From Minisyncoccota bacterium (GTDB lineage: Bacteria > Patescibacteriota > Minisyncoccia > Phycocordibacterales > UBA9973), in assembly GCA_017991915.1 (NCBI GenBank), contig JAGOPQ010000003.1:1-45933 (forward strand): a DNA stretch of 45,933 nt, written 5' to 3'. This document shows, piece after piece, positions 1-45,933 of this stretch. A program made the position numbers and the translations under genes. Position 1 is the first letter of the stretch, and each line of letters begins with the position of its first letter. The notes under the pieces were generated by a model. That model did no database searches. It saw only the letters and a list, made by a program, of their open reading frames with translations, and was not told the origin of the DNA.

Positions 1-50
1 CCAGCCCTACCCAAGCTATTCTTCAATTTTTTTTCAATTTTAAAATCCAT
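1..50 (-). CDS. tgt: start of a probable queuine tRNA-ribosyltransferase (partial)
   Basis: An ATG at 50-48 lies two bases after the mreC stop and opens a frame that runs off the window. The 17 visible residues begin MDFKIEKKLKN and end SLGRAG. That resembles the N-terminus of bacterial Tgt, which exchanges guanine 34 of certain tRNAs for a queuine precursor, but the catalytic part lies outside the window. The tight spacing suggests that it is the last visible gene of the proS-mreB-mreC transcript. The assignment rests on a very short stretch and could be wrong; the existence of a coding start here is more secure than its name. Confidence 0.4.
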   Translation of the reverse strand, partial: MDFKIEKKLKNSLGRA

Positions 51-52
51 TA

Positions 53-856
53 TTATTTTTGAACTATCTGCACAAACTTTAGTTCTTGTATATTTATCGG
101 ACTGACAAGTAGGGCTTTTTGAAAAGCATCTCGCGGATCAGAGATGATAGTCTCTACCCTGCCCACCACATGTGGAGTAATTCCTGGTAACACCACTTCA
201 GTGCCCTTGGGTAAATTAAAATCACGAAGCAGTGTCATTTCAAAATTTCCACCACCACGTCCAACCAACTGCATAAAAATATCTTTATTTACTTCACCCG
301 AAACCACCACCTGTGTCTCTACTTTTGGACTAGAGAACAAAACAATTTTAGAAGAATCAGAATAAACTCCATCCACTCTACCTATGGGCACGTTTCCGTT
401 GGCAAACACCAAGGCTCCAGTCAAAACACCGTCATCTGATCCTGCATCCACTATCAACGTATCGTAGACGCTCTGGTTTGGCTTGGCCAGTATGCCAGCC
501 AATATCATCGGGGTACTTTCATTTTTTCTCAACAAAATTTCTTTCAATTGGGCATCCTCTGCCAACACAGCAGAGTGGCTGGAAATCAATCCCTCCATTT
601 CAGATATTTTAGTTTTCAATCTATCATTCTCGAGTGACAAAGTTTTTTTGGATTCAAAAAAAGCATTGGTGCCTTCTAATTTGGTGCCTATACTACCGCC
701 CAAAGACAAGATAGGTCGAAAGACTACGTGCACCACACCCGACAACCCTCTCGATACACCACTTCTAAAATAAAATAGCGTAAACAAAAAAACCACAAGA
801 ATGATTATTTTTATATAATTATTTCTTTTTGTTTTTCTATCTAGGTGGTAGCTCAT
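53..856 (-). CDS. mreC: rod shape-determining protein MreC
   Basis: 267 residues. A basic N-terminus (about residues 1-13) is followed by one membrane segment (about 14-31), then a predicted coiled coil (about 64-105, with SKKTLSLENDRLKTKI) and the beta-rich extracytoplasmic MreC domain, with the family-like stretch VDAGSDDGVLTGALV. MreC links cytoplasmic MreB filaments to the peptidoglycan elongation machinery outside the membrane. The start overlaps the 3' end of mreB by 20 bases, so the two are probably translationally coupled. No mreD follows; the next frame looks like tgt. Length is normal to slightly short for the family. Confidence 0.93.
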   Translation of the reverse strand: MSYHLDRKTKRNNYIKIIILVVFLFTLFYFRSGVSRGLSGVVHVVFRPILSLGGSIGTKLEGTNAFFESKKTLSLENDRLKTKISEMEGLISSHSAVLAEDAQLKEILLRKNESTPMILAGILAKPNQSVYDTLIVDAGSDDGVLTGALVFANGNVPIGRVDGVYSDSSKIVLFSSPKVETQVVVSGEVNKDIFMQLVGRGGGNFEMTLLRDFNLPKGTEVVLPGITPHVVGRVETIISDPRDAFQKALLVSPINIQELKFVQIVQK

Positions 857-1883
857 CTTGATGGCCTATTAATACATCTTTATAAGCTTCTAAGTCGTCC
901 AAGATAACTCCAGTACCTCGTGCCACAGCTGACAAGGGATCATCAATAACATACACAGGAATACGTAGAACGTTTTGCATCAACGTGTCTAAACCAGTTA
1001 AAAGAGCGCCACCGCCAGAGAGTGTGATACCTCGGTGCATGATGTCAGCCAGAATCTCTGGTGGAGTAGTTTCTAGTACATTTTTTACCCCTTCAATCAA
1101 TTCTTTAATAGATAAAGAAAAAGCTTCTCGAATATCAGAATCAGTCACCACCACTTCACGAGGTAGACCAGTTAATAGGTCCCGTCCACGAACTTCTGTC
1201 TCCATGTATTCTCCGGGAATAACAGAACTAATAGCAATTTTGATTTGTTCTGCGGTGCGCTCACCAACTAAAATTTTAAATTCATCACGCATGTAAGTGA
1301 TGATGTCGTTATTCAACCTATCACCAGCAACTTTCAAATTTTTAGAATTTACAATACCACCCAGAGATATAACCGCGATGTCAGTAGTACCGCCACCGAT
1401 ATCTATGATGAGTGAACCCACTGGATCCTTGATTGGTAGACGAATACCGATAGCTGCCGCCATTGGTTCCTCGACTAGGAATACTTCACGAGCACCCGCA
1501 GACCGAGCTGCATCATACACTGCGCGAGTTTCCACATTGGTAGTACCAGAAGGAACACCCACCACCACTCTTGGCTTGGCTAGTTTGGGTGCAATTTTAT
1601 CAGCTTTATTTATTAGATACGCAAGCATTTCTTCGGTTACTTCAAAATCCGAAATCACTCCATCCACCAATGGGCGAACAGCTCTTATGTGTCCTGGGGT
1701 ACGTCCAAGCATTTCTTTAGCTTTAGCACCCACAGCTAGAATTTGGTTGGTCTTTACGTTAACCGCCACCACCGATGGTTCGTTTATCACAATACCGTGA
1801 CCTTTTAAATACACCAAAGTATTTGATGTACCCAGATCAATACCAATATCATTTGAAATTAGTTTGTAAATTTTATCAAACAT
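837..1883 (-). CDS. mreB: rod shape-determining protein MreB
   Basis: 348 residues, full length for this actin-like ATPase. The nucleotide-binding motifs are clear: phosphate-1 loop IGIDLGTSNTLVY near the N-terminus, phosphate-2 DIGGGTTDIAVIS about residue 160, and the adenosine motif SGGGALLTGLD about residue 290. MreB filaments under the inner membrane guide lateral cell-wall synthesis and give a rod or curved cell. The gene begins 5 bases after the proS stop and overlaps mreC, so it is read as part of a proS-mreB-mreC transcript. Nothing in it appears broken. Confidence 0.97.
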   Translation of the reverse strand: MFDKIYKLISNDIGIDLGTSNTLVYLKGHGIVINEPSVVAVNVKTNQILAVGAKAKEMLGRTPGHIRAVRPLVDGVISDFEVTEEMLAYLINKADKIAPKLAKPRVVVGVPSGTTNVETRAVYDAARSAGAREVFLVEEPMAAAIGIRLPIKDPVGSLIIDIGGGTTDIAVISLGGIVNSKNLKVAGDRLNNDIITYMRDEFKILVGERTAEQIKIAISSVIPGEYMETEVRGRDLLTGLPREVVVTDSDIREAFSLSIKELIEGVKNVLETTPPEILADIMHRGITLSGGGALLTGLDTLMQNVLRIPVYVIDDPLSAVARGTGVILDDLEAYKDVLIGHQDELPPR

Positions 1884-1888
1884 AGAAG

Positions 1889-3151
1889 TTACGCTTGCGC
1901 TTCACCAACCAGAGAGACCAGTTCTTCGGCGTTTATAATCTTTCCTTTGTCCTCAATTCTCTTCTTAACTTCTACTCCGCCCTCCTTCATACTTCGCTCA
2001 GAGACTACTGCTCGATAAGGCATACCAAGCAAATCTGCATCTGCAAATTTTTCTCCTGGGGATACCCCACTTCTATCATCAAACAAAACTTCTACACCAG
2101 CTTGAGATAAAATATCATACACTCTGTCTGCTTCATTTTTTACTGCTTCACTTTCACCGAGCAATAGTAAATGCACGGCAAAAGGAGCTATAGATGCAGG
2201 CCAGATGATACCCTTGTCGTCAGCCAAGGCCTCTACCACAGTGCCCATTAGCCGTCCTAGGCCGATACCGTAACTACCCATGATGACTAGGTTTTCTTGG
2301 CTGTTTTCATCCTTATATTTCAAGTCAAAGGGTGCGGAAAACTTTGTACCAAGTGAAAAGATATTACCCACTTCCACTGCCCTCTTTTCAACCAATTTTT
2401 CTTTATCGAGTTTTAATTCAGCTATGATTTCGTCATTGTAAACTTCCTTGTTTATGGCGATACCCAGATTTTCATCCAGATAAATAGTGTCTTCACCCAC
2501 AGAAGTTATGGTTTGAAATTCATGAGAAAATTTGGAAAAACTTCCACCTGACGCAAAAGTCATATAAGTGACATGACCTAGGCCCACTCTCTTGAAGACA
2601 TTTTGATAAGCCACTTTCGCCTTTTCGTAAAATTCATTGTGTTCAGCTTCGGTCTTAGAAAAAGAGTATAACGCTTTCCAATAAAATTCTCGTCCTCGCA
2701 TCATTCCAGATTTAGTTCTGGTTTCATTTCGAAAAATATTTTTAAAATCGTATGGATATATCGGTAGATCTTTATATGAACTTACATATTGTTTGAGAAT
2801 ACTGGAATAAGCTTCTTCGTTTGTAAAAGACAAGCCAAGCTCCCCTCCATTTTTTAATTTAGTTTTAAACCAACTATCTACGACTTCATCACTCCAGCGA
2901 TCGGATTTTTCCCAAACTTCTTTGCTTTGCAACACAGAAGTTCTCATTTCTATTCCACCAATCGCATCCATTTCCTCACGGATGATGTTTTCCACCTTAT
3001 TTAGAACCCGTAAACCAAGTGGTAAAAACGAGTAAACCCCCGCCATTTCCTTGTATACAAAGCCCCCTCGGATCAAAAGTTCCGCATTTTTAGAGGTTTC
3101 GTCAGCAGGTGCTTCTTTCTTGGTTCTAGTGAAAAGTTTAGATTGTCTCAT
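1889..3151 (-). CDS. proS: prolyl-tRNA synthetase lacking the editing insertion
   Basis: Class II synthetase that charges tRNA-Pro. Motif 2 (FRNETRTKSGMMRGREF) and motif 3 (GSYGIGLGRLMG) are present, and a C-terminal anticodon-binding domain follows. Between them only a short linker of about 70 residues stands where bacterial-type ProRS carries the INS domain of roughly 180 residues that clears Ala-tRNA-Pro; the protein is therefore 420 residues instead of about 570. The start is set at the ATG at 3151 (MRQSKLFTRT): a -10 hexamer TAAGAT ends 8 bases before it, and the upstream frame back to 3253 is not family-like and contains the promoter. Another ATG at 3160 overlaps the -10. The gene is divergent from rpsB and leads the mreB-mreC transcript. 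Confidence 0.93.
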   Translation of the reverse strand: MRQSKLFTRTKKEAPADETSKNAELLIRGGFVYKEMAGVYSFLPLGLRVLNKVENIIREEMDAIGGIEMRTSVLQSKEVWEKSDRWSDEVVDSWFKTKLKNGGELGLSFTNEEAYSSILKQYVSSYKDLPIYPYDFKNIFRNETRTKSGMMRGREFYWKALYSFSKTEAEHNEFYEKAKVAYQNVFKRVGLGHVTYMTFASGGSFSKFSHEFQTITSVGEDTIYLDENLGIAINKEVYNDEIIAELKLDKEKLVEKRAVEVGNIFSLGTKFSAPFDLKYKDENSQENLVIMGSYGIGLGRLMGTVVEALADDKGIIWPASIAPFAVHLLLLGESEAVKNEADRVYDILSQAGVEVLFDDRSGVSPGEKFADADLLGMPYRAVVSERSMKEGGVEVKKRIEDKGKIINAEELVSLVGEAQA

Positions 3152-3158
3152 ACTCCCC

Positions 3159-3187
3159 ATCTTAACCGAAAAAACCTTTTTGGTCAA
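3159..3187 (-). promoter_or_regulatory. proS promoter, leaderless type
   Basis: On the minus strand a -35 TTGACC (3182-3187) is followed after exactly 17 bases by -10 TAAGAT (3159-3164). The -10 ends 8 bases before the proS ATG at 3151, so transcription is expected to begin on or next to the start codon. No Shine-Dalgarno sequence is possible in such a transcript. Confidence 0.75.
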
Positions 3188-3211
3188 AGCCCTAAAAAAT
3201 AACGCGGAAAT

Positions 3212-3240
3212 TTGCCAAAGGTCAAACTTTCTGCTAGAAT
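3212..3240 (+). promoter_or_regulatory. rpsB promoter, leaderless type
   Basis: -35 TTGCCA (3212-3217), 17-base spacer, extended -10 TGC-TAGAAT (hexamer 3235-3240). The ATG at 3248 is 8 bases beyond the hexamer, which is the expected transcription start. The promoter lies within the upstream extension of the open frame, so that extension cannot be translated from this transcript. Confidence 0.8.
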
Positions 3241-3247
3241 GACTCCT

Positions 3248-3976
3248 ATGCAAAAAGCGAAAAATACCGATAAAAGTACTGATAGCCTAGTAGAGCAAAT
3301 GTTCAATGCAGGCGCACATTATGGCTATTCCAAGACCAGAAGGCACCCTTCTGTTTCTACTTATATATACGCAACCAAGAACAATGGCGATATCATCGAC
3401 CTTGAGAAGACAGTTTCCCTACTTGGTGAAGCTACAGAGTTTGTAAAAGAATTGGGAGCTAAAGGAAAGACAGTTCTTTTCGTTGGTACCAAGCCTGAAG
3501 CTAAAGTAGCGTTGAAAAATGTTGCTGAATCTCTAGGAATGCCATACGTAAATGAACGATGGATCGGTGGTACTCTTTCTAACTTCACAGAAATCAAAAA
3601 GAGAATCGCTGAACTTGAAAATTACCGCAAAGAAAGTAAAGAAGGTGGACTAGAAAAATATACCAAGAAAGAAAGAGGCGTAATGGCTAAAAAGATGGAG
3701 AAGCTTTCTGTATACTACTCTGGTTTGGTTGGACTCAAAAAGACTCCAGACGCTCTATTTATAGTAGATGCTAAGGCAGAGCACATCGCTGCTGCTGAAG
3801 CTAAGAGTATGGACGTACCGGTAGTTGCTCTTGTAAACTCTGACTCAAATATCAAAACCATAGACTTCCCTATCATCGGTAACGACGCTGGAGTACCATC
3901 TATTAAACTTTTCACCACTGCTATTGCTGACGCTTACAAAGCTGGCACTGCTTTGGTGCCTAATAAAACAGCCTAA
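3248..3976 (+). CDS. rpsB: 30S ribosomal protein S2
   Basis: 242 residues with the usual S2 landmarks: the N-terminal FNAGAHYGYSKTRRHPSV, the long alpha-helical hairpin in the middle (residues about 100-160) and the C-terminal VPVVALVNSDSN followed by FPIIGNDAGVPSIKLF. S2 binds late in small-subunit assembly near the head-body junction and, in many bacteria, helps S1 bind. The ATG at 3248 is chosen over TTG at 3212 and ATG at 3239 because the promoter -10 ends at 3240. tsf follows after 6 bases, the classic rpsB-tsf pair, and a small membrane gene follows tsf. Confidence 0.95.
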   Translation: MQKAKNTDKSTDSLVEQMFNAGAHYGYSKTRRHPSVSTYIYATKNNGDIIDLEKTVSLLGEATEFVKELGAKGKTVLFVGTKPEAKVALKNVAESLGMPYVNERWIGGTLSNFTEIKKRIAELENYRKESKEGGLEKYTKKERGVMAKKMEKLSVYYSGLVGLKKTPDALFIVDAKAEHIAAAEAKSMDVPVVALVNSDSNIKTIDFPIIGNDAGVPSIKLFTTAIADAYKAGTALVPNKTA

Positions 3977-3982
3977 ATAAAT

Positions 3983-4762
3983 ATGTCTATACAAATAACA
4001 ACTGAGTTAATCAAGGAACTTAGAGATGCCACTGGTATTTCTATAATGCAATGTAAACGTGCCCTAGAAGAAGCTGAGGGTGACATGAAGAAGGCCCTAG
4101 CCATCTTGAAGAAAACAAGTTCAGACATCGCTATGAAGAAAGCTGACCGAACTACTGCCGACGGCCGAGTCATGATAAAGGGAGACGATAAAAAGTCTGT
4201 TTTGGTTGCCCTTCTATGTGAGACTGACTTCGTTTCCAAGAATGATGACTTCGTAAACTTGCTTGGTGAACTTACTGACAAAGCTCTAGCCGAAGGAGTA
4301 GAGACAATGAAAGCTAGCGCTAAGGAAATGATTGACCCTGTAATTCAAAAGACTGGTGAGAACATCCAACTTGGTGATGCTGTAGAAGTATCAGGCGGAG
4401 TTGTGGGAAGCTACGTACACAACAACAAAATGGCTGTCATTGTTTCTATAGAAGGCGGTAATGCTGAGCTAGCTAGAGATATAGCTATGCACATCACTGC
4501 TATGCGCCCTGAATACATCACCAAAGAAGATATCAATGAGGAAGCACAAGCAACCATGACTGAAATATTCAAAAAAGAAGTGGATGCCATAGACAAGCCA
4601 GAAGAAATCAAGAAGAAGATGCTCGAGGGTAAAATCGCAACTTACTTCAAAGAAAAGACTTTACTAGATCAGCCCTTCATCAAAGATGGTGAAAAAACAG
4701 TGAGTGCCCTTTTGACTCAAGCTTCTGCAAAGATCAAGGAAGTAAAGCGTTATTCTATATAA
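3983..4762 (+). CDS. tsf: elongation factor Ts
   Basis: 259 residues. The N-terminal UBA-like domain (residues about 1-50, TGISIMQCKRALEEAEGDMKK) and the core with VALLCETDFVSKNDDF, the contact region for EF-Tu, are recognisable. EF-Ts is the nucleotide exchange factor that recycles EF-Tu-GDP. It is co-transcribed with rpsB (6-base gap) and has no Shine-Dalgarno sequence; the preceding bases are A+T-rich. It ends 2 bases before the next small membrane gene. Confidence 0.96.
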   Translation: MSIQITTELIKELRDATGISIMQCKRALEEAEGDMKKALAILKKTSSDIAMKKADRTTADGRVMIKGDDKKSVLVALLCETDFVSKNDDFVNLLGELTDKALAEGVETMKASAKEMIDPVIQKTGENIQLGDAVEVSGGVVGSYVHNNKMAVIVSIEGGNAELARDIAMHITAMRPEYITKEDINEEAQATMTEIFKKEVDAIDKPEEIKKKMLEGKIATYFKEKTLLDQPFIKDGEKTVSALLTQASAKIKEVKRYSI

Positions 4763-4764
4763 AA

Positions 4765-5169
4765 ATGTATATTACTTTTATATTATTCTTTATATCATTG
4801 GCGGGAATCATGCTCATGGTGGGACGCAAGCTCGCCCCAGTACGAAATGGTCAGATATTCGCCCAAGAATACCCTCACCCGTTTGTACCACACATTGAAA
4901 ACCTAAAACGTTTTAGTTACAAGAGTCTTAGAAAATACGAACACATAGCTCTGGTAGCTACACTGCGGATGTATGTTCGTTTTTCAAACTACACCAAATA
5001 CTCATACTCAGTCTTAGTAGCTAAAATAAAGACCGCCATAAATAAAGACCGATTTGATGGAGATACCGCCGACAAGAGAGAGATATCTAAATTCCTGAAA
5101 ATTATTTCCGATTACAAGAAGAGAGTTAGAAATATCAAGCACAGAATTAAAGAGGAAGAAATGAAGTAG
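4765..5169 (+). CDS. small membrane-anchored protein of unknown function
   Basis: 134 residues. The first 20 are a hydrophobic segment (MYITFILFFISLAGIMLMVG) that would anchor the protein with a basic soluble remainder, rich in Lys and Arg, on one side of the membrane. The C-terminal 40 residues look helical (FLKIISDYKKRVRNIKHRI). I do not recognise a family. Position two bases after tsf means that it is probably the third gene of the rpsB-tsf transcript. The codon composition matches its neighbours, so it appears native. Confidence 0.75.
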   Translation: MYITFILFFISLAGIMLMVGRKLAPVRNGQIFAQEYPHPFVPHIENLKRFSYKSLRKYEHIALVATLRMYVRFSNYTKYSYSVLVAKIKTAINKDRFDGDTADKREISKFLKIISDYKKRVRNIKHRIKEEEMK

Positions 5170-5172
5170 TTG

Positions 5173-5181
5173 TGTTAGAAT
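5173..5181 (+). promoter_or_regulatory. extended -10 of the original tRNA-Thr promoter
   Basis: TGT-TAGAAT (hexamer 5176-5181), the same hexamer as at rpsB. The expected transcription start, about 5188, is five bases before the tRNA-like 5' fragment at 5193, as expected for a tRNA gene. No good -35 is visible. The promoter now precedes the truncated copy, the GIY-YIG gene and the intact tRNA. Confidence 0.5.
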
Positions 5182-5192
5182 GTTTGTTGTAA

Positions 5193-5251
5193 GCCGCCTT
5201 AGCTCCCCGCCCGTACCGAACGGCACGTTCGGGCGGGAGTTGGTAGAGCAA
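5193..5251 (+). pseudogene. duplicated 5' end of tRNA-Thr split by a palindrome
   Basis: Bases 5193-5205 and 5238-5251 together repeat the first 27 bases of the intact tRNA-Thr at 5499 exactly (acceptor 5' strand, D arm). A 32-base palindrome interrupts them between the 5' strand of the D stem and the D loop. The rest of the tRNA is missing; A+T-rich sequence and the GIY-YIG start codon follow. The fragment cannot make a tRNA, yet it occupies the position directly behind the promoter, suggesting that this was the original tRNA locus. Confidence 0.8.
5206..5237. repeat. G+C-rich palindrome inside the tRNA fragment
   Basis: The outer arms CCCGCCCG (5206-5213) and CGGGCGGG (5230-5237) are perfectly complementary. 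With a four-base bulge the pairing extends inward to GAACG/CGTTC around a GCA loop, about 12 pairs in all. The composition is far from that of the surrounding A+T-rich DNA. The tRNA D stem (GCTC/GAGC) can still pair around it, so a transcript would carry an enlarged D arm. Confidence 0.8.
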
Positions 5252-5265
5252 TAAATGCCAATTAT

Positions 5266-5508
5266 ATGTTTACAGTCTATGTACTAAAAGACAAAGACGA
5301 GAAAGTATATAAAGGTATGACAAATAACCTGAACAGAAGATTGTCAGAGCATAATTCAGGCCACACACAAACAACAAGTAGCATGAAAAAACTTAGACTT
5401 GTGTATAAGGAAGAATATGCTACATTTGAAGAAGCCAGAAAAAGAGAGTTGTATTTTAAGTCAGCTGCAGGAAGAAGATTTTTGAAGAAACAAATAACGC
5501 CGCCTTAG
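5266..5508 (+). CDS. GIY-YIG nuclease-domain protein, single domain
   Basis: 80 residues, consisting only of the GIY-YIG fold: TVYVL near the N-terminus, VYKGMT about ten residues later, NNLNRRLSEHNSG, and the catalytic-glutamate region EARKRELYFKSAAGRRF. Such stand-alone domains (UPF0213/YhbQ-like) are common in bacteria; their job is mostly unknown, while related domains act as homing or repair nucleases. The stop codon TAG lies inside the intact tRNA-Thr (bases 8-10 of the tRNA), and a copy of the tRNA 5' end lies just upstream. The gene is thus enclosed by tRNA sequence, which suggests insertion into the tRNA gene. No Shine-Dalgarno sequence. Confidence 0.88.
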   Translation: MFTVYVLKDKDEKVYKGMTNNLNRRLSEHNSGHTQTTSSMKKLRLVYKEEYATFEEARKRELYFKSAAGRRFLKKQITPP

Positions 5509-5574
5509 CTCAGTTGGTAGAGCAACGCTTTTGTAAAGCGAAGGTCCTCGGTTCGAATCCGAGAGGCGGCTCCA
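5499..5574 (+). tRNA. tRNA-Thr (anticodon TGT), CCA encoded
   Basis: Cloverleaf by eye: acceptor GCCGCCT/AGGCGGC, D arm GCTC-AGTTGGTA-GAGC, anticodon loop TTTGTAA with anticodon TGT (reads ACA/ACG), T arm CTCGG-TTCGAAT-CCGAG, discriminator T, then an encoded CCA (5572-5574). The first anticodon-stem pair is an A-A mismatch. The first ten bases also hold the 3' end of the GIY-YIG gene. No separate promoter is evident, so expression probably depends on transcription from 5176 through that gene. Confidence 0.95.
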
Positions 5575-5588
5575 TATAAAAAGCAAAA

Positions 5589-5630
5589 GGGGCGCTCCCA
5601 ACGTAATCATTCAATTACGTGGTGCGCCCC
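5589..5630 (-). terminator. terminator of unit C1
   Basis: Nested stem: outer GGGGCGC (5589-5595) with GCGCCCC (5624-5630), inner ACGTAAT (5601-5607) with ATTACGT (5614-5620). Read on the minus strand the hairpin is followed by TTTTGCTTTTTATA, so it should stop transcription of the gene that ends at 5660. On the plus strand no T run follows. Confidence 0.75.
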
Positions 5631-5659
5631 TGTGATTAATGTAAGAACATATTCGTTGT

Positions 5660-7027
5660 TCAATCCTTCGCGAGAAGACTCATCATGGTATCGTAGTCGT
5701 GGGCGAGTTTGTTAGCTCGAATCATTCGCTTCGACGTGTATGCTTCGATCCGATAGAACTGGACCTCGCAGGTCTGATACTCATGGCCATTTGGAAACTC
5801 AACCGGTTCGTTCTGCGGTTCGCCGACGAAGAAGTAGGCATTCGCATTCAGTGGAGCGATGGCTTGCACCTCGTTTACGCCGAACTTGAAGAAAACATGA
5901 TGTCCGGCAACAGGAGTACGGAAAATGACAGGATCGCCGACCTTCTCCATGGAAATGACCAAATACTCGGGCTCCCCGGTATCCATCCTCTCTCCAACCT
6001 TCGGATACTGGGTGAACCATAAATCTTCGATCTGCATGAGGCCACGGAAACCGACGTCTTCCGGCTTCTTCACTGGCACGAGCAAGTCGCGCCAGTGTTT
6101 CCGCAGAAGGTTGTGGGCATCGGGCCCCTTCTGGATACCCGAGTGGATTTCGTCGCCAACCTGGATGCCAACAAGGCGAACTCCGTTCCACCACTCATGA
6201 CAGCTCACATCAAGCGTAAGACTTTCTTCGCCGTCCTGATGAAGGTGACACAGCCGACCAGTCGAGACCAGGTGTGCAATCGCCATTCCTTCTTCGATCT
6301 CACGGAATCCATCACTACGGCACAAGAAGTAACCGCAGTTTGCCGCACCCTCCAACTTGAGGATAAGCGGATCGGAGTTCTCGGCGCCATCGCGCTCATG
6401 CAGAGAACGACGACGATTGAAGAAATGACTGTTGCTTGGAACATCGTACTTGTTGTCGGGATCAAGCCCAGCTTGTTCCCGATGCCACCTTCTGGCAGCT
6501 TCAGCATGAGCTTTGACGTACTCCTCGGTCTGTGGACCGAATCTCGCCCTGAGCACCGGATCAACCAGAGCTTCGGAGTACCGAAGCACCTGGAGGAACG
6601 GATACTTGTAACGTTCAACGTATTCTTCGAGATCAATGATGCTGACCTCGCCGAACTTCCCAGCTTCGAGATCCAGAAACTCCTGGGCCGTAATTCGACC
6701 ACCACGATTATTGCGCTCCTTGTCCTTGTACTCCCAGCTGTACGCCTTTTGGGCGCCTTCGAGAGTGGACATGGGGCCGACGCCGTGAGCGACGATCAAG
6801 ATCCGCCTGCCGGACTTGGAAAAACCGTAGTACTCCGCCGTAAGAGTCGTGAAGTACGTCTCCCAGGGCAGTTCGCCGGGCTTGGTTGCAACTCGAGCCG
6901 CGATGATATCGGGCATGGTTGCGAGTCGTCCACCCTTTCCAGCGAACCTCAAGGCTTGTAGCCAAGCTGGAGTAAGTCCATCGGGGTGGTGAAAGGCCAT
7001 CGCGTTTCCAGAAAGCTTCGTTTCCAC
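5660..7027 (-). CDS. large soluble protein of unknown function, G+C-rich (unit C1)
   Basis: 455 residues, no signal peptide or membrane segment visible. I do not recognise a family. The segment RRILIVAHGVGPMSTLEGAQ could suggest an alpha/beta fold, but I see no convincing catalytic motif; the C-terminal third (EYLVISMEKVGDPVIF onward) is beta-strand-like with aromatic residues. The start is a GTG at 7027 preceded by AAGGGGA at good Shine-Dalgarno distance. The gene is clearly richer in G+C than its neighbours (36 of 60 bases in 6061-6120, against 23 of 60 in 18181-18240 of rpoB). It has its own promoter and terminator. Foreign origin is likely. The long plus-strand frame at 6095-6961 is a shadow of this composition. 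Confidence 0.8.
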   Translation of the reverse strand: METKLSGNAMAFHHPDGLTPAWLQALRFAGKGGRLATMPDIIAARVATKPGELPWETYFTTLTAEYYGFSKSGRRILIVAHGVGPMSTLEGAQKAYSWEYKDKERNNRGGRITAQEFLDLEAGKFGEVSIIDLEEYVERYKYPFLQVLRYSEALVDPVLRARFGPQTEEYVKAHAEAARRWHREQAGLDPDNKYDVPSNSHFFNRRRSLHERDGAENSDPLILKLEGAANCGYFLCRSDGFREIEEGMAIAHLVSTGRLCHLHQDGEESLTLDVSCHEWWNGVRLVGIQVGDEIHSGIQKGPDAHNLLRKHWRDLLVPVKKPEDVGFRGLMQIEDLWFTQYPKVGERMDTGEPEYLVISMEKVGDPVIFRTPVAGHHVFFKFGVNEVQAIAPLNANAYFFVGEPQNEPVEFPNGHEYQTCEVQFYRIEAYTSKRMIRANKLAHDYDTMMSLLAKD

Positions 7028-7069
7028 GTTGGTCCCCTTGCCTTGTTTAAGGCTTTAGGATTGATTTTC

Positions 7070-7134
7070 AACGAACATTGAGGTTGTCTCAACGTCGCCA
7101 AATACACACTACAATCTTAAAATAATTTAGTCAA
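7070..7134 (-). promoter_or_regulatory. promoter and leader hairpin of unit C1
   Basis: Minus strand: -35 TTGACT (7129-7134), 17 bases, -10 TAGTGT (7106-7111). The leader of about 70 bases contains an inverted repeat ACGTTGAG/CTCAATGT (arms 7088-7095 and 7075-7082, one G-U), which could be an operator or an RNA hairpin. A second hairpin GCCTT-AAAC-AAGGC lies just before the Shine-Dalgarno sequence. The -10 match is modest. Confidence 0.5.
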
Positions 7135-7155
7135 GTAAATCAGTTTTTATAAAAT

Positions 7156-7848
7156 TTAAGAATTATTGTTAGATTTAGTACTTTCAGGCTTTGCTTCCTG
7201 AAGCTTAAAAGAGTCCTTGATACGAGTATCTATGTCTTCTATGGTCTGGAAGCCGGTCAGCACCTCGTCGTCTATCACGAGGGCTGGTAGCACTGTATCC
7301 TTGATCTTATAGATTTGAAGCATGGCCTTCACTGCAGACAAGTCAGTGCTGTAATCAAAGGAATACACTCGAAGTTCTGGGTATTTATCGCGGAGTGTAG
7401 TTAACACCAAGCTTTCCCTCTCACACAAGCTACAGTTCTCAGCAGTAGTGTAGAAATAAAGTATGAAGGCAGATTTTACCTTACATCGTTCAGAGATTTT
7501 TTTAGTCAAAAGATAGTCTTTGATTTGAAGTAGTGCGTAATATTTTCGGAGGTAGGTCACTTCTTCACTAGCGCCGAGGTTTTGCTGTCCCCACTCTAGC
7601 TTGCCACCCAATTCACCGAGCTCACTAGAAAAAGCGGCATCAGAAATATTCTTACAAGAAAGTTCAGACAACAAAGAGAACTGGGTTTCAGAAGAAAGTA
7701 TATCCATAGATATCTTGTCTTGGATTGTCTTCAATTGATCAATTTTTTTATTACCGAAATAACTACTGATATAACTCGCAGACAAAAACAAAGTTATAGT
7801 AATCAAGAACACTATCAAATATTTTTTCCAATCAATGTGGTTATCCAT
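7156..7848 (-). CDS. membrane-anchored thioredoxin-fold protein
   Basis: 230 residues. A single membrane segment (about 10-30) precedes a helical region and a thioredoxin-like domain with ENCSLCERES (CxxC at Cys139 and Cys142) and the matching loop proline in DTVLPALVIDD (Pro188). The domain probably lies outside the cytoplasm and reduces or oxidises disulfides. The tail is Ser/Asn-rich. It begins 3 bases after the glycosyltransferase stop, so the two are co-transcribed. The substrate is unknown; a DsbA-like protein is encoded 2 kb away. Confidence 0.8.
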   Translation of the reverse strand: MDNHIDWKKYLIVFLITITLFLSASYISSYFGNKKIDQLKTIQDKISMDILSSETQFSLLSELSCKNISDAAFSSELGELGGKLEWGQQNLGASEEVTYLRKYYALLQIKDYLLTKKISERCKVKSAFILYFYTTAENCSLCERESLVLTTLRDKYPELRVYSFDYSTDLSAVKAMLQIYKIKDTVLPALVIDDEVLTGFQTIEDIDTRIKDSFKLQEAKPESTKSNNNS

Positions 7849-7851
7849 ATA

Positions 7852-9108
7852 TTATCTCCAAGCTGGAGCTCTTCTAGAAACGACGGTTATGTAAAGTGCT
7901 TTAATAATCCAAAATGGTGCTATCACCCCAAATACAATAAAGAAGTACAGAATTTGATATGGGAAACCCCACTTTTCCTTGGTGTCCTTGATCATATGGC
8001 GACCCATGATGATAGAAAACAACACCAACGAATAAGTGATAATCATTAGGAAAAATGAGGTTTGGGTGTTGAAGAAGAATAAATCAAAGTGGCCCAATTT
8101 AGGGTTTAAATTAAAGCCGACAGTTTGGTACTGCACAATCTTTGAAACAATAAAATTCACAAAGTGGTATATGGTTTTACTAAAGATATAAATAACCATG
8201 ACAAAGGTGACAACAATTGTCGGCAAGGTAAAGAAAGAGAAGTTGCCATAATTTTTATTGAAAACTGCGTGACGATAGTCCAAGGTATTGTTGATAGAGC
8301 CATAAGTCCAACGCAATCTTTGAACGAAAAATTTCTTCACGTTGATTGGCGTTTTGGTGTAGACATAAGCATCGTTGCAATGTTCAATTTTGTATTTATT
8401 TAATTGCATCCGGTATGCTATCTCCATGTCCTCTGTGTTGTGAGCATGGCGGTATGGGCCTAGGTCCTTAAAAACCTTTGTCTTGAATATAGTAAACGGA
8501 CCCGGAGTCACGTGAATTGCGCCCAGAAAACCATACATTTTCTTTAGATAAATACCCAGGTTGTATTCCACTCTTTGAGCATTTTGTAGAATCCCCTTTG
8601 GACTATCTACCACCACAGAAGGCACGACAGCCATAGCATCGGAATCTTGCTCAAAATAACTCATGATGCGCACTAGCGCTTCTTTGTCTACTAGTGAATC
8701 CGCATCCAAACAACCCACGAATGGAGATGTAGTGTGTTCTAGCCCTAGATTGAGTGCAGTGTACTTGCCCCCATTTTCTTTACGTAAAACTTTTATATTA
8801 GGATGGCTAGAAAATTGTTGCATCACGTCCCAAGTATTATCAGTAGATCCATCATCAATCAAAATAAGTTGCAGGTGCTCTTTGGGATAATTTAGGTCAA
8901 GCAATGAAGTGACGGTTTTGTGAATAGTCGTCTCTTCGTTGAAACTAGGCACAATAATAGTCACCCCTTTGTAATTTGTGAGTTTTATTTCCCCATCTCT
9001 AATAACAATTTTTTTTCGGTGCTCTAGAAAAGTCACAAAGAAAAAGACCTGCATGTAGACAATAAGGAACACCAATATATAGAATATAGCGGTTGAAAGT
9101 AAAACCAT
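7852..9108 (-). CDS. processive family 2 glycosyltransferase, membrane-bound
   Basis: 418 residues. An N-terminal membrane segment (1-27) is followed by a GT-A domain with IDDGSTDN (85-91), the metal-binding DAD (135-137), the acceptor-site TED (226-228) and QRLRW (263-267). This Q-x-x-R-W signature marks processive enzymes such as cellulose, chitin, hyaluronan or poly-N-acetylglucosamine synthases. Three or more membrane segments follow (about 285-310, 350-375, 390-412). It probably polymerises and exports a cell-surface polysaccharide; the sugar cannot be told from sequence. A promoter lies directly upstream. Confidence 0.9.
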   Translation of the reverse strand: MVLLSTAIFYILVFLIVYMQVFFFVTFLEHRKKIVIRDGEIKLTNYKGVTIIVPSFNEETTIHKTVTSLLDLNYPKEHLQLILIDDGSTDNTWDVMQQFSSHPNIKVLRKENGGKYTALNLGLEHTTSPFVGCLDADSLVDKEALVRIMSYFEQDSDAMAVVPSVVVDSPKGILQNAQRVEYNLGIYLKKMYGFLGAIHVTPGPFTIFKTKVFKDLGPYRHAHNTEDMEIAYRMQLNKYKIEHCNDAYVYTKTPINVKKFFVQRLRWTYGSINNTLDYRHAVFNKNYGNFSFFTLPTIVVTFVMVIYIFSKTIYHFVNFIVSKIVQYQTVGFNLNPKLGHFDLFFFNTQTSFFLMIITYSLVLFSIIMGRHMIKDTKEKWGFPYQILYFFIVFGVIAPFWIIKALYITVVSRRAPAWR

Positions 9109-9116
9109 GGTTTCTT

Positions 9117-9147
9117 ATTATATTATCATTTTGAGCCATAATTGCAA
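9117..9147 (-). promoter_or_regulatory. glycosyltransferase promoter, nearly leaderless
   Basis: Minus strand: -10 TATAAT (9117-9122) with a TTGCAA (9142-9147) upstream at a long 19-base spacing. The hexamer ends 9 bases before the ATG at 9108, leaving a predicted leader of two or three bases. Confidence 0.5.
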
Positions 9148-9149
9148 AC

Positions 9150-9179
9150 AAAAAAGCCCCAATATTTAAGGGCTTTTTT
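9150..9179. terminator. bidirectional terminator between glycosyltransferase and DUF378 gene
   Basis: AAAAAAGCCC (9150-9159) pairs perfectly with GGGCTTTTTT (9170-9179) around a ten-base loop. The T runs on both strands suit it to ending the DUF378 transcript on the minus strand. Confidence 0.85.
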
Positions 9180-9210
9180 GCGTTTAAAACTAAACCAGAA
9201 CTAGGGTAAA

Positions 9211-9507
9211 TTACATGCTTCCTTCTACCTTTGGAGTTGCATCACTAGCGCATGTACCACACGCACCCTTACACTTTTGACATCTGCAACCAACAAGCTT
9301 GGAAACACCAGCTATACCTACAAGTAGGTATACGATTGCTTCAACTGTGACCATAGATCCGAAAATCATGTGGACAAGATTCCAGTCTGCACCACCCATA
9401 AGCATACCAAGACCTACTAGACCCCAGTTTAGAGCTCCGACTACAACCAATACACTCATAATCTTTGAAACCACGCATCCTCCCCACTTACAATTACAAT
9501 TTAACAT
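9211..9507 (-). CDS. DUF378-like membrane protein with cysteine-rich ends
   Basis: 98 residues. The core VVVGALNWGLVGLGMLM to VEAIVYLLVGIAGV with two membrane segments is typical of DUF378 (YuzA-like) proteins of unknown function. Unusually, both ends are rich in cysteine: NCNCKWGGC at the N-terminus and GCRCQKCKGACGTC at the C-terminus, which could bind metal or form disulfides. Transcription probably starts near 9567 from an extended -10, leaving a leader of about 60 bases. An AGGAG lies too far from the ATG to be an ideal Shine-Dalgarno site. A bidirectional terminator follows. Confidence 0.8.
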   Translation of the reverse strand: MLNCNCKWGGCVVSKIMSVLVVVGALNWGLVGLGMLMGGADWNLVHMIFGSMVTVEAIVYLLVGIAGVSKLVGCRCQKCKGACGTCASDATPKVEGSM

Positions 9508-9573
9508 ATTCTTTTAATTTGTCTCCTGCTTGCGCTTAGAGATTATTTAATAATGACCATTGTTAATACACTT

Positions 9574-9582
9574 ATTATAGCA
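9574..9582 (-). promoter_or_regulatory. extended -10 promoter of the DUF378 gene
   Basis: Minus strand TGC-TATAAT (hexamer 9574-9579), a perfect -10 with the extended TGn. No convincing -35 is visible. It is back-to-back with the dsbA promoter. Confidence 0.6.
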
Positions 9583-9595
9583 TGTGAGCAAAGAA

Positions 9596-9604
9596 TGATA
9601 TAAT
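9596..9604 (+). promoter_or_regulatory. extended -10 promoter of the DsbA-like gene
   Basis: TGA-TATAAT (hexamer 9599-9604), a perfect extended -10. Transcription should begin near 9611, giving a leader of about 22 bases without a Shine-Dalgarno sequence before the ATG at 9634. Confidence 0.65.
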
Positions 9605-9633
9605 GTGGATATTAATAGTATTAAGAATAAATT

Positions 9634-10383
9634 ATGGAAGAACATACAAATAATGTTATAGAAAATACCCCTCAACAATCCGCAGAGGGTCAAAATACCT
9701 TACCAAATAAGGCTGGAAATCAAGGGCAAATTGCTGGAGCTATTATAATAGCTGGAATTTTGATTGCAGGAGCGATTTTATTAAAGGGAAATACTACTAC
9801 AGTAGCTCCCCAACTAGGTGAGAACGTAGCCGCCACTATTGCGCCAGTTACGGAAAAAGATCAACGCTTGGGTAACCCCAACGCAAAAGTTACCCTAGTA
9901 CTATATGAGGACTTCCAATGTCCATTCTGTGCAAAATTTGCAAAAGAATCTGAAGAATTAATTAGAAATACATATGTAGCTGATGGAAGAGTCCAATTTG
10001 TTTACCGAGACCTTGCCTTCCTCGGACCAGAATCTCAACGAGCTGCCGAAGCTTCTAGGTGCGCCGCAGATCAGGGTAAGTTTTGGGAATATCATGACTA
10101 CATCTTTACTCACCAAAATGGAGAGAATCAAGGAGCTTTGTCCGACACAAATCTAAAATCTTTCGCCGTAAAGATAGGATTAAACACAAGCACTTTTAAT
10201 CAATGTATGGACACGGAAAAATACGCCCAGACGATAAAAGATGACACTGCAGCTGCCGGAGCCGCTGGAGTGAGGGGTACACCAAAAGGCTTTATTTTGA
10301 AGAATGGTAAGGTAGTAGACACCATAGACGGAGCAATACCTGTAGCTTCAGTAACTGCAAAGCTAGACGCAGCGTTGAAATAA
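9634..10383 (+). CDS. DsbA/BdbD-like thiol oxidoreductase, membrane-anchored
   Basis: 249 residues. An acidic N-terminal tail and one membrane segment (about 33-50) precede a DsbA-type thioredoxin domain with the active site FQCPFCAKF (Cys96, Cys99), an inserted helical region, and the cis-proline loop RGTPKGFIL. It should introduce or exchange disulfides in exported proteins outside the membrane. No VKOR or DsbB partner is visible in the window. The gene is alone on its strand, with its own promoter and a strong terminator after it. Confidence 0.92.
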   Translation: MEEHTNNVIENTPQQSAEGQNTLPNKAGNQGQIAGAIIIAGILIAGAILLKGNTTTVAPQLGENVAATIAPVTEKDQRLGNPNAKVTLVLYEDFQCPFCAKFAKESEELIRNTYVADGRVQFVYRDLAFLGPESQRAAEASRCAADQGKFWEYHDYIFTHQNGENQGALSDTNLKSFAVKIGLNTSTFNQCMDTEKYAQTIKDDTAAAGAAGVRGTPKGFILKNGKVVDTIDGAIPVASVTAKLDAALK

Positions 10384-10401
10384 ATAAAACAAAGACTAAC
10401 T

Positions 10402-10427
10402 AAAAATCCCCCGTTTGGGGGATTTTT
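10402..10427. terminator. bidirectional terminator between dsbA-like gene and rpoD
   Basis: AAAAATCCCCC (10402-10412) and GGGGGATTTTT (10417-10427) form an 11-pair stem with a four-base loop; T runs on both strands serve the convergent dsbA-like gene and rpoD. Confidence 0.92.
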
Positions 10428-10431
10428 ATAT

Positions 10432-11661
10432 TTAATCGAAATAATTCTTAAGTCTGTATATCTTATCGTGTTGTCGAAGCTTCTCATGCACCTTGGCTTC
10501 GATCTGACGAATACGCTCACGAGTAACTCCAAACTCTTCACCTACCCTCTCCAGCGTGTGCTGTATGCCGTCTATGAGTCCATAGCGCATCTCTAGGATC
10601 TTGCGCTCCTTGGGATTTAACTCGTCGAGTACTCCACGGATTTGGTCAGATAAAATTCGGCGAGAAGATTCTTGGTCAGGGCGTAGGATCTTGTCATCAG
10701 GAATAAAGTTCTCAAGTGTAGACTTGTCATCATCATCCCCCACTGGTTGTTCTAAAGAAATAGTTTCTTGAGAAATATTTTCAATCACATGAATTTTCTC
10801 AACTGGAATATTCATCTCAGTCGCTATCTCTTCCGCTAGTGGTTCACGACCTAGGTCTTGGGATAGTCTTCGGTGTACTTGTTTATATTTAGAAATTGTT
10901 TCCACCATGTGAACTGGAATACGGATAGTTCTAGATTGATCAGCCAAAGCACGAGTTATGGATTGGCGAATCCACCAAGTAGCATAAGTAGAAAACTTGT
11001 ATCCCTTGGTCCAATCAAATTTCTCAACCGCCTTAAACAAGCCCAGGTTTCCTTCTTGGATCAAGTCTAGGAGGGTTAGGTTGGCACTTCGGCCTACATA
11101 TTTTTTAGCGATAGATACCACTAGACGGAGGTTGGCTCTAGCGAGTAAGTTTTTCGCCTCTAGGTCATTCTTTTCAATTCTTTTTGCCAACTCCTTTTCT
11201 TCATTGGCATGGATTAGTGGGTACTGACCGATTTCTTTCAGATACATTTGAATAGAGTCATGAATAGCTGATTTGTTTAAGTCTTTGTCAGTTAGATCAT
11301 TGTCTAGGTTGAGCAAGTTTCCACCTTCCAACACATCTATCCCAGCCACAGAAAACTTTTCATAAAGCTCATCCAAGAACAAGATGTTGTTTTCAATATC
11401 TGGGAAAGTTTTTAGAATCTCATCATAGGTGATGAATCCTCGCTTGCGACCCTTCTCTATCAATTCATTGGATACGCGAGTGAGTTCTTCAGCCTTGCGC
11501 TCAGAAGAAGTCAGTTTTTTAGCTTTGACCACCACCTTCTTGGCAACCTTCTTCTTTACGACTTTGGCCTTTTTAACCTTAACTTTCTTCACCTTCTTGA
11601 CCTTCGCCTTCTTCACTTTCTTGGCAACCTTCTTCGCTTTTGCTTTGATTTTTTTCTTCAT
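10432..11661 (-). CDS. rpoD: primary sigma factor with a lysine-rich N-terminal tail
   Basis: 409 residues. Regions 1.2 to 4 are intact: [14 protein letters not shown] (1.2), region 2 with [18 protein letters not shown] and [10 protein letters not shown], region 3, and the region 4.2 helix-turn-helix [19 protein letters not shown]. Region 1.1 is absent; instead the first 50 or so residues are a low-complexity run of Lys, Val and Ala resembling a histone H1-type tail. The factor should recognise the TTGACA/TATAAT-like promoters listed here. It is the last gene of the rpoB-rpoC-dnaG-rpoD cluster, 7 bases after dnaG. Confidence 0.95.
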
Positions 11662-11668
11662 ATATTTA

Positions 11669-13450
11669 TTAATTATTATTTATTTGCCCACTTTTAATAT
11701 TTTGTATCTTTTTATTTATTTCGTTTATGTCTTGTAATATTTGAGTGGCTCGTTCTTGTTCTTTCTTTTCTTCGGCCACATGAAGATCTTGCATTTTTCT
11801 TGATAAATCCTCTTTTAGGTATTCCTCTCTAAGATTTGACATGAGCTCACCTACATCCTTTTCTATATTTACACCCTCTCCATAAAAAATTTCTGCTTCA
11901 AATACCAAATCCTCTTTGTTATTTTTATTTTTATTTAGCAGTTCTTCGGGTGTAGTTTTTAAAATTTCCGCTAGTTCTATCAATAAATTTTCTGTATCTA
12001 AAACCTTTTTTGATACATCTCCTATGGTTTGTTGCCAGAGTATCACTCCCAGCAACCTGCGCTCAATATAATCTTTTCTAAACTTTTGTGCTTCTACCAC
12101 CTTTATCTCGGCTACTTCTAGTGAAACCCCTAACTCTGCTTCCACTTTTTTCAAATCATCTTTGAGGGCTGATTCTGGTATAGAAGTTGCATCAGATATT
12201 TTTTTAATAAAGTGCATTTTCTCGATAGAGCTATCTAAGGCTTCTACATACGGCAACACTCTTTCCTTTATTTCTCTGCCAACCTTTCGATTATCTCCAC
12301 CACTACTTTCTAGTATCTTATTTAAGATAAATTCTATCAAATGTTTGGATTCTCGAATAGCTCCCTTCCAAGCATCGGTTCCTTCTTTGGAAATCAAATC
12401 CGCAGGGTCAACCCCCTTGGGCAAAGATGCTACTTTTACATCCATACCTAAGGACAAGGCTATCTTACCAGCGCGACCAGAAGCCTTGAGTCCGGCATTG
12501 TCCGCATCAAAAGCTAAAACAATATTCGGAGACAACCTACGCACTAGGCCCAAATTAGACACAGCGTTGTCTCTATCTACTGTAGAGTCCGACAGGGCGG
12601 TTCCAGAAGTCGCTATGGTGTTTTTAAATCCAGCTTGATGTGACAGCACTAAATCCATCTGACCCTCTACCAAAATAGAGAAATTGTTTTTACGAATAGA
12701 TTCTTTAGCTTTATCTAGCCCGTATAAGACAGCGGATTTGCTAAAGATTGGAGTATCTGGACTGTTTAAATATTTTGCAGACTTTCCATCGTCCACAAAT
12801 ATTCTTCCAGAAAAGGCGATGATTCTTCCACTAGAGTCTGCAATAGGAAACATCACTCGCCCACGAAATCTGTCATACATAGTGCTTCCTCCTCCGGATG
12901 CACTCTTCTCGGACTTCTTGGCCAATCCGGCTTTTTCTATTTCTTGATCTTTAAATCCCTTACTTTGTAAATGAGCATACAACAATCTCCAATCTGCAGG
13001 AACATATCCAATTCTAAAATTCTTAATACTATCGTCGGTTAACCCACGAGAATGCAAATAATTTAAAACTTCCTGATTCTGGTTTAGGTTGCCAGAAAAA
13101 AATATAGTGGCTACTTCCATCGCCTTATACAGACGATCCTTTTCACTTTCCTCTTCTTTGTTGTAGTTCTCAAGTGGTACACCAGCTCGAGCCGCCAACA
13201 ACTTCAACGCTCCACGAAAATCCAACCCTTCAAATTCTTCAACGAAAGAAAATATATCTCCCTTGGAAGAACAACCGAAGCAATAATAACTCCCCCGGTC
13301 TGGAGAAACATAGAAAGATGGTGTTTTTTCATTATGAAAAGGACACCGAGCTTTAAAGCTTGCTCCAGATTTTTCCAACTTTATGTAAGATGAGACAACG
13401 TCTTCAATTGTTAGTCTCTCCTTTATTTTTTGTACGGGAGAGTTAATCAT
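11669..13450 (-). CDS. dnaG: DNA primase
   Basis: 593 residues. The N-terminal CHC2 zinc domain is clear ([12 protein letters not shown] with Cys36 and His39, then Cys57 and Cys60). The catalytic core carries GRVMFPI, the TOPRIM glutamate in [10 protein letters not shown] and the FDADNAG motif. The C-terminal part, which in other bacteria contacts the replicative helicase, is present but poorly conserved and highly charged. DnaG makes RNA primers for replication. It begins 7 bases after the rpoC stop and precedes rpoD, similar to the dnaG-rpoD arrangement of the macromolecular synthesis operon. Confidence 0.96.
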
Positions 13451-13457
13451 ATGCCTA

Positions 13458-16400
13458 CTATTCTTCTACTGCTGGCACGAATTTATTTTTAAATCCTGTT
13501 CCAGCTGGGATGAGTCTTCCGATTATCACATTTTCTTTTAGTCCACGTAGTGAGTCCACTCCACCCTTGATTGCGTTTTCGATGAGGACACGGTTTGTGT
13601 TTTGGAATGAAGCCGCAGATAGCCAACTCTTGGTTCGAAGTGATACTTCGGTGATACCGAGTGCGATAACTTCTGCCTTAGCTTCCTTTTCACTATTTTG
13701 AGAAACTCGTGTATTTTCTTCCATGAAAGCTGTGTTTTCTACGATATCTCCAATAGAGAAGTTAGTTTCACCTGCATCTTTTATCTTTCGTCGTGAGAAC
13801 ATTTGGCGAATGATTATTTCAATGTGTTTTCTAGAGATAGAAGCACTTTGCAATTCGTACACCTTACTGATTTCTCGGATTATGTACTCCTCTACCATTT
13901 CTTTTGCACCAAATTTAAATATTTCAGCGATATCAGCAGATCCATCGGTCATGATCTCACCAGCCTTTACCTTGTCTCCAACTTTTACTATTGGCATACG
14001 GCGGAATGGTACGATGTATTCCATTTCATTTTTCTTGCCGTCTTCCTTGGATACAGATAATACTTTGATTATCTTTTCTCTGTCATCTTTCTCTTTAACT
14101 TCAAAAACTTCTCCATCTGTTTCTGAAACAATAGCTGGGTTCTTGGGAATTCGGCGTTCGAAGATTTCTTCAATACGTGGAAGACCAGTAGTGATGTCTG
14201 TACCCGCAACTCCTCCGGCGTGGAAGGTTCGAAGTGTTAGCTGTGTTCCTGGCTCACCGATAGCTTGCGCCGCGATGATACCTACAGCTTCTCCTTGTTC
14301 GACGATGTGGTTTCTACCCAAATCTAGACCATAACACATCTGACATAGACCATGAACAGTTTTACAGGTTAATGGAGAGCGTACAAAGACTTCAGTAAAG
14401 CCAGCTAGTTCTATATTGCGAGACTCTTCCTTGGTAACCAAGAATCCTTTCTTGTAAACAACCTTATCATCCTTATCCTTGAGGTCAGCGGCTAGAATAC
14501 GTCCATGAATATTTTTCGCTAGAGGAATTTCAATTCCAGAAATATTTTCTTTAGTTACAAGCTTTCCTTCCTTGGTACCACAATCCTCTTCGGTGATGAC
14601 CACGTCTTGAGCCACATCCACGAGTCTTCGAGTTAGGTATCCCGCCTTTGCAGTGTTGAGCGCAGTGTCAGAAGCACCCTTACGCGCACCGTGAGTGGTG
14701 ATGAAGTATTCAAGTGGTGACAGACCTTCCTTGTAAGAAGGAATAATTGGGAATTCCAAAATCTTTCCTTGGTTATTTTGGATAAGTCCTTTCATTCCAG
14801 ACATCTGAGCAAGCTGACCCATGGATCCTCTAGCTGCAGAAGTGAATATGTCATAAGTAGGACCATTTTTATCTAGAGATTGAGGAAGAACCTTCTTCAA
14901 ACTGTCTAGAGCATGAGTCCAGATTTCAATAACCTTTTGGTATCGCTCTTCTTCAGAAAGCAAACCGTCGTTCCATTGAGAAACAATTTCTTCTTGTTGC
15001 TTTCGTCCCTTCGCCACAATCTCGGCTTTCTCTTTTGGCACCCCGACGTTATCAAATCCCCAAGTAATACCAGAGATAGTAGAATACTTGAATCCAAATT
15101 CTTTAATCTTGTCTAGAACTGGTGGAGTTTCATCTACGCCGTAGTGTTTGATAAGTTCATCCACAAGAGCAGAGAGTCTCTTTTGATTCATCTCGTCACT
15201 GATATAAGCAAAGTCAGAAGGCAAAATACTATTGAATAGAAGTTTTCCAACTGAAGTTTCAAACATTCCTTGATTGAATTGCTTGTATTTAGGAGTATCA
15301 GTAGCCATGACTTTTATTTTTGCACGTAGGGATACTATGCCGTAGTCATATGCAGTGATAGCCATGTTTGGACTAGAGAAATATTTACCTTCACCTGGCT
15401 CACCTTCTACCACCTTGGTCATCCAGTAACTTCCAAGCACCATATCTTTGGATGGGTGCACGATAGGGTCACCATTTTGAGGCTTGAGCAAGTTCTTGTT
15501 TGCAGCCATCAATTCTTTAGCTTCCCATTGTGCTTCATCTGATAGGGGCACGTATACAGCCATCTGGTCTCCGTCGAAGTCTGCGTTGAAAGCCTGACAA
15601 ACTAGAGGGTGCACTTGAATAGCGTTTCCTTCGATCAAGATCGGATTGAAAGCTTGAATACCAAGACGGTGCAAAGTAGGCGCACGGTTTAACATCACGT
15701 ACTTACCTTGAATAACTTCTTCGAGCATTGCCCAAACTTCTGGAGTTCGTTCTTCCACGAGCTTGTTTGCACCGCGGATGTTGAATGCGAGTTCAGCTTG
15801 TAAGATTTTAGAAATAACGAATGGTCGGAAAAGTTCCAAAGCCATGTGCTTTGGTAAACCGCATTGATTTAGCTTGAGTTGAGGACCAACCACGATCACA
15901 GAACGTCCGGAGTAGTCCACACGCTTACCGAGCAAGTTTTGACGGAAGAGACCTTGTTTAGACTTCAAGTTATCAGAAAGAGATTTTAGAGGACGCTTTT
16001 GAGATTGACTCATAGCTGCAGAATCATTTTGCTTGGCGATAGAGTTGTCGATAAGCGCATCTACTGCTTCTTGGATGATTCTCTTTTCGTTTCGAAGAAT
16101 AACATCTGGAGCATTGATTTCTTTCAATTTCTTGAGACGATTGTTTCGGTTGATAACTCGGCGATAGAGATCGTTTAGGTCTGAAGTAGCGTGTCTTCCA
16201 CCATCAAGCGCCACCATTGGGCGAAGGACTGGAGGAATAACTGGGATAACGGTCAAGAACATCCATTCTGGCTTGATGTCGGCATAAGTCATAGCTCGGA
16301 TTAAAGAAAGTCTCTTTTGGAGTTTTTCTTTTTCTACCACACTCGCCTTTTCTATCATCACTTCAGTGTGATGTTTTAGTTTATTTAAATCCAGATTCTT

Positions 16401-17066
16401 GAAGATAGAGTAGATAGCTTCTGCTCCGATATTTGCTTCAAAGCAAGTACCGTACTTCAAAGAATAGTGATGGAAAGAAATTTCATTTAGAACTTTTCCT
16501 TCATAGATTTCACCGATTTCTTTCTTGGTACTGGAAAGCAAATTCTTCAACTTCTCACGAGTTTCTTCATCAGCAGAATTTTTCAATTTTGCCTTGTATT
16601 CTCGCTCTAGGCCAGCTACGAGTTCAGTCTTTTCTACTTCGTGAACTTTAGTGATTATGTATCCAGCAAAGTAAATAACTTTCTCAAGATCAGATACAGA
16701 GATGTTGAGCAATATACTCATACGAGATGGAACACCACGCAAGAACCAGATGTGAGCTACAGGAGTTGAGAGTTCGATGTGGCCCATGCGTTCACGGCGA
16801 ACGATAGAGCGAGTAACTTCCACTCCACACTTTTCACAGATGATATCCTTATAACGAATTCGGCGATATTTTCCACAGTAACACTCGTAGTCCTTTTCAG
16901 GTCCGAATATTTTCTCGTCGAACAGACCTCCACGCTCAGAGCGTCCAGTTCGGTAGTTGATGGTTTCAGGCTTGGTCACCTCTCCATAGGACCACTCCTT
17001 GATTTGCTCAGGAGAAGCCAACTTTAATTCTATTGAATCAAATTCTGTTGTATTTAGAGTTTTCAT
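13458..17066 (-). CDS. rpoC: RNA polymerase beta-prime subunit
   Basis: 1202 residues, compact for the family. N-terminal zinc ribbon [10 protein letters not shown] to CEKCG (about 61-81), the catalytic loop [10 protein letters not shown] (about 494-503) holding the three magnesium-binding aspartates, the bridge helix and trigger loop, and the second zinc site (CGTKEG, then [13 protein letters not shown]). It lies one base after rpoB and shares its promoter. Nothing is missing from the catalytic centre. No Shine-Dalgarno sequence precedes the ATG. Confidence 0.98.
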
Positions 17067-17067
17067 A

Positions 17068-20000
17068 TTAGTTTAATTCGTTATTATTAGAAGCCCCACC
17101 CTTGCGTAGATTTACATCTAGCGCCAATCCTCTTAGATAATTCAACATGACGTTGAATGATGCTGGAGAATTTGGTGACTTAATCTTCTCGTTTTTGATA
17201 ATAGAATCAAATGTCTGAGAGCGACCCATAATATCGTCAGATTTTATTGTAAGCATTTCTCGTAGTGTGTAAGCTGCGCCGTAACCTTCCAGTGCCCAGA
17301 CTTCCATTTCTCCGAATCTCTGTCCTCCACCTTGAGCTTTACCTCCAAGCGGCTGTTGAGTGATGAGTGAGTAGGGACCAATAGAACGCATGTGAATCTT
17401 GTCTTCCACCATGTGGTGCAGTTTGAGCATGTACATGTAACCCACGGCTACATCTTGATCAAAGGCTTCACCTGTTCGTCCATCGAATAGTTTCAATTTT
17501 CCGTTTTCTGGAACTCCAGCTTTTACCAACTCTTGCTTGATTTCATCATGAGTGGCACCTAAGAATGGAGGCACGATAGCTTGGTAACCGAGAGTGTTCG
17601 CAGCCATACCGAGGTGCATTTCCAAGATCTGTCCCAAGTTCATACGAGAAGGGACACCGAGTGGTGAAAGTATGATGTCGATAGGAGTACCGTCTGCTGT
17701 GTAAGGCATATCTTCTTCTGGCAAAATAGTAGAAATAACACCTTTGTTTCCGTGACGTCCAGATAGCTTGTCTCCAACTGAGATATTTCGGATTTGAGCT
17801 ACTTCAATAACTATTTTCTTTATGATTCCAGCTTCAAGTGTGTGACCCATATCGCGAGAGAATATTTTCACTCCGATGATGCGTCCAGACTTTCCGTGTT
17901 CCATGCGTAGTGATGTGTCTTTCACATCGCGAGCTTTTTCCGCAAAGATAGATCGAAGCAGGCGCTCTTCTGGGGTAAGTTCAGTCTCACCCTTTGGAGT
18001 AATTTTACCTACCAAGATATCGTTCTCGCGAACTTCAGCTCCGATACGAACAACTCCGTCTTCATCCAAGTCTTTTAATTTTAGTTCTCCAACGTTTGGA
18101 ATATCGCGAGTAGTTATCTCGGGTCCAAGCTTGGTGTCGCGAACTACGCAAACGAATTCTTCGATATATACAGAAGTAAATTTACTCTTCTTGACTAATC
18201 TTTCAGAAACGATTATCGCGTCTTCGTAGTTTGCTCCAGACCATGACAGGAAGGCTACGAAAATGTTTTGTCCGATAGAGATCTGTCCACCCACAGTACT
18301 AGAAGTATCTGCAAGCACAGCTCCCTTCTTGACCTTGTCACCGATATTTACGTTTGGACGTTGATGGAAATCAGAGAAGTTATTGTTTCTTAGGAAGTTT
18401 ACAAGTGGGTATGTAAGTTCTTTTTTACCCTTCACTACCACTTTCTTGGCATCAAGATATGAGACAACTCCTTCTTCTTCGGAGAGCACAAGGCGGCCAG
18501 AATCTCGGGATGCTAATTCTTCAACACCAGTAGCCACCAATGGAGCTTCAGGTAAGATACAAGGTACTGCCTGCTTCTGCATGTTACTTCCCATGAGTGC
18601 ACGGTTAGCGTCGTTGTGTTCTAGGAATGGAATCAGGGATGTAGCGATAGAGAAAGCTTGGTTGGTAGCTACGTCGATGTAGTCTACTTCCCCCTTACTG
18701 ATGATACCTGGACTGTTCTTCACTCTAGCCGCAACTTTTTCTTCAGTGATTTTTCCATCTTCATCATAAGGAATACCTGCGTGAGCAATGTTGTACTTCT
18801 CTTCTTCGAGCGCGTTTAAGTATTGAACTTCACCAGTGATCTTTCCATTCTTAACTTTGATGTATGGAGTTTCGATGATTCCAAATTCATTTATCTTGGC
18901 ATAGGTAGACAAGTGCAAAATAAGTCCGATGTTTGGACCTTCTGGGGTATGAATCGGGCACACACGTCCGTAGTGGGATGGGTGCACGTCACGAACTTCT
19001 AGGCCGGCTCGCTCACGAGTAAGACCGCCGGGCCCAAGTGCAGATAGAGTACGCATGTGCTCCATCTCGTAAAGTACGTTTTCTTGCGCCATGAATTGTG
19101 ACAGCTGGTTGGTGGTGAAAAATTCTTTGATACGAGCTTGGAGTGGACGTTGGTTGATGATCTGGATTGGCATCGCAGTATCAACATCAATGATAGACAT
19201 TCTGTCTTGAATGTTTCTCTTGATTTGCATCATACCAGTTCGTACTTTTTGCTGAAGCATCTCTCCGACAAAGCGAACTCGGCGTTGACCCAAGTGGTCG
19301 ATGTCGTCAGACTTTGCCTCGGGATCATTGTTTAGGGAAACTATATTATTTAAAACAGTAACAAGGTCGTCTTTGGAGATTGTTCGGCGAGCCATTTCCG
19401 CATCGCCCATGTCTTTATCAAAACGCTTGTTGAATCGGAATCGTCCAACTGGAGAAAGATCGTATCTCTCTGCAGTAAACAAAGAATCGATAAATTCCTT
19501 GGCATTGTCTGGAGTCGCCATGTCGCCATCGCGTAGACGCTTGTAGATTTCAATGTATGAATCACTAGCTGATTTCGCTAAATCCTTTGTCAAACAAGCC
19601 TTTATTGCCTCTTCAGCAAGAGGGTTCTTGGCAAAAGCCTTCAACATTGCTTCGTTACTCTCAAAACCCATAGCTCGCAATAGTGCAGTCACTGGGAACT
19701 TTCGCTTCTTGTCTATTCTCACGTAGATTGCGCCATCCGCATCAGACTCTATCTCAATCCAAACTCCGCGAGCTGGAATAATTTTGGCACCAAAGTATCG
19801 CTTGTTCTTACTTTCAGATTCAGTAAAGAAAACTCCGAAAGAACGCGCAAGCTGAGGAACGATAACACGCTCAACACCGTTGATGATGAAAGTTCCGTGT
19901 GGAGTCATGAGTGGAAACTCAGACATAAAAATCTCTTGCTCTTTTACAGAGCCGAGAATTTTGTTGGTCAACTTTACGCGAACTTTGAGTAGTCCGTGGT

Positions 20001-20277
20001 AAGTCAATTTATTTACTTTAGAATGATTCTCGTCAAACTTTGGTTCACTCAAAGAAAACGAGGTGAATTCTAGTTGAAACTTCTTTGTAGAGTAATCAGA
20101 AATAGGAGAAAATTCTTTAAAAACTTCTCCGATGCCCTTCTCTACTAACCAAGTGAATGACTTGGTTTGAGCTTCTATTAAATTTGGGAACTCTATCAAG
20201 GGTTTCTTATACCTTGAAAAAAACTTCTTTGGACGCTTGCCGCTCTCTCGAGACTCCTCGTTTGTGAGTGTTTGCAT
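17068..20277 (-). CDS. rpoB: RNA polymerase beta subunit
   Basis: 1069 residues, at the short end for bacterial beta. Recognisable parts include the protrusion and lobe, the rifampicin region (NQLSQFMAQENVLYEMEHMRTLSALGP split over two motifs), the GPNIGL loop, and the C-terminal GQRFGEMEVWALEGYGAAYTL and MTIKSDD clamp segments. With rpoC it forms the catalytic core of RNA polymerase. rplJ and rplL are not upstream. A promoter at 20420-20447 leaves a leader of about 136 bases containing nested hairpins, unlike the leaderless genes nearby. Confidence 0.98.
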   Translation of the reverse strand: MQTLTNEESRESGKRPKKFFSRYKKPLIEFPNLIEAQTKSFTWLVEKGIGEVFKEFSPISDYSTKKFQLEFTSFSLSEPKFDENHSKVNKLTYHGLLKVRVKLTNKILGSVKEQEIFMSEFPLMTPHGTFIINGVERVIVPQLARSFGVFFTESESKNKRYFGAKIIPARGVWIEIESDADGAIYVRIDKKRKFPVTALLRAMGFESNEAMLKAFAKNPLAEEAIKACLTKDLAKSASDSYIEIYKRLRDGDMATPDNAKEFIDSLFTAERYDLSPVGRFRFNKRFDKDMGDAEMARRTISKDDLVTVLNNIVSLNNDPEAKSDDIDHLGQRRVRFVGEMLQQKVRTGMMQIKRNIQDRMSIIDVDTAMPIQIINQRPLQARIKEFFTTNQLSQFMAQENVLYEMEHMRTLSALGPGGLTRERAGLEVRDVHPSHYGRVCPIHTPEGPNIGLILHLSTYAKINEFGIIETPYIKVKNGKITGEVQYLNALEEEKYNIAHAGIPYDEDGKITEEKVAARVKNSPGIISKGEVDYIDVATNQAFSIATSLIPFLEHNDANRALMGSNMQKQAVPCILPEAPLVATGVEELASRDSGRLVLSEEEGVVSYLDAKKVVVKGKKELTYPLVNFLRNNNFSDFHQRPNVNIGDKVKKGAVLADTSSTVGGQISIGQNIFVAFLSWSGANYEDAIIVSERLVKKSKFTSVYIEEFVCVVRDTKLGPEITTRDIPNVGELKLKDLDEDGVVRIGAEVRENDILVGKITPKGETELTPEERLLRSIFAEKARDVKDTSLRMEHGKSGRIIGVKIFSRDMGHTLEAGIIKKIVIEVAQIRNISVGDKLSGRHGNKGVISTILPEEDMPYTADGTPIDIILSPLGVPSRMNLGQILEMHLGMAANTLGYQAIVPPFLGATHDEIKQELVKAGVPENGKLKLFDGRTGEAFDQDVAVGYMYMLKLHHMVEDKIHMRSIGPYSLITQQPLGGKAQGGGQRFGEMEVWALEGYGAAYTLREMLTIKSDDIMGRSQTFDSIIKNEKIKSPNSPASFNVMLNYLRGLALDVNLRKGGASNNNELN

Positions 20278-20306
20278 AGTTTATCTAGCTAAAATTAACT
20301 AACAAA

Positions 20307-20359
20307 GTAGATAAAATACAACAAAAAAGACAGAAGTCTTTTTATTAGCTTTTATCTAC
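20307..20359 (-). promoter_or_regulatory. rpoB leader hairpins, possible attenuator
   Basis: On the minus strand an 8-pair hairpin AAAAAGAC-TTCT-GTCTTTTT (arms within 20324-20343) runs into further T residues, like an intrinsic terminator. It is enclosed by a perfect 10-pair inverted repeat GTAGATAAAA/TTTTATCTAC (20350-20359 and 20307-20316). Both lie between the promoter and the rpoB ATG, where they could attenuate the rpoBC-dnaG-rpoD transcript. Alternatively the inner stem is simply a terminator for the upstream operon. Confidence 0.55.
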
Positions 20360-20419
20360 TTATGAACCTTATAATGGCAAACATTGACTCAGAGAAACTC
20401 AATCGATCAATATGTAAAT

Positions 20420-20447
20420 AGTATACTCAGAAAAAATATTTTGTCAA
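20420..20447 (-). promoter_or_regulatory. rpoB promoter
   Basis: Minus strand: -35 TTGACA (20442-20447), 16 bases, -10 TATACT (20420-20425). The consensus match is strong. The -35 starts two bases after the upstream gene ends. Predicted start about 20413. Confidence 0.8.
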
Positions 20448-20448
20448 A

Positions 20449-20871
20449 TTATTTGCTTTCTGTTGGTTTACTTAATTCAGTCCACCAATACTCAATTTCT
20501 TTTTCATCTCCTTGGCCAACTAAAACCAGTGCTTCCTCAAATTCTTGAACGCGATCCTGTAAATTTGAATGCTCCTTCAAAACTTCGTGAGAAGTAAAAT
20601 AATCCTTTTGCTGACTCTCATATTTGTCTGAACCAGTCTCAACGATCCAATCTGTCTCATCAGCGGAACCACGTTCAATATGGCTTGGCATCGGACCTCG
20701 TTGTTGCGAAGATGGTGACTTATAATCTGTATAGTAGGATACCTTCTTGTCCAAATCGCTGAATTCATCTTTCGCCTTCTGTAATGCTTGCTCAAGGTAA
20801 GATGTGACCTTTGCTTTTTTACCCTCTAAACTTTCTGCACTATTCTTAGGTGGCTCGTTAAATTGGTTCAT
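20449..20871 (-). CDS. small charged protein of unknown function
   Basis: 140 residues, acidic and hydrophilic, with no membrane segment or recognised domain. Residues about 18-48 (KKAKVTSYLEQALQKAKDEF and on) and about 95-115 look helical and may form a coiled coil; the middle is rich in Ser, Gln and Pro and probably disordered. It follows trmD by 7 bases and is presumably the last gene of the rpsP-khpA-trmD transcript, before the rpoB promoter. Its base composition matches that of the neighbours. Confidence 0.7.
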   Translation of the reverse strand: MNQFNEPPKNSAESLEGKKAKVTSYLEQALQKAKDEFSDLDKKVSYYTDYKSPSSQQRGPMPSHIERGSADETDWIVETGSDKYESQQKDYFTSHEVLKEHSNLQDRVQEFEEALVLVGQGDEKEIEYWWTELSKPTESK

Positions 20872-20878
20872 ATAGACA

Positions 20879-21565
20879 TTATATACTCTTCTTATTTTTC
20901 TTCCACTCCTCTATATCTTTATGGTTCCCAGAAAGCAGAACTTTGGGAACTTTGTAGATTTTTGACTTCTTGCCCCGTCCTTGCGGGGTGTATTTTAAAA
21001 TTTCCGGTCGAGTGTAGACTTCACTTGTAGACACTCGCTCTTCTTCTAGGGATTCAAATTTACCCAGCACTCCTTTGATCTGGCGAGAAATACAATCTAT
21101 CAAAACCATGGCTGGAAGCTCACCACCAGTTAACACATAGTCCCCTATGGAGACATCCTCGGCTTTAAAAATCTTTTTCACTCGAGCATCGATGCCTTCA
21201 TAGCGCCCGCAAATAAAAATTATGTCAGTATATTTTTTGACTGCTTGTTTCGCATAGTCAGTGGTAAACTTTTTTCCACTTGGAGAAAAATTTATTATTT
21301 TTATTTTCTTATTCTCTTTGCCCGAAGCCTTCACTGCTTTTTCTAACGCCTTTAACATCGGCCCCGCGCGCATGACCATTCCCGGTCCTCCGCCGTAAGG
21401 CTTGTCATCCACTGGTTTGTAGTTGCTCTGACTTCCTTTTACAAAGTCCCTAGGGTTATAAAACTTTACAGATATATGTTTGTTCTTGAGTGCCCGCCCT
21501 ATAATAGACTCATTCATATATGAATCAAATATGTCGGGGAAAATTGTAATTACGTGGAAATTCAT
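20879..21565 (-). CDS. trmD: tRNA (guanine-37-N1)-methyltransferase
   Basis: 228 residues. The knotted SPOUT fold is evident from GGGPGMVMRAGPML, the AdoMet-loop CGRYEGIDARV and IGDYVLTGGELPAMV; TrmD methylates G37 next to the anticodon and prevents frameshifting. The start is set at the ATG at 21565 (MNFHVITIFPDIF), which fits the family better than an ATG six bases upstream that lies in the heptamer repeat. The order rpsP-khpA-trmD recalls the usual rpsP-rimM-trmD-rplS operon, but rimM and rplS are absent here. Confidence 0.96.
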   Translation of the reverse strand: MNFHVITIFPDIFDSYMNESIIGRALKNKHISVKFYNPRDFVKGSQSNYKPVDDKPYGGGPGMVMRAGPMLKALEKAVKASGKENKKIKIINFSPSGKKFTTDYAKQAVKKYTDIIFICGRYEGIDARVKKIFKAEDVSIGDYVLTGGELPAMVLIDCISRQIKGVLGKFESLEEERVSTSEVYTRPEILKYTPQGRGKKSKIYKVPKVLLSGNHKDIEEWKKNKKSI

Positions 21566-21644
21566 AGGCATTAGGCAGTTAGGCTTTAGGCACTAGCTTC
21601 TCAATTTCTTGCTAGAGCCTAGCGCCTAGTATCCTAGAGCCTTA
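21566..21644. repeat. heptamer-built inverted repeat, copy 1
   Basis: The left arm is a run of seven-base units (TAGGCAT, TAGGCAG, TTAGGCT, TTAGGCA, CTAGC); after a loop of about 13 bases the right arm carries the complementary units (GCTAGAG, CCTAGCG, CCTAGTA, TCCTAGA, GCCTTAA). The arms pair imperfectly, best at CTAGC/GCTAG in the centre. The repeat fills the whole gap between the khpA stop codon, which lies in its last unit, and trmD. A second copy is at 30454-30520. Confidence 0.85.
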
Positions 21645-21989
21645 AATCCCCTTGAGGTCTTCCATTGCTTGGTCAACTGTCTTTACTGAACCCATAGAAG
21701 CTCCGCTTGCACTGTGTTCAGAATGTTCTGGTCTCATACCTCCTTCTGGTTCATTGATCTTCAAATTCACTCGAGCGTTATTCTTCATACCGATGATTCG
21801 GAGAAGAGTTCGGATAGCTTTCGCTGTATTACCCATTCTTCCGATTATCTTGCCCATGTCGGCAGGATTTACAGTAAGAGAAATCAACACACCCATTTCA
21901 TCAACAGTACGATCGATCTTTACATCATTCGGATTGTCAACGAGAGCCTTAACTACATATTCCAAAAATACCTTATCTGCGTCTTGCAT
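21642..21989 (-). CDS. khpA: KH-domain RNA-binding protein KhpA
   Basis: 115 residues with a single KH domain; the GxxG loop is IGRMG (Gly50-Gly53), followed by NTAKAIRTLLRIIG. KhpA (YlqC) proteins bind RNA, often as a heterodimer with KhpB/Jag, and affect cell division and small-RNA networks in Gram-positive bacteria. The C-terminal 30 residues (EGGMRPEHSEHSAS onward) are a variable tail. It sits between rpsP and trmD, as is common for ylqC. It has its own promoter and a leader of about 60 bases. Confidence 0.92.
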   Translation of the reverse strand: MQDADKVFLEYVVKALVDNPNDVKIDRTVDEMGVLISLTVNPADMGKIIGRMGNTAKAIRTLLRIIGMKNNARVNLKINEPEGGMRPEHSEHSASGASMGSVKTVDQAMEDLKGI

Positions 21990-22055
21990 AGTGTTTTTAA
22001 TATTAATCTTCTAATCTTTTTTCATTTTGCAGTGTGCGACGTGACTGCTCTATAT

Positions 22056-22085
22056 AGTATAACAGGATAGCTTATAGCTAGGCAA
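22056..22085 (-). promoter_or_regulatory. khpA-trmD promoter
   Basis: Minus strand: -35 TTGCCT (22080-22085), 18 bases, extended -10 TGT-TATACT (hexamer 22056-22061). The -35 lies just beyond the rpsP stop codon. Predicted start about 22049, leader about 60 bases. Confidence 0.65.
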
Positions 22086-22087
22086 GA

Positions 22088-22396
22088 TTATTTCTTGGCC
22101 TTCAACTCCTTGCGCTTCATAGTAGGCTTTTTCTTTGGCAGAACGTTTACTTTCTTACCAGAAACGATTTTTTCATGCACCATAAAGTTGTGCATGGTGC
22201 CTGAGAGCTGTGCGCCCTTGGCAATCCAAGTTTTTATTTTTTCACTTTCAAATTTTGTGACTCCAGCCTTGGGATTGTAAGTTCCGAGAATTTCTAGGAA
22301 TTTTCCACTCTTGGTGCTGTTCTTTGAGTCAGTTAAAACCACACGGAATGCCGGGTCGTTCTTTCTGCCTATCCTTTGTAATCTAATTTTTAACAT
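22088..22396 (-). CDS. rpsP: 30S ribosomal protein S16
   Basis: 102 residues beginning MLKIRLQRIGRKNDPAFRVV, the invariant S16 start, and continuing with FLEILGTYNPKAG. S16 helps organise the 5' domain of 16S rRNA during assembly. The C-terminus carries a lysine-rich tail (KKKPTMKRKELKAKK). It is the first gene of rpsP-khpA-trmD. A -10 hexamer ends 7 bases before the ATG, so the message is predicted to be leaderless. Confidence 0.96.
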   Translation of the reverse strand: MLKIRLQRIGRKNDPAFRVVLTDSKNSTKSGKFLEILGTYNPKAGVTKFESEKIKTWIAKGAQLSGTMHNFMVHEKIVSGKKVNVLPKKKPTMKRKELKAKK

Positions 22397-22402
22397 GAGA
22401 AG

Positions 22403-22430
22403 AGTTTAACACAATTTATAAAAAAGGCAA
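22403..22430 (-). promoter_or_regulatory. rpsP promoter, leaderless type
   Basis: Minus strand: -35 TTGCCT (22425-22430), 16 bases, extended -10 TGT-TAAACT (hexamer 22403-22408), 7 bases from the ATG at 22396. The same TGTTAAACT precedes the small peptide gene at 41572. The -35 is part of the T-rich tail of the C2 terminator. Confidence 0.65.
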
Positions 22431-22442
22431 ATAGAAACGATG

Positions 22443-22477
22443 ATGGGCTGGCTCGCGATGTTTGCGAGCCAGCCCAT
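22443..22477 (-). terminator. terminator of unit C2
   Basis: A perfect 14-pair stem (22443-22456 with 22464-22477, core GGGCTGGCTCGC) and a seven-base loop. On the minus strand a T-rich stretch follows at some distance, ending TTTGCCTTTTTTATA. Confidence 0.8.
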
Positions 22478-22496
22478 TTCCTCGATGATACAAACC

Positions 22497-22907
22497 TCAG
22501 TGATTCCGCCACGCACGACCACCGTTGTTGGCCGGTGTGACAACTCCGCACCCCTGGCATTGGCCGTTGGGGTTGAAGTTCGGCTGGGTGAGATACAGAT
22601 TGCCACCGTACCACCCAGCACCCTGCCAGTTGTTCCCGTTGTAGGGATCCTGGACACGAACCAACGCGCGAGCGGTGGCGTTCGCCGTACCAGTGGCGCG
22701 ATCTGCTTCGATCTTGCGTACGGCAAGACAAAAGTCTCCCGCTTCCTTCGGAGTCATCCCGACTAACACGGAATGCTCCAAGCACTTGGGAGCCGATTCA
22801 AAGAGAACCGGACTCGGTGCCGCGGCCTGCGCGAGAGTCCGAGCAGCAGTCGGCGCACACCCAGTCGCGAGAGCCACAATGGCGCTCAGCATGAGAATCG
22901 ACTTCAT
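22497..22907 (-). CDS. small lipoprotein of unknown function, G+C-rich (unit C2)
   Basis: 136 residues. MKSILMLSAIVALATGC is a typical lipoprotein signal with the lipobox LATGC, so the mature protein should begin with a lipidated Cys17 outside the membrane. An Ala-rich linker and a helical segment follow (PKEAGDFCLAVRKIEAD), then a tail rich in Gly, Asn, Pro and aromatic residues (DPYNGNNWQGAGWYGGNLY), ending with QCQGC. The family is unknown to me. The start at 22907 is set by the signal peptide and by a strong Shine-Dalgarno GGAGGT (22911-22916), which native genes here lack. It has its own promoter and terminator and higher G+C than its neighbours. Confidence 0.85.
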   Translation of the reverse strand: MKSILMLSAIVALATGCAPTAARTLAQAAAPSPVLFESAPKCLEHSVLVGMTPKEAGDFCLAVRKIEADRATGTANATARALVRVQDPYNGNNWQGAGWYGGNLYLTQPNFNPNGQCQGCGVVTPANNGGRAWRNH

Positions 22908-22968
22908 AACACCTCCAATTTGTGATGTGAGCCCCGGAATAGAGCCCACGGTACATATACTCTTACAT

Positions 22969-22997
22969 AGTATAGCATATTCATACACATTTGTCAA
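22969..22997 (-). promoter_or_regulatory. promoter of unit C2
   Basis: Minus strand: -35 TTGACA (22992-22997), 17 bases, -10 TATACT (22969-22974), close to the sigma70 ideal. Its -35 overlaps that of the divergent rnr promoter. The leader of about 55 bases can form an 8-pair hairpin GTGGGCTC/GGGCTCAC with G-U pairs before the Shine-Dalgarno site. Confidence 0.85.
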
Positions 22998-23019
22998 TAT
23001 AAGCTTTATATGCTATATT
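22991..23019 (+). promoter_or_regulatory. rnr promoter, leaderless type
   Basis: -35 TTGTCA (22991-22996), 17 bases, extended -10 TGC-TATATT (hexamer 23014-23019), 7 bases from the GTG at 23026. It shares -35 bases with the divergent C2 promoter, so polymerase can occupy only one of the two at a time. Confidence 0.75.
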
Positions 23020-23025
23020 ACAAGG

Positions 23026-25005
23026 GTGAAAAACCAGAAAAAAGGCCATCAAAACAAGGGTCTCAGAAAAGAACTAAAACAAAGTAGATTGGAGGGTGTT
23101 ATCTCCATCTCCTCCAAGGGTACCGGCTATGTAGCCATTCCCTCTTTTGGCGTGGGTAAAGATCCTGAAATTGACTTCAAACATTTGAATACCGCACTCC
23201 ATGGAGACACTGTGGAAATAGCTCTTCATCCCAAAGGACGTGACCGACAAACCGCTGAAGTTACAAAAATAATCAAACGAGCGAAAAATCGTTTTGCTGG
23301 CGTACTGGAAAAAGAAAACAAAATGTTTTTCTTGAAACCAGATGACCACAAGATGTACACAGACATTTTGATTCCAGATGAATCCTTAAGCGGCGCCAAA
23401 GAGGGCGACAAAGTTTTCGTAGAAATTGCTTCATGGAAAGATGCACGCAAAGCCCCCGAAGGTCTCGTACTCAAAGTCCTCGGACGTCCGGGTGACAACG
23501 ATGTAGAAATGCACTCCATCGCCATAGAAAAAGGTTTTGATGCCGAGTTCCCTCCTATTGTTGAAGCCGAAGCACACGCCATAGAGAAGAAAGGTATCCA
23601 TGACGAGGATTTTAAAAATCGAAAAGACTTCCGTAAAATTTTGACCTTCACCATTGACCCAGCGGACGCCAAAGACTTTGACGATGCTATTTCTTTTAGG
23701 GAAATTTCTCCAGACACTTACGAAGTCGGCATACACATTGCTGATGTTTCCCATTATCTGAAAATCGGCAGTGAACTAGACAAAGAAGCTCAAGAACGTG
23801 GAACTTCTGTCTACCTGGTAGACCGCACCATACCCATGCTACCGGAAGCTCTATCAAACGACCTATGTTCCCTAGTGCCAAACCAAGACCGCCTGACTAT
23901 GTCTGCAGTTTTTGTGCTTGATAAAAATGGGCACGTGAAAAGCGAATGGTTTGGACGCACAGTCATTCATTCACAAAAAAGATTCACCTATGAAGAAGCC
24001 GAAGTATCGATCAAAGATGCAAAGGCACCACTTCACACAGAACTAGCCATCTTAAATGGCCTTGCCAAGAAACTAAATAAGGATAGGTTTGCGAGTGGTG
24101 CACTAGTCTTGGAACAAGATGAGATAAAATTCGTCCTCGATGAGAATGGTGTACCGATCAAAGTCATCCCAAAGGAACGTGGAGATTCAAATAAATTGAT
24201 TGAGGAGTTGATGCTCCTTGCCAATAGAAAAGTGGCGGAAGTTTTTGCTAAATCAGAAAAACAAGAAGGAGCTTTCATCTACCGTATCCACGATCTACCA
24301 AGTAAAGAAAAGATGGAAGACTTGGCTTTTTTCCTAAAGAGTTTGGGTTACAAAGTATCACTGGTAAATGGTAACATCCCAACCAATCAACTAAATGAAT
24401 TACTAGAAAAGATGTCTCACGGCAAAGAAATTGTCATGAAAGACACTGTGCAGAGAGTCATCATCCGCTCTATGGCCAAAGCTATCTACTCCACAAAAAA
24501 TATCGGGCACTACGGACTCGCCTTTAAATTCTACACTCACTTCACTTCCCCGATTCGTCGCTACCCTGACGTCATCGTACACCGCTTGTTGATGGATCAC
24601 TTGGAAGGTATTAAAACCATGAAAGAAAAAATGCCTGAACGCGCTAAAGCCTATGAAGCATTGATGCGTACTGCTTCAGATCAAGAAAAGCGAGCTTCTG
24701 ATGCTGAACGTTCATCTATCAAATACAAACAAGTAGAATACATGTCTACTCGAATTGATAAAAAATTTGATGGCATAATCAGCGGAATCACAGAATGGGG
24801 CATGTATGTAGAAGAAGTGGAAACCAAGTGTGAAGGTCTAGTACGCGTACGTGATTTGTCAGATGACTTCTATATGTTTAGTGAAAAGAAGCTAGAACTC
24901 GTGGGACAAAAGAAGAAAAAAGTCTATCGTCTAGGTGATCGAGTAAAAATAAAAGTTAAGGGGGTTGATTTAGAGAAGAAAACAATAGATTATGTATTGG
25001 TATGA
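23026..25005 (+). CDS. rnr: ribonuclease R family 3'-5' exoribonuclease
   Basis: 659 residues. Cold-shock-like RNA-binding domains lead into the RNB catalytic domain with the metal-binding aspartates in TIDPADAKDFDDA (about 210-222), the HIADVSHYL motif and SPIRRYPDVIVHR; an S1 domain closes the protein (about 579-640, DGIISGITEWGMYVEE). It degrades structured RNA. The start is taken as GTG at 23026 (MKNQKKGHQNKG) because a good -10 ends 7 bases before it; the open frame extends upstream to 22675 only as an antisense shadow of unit C2. The stop overlaps the next ATG by 3 bases. Confidence 0.93.
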   Translation: MKNQKKGHQNKGLRKELKQSRLEGVISISSKGTGYVAIPSFGVGKDPEIDFKHLNTALHGDTVEIALHPKGRDRQTAEVTKIIKRAKNRFAGVLEKENKMFFLKPDDHKMYTDILIPDESLSGAKEGDKVFVEIASWKDARKAPEGLVLKVLGRPGDNDVEMHSIAIEKGFDAEFPPIVEAEAHAIEKKGIHDEDFKNRKDFRKILTFTIDPADAKDFDDAISFREISPDTYEVGIHIADVSHYLKIGSELDKEAQERGTSVYLVDRTIPMLPEALSNDLCSLVPNQDRLTMSAVFVLDKNGHVKSEWFGRTVIHSQKRFTYEEAEVSIKDAKAPLHTELAILNGLAKKLNKDRFASGALVLEQDEIKFVLDENGVPIKVIPKERGDSNKLIEELMLLANRKVAEVFAKSEKQEGAFIYRIHDLPSKEKMEDLAFFLKSLGYKVSLVNGNIPTNQLNELLEKMSHGKEIVMKDTVQRVIIRSMAKAIYSTKNIGHYGLAFKFYTHFTSPIRRYPDVIVHRLLMDHLEGIKTMKEKMPERAKAYEALMRTASDQEKRASDAERSSIKYKQVEYMSTRIDKKFDGIISGITEWGMYVEEVETKCEGLVRVRDLSDDFYMFSEKKLELVGQKKKKVYRLGDRVKIKVKGVDLEKKTIDYVLV

Positions 25006-26891
25006 TAGTGAACCGCTTCGGTCCTAAAACCAAAATATCTATTTTCATAATATTCTCAGTAGCCATAGGTATATGGGCTAGTTCTTTGTTGTTCAATCGT
25101 GCGGTGCATGATAATTCTCAAGCTTCAGTTTTAGGTGGAGCCTCTGGAGAAATCATAGAAGCCAAAGGTCCAGCTTATTCGTATTCCACCAAAGATATAA
25201 CTAAAAAACCTCGAGTATCTGCCGAGGCGTATGTCGTCGGAGACCTAGATACCGGAGAAACCATCCTAACTAAAAATGAAGACAAGAAATTCCCCATAGC
25301 TTCAGTCAGTAAATTGATGACAGCCTTGGTTTCAACAAATACATTGGATGTAAACAATCAAGTGCAGATTTCCAAACAAGCTCTGTCAACTGAAGGCTCC
25401 AATGGAAATTTCCGACTGAACGATTTAGTAAAGATAGACGACATCCTGTATCCGCTTTTGATTGAGTCCAGCAATGACGCAGCGGAAGCTCTGGCTTTGA
25501 GCGCTGGCAGAGATTCTTTTTTACAAAACATGAACGCATCGGCCAAAGAAATAGGACTCGAGTCTACTTCGTTTGAAGACCCTAGTGGACTATCCCCTCG
25601 CAATATTTCTACTACCTTAGATTTATTTAAACTCGCGAAATATATCAAAGACCAAAAGCCAGAAATATTTCAAATCACCACCAACAGAAGCCACAAAGAT
25701 GCCAAGCACACTTGGTTTAGCAACAATCAATTCTTGAAAGACATTGGCTACACTGGGGGCAAGAGCGGCTACACAGATGAAGCATTGCAAACCGTCGTCT
25801 CTACCTTTTCCCTACCCATCCCTGGATTAGATGAACCTACACCCCGCCCTATCGCCATCACCTTGCTACGTAGTCGAGACAGACACAAAGACGTAGAGAG
25901 TATTTTAAAATATTTAAAGACTAATGTTACTTATGGTGAAGGGATTGCTAGCTTGTCACAAATAATCAAAGACCCGCTACCACCTGTACCAGAAATAAAA
26001 GAGCCAGACTTTGTGAGCTTGGCTTTCGCGGGTGACATCATGCTAGACCGAGGAGTAAAAAATTCAGTCATGAAAAATTTCGGTGGAGATTACTCAAAAC
26101 TTTTTGACAATTTAGACATTTTAAATAAATCCGATGTCGTATTTGCCAACTTGGAGGGTACGGCTTCCGACCAAGGCAAGGACTTGCACAACCTGTACTC
26201 ATTCCGCATGGATCCATCTGTGATACCAGCACTCGCTGGGGCTGGTATAAATATATTGTCAGTCGCCAACAACCATGTCGGTGACTGGGGACGAGACTCT
26301 TATGCTGACACATTGTCTCGCCTGCGAGAGAATGAAATTCTCTACACTGGTGGCGGATCAAACATTGCCGAAGCTGAACTGCCAGCGACTATGGAGAAAT
26401 ACGGCATCCGCCTCGGGTTCTTGGCTTTTTCTGACAAAGGTCCAGAGTGGATGAAGGCTACTGCCACCACAGCCGGCATACTCTCCGCGAACAACCCTCG
26501 CTTTGAGGAAATAATAAATAACGCTTCGAAACAAGTTGATTACCTTATCGTCTCCTTCCACTTCGGTGAAGAATACCAAGGAAAACATGACGCGCGACAA
26601 GAGGCACTTGCCCACCGTGCAGTAGATAATGGTGCAAAAATAGTCATCGGACATCATCCACACGTAATACAAGACACTGAAGTTTATAAAAATAGTTATA
26701 TCGTTTACTCTCTGGGTAATTTTATTTTTGACCAAAAATTTAGCAAGGCCACAATGGAAGGTATGTTGCTAGAATTAAAATTGGGTAAAGACGGCAGTAT
26801 CTCAGCTACAAAAAATATAGTGAAGTTGAATAATGTTTTCCAACCAGACTCTGTGGTTTTGGGCAAAGAGGAGAAAATAATTACTCAATAA
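25002..26891 (+). CDS. D,D-carboxypeptidase fused to a CapA-type domain
   Basis: 629 residues. A membrane segment (about 11-31) leads to a serine D,D-carboxypeptidase domain of the PBP5/DacA type, with the SxxK motif SVSK (Ser101, Lys104), SSN (156-158) and KSG (254-256, the KTG box). After a proline-rich linker (about 323-336) a complete CapA/PgsA-like metallophosphatase-type domain follows: GDIMLDRG (344), NLEGT (383), VANNHVGDWG (421), FHFGEEY and IGHHPHVIQ. The first half should trim peptidoglycan stem peptides; CapA proteins act in poly-gamma-glutamate synthesis or anchoring, with unclear chemistry. Both halves would be extracytoplasmic. The ATG overlaps the rnr stop, so the two are coupled. 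Confidence 0.9.
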   Translation: MIVNRFGPKTKISIFIIFSVAIGIWASSLLFNRAVHDNSQASVLGGASGEIIEAKGPAYSYSTKDITKKPRVSAEAYVVGDLDTGETILTKNEDKKFPIASVSKLMTALVSTNTLDVNNQVQISKQALSTEGSNGNFRLNDLVKIDDILYPLLIESSNDAAEALALSAGRDSFLQNMNASAKEIGLESTSFEDPSGLSPRNISTTLDLFKLAKYIKDQKPEIFQITTNRSHKDAKHTWFSNNQFLKDIGYTGGKSGYTDEALQTVVSTFSLPIPGLDEPTPRPIAITLLRSRDRHKDVESILKYLKTNVTYGEGIASLSQIIKDPLPPVPEIKEPDFVSLAFAGDIMLDRGVKNSVMKNFGGDYSKLFDNLDILNKSDVVFANLEGTASDQGKDLHNLYSFRMDPSVIPALAGAGINILSVANNHVGDWGRDSYADTLSRLRENEILYTGGGSNIAEAELPATMEKYGIRLGFLAFSDKGPEWMKATATTAGILSANNPRFEEIINNASKQVDYLIVSFHFGEEYQGKHDARQEALAHRAVDNGAKIVIGHHPHVIQDTEVYKNSYIVYSLGNFIFDQKFSKATMEGMLLELKLGKDGSISATKNIVKLNNVFQPDSVVLGKEEKIITQ

Positions 26892-26900
26892 AAACGCAAG

Positions 26901-26934
26901 GAGCCTCGACCGTCATGTAGACCGGCCGAGGCTC
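26901..26934 (-). terminator. terminator of unit C3
   Basis: GAGCCTCG (26901-26908) pairs with CGAGGCTC (26927-26934); four further inner pairs including one G-U extend the stem to 12. On the minus strand CTTGCGTTTTTATTG follows. It separates C3 from the convergent carboxypeptidase gene. Confidence 0.75.
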
Positions 26935-26944
26935 GTGATGCTCT

Positions 26945-27346
26945 CTAATATCGCGAGAGAGCTTCGCTTCCATCCACGAACTGTGAATTCAGGGCCATTT
27001 TGATGCTGTCGGGAACCTTGAATCCCAAATCATGGGCGAGCCTATGATTGGCCCAAAATTCATTCTTGGCCTTGTCGACCCGCTCCTTGATCTGATTTTC
27101 TGCGTACTCCGTCACCCCACAAACCGGGGATTGAGCGTAGAATTTCCTCTGTTCTTCAAACAACTTCGTCAGCTCTGTGGCAAACTCCCTCATCCGAGCC
27201 GTCACCACGTCCTGCGTGACGAACTGATCGATGAACCGACGGCGGCGAGTGATGAACTTGTACGCATCCTTGACCGCGACACCCAACAGGCCGATCGCGA
27301 ACAACACAAGAACAACCTGGGCCGCGTGCTTCAGAAACTCCAACAT
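26945..27346 (-). CDS. small single-span membrane protein, G+C-rich (unit C3)
   Basis: 133 residues. A hydrophobic segment near the N-terminus (about 8-26, AAQVVLVLFAIGLLGVAV) is followed by RRRR, which predicts a cytoplasmic remainder, then a long, probably helical and coiled region (VTARMREFATELTKLFEEQ). I recognise no family. A near-perfect Shine-Dalgarno GGAGGTGAT (27349-27357) precedes the ATG. The promoter is strong and the leader structured. Like C1 and C2 it is richer in G+C than its neighbours and has its own terminator, suggesting acquisition as an independent unit. Confidence 0.8.
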   Translation of the reverse strand: MLEFLKHAAQVVLVLFAIGLLGVAVKDAYKFITRRRRFIDQFVTQDVVTARMREFATELTKLFEEQRKFYAQSPVCGVTEYAENQIKERVDKAKNEFWANHRLAHDLGFKVPDSIKMALNSQFVDGSEALSRY

Positions 27347-27365
27347 GGATCACCTCCAAGGAACA

Positions 27366-27429
27366 TTTCCGGCGTAATGCCATGAGGAGTTCTTCTCCCC
27401 AAGAAAGGTGTTCTTCACCTTTACGGAAA
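27366..27429 (-). promoter_or_regulatory. structured 5' leader of unit C3
   Basis: The RNA read from the minus strand has two neighbouring hairpins with identical AAGAA loops: AAAGGTG/CACCTTT (27404-27422) and GGAG/CTCC (27386-27398). A six-pair stem TTTCCG/CGGAAA (27424-27429 with 27366-27371) encloses both, making a three-way junction. It lies between the promoter and the Shine-Dalgarno site, where a riboswitch or a protein-binding leader would be. I recognise no known class. Confidence 0.6.
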
Positions 27430-27442
27430 TAACTACTTATAT

Positions 27443-27471
27443 ATTATATCATAATAAACAACCAAAGTCAA
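27443..27471 (-). promoter_or_regulatory. promoter of unit C3
   Basis: Minus strand: -35 TTGACT (27466-27471), 17 bases, extended -10 TGA-TATAAT (hexamer 27443-27448). Nearly ideal. Predicted start about 27436, leader about 90 bases. Confidence 0.87.
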
Positions 27472-27477
27472 AGAATT

Positions 27478-29727
27478 CTATTTCGCAATAGCTACTGCTT
27501 CATCAAAACGAACAGATAGGAGCTTGGAAGCTCCGTCGCCACCGATGGTAACTCCGTACAGCATCCCCGCTCGGGACATGGTCTCGCGGTTATGGGTCAC
27601 CACTATGAGTTGTGAATATTTAGAAAGTTTTTCGAGCATATCTCCGTATTTTCTGGAGTTCGCTTCATCAAGCGCTGCATCAGTTTCATCTAGTACTAGA
27701 AATGGCGGTGGATTTACTTGAGACATGGCAAAGAGTAAGGCGATAGATGTCAGTGATCGTTCACCACCGGATAGTGCATGGAGTTCCTTTACCTTCTTGT
27801 GTGGCAGTGACACGTCTATCTCTATGCCCTGCTCGAGTACTAATTTATTCTCATCATCACTTGAGCTGAAATCTTCACCATATCCCGTTTCCGCCTCATC
27901 GGCGGATCGCCGGCGAGGCGATTTATTTTCCACAACTACGTTTAGTGACCCATGTCCTCCACCAAACATGAGTGAGAAGAATTCTTGGAACTCAACATTT
28001 ATTTTCTTGATTCCATTTTTAAATTCTAGGTCTATCTTTTCTTTTAAGTCAGCCATTATCTTCTCGAGTGACACCACACTCGCCTGCAAGTCTTCTATTT
28101 CTTTCGCCAGAAAAGCATCACGCTGTGAAACCTCTTCAAATTCTTTGACTACTTCGTGCCCACCAGTACCAGCGTCTTCGAGCTTTATCTTTATTCGTTC
28201 AATTCTTCTGCGTAAGTCTTCCTGAGCTACCCCATCTATTTGTCCCTCTATTTCAAAATGTTTGTAAGCCAAAACTTCCACTCCGATCAAGGCATGGCCT
28301 TCTTTGATTTCATTTTCCAAAGCTTCCTCACCTTTTTTGAGGTTCTCTTCTTTCATGTTTATCATGCTTAGCGCACTTGAGAGTTCTTGATGTTTCACCT
28401 TCCAAGTGAACTTCTCACGCTCTTTGTCGCGAAGTGATTCCATCTCAGCATTTATATCTCGCTTCAGTGCTTCAGCAGATAAAGACATCTGGTGTTCTTC
28501 ATCCTCAATTTTCTTCATCTCGGAAACAATCTCCGCTTGATTTTGTTTCAAGTCTGCCACAGCATGCACTTGTGGTCGGCCAGCTTCTGGCTTTTTGTTG
28601 AATTTATTTAAAATATTTTTGATACTTTGGAGAATGGGTTTGATTTCATCCATACTCTCCTTGGCGATAGCTTCATTGATAGAATCATTGACCTCATCCA
28701 AAATACTTTTGATTTCTTCTTGAGAAATCACCACCATGTCTGGCTCTTGCTCTCTTCTGGATTCCTCCATCTCTATCATTCCTTCGATACGGCCGAGTTT
28801 GCGCTCCATATCATTCTTGATATTACGAATTTCATTGATTTTCTTTTCAATCGCGCGAAGCTCTTCTATTTTTGGATTATTCTTGGTAGAGTTTTCATCA
28901 TCAGTTTCAGCAATACGCGCATCCACCTCTCGTAGCTCCTGTACTATCTTGTTTTTCTCAGATGATAATGCGTGTTTCTGATTTTCTAAATACAAACTTT
29001 CCTTCTTGAGGTATTCTCGGTATAAAGTAGCCAGCTCCACTTGCATCTCTTTGGTCTTTTCAAATTTCTCTACTTGCTTACGCAAAAAGTTTAAGTGTGG
29101 AGCATTTTCTCGACGAAGCATGGTCACTTCTTTCATGTTTAGATTGGTGCGTTCGAGTTTGCGTTCACTATCTTTGATGCGATATTGATACACCTTGAGT
29201 CCGAGCGCGTCTTCTACCATCTCCCGTCTATCACGTGGAGATGCATTCAATATTCTGTCAGCTTCACCTTGAGAAATGATGTGGTGTCCAGACGAACCGA
29301 TGTTCACAGAAGAAAGTAGGTTGTGGATATCTTTGAGTCTAACTTCAGAACCATTTAAAATATATTTATTGAGTCCATCCGGAAAAACTTCACGAGAAAT
29401 AGAGATGGTATCATAATTCAAATCTACATTTTCACCGTCAGCGTTGGAAAGTTTGAAAATCTTATCCGCATTATTGAAATATATTGTCACCTTGGCTCGA
29501 GTCCCCTTCGGGGCATTCTTGGAACCCTTGAATATCATGTCGGCTCCAGCCTTACCACGCATAGACTTCATGGACTGCTCACCTAGCACAAATCGGATAG
29601 ACTCCACTACATTGGATTTACCAGAACCATTTGGACCCACGACAGAAACTATCGGGCTGACGAATTCCAAATTTGTTTTTTGGGCGAAAGATTTAAATCC
29701 GTTTATCTCTAAATTAAGAAGTCGCAT
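27478..29727 (-). CDS. smc: SMC chromosome-condensation ATPase lacking a hinge
   Basis: 749 residues. The N-terminal half-ATPase MRLLNLEINGFKSF with Walker A GPNGSGKSN (31-39) and the C-terminal half with signature LSGGERS (about 652) and Walker B PFLVLDETDAALDE are complete, so the ATPase should function. Between them are coiled-coil segments, but no hinge domain with its usual glycine-rich elements; the arms meet in a short stretch around residues 360-390 (NKFNKKPEAGRPQ). Typical bacterial SMC is about 1150-1200 residues, so arms and hinge are missing by size as well. No frameshift is evident. A G+C palindrome encodes about residues 603-612. No scpA or scpB is nearby. Confidence 0.88.
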   Translation of the reverse strand: MRLLNLEINGFKSFAQKTNLEFVSPIVSVVGPNGSGKSNVVESIRFVLGEQSMKSMRGKAGADMIFKGSKNAPKGTRAKVTIYFNNADKIFKLSNADGENVDLNYDTISISREVFPDGLNKYILNGSEVRLKDIHNLLSSVNIGSSGHHIISQGEADRILNASPRDRREMVEDALGLKVYQYRIKDSERKLERTNLNMKEVTMLRRENAPHLNFLRKQVEKFEKTKEMQVELATLYREYLKKESLYLENQKHALSSEKNKIVQELREVDARIAETDDENSTKNNPKIEELRAIEKKINEIRNIKNDMERKLGRIEGMIEMEESRREQEPDMVVISQEEIKSILDEVNDSINEAIAKESMDEIKPILQSIKNILNKFNKKPEAGRPQVHAVADLKQNQAEIVSEMKKIEDEEHQMSLSAEALKRDINAEMESLRDKEREKFTWKVKHQELSSALSMINMKEENLKKGEEALENEIKEGHALIGVEVLAYKHFEIEGQIDGVAQEDLRRRIERIKIKLEDAGTGGHEVVKEFEEVSQRDAFLAKEIEDLQASVVSLEKIMADLKEKIDLEFKNGIKKINVEFQEFFSLMFGGGHGSLNVVVENKSPRRRSADEAETGYGEDFSSSDDENKLVLEQGIEIDVSLPHKKVKELHALSGGERSLTSIALLFAMSQVNPPPFLVLDETDAALDEANSRKYGDMLEKLSKYSQLIVVTHNRETMSRAGMLYGVTIGGDGASKLLSVRFDEAVAIAK
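27892..27920. repeat. G+C-rich palindrome inside smc
   Basis: Two 13-base arms (27892-27904 and 27908-27920) around a three-base centre pair at 11 positions plus one G-U. In the smc frame it encodes the basic-acidic stretch PRRRSADEAE just before the C-terminal ATPase half. The surroundings are A+T-rich. The frame is kept open, as in palindromic elements known from Rickettsia genes. Confidence 0.75.
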
Positions 29728-29738
29728 AATGCAAAGTA

Positions 29739-29768
29739 ATTATAGCCAAAATGTATTAGTCTAGCCAA
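29739..29768 (-). promoter_or_regulatory. smc promoter, very short leader
   Basis: Minus strand: -35 TTGGCT (29763-29768), 18 bases, -10 TATAAT (29739-29744), 12 bases before the ATG at 29727. The predicted leader is about five bases without a Shine-Dalgarno site. The promoter lies over the 3' end of rnc. Confidence 0.6.
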
Positions 29769-30451
29769 TTTCTTACTTTTAATGCTGCTTCTGCGGCCTT
29801 TTGTTCGGCTTCTTGTTTGCTCTTACCTTTACCTTCGGCTATAAGGTCAGTACCAAAGAAAATTCCCACTGTAAAATGTTTATCGTGATCTAGTCCACTT
29901 TCGTGAGTAACTTTATAGGATGGAGTCAATGACACATATTCCTGTGCTTTTTCTTGAACCAAAGACTTTGAATCTCGCCAGAGTTTCTTGCTGACTATCT
30001 CATCAGTTTTGTGAAGTAAGGTTTTAGTTATAAATTTTTCAGCTGTATCATAGCCCTGATCTAGGTACACTGCTCCGACATAGGCCTCATAAGTATTCGC
30101 TAGGATATATTGTCTAGCCTTGCCCATATCTTTGGACTCACCCTTGGAAAGAAGCAGGAAATCATTCATACCAATTTCTAAAGCCATACCAGAGATAATG
30201 ATAGCGTTCACGAGTGCACTGCGCACCGCGGTCAACTCACCTTCATTAAAGGTTGGATATTTTTTATATAAATAATCTGTCACTATGAGTTCGATGACTG
30301 CATCACCGAGGAATTCTAGGCGTTCGTTGTGGGAAGTACCTGCGGATGGATTTTCATTGATATAGGAACGATGAACAAAAGCTTGCTTTAGTAGGCTCTT
30401 ATCTTTAAAAAATATCTTTGTCTTTTTCTCAAAATCTTCAAACTGAATCAT
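29756..30451 (-). CDS. rnc: ribonuclease III
   Basis: 231 residues. The catalytic signature HNERLEFLGDAV (41-52) with its acidic metal ligands is intact, and a second acidic site lies in ANTYEAYVGAVYLDQGY. A double-stranded RNA-binding domain ends the protein (about 160-229, GKSKQEAEQKAAEAAL). It cuts long duplex RNA in rRNA and mRNA processing. It lies downstream of nusB-Nudix, separated by the heptamer repeat, and 28 bases before smc; the rnc-smc order is common in bacteria. Confidence 0.97.
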   Translation of the reverse strand: MIQFEDFEKKTKIFFKDKSLLKQAFVHRSYINENPSAGTSHNERLEFLGDAVIELIVTDYLYKKYPTFNEGELTAVRSALVNAIIISGMALEIGMNDFLLLSKGESKDMGKARQYILANTYEAYVGAVYLDQGYDTAEKFITKTLLHKTDEIVSKKLWRDSKSLVQEKAQEYVSLTPSYKVTHESGLDHDKHFTVGIFFGTDLIAEGKGKSKQEAEQKAAEAALKVRNWLD

Positions 30452-30453
30452 GT

Positions 30454-30520
30454 GTTTAGGCTCTGGGCGTCTAGGCTCTAGGCATTAGCATTTGCTAGCG
30501 CCTAAGGCCTAATGCCTAAC
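30454..30520. repeat. heptamer-built inverted repeat, copy 2
   Basis: Left arm units TTTAGGC, TCTGGGC, TCTAGGC, TCTAGGC, ATTAGC; short centre; right arm GCTAGC followed by GCCTAA, GGCCTAA, TGCCTAA. The architecture and units are as in the copy at 21566, but the sequence is not identical. It fills the gap between nusB-Nudix, whose stop codon lies within it, and rnc. Confidence 0.85.
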
Positions 30521-31436
30521 TGCTATTTTTACTAATAATATCGACAGCTTTGGCCACCAATGGAATGATGTCATTATAAATTCTAAGCTCTGGAATCTCA
30601 GCCAAACTAAACCACTTGGCCCCATCTAGTCCGCCTGACTTCTCCAGCATCAGCTCTTTGTATTCACTGTGCGCCAAGAAATATGTGACCTTCTTCAAGA
30701 GCTTACCTTTTTCTGGGTGAGAAGCAACATATTGATTCTCGCCGAGCTGTTCTTTGATTTCAATATCTAGGCCAATTTCTTCTTTGATTCTTTTAATTGT
30801 CCCCTCATCTTCAGCCTCGCCTTCATTGATGTGCCCTTTAGATAAAGTCCAATAACCGAAAACATCATGCACAAAAGCTAAATACAGAGAGTCACCTTGT
30901 GTGGAATAAACCAAAGCACCGCCAAATTTCTCAACTGGCAACTTGGTGATATCTACCGGTTCATTTTTATTTTTTCTTTTACTTTGTTCGTCCTTACCTG
31001 GTTCACCGAGTTCTTTGTAAACTGCACCGAGTACGCCATTTACGAACTTTCCAGAATTCTCACCACCGAAAGTCTTCGCCAACTCTATGGCTTCATTGAT
31101 AGCCACCTTTGGAGGAACTTGGGTTCGATCTCCAAACAAAAGTTCAGACAAACCAATACGTAGAATGTTTCTATCTACAATAGAAATCTTGGAAAGTGGC
31201 CAATCTGGCGCAGCTTTTTCTATGATTTCATCAATCACAGTAGTTTTCTTTAAAACAGTGTCGACTAGAGATAGGACAAATGTATCGTCCTCGAGTCCTG
31301 GTGCAAATTCTTTTAGATTTCTACTTAGTGCTTCTTTTACTTTGAGGTCATCCCAAGTTTTACCGCCGGACTGCATAAAATCCCACTCAAAAAGTGTCTG
31401 GAGCACTATTGATCTGGAAAGGTGCCTATTTGCCAT
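30516..31436 (-). CDS. nusB: NusB fused to a Nudix hydrolase domain
   Basis: 306 residues. Residues 1 to about 143 are a complete NusB (SRSIVLQTLFEWDF, VDRNILRIGLSELLF, VAINEAIELAKTFGGENSGKFVNGVLG split over motifs), the transcription antitermination factor that binds boxA RNA with S10. After a lysine-rich linker (about 149-160) a Nudix domain follows, with the box at 201-223: GHINEGEAEDEG then IKRIKEEIGL. The paired glutamates are present, but the usual Arg-Glu before them is Lys-Arg. The fold resembles Ap4A/NTP pyrophosphohydrolases. The stop codon lies in the heptamer repeat. Confidence 0.93.
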   Translation of the reverse strand: MANRHLSRSIVLQTLFEWDFMQSGGKTWDDLKVKEALSRNLKEFAPGLEDDTFVLSLVDTVLKKTTVIDEIIEKAAPDWPLSKISIVDRNILRIGLSELLFGDRTQVPPKVAINEAIELAKTFGGENSGKFVNGVLGAVYKELGEPGKDEQSKRKNKNEPVDITKLPVEKFGGALVYSTQGDSLYLAFVHDVFGYWTLSKGHINEGEAEDEGTIKRIKEEIGLDIEIKEQLGENQYVASHPEKGKLLKKVTYFLAHSEYKELMLEKSGGLDGAKWFSLAEIPELRIYNDIIPLVAKAVDIISKNSS

Positions 31437-31464
31437 TTTATAAAAAACAAAAATTACTTAATTG

Positions 31465-31695
31465 CTATTTGCCCGCTTCTGCTTTCTTGGCTTTTGCTTT
31501 CTTTTGTTTCTTTTCTGCCTTTTTAACCAAATCTACTACCTTTATTCCACGGTAAAAACCACAAGCAGGACACACGGTGTGTCGTCTTTTTAGGGCTTTA
31601 CAGTTCTCGCATGCAGAAAAACTGGTACTCTCGAGCGCGTGGTGAGAGCGACGGTTTTTTGTATGCGATTTTGTATGTCTCATTCGTACTACCAT
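31465..31695 (-). CDS. rpmF: 50S ribosomal protein L32
   Basis: 76 residues: MRHTKSHTKNRRSHHAL, then a zinc ribbon (CENC, then CPAC) and a lysine-rich tail (KKAEKKQKKAKAKK). L32 is a small late-assembling 50S protein. The ATG at 31695 adds MVVR before the conserved start; the ATG at 31683 is an alternative. Predicted transcription starts about 4 bases before 31695. The gene is divergent from thrS and upstream of nusB-Nudix (28-base gap), probably in one transcript. Confidence 0.93.
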   Translation of the reverse strand: MVVRMRHTKSHTKNRRSHHALESTSFSACENCKALKRRHTVCPACGFYRGIKVVDLVKKAEKKQKKAKAKKAEAGK

Positions 31696-31705
31696 AATGT
31701 CCTTA

Positions 31706-31733
31706 AATATAGCATATAAAACGTGAAATGCAA
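31706..31733 (-). promoter_or_regulatory. rpmF promoter
   Basis: Minus strand: -35 TTGCAT (31728-31733), 16 bases, extended -10 TGC-TATATT (hexamer 31706-31711), 11 bases before the ATG at 31695. It overlaps the divergent thrS promoter. Confidence 0.6.
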
Positions 31734-31751
31734 ATAAGGATGTGATATTAT
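31723..31751 (+). promoter_or_regulatory. thrS promoter, leaderless type
   Basis: -35 GTGAAA (31723-31728), 17 bases, extended -10 TGA-TATTAT (hexamer 31746-31751), 8 bases from the ATG at 31759. The upstream ATG at 31750 lies inside the -10 and is therefore not in the message. Confidence 0.65.
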
Positions 31752-31758
31752 GAGGTTT

Positions 31759-33522
31759 ATGGAAAAGGAAGAGAAAAATGCGAAATTAAGTCATATGCGG
31801 CACACCCTAGCCCACCTTCTGGCCGCCTCTGTGGGAGAAATCTATAAATGGGACAATGTAAAACTGACCCTGGGGCCAGCAGTGGCACACGGCTTTTATT
31901 ATGATATCGATTTCTTAGGCGCACATATCAACGACGAGGATTTAAAGAAGATTGAAAAAGTAATGAAGAAGAACCTCGCCAAGTGGACTGAGTGGGAGGC
32001 CAAAGAAGTCAGCAAAGATGAGGCTCTGAAATTCTTCAAGAATGAATACAAAGCCGAACTCATAAATGAAATCGTAGAACGCGGAGAAAAGATAACTACA
32101 TATTCATGTGGTGGTTTTACTGATCTATGCCGTGGTGGACATACCGAAAACCCAGCCAAGGAAATAAATCCAGATGCCTTTAAACTTGACCGAGTAGCTG
32201 GTGCCTACTGGCGTGGAGATGAGAAGAATAAAATGCTTACTCGTATCTATGGACTCGCTTTTGAAACCAAAGATGAACTAGATGCCTATGTACACCAAAA
32301 AGAGGAAGCTGAAAAAAGAGACCACCGCGAGCTAGGAAAAAAACTTGAACTCTTTACATTTGATGAGGAAATCGGTAGAGGTCTCCCTATCTGGTTACCG
32401 AAAGGAAATATAATAAAAGAAGAGCTAGAAAATTGGGCAAAAGAAACTGAAACTAAATGGAATTACCAGAGAGTTACCACACCTGTAATTACTAAAGAGA
32501 GTTTGTTCTATACATCTGGACACTTACCTCTTTATAAAGAAAGTATGTATGCCCCTATTACCATTGAAGAGGAAAATTACTACATCAAACCGATGAATTG
32601 CCCTCTTCATCATAAAATCTTCTCAGCACTCCCACGAACCTATAAAGAGCTCCCATTGCGCCTAGCAGAATACGGCTGGTGTCATAGATATGAAGACTCT
32701 GGTAGTTTGTTTGGCCTTATGCGCGTACGAGGCATGCAAATGAATGACGCTCATATATACACAACAGAGGAACAAGCTATTCAGGAATTCGTAGATGTAA
32801 TAAAACTACACGAATATTATTACAAAATCTTGGGTATAGAAAAATATGAAATGGAGCTTGCCCTACGCGATCCAAAGAAAATGGATAAATACCATGGAGA
32901 GGAAGCCGATTGGAAGAAAGCTGAAGAAATGACAATGAAAGCCATGGAGCTCTCTGGTGTGCCTTACAAAGTTGCTCACGAAGGAGCAGCATTTTACGGA
33001 CCTAAAATGGACTTCCAGATTTATTCTTCGATAGGTAGAATGTTCTCAGCTTCTACCAACCAGCTGGATCTATACATGGGAAAAAGATTCAACCTGGAAT
33101 ATATGGATAAGGACGGAAAGAAAAAGACACCTTTCATTATCCACCGCGCACCACTTGGCACCCATGAAAGATTTATTGGATTCTTGATTGAACATTTTGC
33201 TGGAAACTTCCCTCTCTGGCTCTCACCAGTGCAAGTGAAAGTTATTCCTGTACGCGAACAACACAACGCCTACGCCAAAGAAATTTCCGACATGTTAAAA
33301 GAAAAAAACATTCGTGTAGAATTTGATGATAGAGATGCAAACCTCGGCACCAAGGTTCGTGAAGCTAAAAATCACAAAACACCTTACTGGGTAGTCATCG
33401 GCGACAAAGAAGTAGAAGCTAGCGCTGTCACGCTAGAGTCTCGCGACGCTGGCCAACTCGGTCAAATCTCAAAAGAAGAACTCGTAAACAAGTTAGTCGA
33501 AGAAATAAAGACTAAGCAATAA
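31759..33522 (+). CDS. thrS: threonyl-tRNA synthetase lacking the TGS domain
   Basis: 587 residues. The protein opens directly in the editing domain, with HxxxH (His15, His19) and CxxxH (Cys124, His128), which clears Ser-tRNA-Thr. The class II core follows: MNCPLHH with the zinc cysteine, motif 2 (WCHRYEDSGSLFG then MRVRGMQ), HRAPLGTHERF, and the C-terminal anticodon-binding domain. The N-terminal TGS domain of about 60 residues found in most bacterial enzymes is absent. The start at 31759 is set by the promoter. The cognate tRNA-Thr gene lies elsewhere in the window. Confidence 0.95.
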   Translation: MEKEEKNAKLSHMRHTLAHLLAASVGEIYKWDNVKLTLGPAVAHGFYYDIDFLGAHINDEDLKKIEKVMKKNLAKWTEWEAKEVSKDEALKFFKNEYKAELINEIVERGEKITTYSCGGFTDLCRGGHTENPAKEINPDAFKLDRVAGAYWRGDEKNKMLTRIYGLAFETKDELDAYVHQKEEAEKRDHRELGKKLELFTFDEEIGRGLPIWLPKGNIIKEELENWAKETETKWNYQRVTTPVITKESLFYTSGHLPLYKESMYAPITIEEENYYIKPMNCPLHHKIFSALPRTYKELPLRLAEYGWCHRYEDSGSLFGLMRVRGMQMNDAHIYTTEEQAIQEFVDVIKLHEYYYKILGIEKYEMELALRDPKKMDKYHGEEADWKKAEEMTMKAMELSGVPYKVAHEGAAFYGPKMDFQIYSSIGRMFSASTNQLDLYMGKRFNLEYMDKDGKKKTPFIIHRAPLGTHERFIGFLIEHFAGNFPLWLSPVQVKVIPVREQHNAYAKEISDMLKEKNIRVEFDDRDANLGTKVREAKNHKTPYWVVIGDKEVEASAVTLESRDAGQLGQISKEELVNKLVEEIKTKQ

Positions 33523-33523
33523 T

Positions 33524-33979
33524 CTATAAATAAACTATTTTTATCCCAAGCTCTATGGCCTTTGCGTGCTCCTTGGTGGCTCCGTTGGACGTCTGCCAGT
33601 TGGGCATGAAGTACATAGCAGAAACAAGCCCTGAGTTAAATATTGGCCAATAAAAGTCTGTTAAGATTCTCTCTAGATGGTCGTCACTCGGATCAAGGGT
33701 CTTGAGTGTTTGCATCGGCTCTTCATATGGCATTTGGTCAAAGATGCTGAAACCTTGATCTTGAAGTTTCTTTATTGTTTCATTGAAAGCATTCAGGTTG
33801 GCTTCGATAGTGCCAAGTCCGCCAGTAGCTATGGGTCCGCACACCTGAATGATGGGCTTCGGTTGTCTAGCTATTACACGCTCGGCTATAATATATAAAT
33901 CCTTGAAAGATTTTACATTCGCGAGATCTTCCCAGTCTTTGGGTTCCCAATATTTTTTTGTGATTTCACTAAATTCCAT
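33524..33979 (-). CDS. DUF4406 / nucleoside deoxyribosyltransferase-like protein
   Basis: 151 residues. The signature VCGPIATGG, then FNETIKKLQDQGFSIFDQ, and near the C-terminus MPNWQTSNGATKEHAKAIELG match the DUF4406 group of the nucleoside 2-deoxyribosyltransferase-like fold. Members are often encoded by phages or near nucleotide-metabolism genes, and act on or bind nucleotides; the exact substrate is unknown. It is convergent with thrS, whose stop lies one base away, and 2 bases beyond the membrane gene in the gyrB transcript. Confidence 0.75.
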   Translation of the reverse strand: MEFSEITKKYWEPKDWEDLANVKSFKDLYIIAERVIARQPKPIIQVCGPIATGGLGTIEANLNAFNETIKKLQDQGFSIFDQMPYEEPMQTLKTLDPSDDHLERILTDFYWPIFNSGLVSAMYFMPNWQTSNGATKEHAKAIELGIKIVYL

Positions 33980-33981
33980 TT

Positions 33982-34362
33982 CTAATACAAAACAGAGGGA
34001 ATTGCGATGCTTCCCTTACAATCCCCATAATCAGGTGGCATATTCCCAAAAAGATAAAATAGGAAAACGAACAGCATGGCGAGTAGTAGGAAAAAAGTGA
34101 GTTGGTATTTAGGAAAAATAAATTTTTGTCCTGCCTCTAAATTTAATAGTCTTATTGAATTTATTACTAAAATAAGTCCTAGACAAAAGAAAAAAGTTAC
34201 AACCACAAGGAGTTGCTTAACTTCATTTAAATTTGTACATGGAATACCAAGAAAAATACCATTAGTTAAATACCGAAAATAAATAAAACCGGTAGCAATT
34301 ATCAAGACAGCACCAAGGGTAGTTAAAATAATACCTAAAGTTTTGTGAGTGGATTTTTCCAT
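33982..34362 (-). CDS. small membrane protein of unknown function
   Basis: 126 residues from the ATG at 34362, which begins one base after the gyrB stop; an upstream ATG at 34374 would overlap gyrB. Three membrane segments are likely (about 8-28, 45-66, 84-105). A short extracytoplasmic C-terminus contains DYGDCKGS, and there is a cysteine in the first loop (GIPCTNLN). I do not recognise the family. It is probably translated from the gyrB message. Confidence 0.7.
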   Translation of the reverse strand: MEKSTHKTLGIILTTLGAVLIIATGFIYFRYLTNGIFLGIPCTNLNEVKQLLVVVTFFFCLGLILVINSIRLLNLEAGQKFIFPKYQLTFFLLLAMLFVFLFYLFGNMPPDYGDCKGSIAIPSVLY

Positions 34363-34363
34363 A

Positions 34364-36439
<2,076 letters not shown>

Positions 36440-36449
36440 TTATGGGTCT

Positions 36450-36478
36450 ATTATACTAAAAATATATAGCAACTACAA
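36450..36478 (-). promoter_or_regulatory. gyrB promoter, very short leader
   Basis: Minus strand: -35 TTGTAG (36473-36478), 17 bases, -10 TATAAT (36450-36455), 11 bases before the ATG at 36439. Confidence 0.65.
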
Positions 36479-36538
36479 GCTAAAAAAGTATAATTTGCTT
36501 ATTAAAAAACACTCTTCGGATTGTGTAAAACGAGCGAT

Positions 36539-36570
36539 GGGGGCCATGCGAAATAATCGCAAAAGCCCCC
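36539..36570 (-). terminator. terminator of unit C4
   Basis: Outer stem GGGGGC (36539-36544) with GCCCCC (36565-36570) and inner stem GCGA/TCGC, the same nested design as the C1 terminator. On the minus strand CATCGCTCGTTTTAC follows, a weak T run. Confidence 0.65.
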
Positions 36571-36584
36571 GTTGATGATATTGC

Positions 36585-36770
36585 TCAGCAGGTATTGCTA
36601 CCGACCTTACGCACGTATGCCTTGAACTCCTCGAGGTCCTTGAACTCTTCTGGAATGACCAGCACTTCGCTGGTTCCAGGCTTCTCGCTTGGTGACTGAC
36701 TGCACGTATGCGGCAGCTCAGGATCATACTCCCTCCCACACTTCGTGCAAATTCTAGTAGGACTACACAT
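36585..36770 (-). CDS. small zinc-knuckle-like protein, G+C-rich (unit C4)
   Basis: 61 residues from the ATG at 36770 (MCSPTRICTKCGREY). The cluster CTKC followed by HTC could bind zinc; the rest contains LVIPEEFKDLEEFKAYVRKVG, probably one helix, and a final Cys. The family is unknown to me. The start is favoured by a G-rich stretch GGGGGTGGGGG directly upstream that can serve as a Shine-Dalgarno site; the frame itself extends upstream to 36830. The unit lies between gyrB and C5. Confidence 0.65.
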   Translation of the reverse strand: MCSPTRICTKCGREYDPELPHTCSQSPSEKPGTSEVLVIPEEFKDLEEFKAYVRKVGSNTC

Positions 36771-36785
36771 CCCCCACCCCCGAGT

Positions 36786-36962
36786 AGTAAAAGTAAAGAA
36801 CAATTGTCCTCGCCTAAACGAGAACACCAACTTCTGGGATAGAAAGCTGGTGTTTGGTTTGTAATTTATGTTTGGATTTTATTACAATGCAAAAATCAGC
36901 CTTCTATGTTGGAGGCTGGAACAACAAACTGAATTGAAAAATTTTGCATTGCTTATGTTCAC
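36786..36962 (-). ncRNA. structured leader of C4 or independent small RNA
   Basis: A promoter at 36969-36996 predicts an RNA starting about 36962. It would fold into an outer stem CAATGCAAAA/TTTTGCATTG (36885-36894 with 36942-36951) around a hairpin CAGCCTTC/GGAGGCTG (36897-36904 with 36911-36918), then an 11-pair hairpin (36823-36833 with 36844-36854, one G-U), then a short CTCG/CGAG hairpin before the C4 start. No terminator is visible before C4, so a long 5' leader is more likely than a free RNA. Confidence 0.5.
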
Positions 36963-36968
36963 TTTTTT

Positions 36969-36996
36969 ATTATATTATTTTCGTATAAAAAGGCAA
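36969..36996 (-). promoter_or_regulatory. promoter upstream of unit C4
   Basis: Minus strand: -35 TTGCCT (36991-36996), 16 bases, -10 TATAAT (36969-36974). The -35 is part of the T-rich tail of the C5 terminator, as seen at rpsP after C2. Confidence 0.6.
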
Positions 36997-36997
36997 T

Positions 36998-37027
36998 GGG
37001 AGGAGCTGCGCGATGGCAACCCCTCCC
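36998..37027 (-). terminator. terminator of unit C5
   Basis: In the minus-strand RNA GGGAGGGGUUGC pairs with GCAGCUCCUCCC (12 pairs including G-U) around CAUCGC. ATTGCCTTTTTATA follows. Confidence 0.75.
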
Positions 37028-37039
37028 GTCTCACCGATG

Positions 37040-37288
37040 TCAGGTATAGAGCGCTCCACCGCCCTTCGGGTGGTGGTCGTCGAGTCCGGTGAGAGGATTC
37101 GACGGTGCATCTTCAGGCGACGGAGTCGTCTGATCGGGGGCCTTCTTGGCCGCTTCGTGCCGTTTGATCGTTGCACGCACATCAGCCTGAACAGCAGGAT
37201 CAGCCTGCCGCCTTGCTTCTTCCCTTGCTTCAATTGCGCGAGAGAGAGCCCTGAGATTTTCTGGATCCAACGGATTGAGACTCCCCAT
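37040..37288 (-). CDS. small hydrophilic protein, G+C-rich (unit C5)
   Basis: 82 residues from the ATG at 37288 (a GTG two codons upstream is possible). An Ala-, Arg- and Glu-rich helix (LRALSRAIEAREEARRQ) is followed by a Pro/Ser/Asp-rich, probably disordered half. No membrane segment, and I recognise no family. GGGGGT lies at Shine-Dalgarno distance. The sequence just upstream (CTACTCTCGGGGGTAGTGG) closely resembles that of C4. The base composition is far more G+C-rich than that of pheT next to it. Confidence 0.65.
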   Translation of the reverse strand: MGSLNPLDPENLRALSRAIEAREEARRQADPAVQADVRATIKRHEAAKKAPDQTTPSPEDAPSNPLTGLDDHHPKGGGALYT

Positions 37289-37342
37289 AACCACTACCCC
37301 CGAGAGTAGGTGTACGTGTGCTGCGCGAAATTGCAGTATATT

Positions 37343-37372
37343 TTTATATCATATTTTTAATATATTTGTAAA
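37343..37372 (-). promoter_or_regulatory. promoter of unit C5
   Basis: Minus strand: -35 TTTACA (37367-37372), 18 bases, extended -10 TGA-TATAAA (hexamer 37343-37348). The leader of about 50 bases includes a short CTGC/GCAG hairpin. Confidence 0.6.
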
Positions 37373-37383
37373 TAGAAATTTAT

Positions 37384-39195
37384 TTATCTAACCTGCCAAC
37401 CATCATGAGCTTTTATTTTTTCAGCAATCTTTTCCATGACGGGATTGATCTCTAGGTCAGTGAGTGTACGTTCATTAGATTGAAAAACTGTTCGAAAAGC
37501 ATAAGAAATCTTGCCATCTTTTTTAAATTCATCAAAAAGCTCTGGGCCACGAACAACCAAACTACCTGCATTTTCCTTTATAACTTCGAGCACTTGGTTG
37601 CTTGGAACTGTATCAGGCACCCAGACTGATATATCACGAGCTATAAATGGAAACGGTGACCATGCTTGGAAAAAAGCAGTATGAGCCGAGCTTGTGTGCT
37701 TTTGCGAAGGAGTGGCTGAGCTTTGCTCAGAACCGAGCGACTGAGTAAAAGCATCAGGCGAGGCAAACTTACTTAATTCAACTTCTATTATTTTATTCTT
37801 TTCATTATAGGCCACATGTATTTCTTCACCGTTTTTGCCAAAAACTGTTCCAATTTCAAATATCTTAACTTCTTTTAGTCCAAGTAGTGGTGAATTTATT
37901 TTATTAAGCTTTAAGCTCTCGGTGAGTCCATCTGTCAGGTTTGTACGCAAAAATTTCTTATCGGAAGCACTCTCCAGTACTCCAACTTCTCCAGAACTAG
38001 AAAAAGCATAGGTCATAACTTCATTGTATCCCTCATCAAGCAATTTATTTCTAGCCCAAACCATCTTGGCGTATGCTTCACTTACTTTTGGCTGGAAAGA
38101 AACTTTTGGTACTTCAGTTTTTAACTTGTCATAACCCAACACTCGGCCGACTTCTTCAGCGATGTCTTCTTCTATTTCTAGGTCTAGACGAAGTGGAGGC
38201 ACGGTTATTGTAAACACCCCATCTTGATATACGTATTCGAATACGTATCTCTTTAAAACATCTTCTACCTCTTCCAAGGACATTTCTCGCCCCAAAATTT
38301 TAGATACCCTCTCGATGGAGAATGAGAGTTTTCGTGTATCTGGTTTTTGCGGGTATACATCTACCACTTCTTCGAACTCAGTAGCCCCGTATTCTGCGAT
38401 GAGAGCACTGGTCTCCAGCATGGCGAATTCACAAAGAGTTGCCGACAAGTCATTCTCAAATCTCTTAGCGGCGTCAGTAAAAATATTTATGCCCTTGGCA
38501 GTCTTGCGCACACTTGCGGGACCAAAGTTCGCCACCTCAATCACAATATTTTTTGTATTGGCATCTACTTCGGCAATCTTGCCACCCTTTACCCCAGCGA
38601 TGGCTAGGACATTTTTCTCATCCGCTATAACAAGGTTAGAGAATTTTAATTTAACTTGTTTGTTGTCTAAGGTAGTTATCTCTTCCCCATCAACCGCATC
38701 TCTGACTATGATGGCTCCAGATAATTTATCTAGATCAAAACAATGGATCGGCTGTCCACAGTCATACATGACGATATTTGCAGCATCTACTACGTTGTTG
38801 ATACTTCTCTGCCCAATAGATTCCAAGTGCTTTACCACCCACTCTGGTGATGGACCAACTTTTACATTTCGCACTATGCGCCCCATATAGCGCCGACATT
38901 TATCTGAATTTATTTCTATTTTTAAACCAGTTGGCTTGGCTTCCGGAACTTTATATAGCGGAGTCGGATCAAGATATTTAATTTGCAGTAAAGAAGAAAT
39001 TTCCTTGGCAATGCCTTGGTGAGATAGTAGGTCGTGAGCACGGTTTGGTAAAATTTTTATATCAAAAATAGTATCATCACCAATTTTATCTACACTCTCC
39101 ACCTCTGTAACATGATAAGTAAAAAGATCAGCAAGTTTTTGAGGCTCTGGTGCGTCTGGGATATAAGATTTTAACCAACTATAAGAAACTTTCAT
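37384..39195 (-). CDS. pheT: phenylalanyl-tRNA synthetase beta subunit, lacking the OB-fold domain
   Basis: 603 residues against about 800 usually. MKVSYSWLKSYIPDAPEP and LLTYHVTEVE-like N-terminal elements run straight into FDIKILPNRAHDLLSHQGIAKE; the EMAP/OB tRNA-binding domain of about 110 residues that is normally inserted there is missing. The B3/B4 editing domain (NNVVDAANIVMYDCGQPIHCFD split over motifs), the B5 domain, the catalytic-like core and the C-terminal FDX-ACB domain (PFIARDISVWV) remain. A palindromic element encodes a Ser/Thr/Gln-rich insert just before that last domain. It is the third gene of pheS-kinase-pheT. Confidence 0.94.
   Translation of the reverse strand: MKVSYSWLKSYIPDAPEPQKLADLFTYHVTEVESVDKIGDDTIFDIKILPNRAHDLLSHQGIAKEISSLLQIKYLDPTPLYKVPEAKPTGLKIEINSDKCRRYMGRIVRNVKVGPSPEWVVKHLESIGQRSINNVVDAANIVMYDCGQPIHCFDLDKLSGAIIVRDAVDGEEITTLDNKQVKLKFSNLVIADEKNVLAIAGVKGGKIAEVDANTKNIVIEVANFGPASVRKTAKGINIFTDAAKRFENDLSATLCEFAMLETSALIAEYGATEFEEVVDVYPQKPDTRKLSFSIERVSKILGREMSLEEVEDVLKRYVFEYVYQDGVFTITVPPLRLDLEIEEDIAEEVGRVLGYDKLKTEVPKVSFQPKVSEAYAKMVWARNKLLDEGYNEVMTYAFSSSGEVGVLESASDKKFLRTNLTDGLTESLKLNKINSPLLGLKEVKIFEIGTVFGKNGEEIHVAYNEKNKIIEVELSKFASPDAFTQSLGSEQSSATPSQKHTSSAHTAFFQAWSPFPFIARDISVWVPDTVPSNQVLEVIKENAGSLVVRGPELFDEFKKDGKISYAFRTVFQSNERTLTDLEINPVMEKIAEKIKAHDGWQVR
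37697..37753. repeat. palindromic element inside pheT
   Basis: 57 bases, that is 19 codons. Outer arms TGCTTTT (37697-37703) and AAAAGCA (37747-37753), inner perfect hairpin CTGAGC-TTT-GCTCAG (37716-37730), with partial pairing between. It encodes the low-complexity region around SLGSEQSSATPSQKH, and it keeps the frame. Confidence 0.65.
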
Positions 39196-39198
39196 AAA

Positions 39199-39732
39199 TT
39201 AAATATTTTTTAATTCCTTTAATATAAGGCTGGCGATCTGTTCCGAACTCATTTTTTCTGAATCAAAAATAGTCGCATCTTTAGACTTATGTTTCATGTA
39301 TAAACCATAATTCCTTTTTACTCTTGCCTTACTAATTTTGGGCTTTCCTAAAAGTTCAGTTCTTTGTGCAACTCTCAGCTGTACAACAGGCTCAGAAGCA
39401 TGTAATTGATAAAGAAAATATCTTGCTCCGTATTTTTTTGCCATTTTCTTGAAAGAAATTGCTCGTTCCTTTGTCATTGGCTCATCGTAAATAACACTTA
39501 TTCCCTGCTTCAAGTATTCCTGTGTCATTGCTATTGCTACATTTCTACTTATCTCATTATCTGTGGGATTTCTTTTAAAATCTGAAATATAACGCTTTAC
39601 TTTATCGAGACCAGTATGAGCCGTACGTTTAAGTTTAGCATGGAGGATTTTAGACAGAGTTGTCTTGCCGGCTCCTGTTGGTCCATTTATTATCATTAAA
39701 AATAATTTTTTGTTTTTGAGTTTGTCCTTCAT
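39199..39732 (-). CDS. P-loop kinase-like ATPase between pheS and pheT
   Basis: 177 residues. Walker A GPTGAGKTTLSK near the N-terminus, then DEPMTKERAISFKKMAKKYG and a lid-like arginine region (LRVAQRTELLGKPK). It resembles small AAA_33/zeta-toxin-type kinases that phosphorylate small molecules, nucleotides or RNA ends; the substrate cannot be told. It begins one base after pheS and ends 3 bases before pheT, splitting a gene pair that is normally contiguous and whose products form one enzyme. No antitoxin gene is adjacent, so a toxin role is not supported. Confidence 0.8.
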   Translation of the reverse strand: MKDKLKNKKLFLMIINGPTGAGKTTLSKILHAKLKRTAHTGLDKVKRYISDFKRNPTDNEISRNVAIAMTQEYLKQGISVIYDEPMTKERAISFKKMAKKYGARYFLYQLHASEPVVQLRVAQRTELLGKPKISKARVKRNYGLYMKHKSKDATIFDSEKMSSEQIASLILKELKNI

Positions 39733-39733
39733 A

Positions 39734-40432
39734 TTAGAATTGATTTAATCTCAAATCACCTTGATAAAAAAGACGGACGTCTGGAATCCCCCATTTAATC
39801 ATGGCGATACGATCGAGCCCACCACCGAAAGCAAAACCTTGAAACTTTTTAGAATCCAAGCCAATATTTTTTATGACATTTGGGTGTAGCATCCCCGCCC
39901 CCATCATCTCTAGCCAGCGCCCCTTGAATTTAGCGAAGACTTCGATGGACGGCTCAGTAAATGGGAAGAAACTAGGACGAAATTCTATTTCAATTTCTTC
40001 ACCCAACATTTTTTTATAGAAATGAGTCAATACTCCTTTCAAATCAGACAAGGAAATATTCTCTCCAACCATGGTTCCATCAATCTGATGAAACTGCATT
40101 TCGTGTGTAGCGTCTGTAGCTTCATTACGAAAAACTTTACCAATAGAAATAAAAGCACAAGGAAGTCTGCCATCCTTGCCAGCTTGCTCTACTGCGCGTG
40201 CGGTGACATTTGTTGTATGAGTGCGTAAAACATTCCCTGGCTTATCCTTTATCCAGAAAGTATCCTGCATGTCGCGCGCTGGGTGATCCTTGGAGACATT
40301 TAAAACGTCAAAGTTGTACCATTCACTCTCCTGCTCGGGCCCAAGCGCAATTTCAAAGCCCAGATCCGCAAAAGCTTGATAGGCCTGATTGGCTAAAATA
40401 GATAATGGATGTTCACTTCCTCGGTTTTCCAT
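39734..40432 (-). CDS. pheS: phenylalanyl-tRNA synthetase alpha subunit, lacking the N-terminal coiled coil
   Basis: 232 residues instead of about 330-350. The protein starts directly at the catalytic domain (HPLSILANQAYQAFADLGFE), with motif 2 (ISIGKVFRNEATDATHEMQFHQIDG split in two) and motif 3 (FAFGGGLDRIAMIKWGIPDVR). The N-terminal coiled-coil arm that contacts the tRNA body in other bacteria is absent. A -10 hexamer ends 7 bases before the ATG at 40432, so a longer N-terminus is not hidden upstream. Confidence 0.95.
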   Translation of the reverse strand: MENRGSEHPLSILANQAYQAFADLGFEIALGPEQESEWYNFDVLNVSKDHPARDMQDTFWIKDKPGNVLRTHTTNVTARAVEQAGKDGRLPCAFISIGKVFRNEATDATHEMQFHQIDGTMVGENISLSDLKGVLTHFYKKMLGEEIEIEFRPSFFPFTEPSIEVFAKFKGRWLEMMGAGMLHPNVIKNIGLDSKKFQGFAFGGGLDRIAMIKWGIPDVRLFYQGDLRLNQF

Positions 40433-40438
40433 TCCTGA

Positions 40439-40447
40439 AATATAACA
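40439..40447 (-). promoter_or_regulatory. pheS promoter, leaderless type
   Basis: Minus strand extended -10 TGT-TATATT (hexamer 40439-40444), 7 bases before the ATG. No clear -35. Confidence 0.6.
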
Positions 40448-40472
40448 CAGAAATTACCCAAAATCTATGTTT

Positions 40473-41507
40473 TTATGAATGCACTTTTAGTCTTTTGTAG
40501 TGCTTTTTATATTGATGAGGATGTTTTTGTTTTTCTGCCCCGACGAAAAATTTATTCAACTTTCTGGGAAACTTGTCACAAACATGACAAACCTTGGAAC
40601 AATAGCCGTGCAACTTTGCCTGACACTGCTCACAACAAATAAACAACACGTGGCAAGATTGATTTTTGCAATGCACATAATCATCGCACTTTACCTTTTC
40701 ACACACCTGACAGTCTGAAATAGTTTCGTCTCCAACCTTCTCCCCCAATCTTTCATCGAAAACAAAGTTTTTACCTTTAAATTTATTTTGTAGACCTTTG
40801 GCTTTGACCTGATGTGCGTAATCAATAATCCCACCCTTGATGTGCTTCACATTTTTAAAACCATTGTGTTTCATCCAAGCTGAAGCTTTCTCGCAACGAA
40901 TACCGCCAGTACAATACAAGAGAACTTCTTCATCCTTTTTATCTTTGAACATATCGTGCACCTTGGCTAGCTGTTCACGAAAAGTATCTACATTCATTAT
41001 CTTGGCACCCTGAAAATGCCCGATAGCTGCTTCGTACATATTACGCATATCTATCACCGTCACTCCGCGATCAATCATGTCGTTCACATCTTCCGCTACT
41101 GCATACTCACCAGTGTTTGCTGGATCAAAGGTAGAGTCGTCCAACCCATCCGCCACTATCTTGGCTCTGACTTTGACGATCAGTTTTATAAAACTAGAAG
41201 TTCCTTTTTCTTCTACGGCAACTTTATATGGAACACCAGTGAATTCTTTTATTCCTTGGACCAAGGCATCAAAGGCCTGCCAATTCGGCTCTGGCACATT
41301 CATCTGTGCATTTATACCTTCATGAGCTATATAAATACGTCCCAAACATTTCAATTCGGAAAACTTATCAAAAAGAAAATCTCTCATGGCTTTGGGGTCA
41401 GAAATTTTCACATATTTATAGAAAGACACTGTTTTTCGAGAAAAATTTTCCTTAGCCAGTTCTTGTAAAAGTTCTTCCTTGGATTTTGTATTAACCCTTT
41501 TATACAT
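40473..41507 (-). CDS. trhO: tRNA uridine(34) hydroxylase, rhodanese family
   Basis: 344 residues. An N-terminal acylphosphatase-like domain (HEGINAQMNVPE) is followed by a rhodanese domain with the active-site loop LYCTGGIRCEKAS (Cys199), and a C-terminal cysteine-rich region (CQVC, CC, CSKVCHVC) that may bind zinc. TrhO/YceA introduces the 5-hydroxyl group on U34 of certain tRNAs using oxygen. Length is normal. The gene is monocistronic; a -10 lies 7 bases before its ATG, and a divergent small gene shares the promoter region. Confidence 0.93.
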   Translation of the reverse strand: MYKRVNTKSKEELLQELAKENFSRKTVSFYKYVKISDPKAMRDFLFDKFSELKCLGRIYIAHEGINAQMNVPEPNWQAFDALVQGIKEFTGVPYKVAVEEKGTSSFIKLIVKVRAKIVADGLDDSTFDPANTGEYAVAEDVNDMIDRGVTVIDMRNMYEAAIGHFQGAKIMNVDTFREQLAKVHDMFKDKKDEEVLLYCTGGIRCEKASAWMKHNGFKNVKHIKGGIIDYAHQVKAKGLQNKFKGKNFVFDERLGEKVGDETISDCQVCEKVKCDDYVHCKNQSCHVLFICCEQCQAKLHGYCSKVCHVCDKFPRKLNKFFVGAEKQKHPHQYKKHYKRLKVHS

Positions 41508-41513
41508 ATGGTT

Positions 41514-41542
41514 ATCTTAGCCAGAAAAAGGAAATTTTACAA
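41514..41542 (-). promoter_or_regulatory. trhO promoter, leaderless type
   Basis: Minus strand: -35 TTGTAA (41537-41542), 17 bases, -10 TAAGAT (41514-41519), 7 bases before the ATG at 41507. The -10 is the same as at proS. Confidence 0.65.
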
Positions 41543-41565
41543 GCCAAAAAATATTATGTTAAACT
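41536..41565 (+). promoter_or_regulatory. promoter of the 31-residue peptide gene, leaderless type
   Basis: -35 TTTACA (41536-41541), 18 bases, extended -10 TGT-TAAACT (hexamer 41560-41565), 7 bases before GTG at 41572. Its -35 overlaps that of the divergent trhO promoter. Confidence 0.55.
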
Positions 41566-41571
41566 TGAGAA

Positions 41572-41667
41572 GTGAAAAAAATACAACAGATTTTGGCCCT
41601 ACTAATAGTCATACTAAGTCTTGTCGGCCTTTATTTAGGCTGGCTAGATAACGGGCCAGCTTTGTAA
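41572..41667 (+). CDS. 31-residue hydrophobic peptide, probable leaderless gene
   Basis: GTG start, TAA stop, encoding MKKIQQILALL followed by IVILSLVGLYLGWL and DNGPAL. Two lysines followed by about 18 hydrophobic residues predict a single membrane span with the N-terminus inside. There is no known family to compare with. Support comes from the promoter placed exactly as at rpsP, rnr and trhO. The 3' end overlaps the convergent helicase gene by 37 bases. It could also be the remnant of a signal sequence. Confidence 0.5.
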   Translation: MKKIQQILALLIVILSLVGLYLGWLDNGPAL

Positions 41668-44591
41668 ATCTCGGCAATTTGGCAATACTCACACTCTGTA
41701 TTCTTGCCATATGAATTATATTGGCAAGGTCTCTCTACCCAAGCACCAGATTTAACCAACTCATCATAATCCTCAATATCTTTGATGAGTAAGTTGGTTT
41801 CGGTGCCAGAAATAACCCTATCGTAAAAAATATCTTTAATATGTTCTGCTTCCAAAAATTCCAATCTACTTTCTCTGACATCTACTTTCCACTTTGGACT
41901 GTTCTGTAACAAATATGAATACATCGAGAGCTGGCGTAGATAGCTACTCATCCTGCCTTCATCATTTATCTTTTCAATATCTGACTTTTTTCTAACACCA
42001 CCTGTTTTAAAGTCAGTGACTCTAACCTCCTTACCACCCAAATTTTCTATTAGATCTATTTTTCCATAAATATTTAAGTGTGGAAATTTGAAATCGGTAT
42101 AAGACACGCTCTGTTCATTTTTATAGCCCAATTTTATTTCTGGCAATCTGTTTTTTACCCAACGCACCACAATACTCATAGATTCCTTATCTAGATTCAG
42201 TGCTTCTAATTCTTTGGCAGAAGGTTCGTGTCCTAATTTTAAAATTTTATCAATCGATGAGTGAACATCATTACCAAACTTCAAACTATCTGATTGAGCT
42301 TCCGGCAATTGCAGTAGATTCCTAAAATACCACTTCCACGGACACTCAAAGAAATTATTTAACAAAGACACAGAGACTTTTCGGTCTGCGTAATCTCTCG
42401 CCACTAATTTCTTCAAACTATCTATACCAGTATGCTGTTCTACTCTGGCTTTTTTCTCCACATAAGCTTTCTCATCACTACTTAAAATAATTTTCTCAGT
42501 TTCATCTGCGCTCTGTTTTTCAAACTCCCCTTCCAAGTCCGCTACAATGTGGGCCAACTCTTGATCACCTCCAGTGTAAGACTTTAAAGCATAAGAAATA
42601 GTGCAGAATCTTTTCGCGCGAGTTATGGCTACATACAGCTGACGCTTGAGCACTTCTTCATCTCTAGTTTCAGCTTTCTCTTTTACAGACTCAGGCAAAG
42701 AAAACCCGCCCTTACGCCCGCCACCAAAAGATTTCTCATCCATGTGGGCAATCCAAACATAATCAAATTCCAAACCCTTGGAACCGTGCAGGGTTAAAAC
42801 TTTTACTCCTTCGTTCGGAGAAAATATAGCCAAAGGTATGTGTTCATCGTAAGCAATCATTCTATCCAAGAAATCCATGAATTCTTTTAGATTAAGTTGT
42901 GGGTTTTTTTCTACTTGGAATAAGGCCAAGTGTAGCAAGGTTCTGATGACTTCTATTCTAACAATTAATTCTTCGTGATTTTGAGACGAATCCAATAAAA
43001 ACTCAGTACCAACCTTTTGTATAAATGAATAAAGTGGCAAAGAGGAAGAATCTAGCCAAGATTTTAATTTTCCAATCCAAGTATTTATTTCATTACCATT
43101 ATCAAATAAACTATTTTTTTCTTCCTTTATATTCACCAAAGACAGCTCACGCATTTTATTGTCCCTGATAAATTCATGAGCTTTCAATGGAGAAATACCA
43201 GAGAATTTATCAAAGAAAGATTCACCTAGGGCCACGCCATCATTTGGATTGGAAATTATTTTCAACACTCGTAGTAAAGAAATAGCTTCAGCTGAATCAA
43301 AAAAATTCAAAGTTTCACCAGCTGAAACTGGAATATTCATATCTTTAAGTAGAGCTATGGTACTGCGCACTTGGCGATTCTTGGGCACCAAAATTGCCAT
43401 ATCATTCACATCTCCACCTTGCTTTAACTTATCTTTTATATCCAAAACAGCAGAAAGTATTTCATCTCGATTGTAGTACGCTTCCACCAAGCGCAGATTG
43501 TGATTCTCCTTATGGTGGCTTTGAAGCTTGCCAGTTGAGATAGAGCTTTCTAATAATTGGTGTGCAGAATCCAGAATCTGCTGAGTAGAACGATAATTTT
43601 CTAGTAAATTTATCTGCTTAGCCTTACCAAAAGTATTTTTAAAATTCTCGAAATATTGAAGCGAAGCACCACCAAAACCATAAATCAATTGGCGATCATC
43701 CCCCACCACAAAAATATTTGGTCTGTCTTCGCCCTTCCAGACATTTTCCAAAAATTCATTTTGCACTCCACTCGAATCCTGGTGCTCATCAATCAAAACA
43801 TATAAGAAATTTTCTTTAATATAGTTTTTAACTTCTTCAGATTCTTCTACTACCCGCACTAGTGACTCTAATATATCATCATAATCAAACAGATTCTTTT
43901 CTTTTTTATAGTCTTCATACAAGCCATAAAATCTCACCGCTTCGAGTGAACGCTCGAGCCCCTCAATTTTTGCTTGGACATCTTTTTTGAGTTCCCCCTT
44001 ACTGGCTCCACGTGAAGAAATACTAGATGGATCACGTTTTATGCTTTGAATTTCTTCCTCTACTTTGTTTTGAAAATCAGGCGGGCTGATGCGTTCTCGC
44101 TTTAATATAGAAATTAAACTTTTAAGATCTCTAAAGTAACGGGTAAAGTCAGAACGCGGACGAATAAATTTCCAATCATTGTTTTGCAAAATATCATCAA
44201 AAAGCGCCACAAAATCCTTGTCATCCATTAGCTTGGGTTCTTCCTTTAAACCAAGCGCAGTGTGATATTTTTCCATTATTTCCATGCCAAAACCATGGAA
44301 AGTAGCCACCCTCACCTTGGAAGCTTCAGGTCCGATATACTTACGTAATCGCTCTCGCATAGCTTTCACTGCTGAGTTTGTGAAAGTCAGACACAAGATA
44401 CCATCCGCTTTAACATCTGTATCCAATAAAATTTTACCTATACGTAGCGCCAGTATCTGAGTCTTTCCAGTACCCGGACCGGCTACCACCATCACTGGGC
44501 CCTCTATAGCGTCCACAGCTTCTTTTTGAGCCTTATTTAGTCTTTGATACTCTTGTTCAAAAAAGTTTTCTATATTCTTGGTTGCACCCAT
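41631..44591 (-). CDS. UvrD/AddA-like helicase fused to a Fe-S RecB-type nuclease
   Basis: 986 residues. The superfamily 1A helicase motifs are complete: VAGPGTGKTQ (Walker A), LIDEHQDSS (motif II), VVGDDRQLIYGFGGA, ENYRSTQQIL, LTLHGSKGLEFD and YVAITRAKR. The last quarter is a PD-(D/E)xK nuclease (GNDVHSSIDK, YGKIDLIE, VTDFKTG). Four cysteines, one in FECPWKW and three near the C-terminus (PCQY, TECEYC), are placed as in the iron-sulfur nuclease of AddB. It may process double-strand ends as a single chain. The start is ATG at 44591, 8 bases after a TATAAT; the frame opens three codons earlier inside that -10. Confidence 0.93.
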   Translation of the reverse strand: MGATKNIENFFEQEYQRLNKAQKEAVDAIEGPVMVVAGPGTGKTQILALRIGKILLDTDVKADGILCLTFTNSAVKAMRERLRKYIGPEASKVRVATFHGFGMEIMEKYHTALGLKEEPKLMDDKDFVALFDDILQNNDWKFIRPRSDFTRYFRDLKSLISILKRERISPPDFQNKVEEEIQSIKRDPSSISSRGASKGELKKDVQAKIEGLERSLEAVRFYGLYEDYKKEKNLFDYDDILESLVRVVEESEEVKNYIKENFLYVLIDEHQDSSGVQNEFLENVWKGEDRPNIFVVGDDRQLIYGFGGASLQYFENFKNTFGKAKQINLLENYRSTQQILDSAHQLLESSISTGKLQSHHKENHNLRLVEAYYNRDEILSAVLDIKDKLKQGGDVNDMAILVPKNRQVRSTIALLKDMNIPVSAGETLNFFDSAEAISLLRVLKIISNPNDGVALGESFFDKFSGISPLKAHEFIRDNKMRELSLVNIKEEKNSLFDNGNEINTWIGKLKSWLDSSSLPLYSFIQKVGTEFLLDSSQNHEELIVRIEVIRTLLHLALFQVEKNPQLNLKEFMDFLDRMIAYDEHIPLAIFSPNEGVKVLTLHGSKGLEFDYVWIAHMDEKSFGGGRKGGFSLPESVKEKAETRDEEVLKRQLYVAITRAKRFCTISYALKSYTGGDQELAHIVADLEGEFEKQSADETEKIILSSDEKAYVEKKARVEQHTGIDSLKKLVARDYADRKVSVSLLNNFFECPWKWYFRNLLQLPEAQSDSLKFGNDVHSSIDKILKLGHEPSAKELEALNLDKESMSIVVRWVKNRLPEIKLGYKNEQSVSYTDFKFPHLNIYGKIDLIENLGGKEVRVTDFKTGGVRKKSDIEKINDEGRMSSYLRQLSMYSYLLQNSPKWKVDVRESRLEFLEAEHIKDIFYDRVISGTETNLLIKDIEDYDELVKSGAWVERPCQYNSYGKNTECEYCQIAEIYKAGPLSSQPK

Positions 44592-44598
44592 ATTCCAC

Positions 44599-44604
44599 AT
44601 TATA
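44599..44604 (-). promoter_or_regulatory. helicase-nuclease promoter -10, leaderless type
   Basis: Minus strand TATAAT (44599-44604), 8 bases before the ATG at 44591. No convincing -35 is seen. Confidence 0.5.
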
Positions 44605-44614
44605 TACCAATTAT

Positions 44615-45535
44615 TTAAATCTTTTTAGGAAAGATATAAGAGAGAACAATTGAAAATATCAAAGCAAACATTATGACGGCAAAAGAAACAATAGAAGAAA
44701 TGTGTATCCCAATTATGCCTACGAGCATTTTAAGCCCTATGAAAATAAGTACGACGGCCAAACCTTTCTGCAAGTGATGGAAGCGATGTAAAATATTTTC
44801 CAAAAGAAAAAACAAAGCTCGCAAACCCAAAACAGCAAAAATGTTTGAAGTAAAAACAATAAATGGATTCTGGGAAATAGCAAAGACTGCTGGAATAGAA
44901 TCAACAGCAAATACAATATCTGTTGCCTCTACCAAAAGCACGATCATAAAAAGCGAGGTAAAGAAAAACTTGCCATTTTCGCGAAAGAAAAACTTGCCTC
45001 CATGATGACTATCCGTAAACGGGAATATTTTGTGAGCGAATTTGATAACCTTACTGTCTTTCAAATCAACATGTTCTTCTTTTTTGCTGGCCAACAATTT
45101 TATTCCCGTATAAAGTAAAATTGCGCCAAAAACATACAGAACCCAGTGGAACTGACCTATGATATAGGAACCCAATAAAATAAAAATTGCCCGGAAAACC
45201 ATAGCGCCCAATATACCCCAAAAAAGTACCCTATGGTGATATTTTTCTTCAAGTTTGAAATAGCTAAAAATAAGCATTATCACAAAAAGATTGTCTACAG
45301 AGAGCATCTTTTCTGTGACATAAGCAGTGACGAACTCAACAGCCAGCACCTGCCCCATATATATATAAATAAGCAAACCAAAGATAAGGGATATAACTAT
45401 CCAAAATATAGACTGGTACAGAGCTGGACGAAAAGCTATCTTGTGGCTGGTTCTATTTAAAAACCCCAGATCAGCTATTAAAAATCCAATCACTAAAACT
45501 CCAAATATTATCATTAAATAGTCTTGAGCTACCAT
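44615..45535 (-). CDS. TerC-family integral membrane protein
   Basis: 306 residues with eight or nine membrane segments. The hallmark acidic membrane motifs are present: TEKMLSVDNLFVIML and LLVEATDIVFAVDSIPAVFAIS. TerC/Alx proteins are linked to manganese export and metal homeostasis, with roles in metallating exported enzymes. The central loop (KKEEHVDLKDSKVIKF) is cytoplasmic-like. Its ATG overlaps the truB stop by 7 bases, so it is coupled to truB; the association is not a known functional one. Confidence 0.92.
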   Translation of the reverse strand: MVAQDYLMIIFGVLVIGFLIADLGFLNRTSHKIAFRPALYQSIFWIVISLIFGLLIYIYMGQVLAVEFVTAYVTEKMLSVDNLFVIMLIFSYFKLEEKYHHRVLFWGILGAMVFRAIFILLGSYIIGQFHWVLYVFGAILLYTGIKLLASKKEEHVDLKDSKVIKFAHKIFPFTDSHHGGKFFFRENGKFFFTSLFMIVLLVEATDIVFAVDSIPAVFAISQNPFIVFTSNIFAVLGLRALFFLLENILHRFHHLQKGLAVVLIFIGLKMLVGIIGIHISSIVSFAVIMFALIFSIVLSYIFPKKI

Positions 45536-45933
45536 GATGATATATTACTCCATTTTCCTATTTTTGTCCTCTTTATAGAAAAGGCTAACGCCGGCACACC
45601 CACTTTCTCTCCCAGGTCATGGGCTATAGCTCGCACATAGGTACCACTTTCACATTTGATGTGAAAGTTAGCTATAAAGAAATGGTTTTTATTTTTTACC
45701 AACTTTTTCTCCCAAACTTTTAGAATTTCATTCTGTCGAAAATCACCCTGAACCCGAGAAACCCGATTTTGAATATTTTTCAAAAGACTCTCGGCATCAA
45801 TAACTTCAATTTTATTAAACACCAGACTCCTAACGTGAACCTCCCGCTCGGGTGGAATTAATTTCACCCCCTTACGGGCATACTCAAAAAGTGGCCTACC
45901 GTTTACAGTTCTGGAAGAGTAAACTGGATATTT
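45529..45933 (-). CDS. truB: tRNA pseudouridine(55) synthase, C-terminal part (partial)
   Basis: The frame is open to the window edge and the first visible residues are KYPVYSSRTVNGRPLFEYARKG, typical of the TruB middle region (shown here split: KYPVYSSRTV, NGRPLFEYARKG); CESGTYVRAIAHDLGEKVG further on is the conserved thumb-side motif. TruB makes pseudouridine 55 in the T loop of tRNAs. The catalytic aspartate lies upstream, outside the window. The visible C-terminus is short, ending KIGKWSNISSW without a clear PUA domain. Confidence 0.93.
   Translation of the reverse strand, partial: KYPVYSSRTVNGRPLFEYARKGVKLIPPEREVHVRSLVFNKIEVIDAESLLKNIQNRVSRVQGDFRQNEILKVWEKKLVKNKNHFFIANFHIKCESGTYVRAIAHDLGEKVGVPALAFSIKRTKIGKWSNISSW

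Follow-up and report, generated by a model that had tools for sequence, protein, structure and literature searches.

How does a short GIY-YIG nuclease gene come to run into an intact tRNA-Thr(TGT) gene, and why do the first letters of that tRNA also occur on the far side of the nuclease gene? The window, meaning the whole stretch of 45,933 nucleotides that was analysed, is contig C4 of a 0.57 Mb Minisyncoccota genome (94% complete), and the gene order ahead of the insert is rpsB, tsf and a 134-aa ORF, with tsf homologues present in 58 of 60 relatives. The features of the locus are collected in Table 1. According to the original prediction, nucleotides 1-27 of the tRNA were doubled, and both halves of this copy, hereafter the leader, are exact, although they are not contiguous, a 32-nt hairpin having been placed after nucleotide 13. 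The stop codon of the nuclease ORF does lie inside the intact tRNA as predicted, since its TAG (5506-5508) forms tRNA nucleotides 8-10, and the final codons also fall within the tRNA. The extended -10 element that had been read ahead of the fragment is visible by eye as TGTTAGAAT, with the tRNA 5′ copy beginning 12 nt 3′ of it, although a strict two-hexamer -35/-10 scan did not detect it at 5173-5181.

Table 1. Features of the tRNA-Thr locus, in positions of the window
Feature	Position	Strand	Remark
134-aa ORF, insertion-site marker	4765..5169	+	homologues in congeners lie directly 5′ of intact tRNA-Thr(TGT)
Probable extended -10 element	5173..5181	+	TGTTAGAAT, spotted by eye
Leader part 1, copy of tRNA-Thr nt 1-13	5193..5205	+	GCCGCCTTAGCTC, exact repeat D2
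Hairpin in leader D-arm, 32 nt, GC-rich	5206..5237	+	CCCGCCCGTACCGAACGGCACGTTCGGGCGGG; MFE -17.6, z -2.4
Leader part 2, copy of tRNA-Thr nt 14-27	5238..5251	+	AGTTGGTAGAGCAA, exact repeat D1
GIY-YIG nuclease ORF, 80 aa, SLX1/UPF0213-like	5266..5508	+	Pfam GIY-YIG PF01541, 2.5e-14
tRNA-Thr(TGT), intact, contiguous	5499..5574	+	tRNA call

Because no second close match to this tRNA-Thr(TGT) was found in the assembly, where the two weaker matches were tRNA-Val and tRNA-Ile, the cell probably depends on the gene in the window. A consensus scan found no promoter within the GIY-YIG ORF, and transcription of the tRNA appears to start ahead of the nuclease gene and to pass through it, as had been proposed, unless a promoter lies inside the ORF. 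The split-copy score of the window was 27, a value reached by none of 176 mismatched-tRNA controls (largest 21). Directly 3′ of the tRNA, a stem GGGGCGC...GCGCCCC (5590-5632) is possibly a terminator; no strict terminator match was obtained for it.

Two familiar kinds of insertion were rejected for this locus. A group I intron carrying a GIY-YIG ORF does not fit, since the tRNA in the window is contiguous rather than split, and Rfam returned only the tRNA and no intron at the L004 locus. Nor does a tRNA-integrating genomic island, for which a tyrosine recombinase and a site at the tRNA 3′ end would be expected, since the sole ORF of the cassette encodes the GIY-YIG protein and it is the 5′ end of the tRNA that is duplicated, not the 3′ end. 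No tyrosine (Y1) transposase of the IS200/IS605 or REP type was present among the ORFs inside the cassette.

Comparison of the tRNA-Thr(TGT) locus in relatives bore out the prediction of an insertion at the tRNA gene. In nine congeners (L038, L039, L040, L041, L043, L044, L046, L057 and L059), the homologue of the 134-aa ORF leads directly into an intact tRNA-Thr(TGT), with neither nuclease nor duplication, and occupied and empty alleles of one conserved site are thus present between species of a single genus. Two more genomes were occupied at tRNA-Thr(TGT), namely G034 (L090) and a Nomurabacteria bin (L127). The L127 nuclease is 82% identical to that of the window, and the hairpins there are differently placed. 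Apparent leader remnants with no ORF were seen ahead of tRNA-Thr in G027, G016 and G050 (L042, L047 and L054), and in G056 (L166) a leader and hairpin precede tRNA-Val, again with the ORF absent. At L127 (3001-3340), the 3′ end of tRNA-Thr is divergent and unpaired with the 5′ strand of the acceptor, possibly through damage or an assembly join. In L093 and L178, a second hairpin-broken tRNA 5′ copy, which has no ORF, separates the stop of the nuclease gene from the intact tRNA, an arrangement suggestive of stacked or decayed cassettes.

Other GIY-YIG genes with tRNA fragments were also sought, and the arrangement recurred in dozens of genomes. A search with the protein of the window gave matches in 51 of 60 relatives' genomes, and among the 95 ORFs at loci from this search alone, 28 ended at an intact tRNA. 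When 286 genomes of the class were searched with a profile, members were detected in 242, with up to 15 per genome and with several diverged GIY-YIG copies per genome. The genomes surveyed are mostly metagenome bins. Same-strand intact tRNAs started between -60 and +130 nt from the ORF stop at 88 of 217 distinct GIY-YIG loci, a share that is overstated because the profile was built mostly from tRNA-linked copies. At 130-500 nt from the stop, a same-strand tRNA was found at 8 of the 217 loci, and an opposite-strand tRNA was found at none of them in either range. The tRNAs beside the 88 linked ORFs cover 16 amino acids, and the commonest offset from stop to tRNA was -9 (14 loci), which places a TAG stop at tRNA nucleotides 8-10.

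The same anatomy was also seen in Bacteroidota and in contigs classified as viral, where a profile scan gave five loci, of which two showed a clear tRNA leader. In annotated phages, the GIY-YIG relatives were just 37-38% identical. At three loci of a Bacteroidota bin (L292, L295 and L298), the GIY-YIG gene stops inside partial copies of tRNA-Lys, a tRNA-Asp-like sequence and tRNA-Val, with none of the leader anatomy of the CPR cases. At L106 and L305, the cassette-bearing tRNA-Asn also seems to be broken in the anticodon loop, and L106 adjoins a group I intron. A match to LOOT RNA (RF03000) was found downstream of a cassette-carrying tRNA-Asn (L104, 1156-1277, minus strand).

Upstream regions of the linked ORFs aligned with the neighbouring tRNA at a median score of 14, compared to 7 for mismatched tRNAs. 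Leaders were scored by a split model, tRNA(1..x) + insert + tRNA(x+1..k), in which the start at nucleotide 1 is imposed; a free chain alignment likewise began at nucleotide 1 in most cases. At a threshold that 0.6% of mismatched controls pass, 42 of the 88 loci have a leader copy, and 52 have one at a looser threshold that 2.8% of the controls pass. About half of the tRNA-linked loci had no leader above the strict threshold, and additional leaders are discernible by eye, but these are diverged or derive from another tRNA sequence. Leaders copy the first 16-48 nt of the tRNA, from mature nucleotide 1, and contain one to three GC-rich hairpins; the inserts, mostly hairpins of 18-54 nt, are placed with tRNA letters neither lost nor gained. 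Per kb, leaders hold 6.5 hairpins, compared to 0.45 in the background and 1.1 in the regions that precede other GIY-YIG genes.

Two main hairpin designs were observed, a single palindrome, often CCTGCCTGCCGGCAGGCAGG, and a pair of adjacent 15-nt mini-hairpins. CCTGCCTGCCGGCAGGCAGG is identical in Patescibacteria and a Bacteroidota bin; the idea that the hairpin is one fixed dispersed repeat was nevertheless rejected, since CCTGCCTGCCGGCAGGCAGG is dispersed but leader hairpins have many sequences. Of 42 hairpin sites, 39 were in or beside the D-arm and 2 in the anticodon loop, and, as read from alignments, L245, L248 and L280 also seem to have a T-loop hairpin. Insertion into loops only was rejected as a rule: 20 of the 42 sites lie within the D-loop or at its edge, but another 19 are in other parts of the D-arm or next to it, and only the preference for the D-arm holds. 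A simple target-site duplication including the promoter was rejected as well, because the 6 nt that precede the leader resemble those that precede the tRNA weakly at best (41% compared to 32% when shuffled, a value reached by 12 of 500 shuffles, 17 loci).

The protein belongs to the SLX1/UPF0213-like branch of the GIY-YIG superfamily, as judged from the domain and the conserved Tyr, Arg and Glu positions of the active site. The nearest solved structures in a profile search were the UPF0213 proteins 1zg2 and 1ywl (6e-13), followed by SLX1, and Y5, Y15, G17, R25 and E61 were invariant in 16 sequences. ORFs of the family encode 80-90 aa, a minimal single domain. Because dN/dS was 0.06-0.12 wherever it could be computed (0.10 between the window and L127), the protein is under purifying selection.

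The nuclease gene is the likely agent of insertion, as was first suggested, because its clades follow tRNA identity. On a tree of the 88 tRNA-linked nucleases, the amino acid of the tRNA changed 43 times, compared to 64 (57-69) when shuffled, and the distinction between tRNAs with a long variable arm (Leu, Ser, Tyr) and other tRNAs changed 8 times, compared to 25 (20-30). Host family on the same tree was hardly non-random, with 59 changes compared to 63 (59-65). Thus, nucleases keep their tRNA type while crossing bacterial families. In one case (L267 and L274), ORFs 98% identical occur in two genera of one family, between unrelated flanks and ahead of differing tRNA-Gln genes, and the conserved block extends from nucleotide 1 of the leader tRNA copy (within about 3 nt) to the ORF stop. 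The leader, hairpin and ORF are therefore the unit that moves. In 21 sister pairs, preselected for leader match and with proteins 59-81% identical, 237 of 246 informative positions in the leaders agreed with the tRNA of the same locus; the agreement spans both sides of the hairpin, whose type and place often follow the clade. Exceptions, in which the leader was copied from a tRNA sequence other than that of its neighbour, were L236, L239, L016, L274 and L283. These comparisons across genomes show horizontal movement with fidelity to the target tRNA. They also change one part of the original prediction, in which the left fragment was the remnant of the original gene: it need not be passive, since the leader of L267 and L274 travels with the element, and in sister elements the leader usually agrees with its local tRNA both before and after the hairpin.

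We therefore need an account in which gene, leader and hairpin belong together. The one that we favour, with moderate confidence, is that the cassette in the window belongs to a large family of mobile, tRNA-specialised cassettes, each composed of a leader, one or more hairpins and an SLX1-like GIY-YIG nuclease. Comparison across genomes shows recurrence, the strand and position rule, empty sites, horizontal transfer, the fit to tRNA identity and purifying selection on the protein. For cleavage, the mechanism of insertion and the roles of leader and hairpin, we infer the following course. Lying between the tRNA promoter and the intact tRNA, the cassette would be transcribed as one RNA with leader, nuclease message and tRNA. 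The nuclease may nick or cut tRNA genes of matching type, perhaps when these are folded or form a cruciform, and the cassette could then be copied in at nucleotide 1 by repair or recombination that uses the tRNA homology of the leader. Only insertions that leave the tRNA whole, with a clean start at nucleotide 1, would survive. A probable task of the hairpin is to keep the leader from serving as an additional tRNA 5′ half that pairs with the 3′ half of the tRNA, or from recombining with the intact copy, or back out. RNase P, acting at the 5′ end of the tRNA, would trim the nuclease message and leave it stopless where the stop lies in the tRNA, which may limit expression. The main gap in this account is that the intact neighbouring tRNA is itself a would-be target, yet it is spared.

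A bolder form of this proposal, which we hold only tentatively, makes the leader, a host-matched tRNA 5′ half with its hairpin, a working part, a tRNA-mimic address that would guide a generic SLX1-like nuclease, and the whole a new class of mobile element. The address could be one of homology or structure in DNA, or an RNA bound by the protein. The element would then spread among matching tRNA genes and stay near-neutral by keeping the tRNA whole.

The strongest rival covers much of the same evidence. The cassette might excise as a circle with one tRNA 5′ copy and integrate by a single crossover at the 5′ end of a chromosomal tRNA. Such a copy would resemble an attP that corresponds to the 5′ end of a tRNA instead of the 3′ end, and the GIY-YIG protein would do the nicking. 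The ORF does lie between direct repeats of the tRNA 5′ end, most leaders agree with the local tRNA before and after the hairpin, and a single crossover would restore the tRNA and yield a copy that starts at nucleotide 1. However, the cassette has no recombinase, its sole ORF being the GIY-YIG gene, and no circle was seen; the L274 leader has a foreign acceptor strand, an outcome not expected from a crossover inside the copy, and the hairpin is left unexplained. We consider this rival unlikely, though not negligible.

Somewhat less likely again is a reading in which mobility is secondary and the leader functions within the message as a tRNA mimic that regulates the nuclease, is bound by it or deflects tRNA-processing enzymes. 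Between the window and L127, synonymous sites are near saturation (dS 1.25), yet the leaders are 27/27 and about 25/27 identical to the tRNA, so the leader must be preserved by selection, by conversion with the tRNA next to it or by renewal at every insertion, and either of the latter two would also keep it identical. The mini-hairpins keep all of their pairs (100%) across ten leaders, with two-sided changes in 17 cells compared to 5.5 in shuffles, but the same pattern could arise if different palindromes had been captured independently. Homing endonuclease genes of phages are known to be controlled by 5′ RNA hairpins (PMC2988022). The hairpins here do not obviously cover the start codon, and the window and L127, both at tRNA-Thr, differ in where the hairpin lies and in its sequence. 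It is very improbable that an SLX1-like housekeeping gene lies ahead of tRNAs by chance, with tRNA pseudogene debris upstream, because, although the family is usually assigned to DNA repair (PMC1564403), the strand and position rule is strict over 16 amino acids, empty sites exist, clades follow tRNA identity across host families and genomes hold several diverged copies. An assembly artefact or chance repeat is hardly credible, although many such genes lie near contig ends, because dozens of independent genomes share this anatomy, and it is found in Bacteroidota and in contigs classified as viral too, a recurrence that, together with a split-copy score beyond all controls, excludes a chance repeat.

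Should the mobile cassette be the right reading, it would show a very small selfish gene persisting at essential tRNA genes with no intron, intein or integrase, in compact genomes, and would account for many of the short GIY-YIG genes that lack annotation in CPR bacteria. Since nuclease clades fit tRNA identity, the choice of target can be tested directly, and the hairpin-broken leader would provide a natural experiment for the study of how tRNAs fold, of RNase P processing and of structure-specific nucleases.

GIY-YIG relatives were also observed in other settings. Some lie at the start codons of protein genes (L018, L020, L021, L022, L025, L068, L071-L073, and the pairs L212/L226 and L231/L260), within inverted repeats of 12-20 nt, CCCGTTAGAGAT...ATCTCTAACGGG and variants, with the ATG and the 2-3 next letters on both sides. 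At L105, a GIY-YIG ORF with inverted repeat flanks lies inside a 16S rRNA gene, near a 5′ hairpin that corresponds approximately to E. coli helix 6. GIY-YIG ORFs at L097, L121 and L125 are near same-strand tmRNA genes, and Rfam confirmed the tmRNA in L097 and L121.

In a literature search, with most subscription journals out of reach, we found no description of a tRNA-linked GIY-YIG cassette. As a candidate, the cassette would work like a free-standing homing gene, with a leader anatomy for which we found no counterpart. The seg genes of T4-like phages are close in kind: they are intron-free GIY-YIG genes, present or absent between conserved genes, some with hairpins in the 5′ leader, and SegB lies in a tRNA cluster, between tRNA-Arg and tRNA-Ile (PMC2988022, PMC13096335). 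They differ in that no hairpin-broken tRNA 5′ copy has been described for them and their cut sites lie away from the gene, whereas the cassette clades cover tRNAs of 16 amino acids with the gene at tRNA nucleotide 1. GIY-YIG inserts in the rRNA genes of CPR bacteria, of which L105 is a 16S case, share the host group and the GIY-YIG ORF in an insert reported to be neither a group I nor a group II intron; the study that reported them considered GIY-YIG spread to lie outside homing, does not treat tRNA genes and describes no leader copy (PMC11270868). SLX1 and bacterial UPF0213 proteins, the closest solved sequence relatives, have the same minimal single domain, but are regarded as enzymes of DNA repair or recombination. 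To our knowledge, neither is known to drive a tRNA-specific cassette. In integrative elements that attach at tRNA 3′ ends, the tRNA gene is partly duplicated and kept functional, as it is here. The cassette differs from them in its use of the 5′ end, its lack of an integrase, its size of about 0.3 kb and the hairpin inside the duplicate, and there is a real chance that it is a new kind of element.
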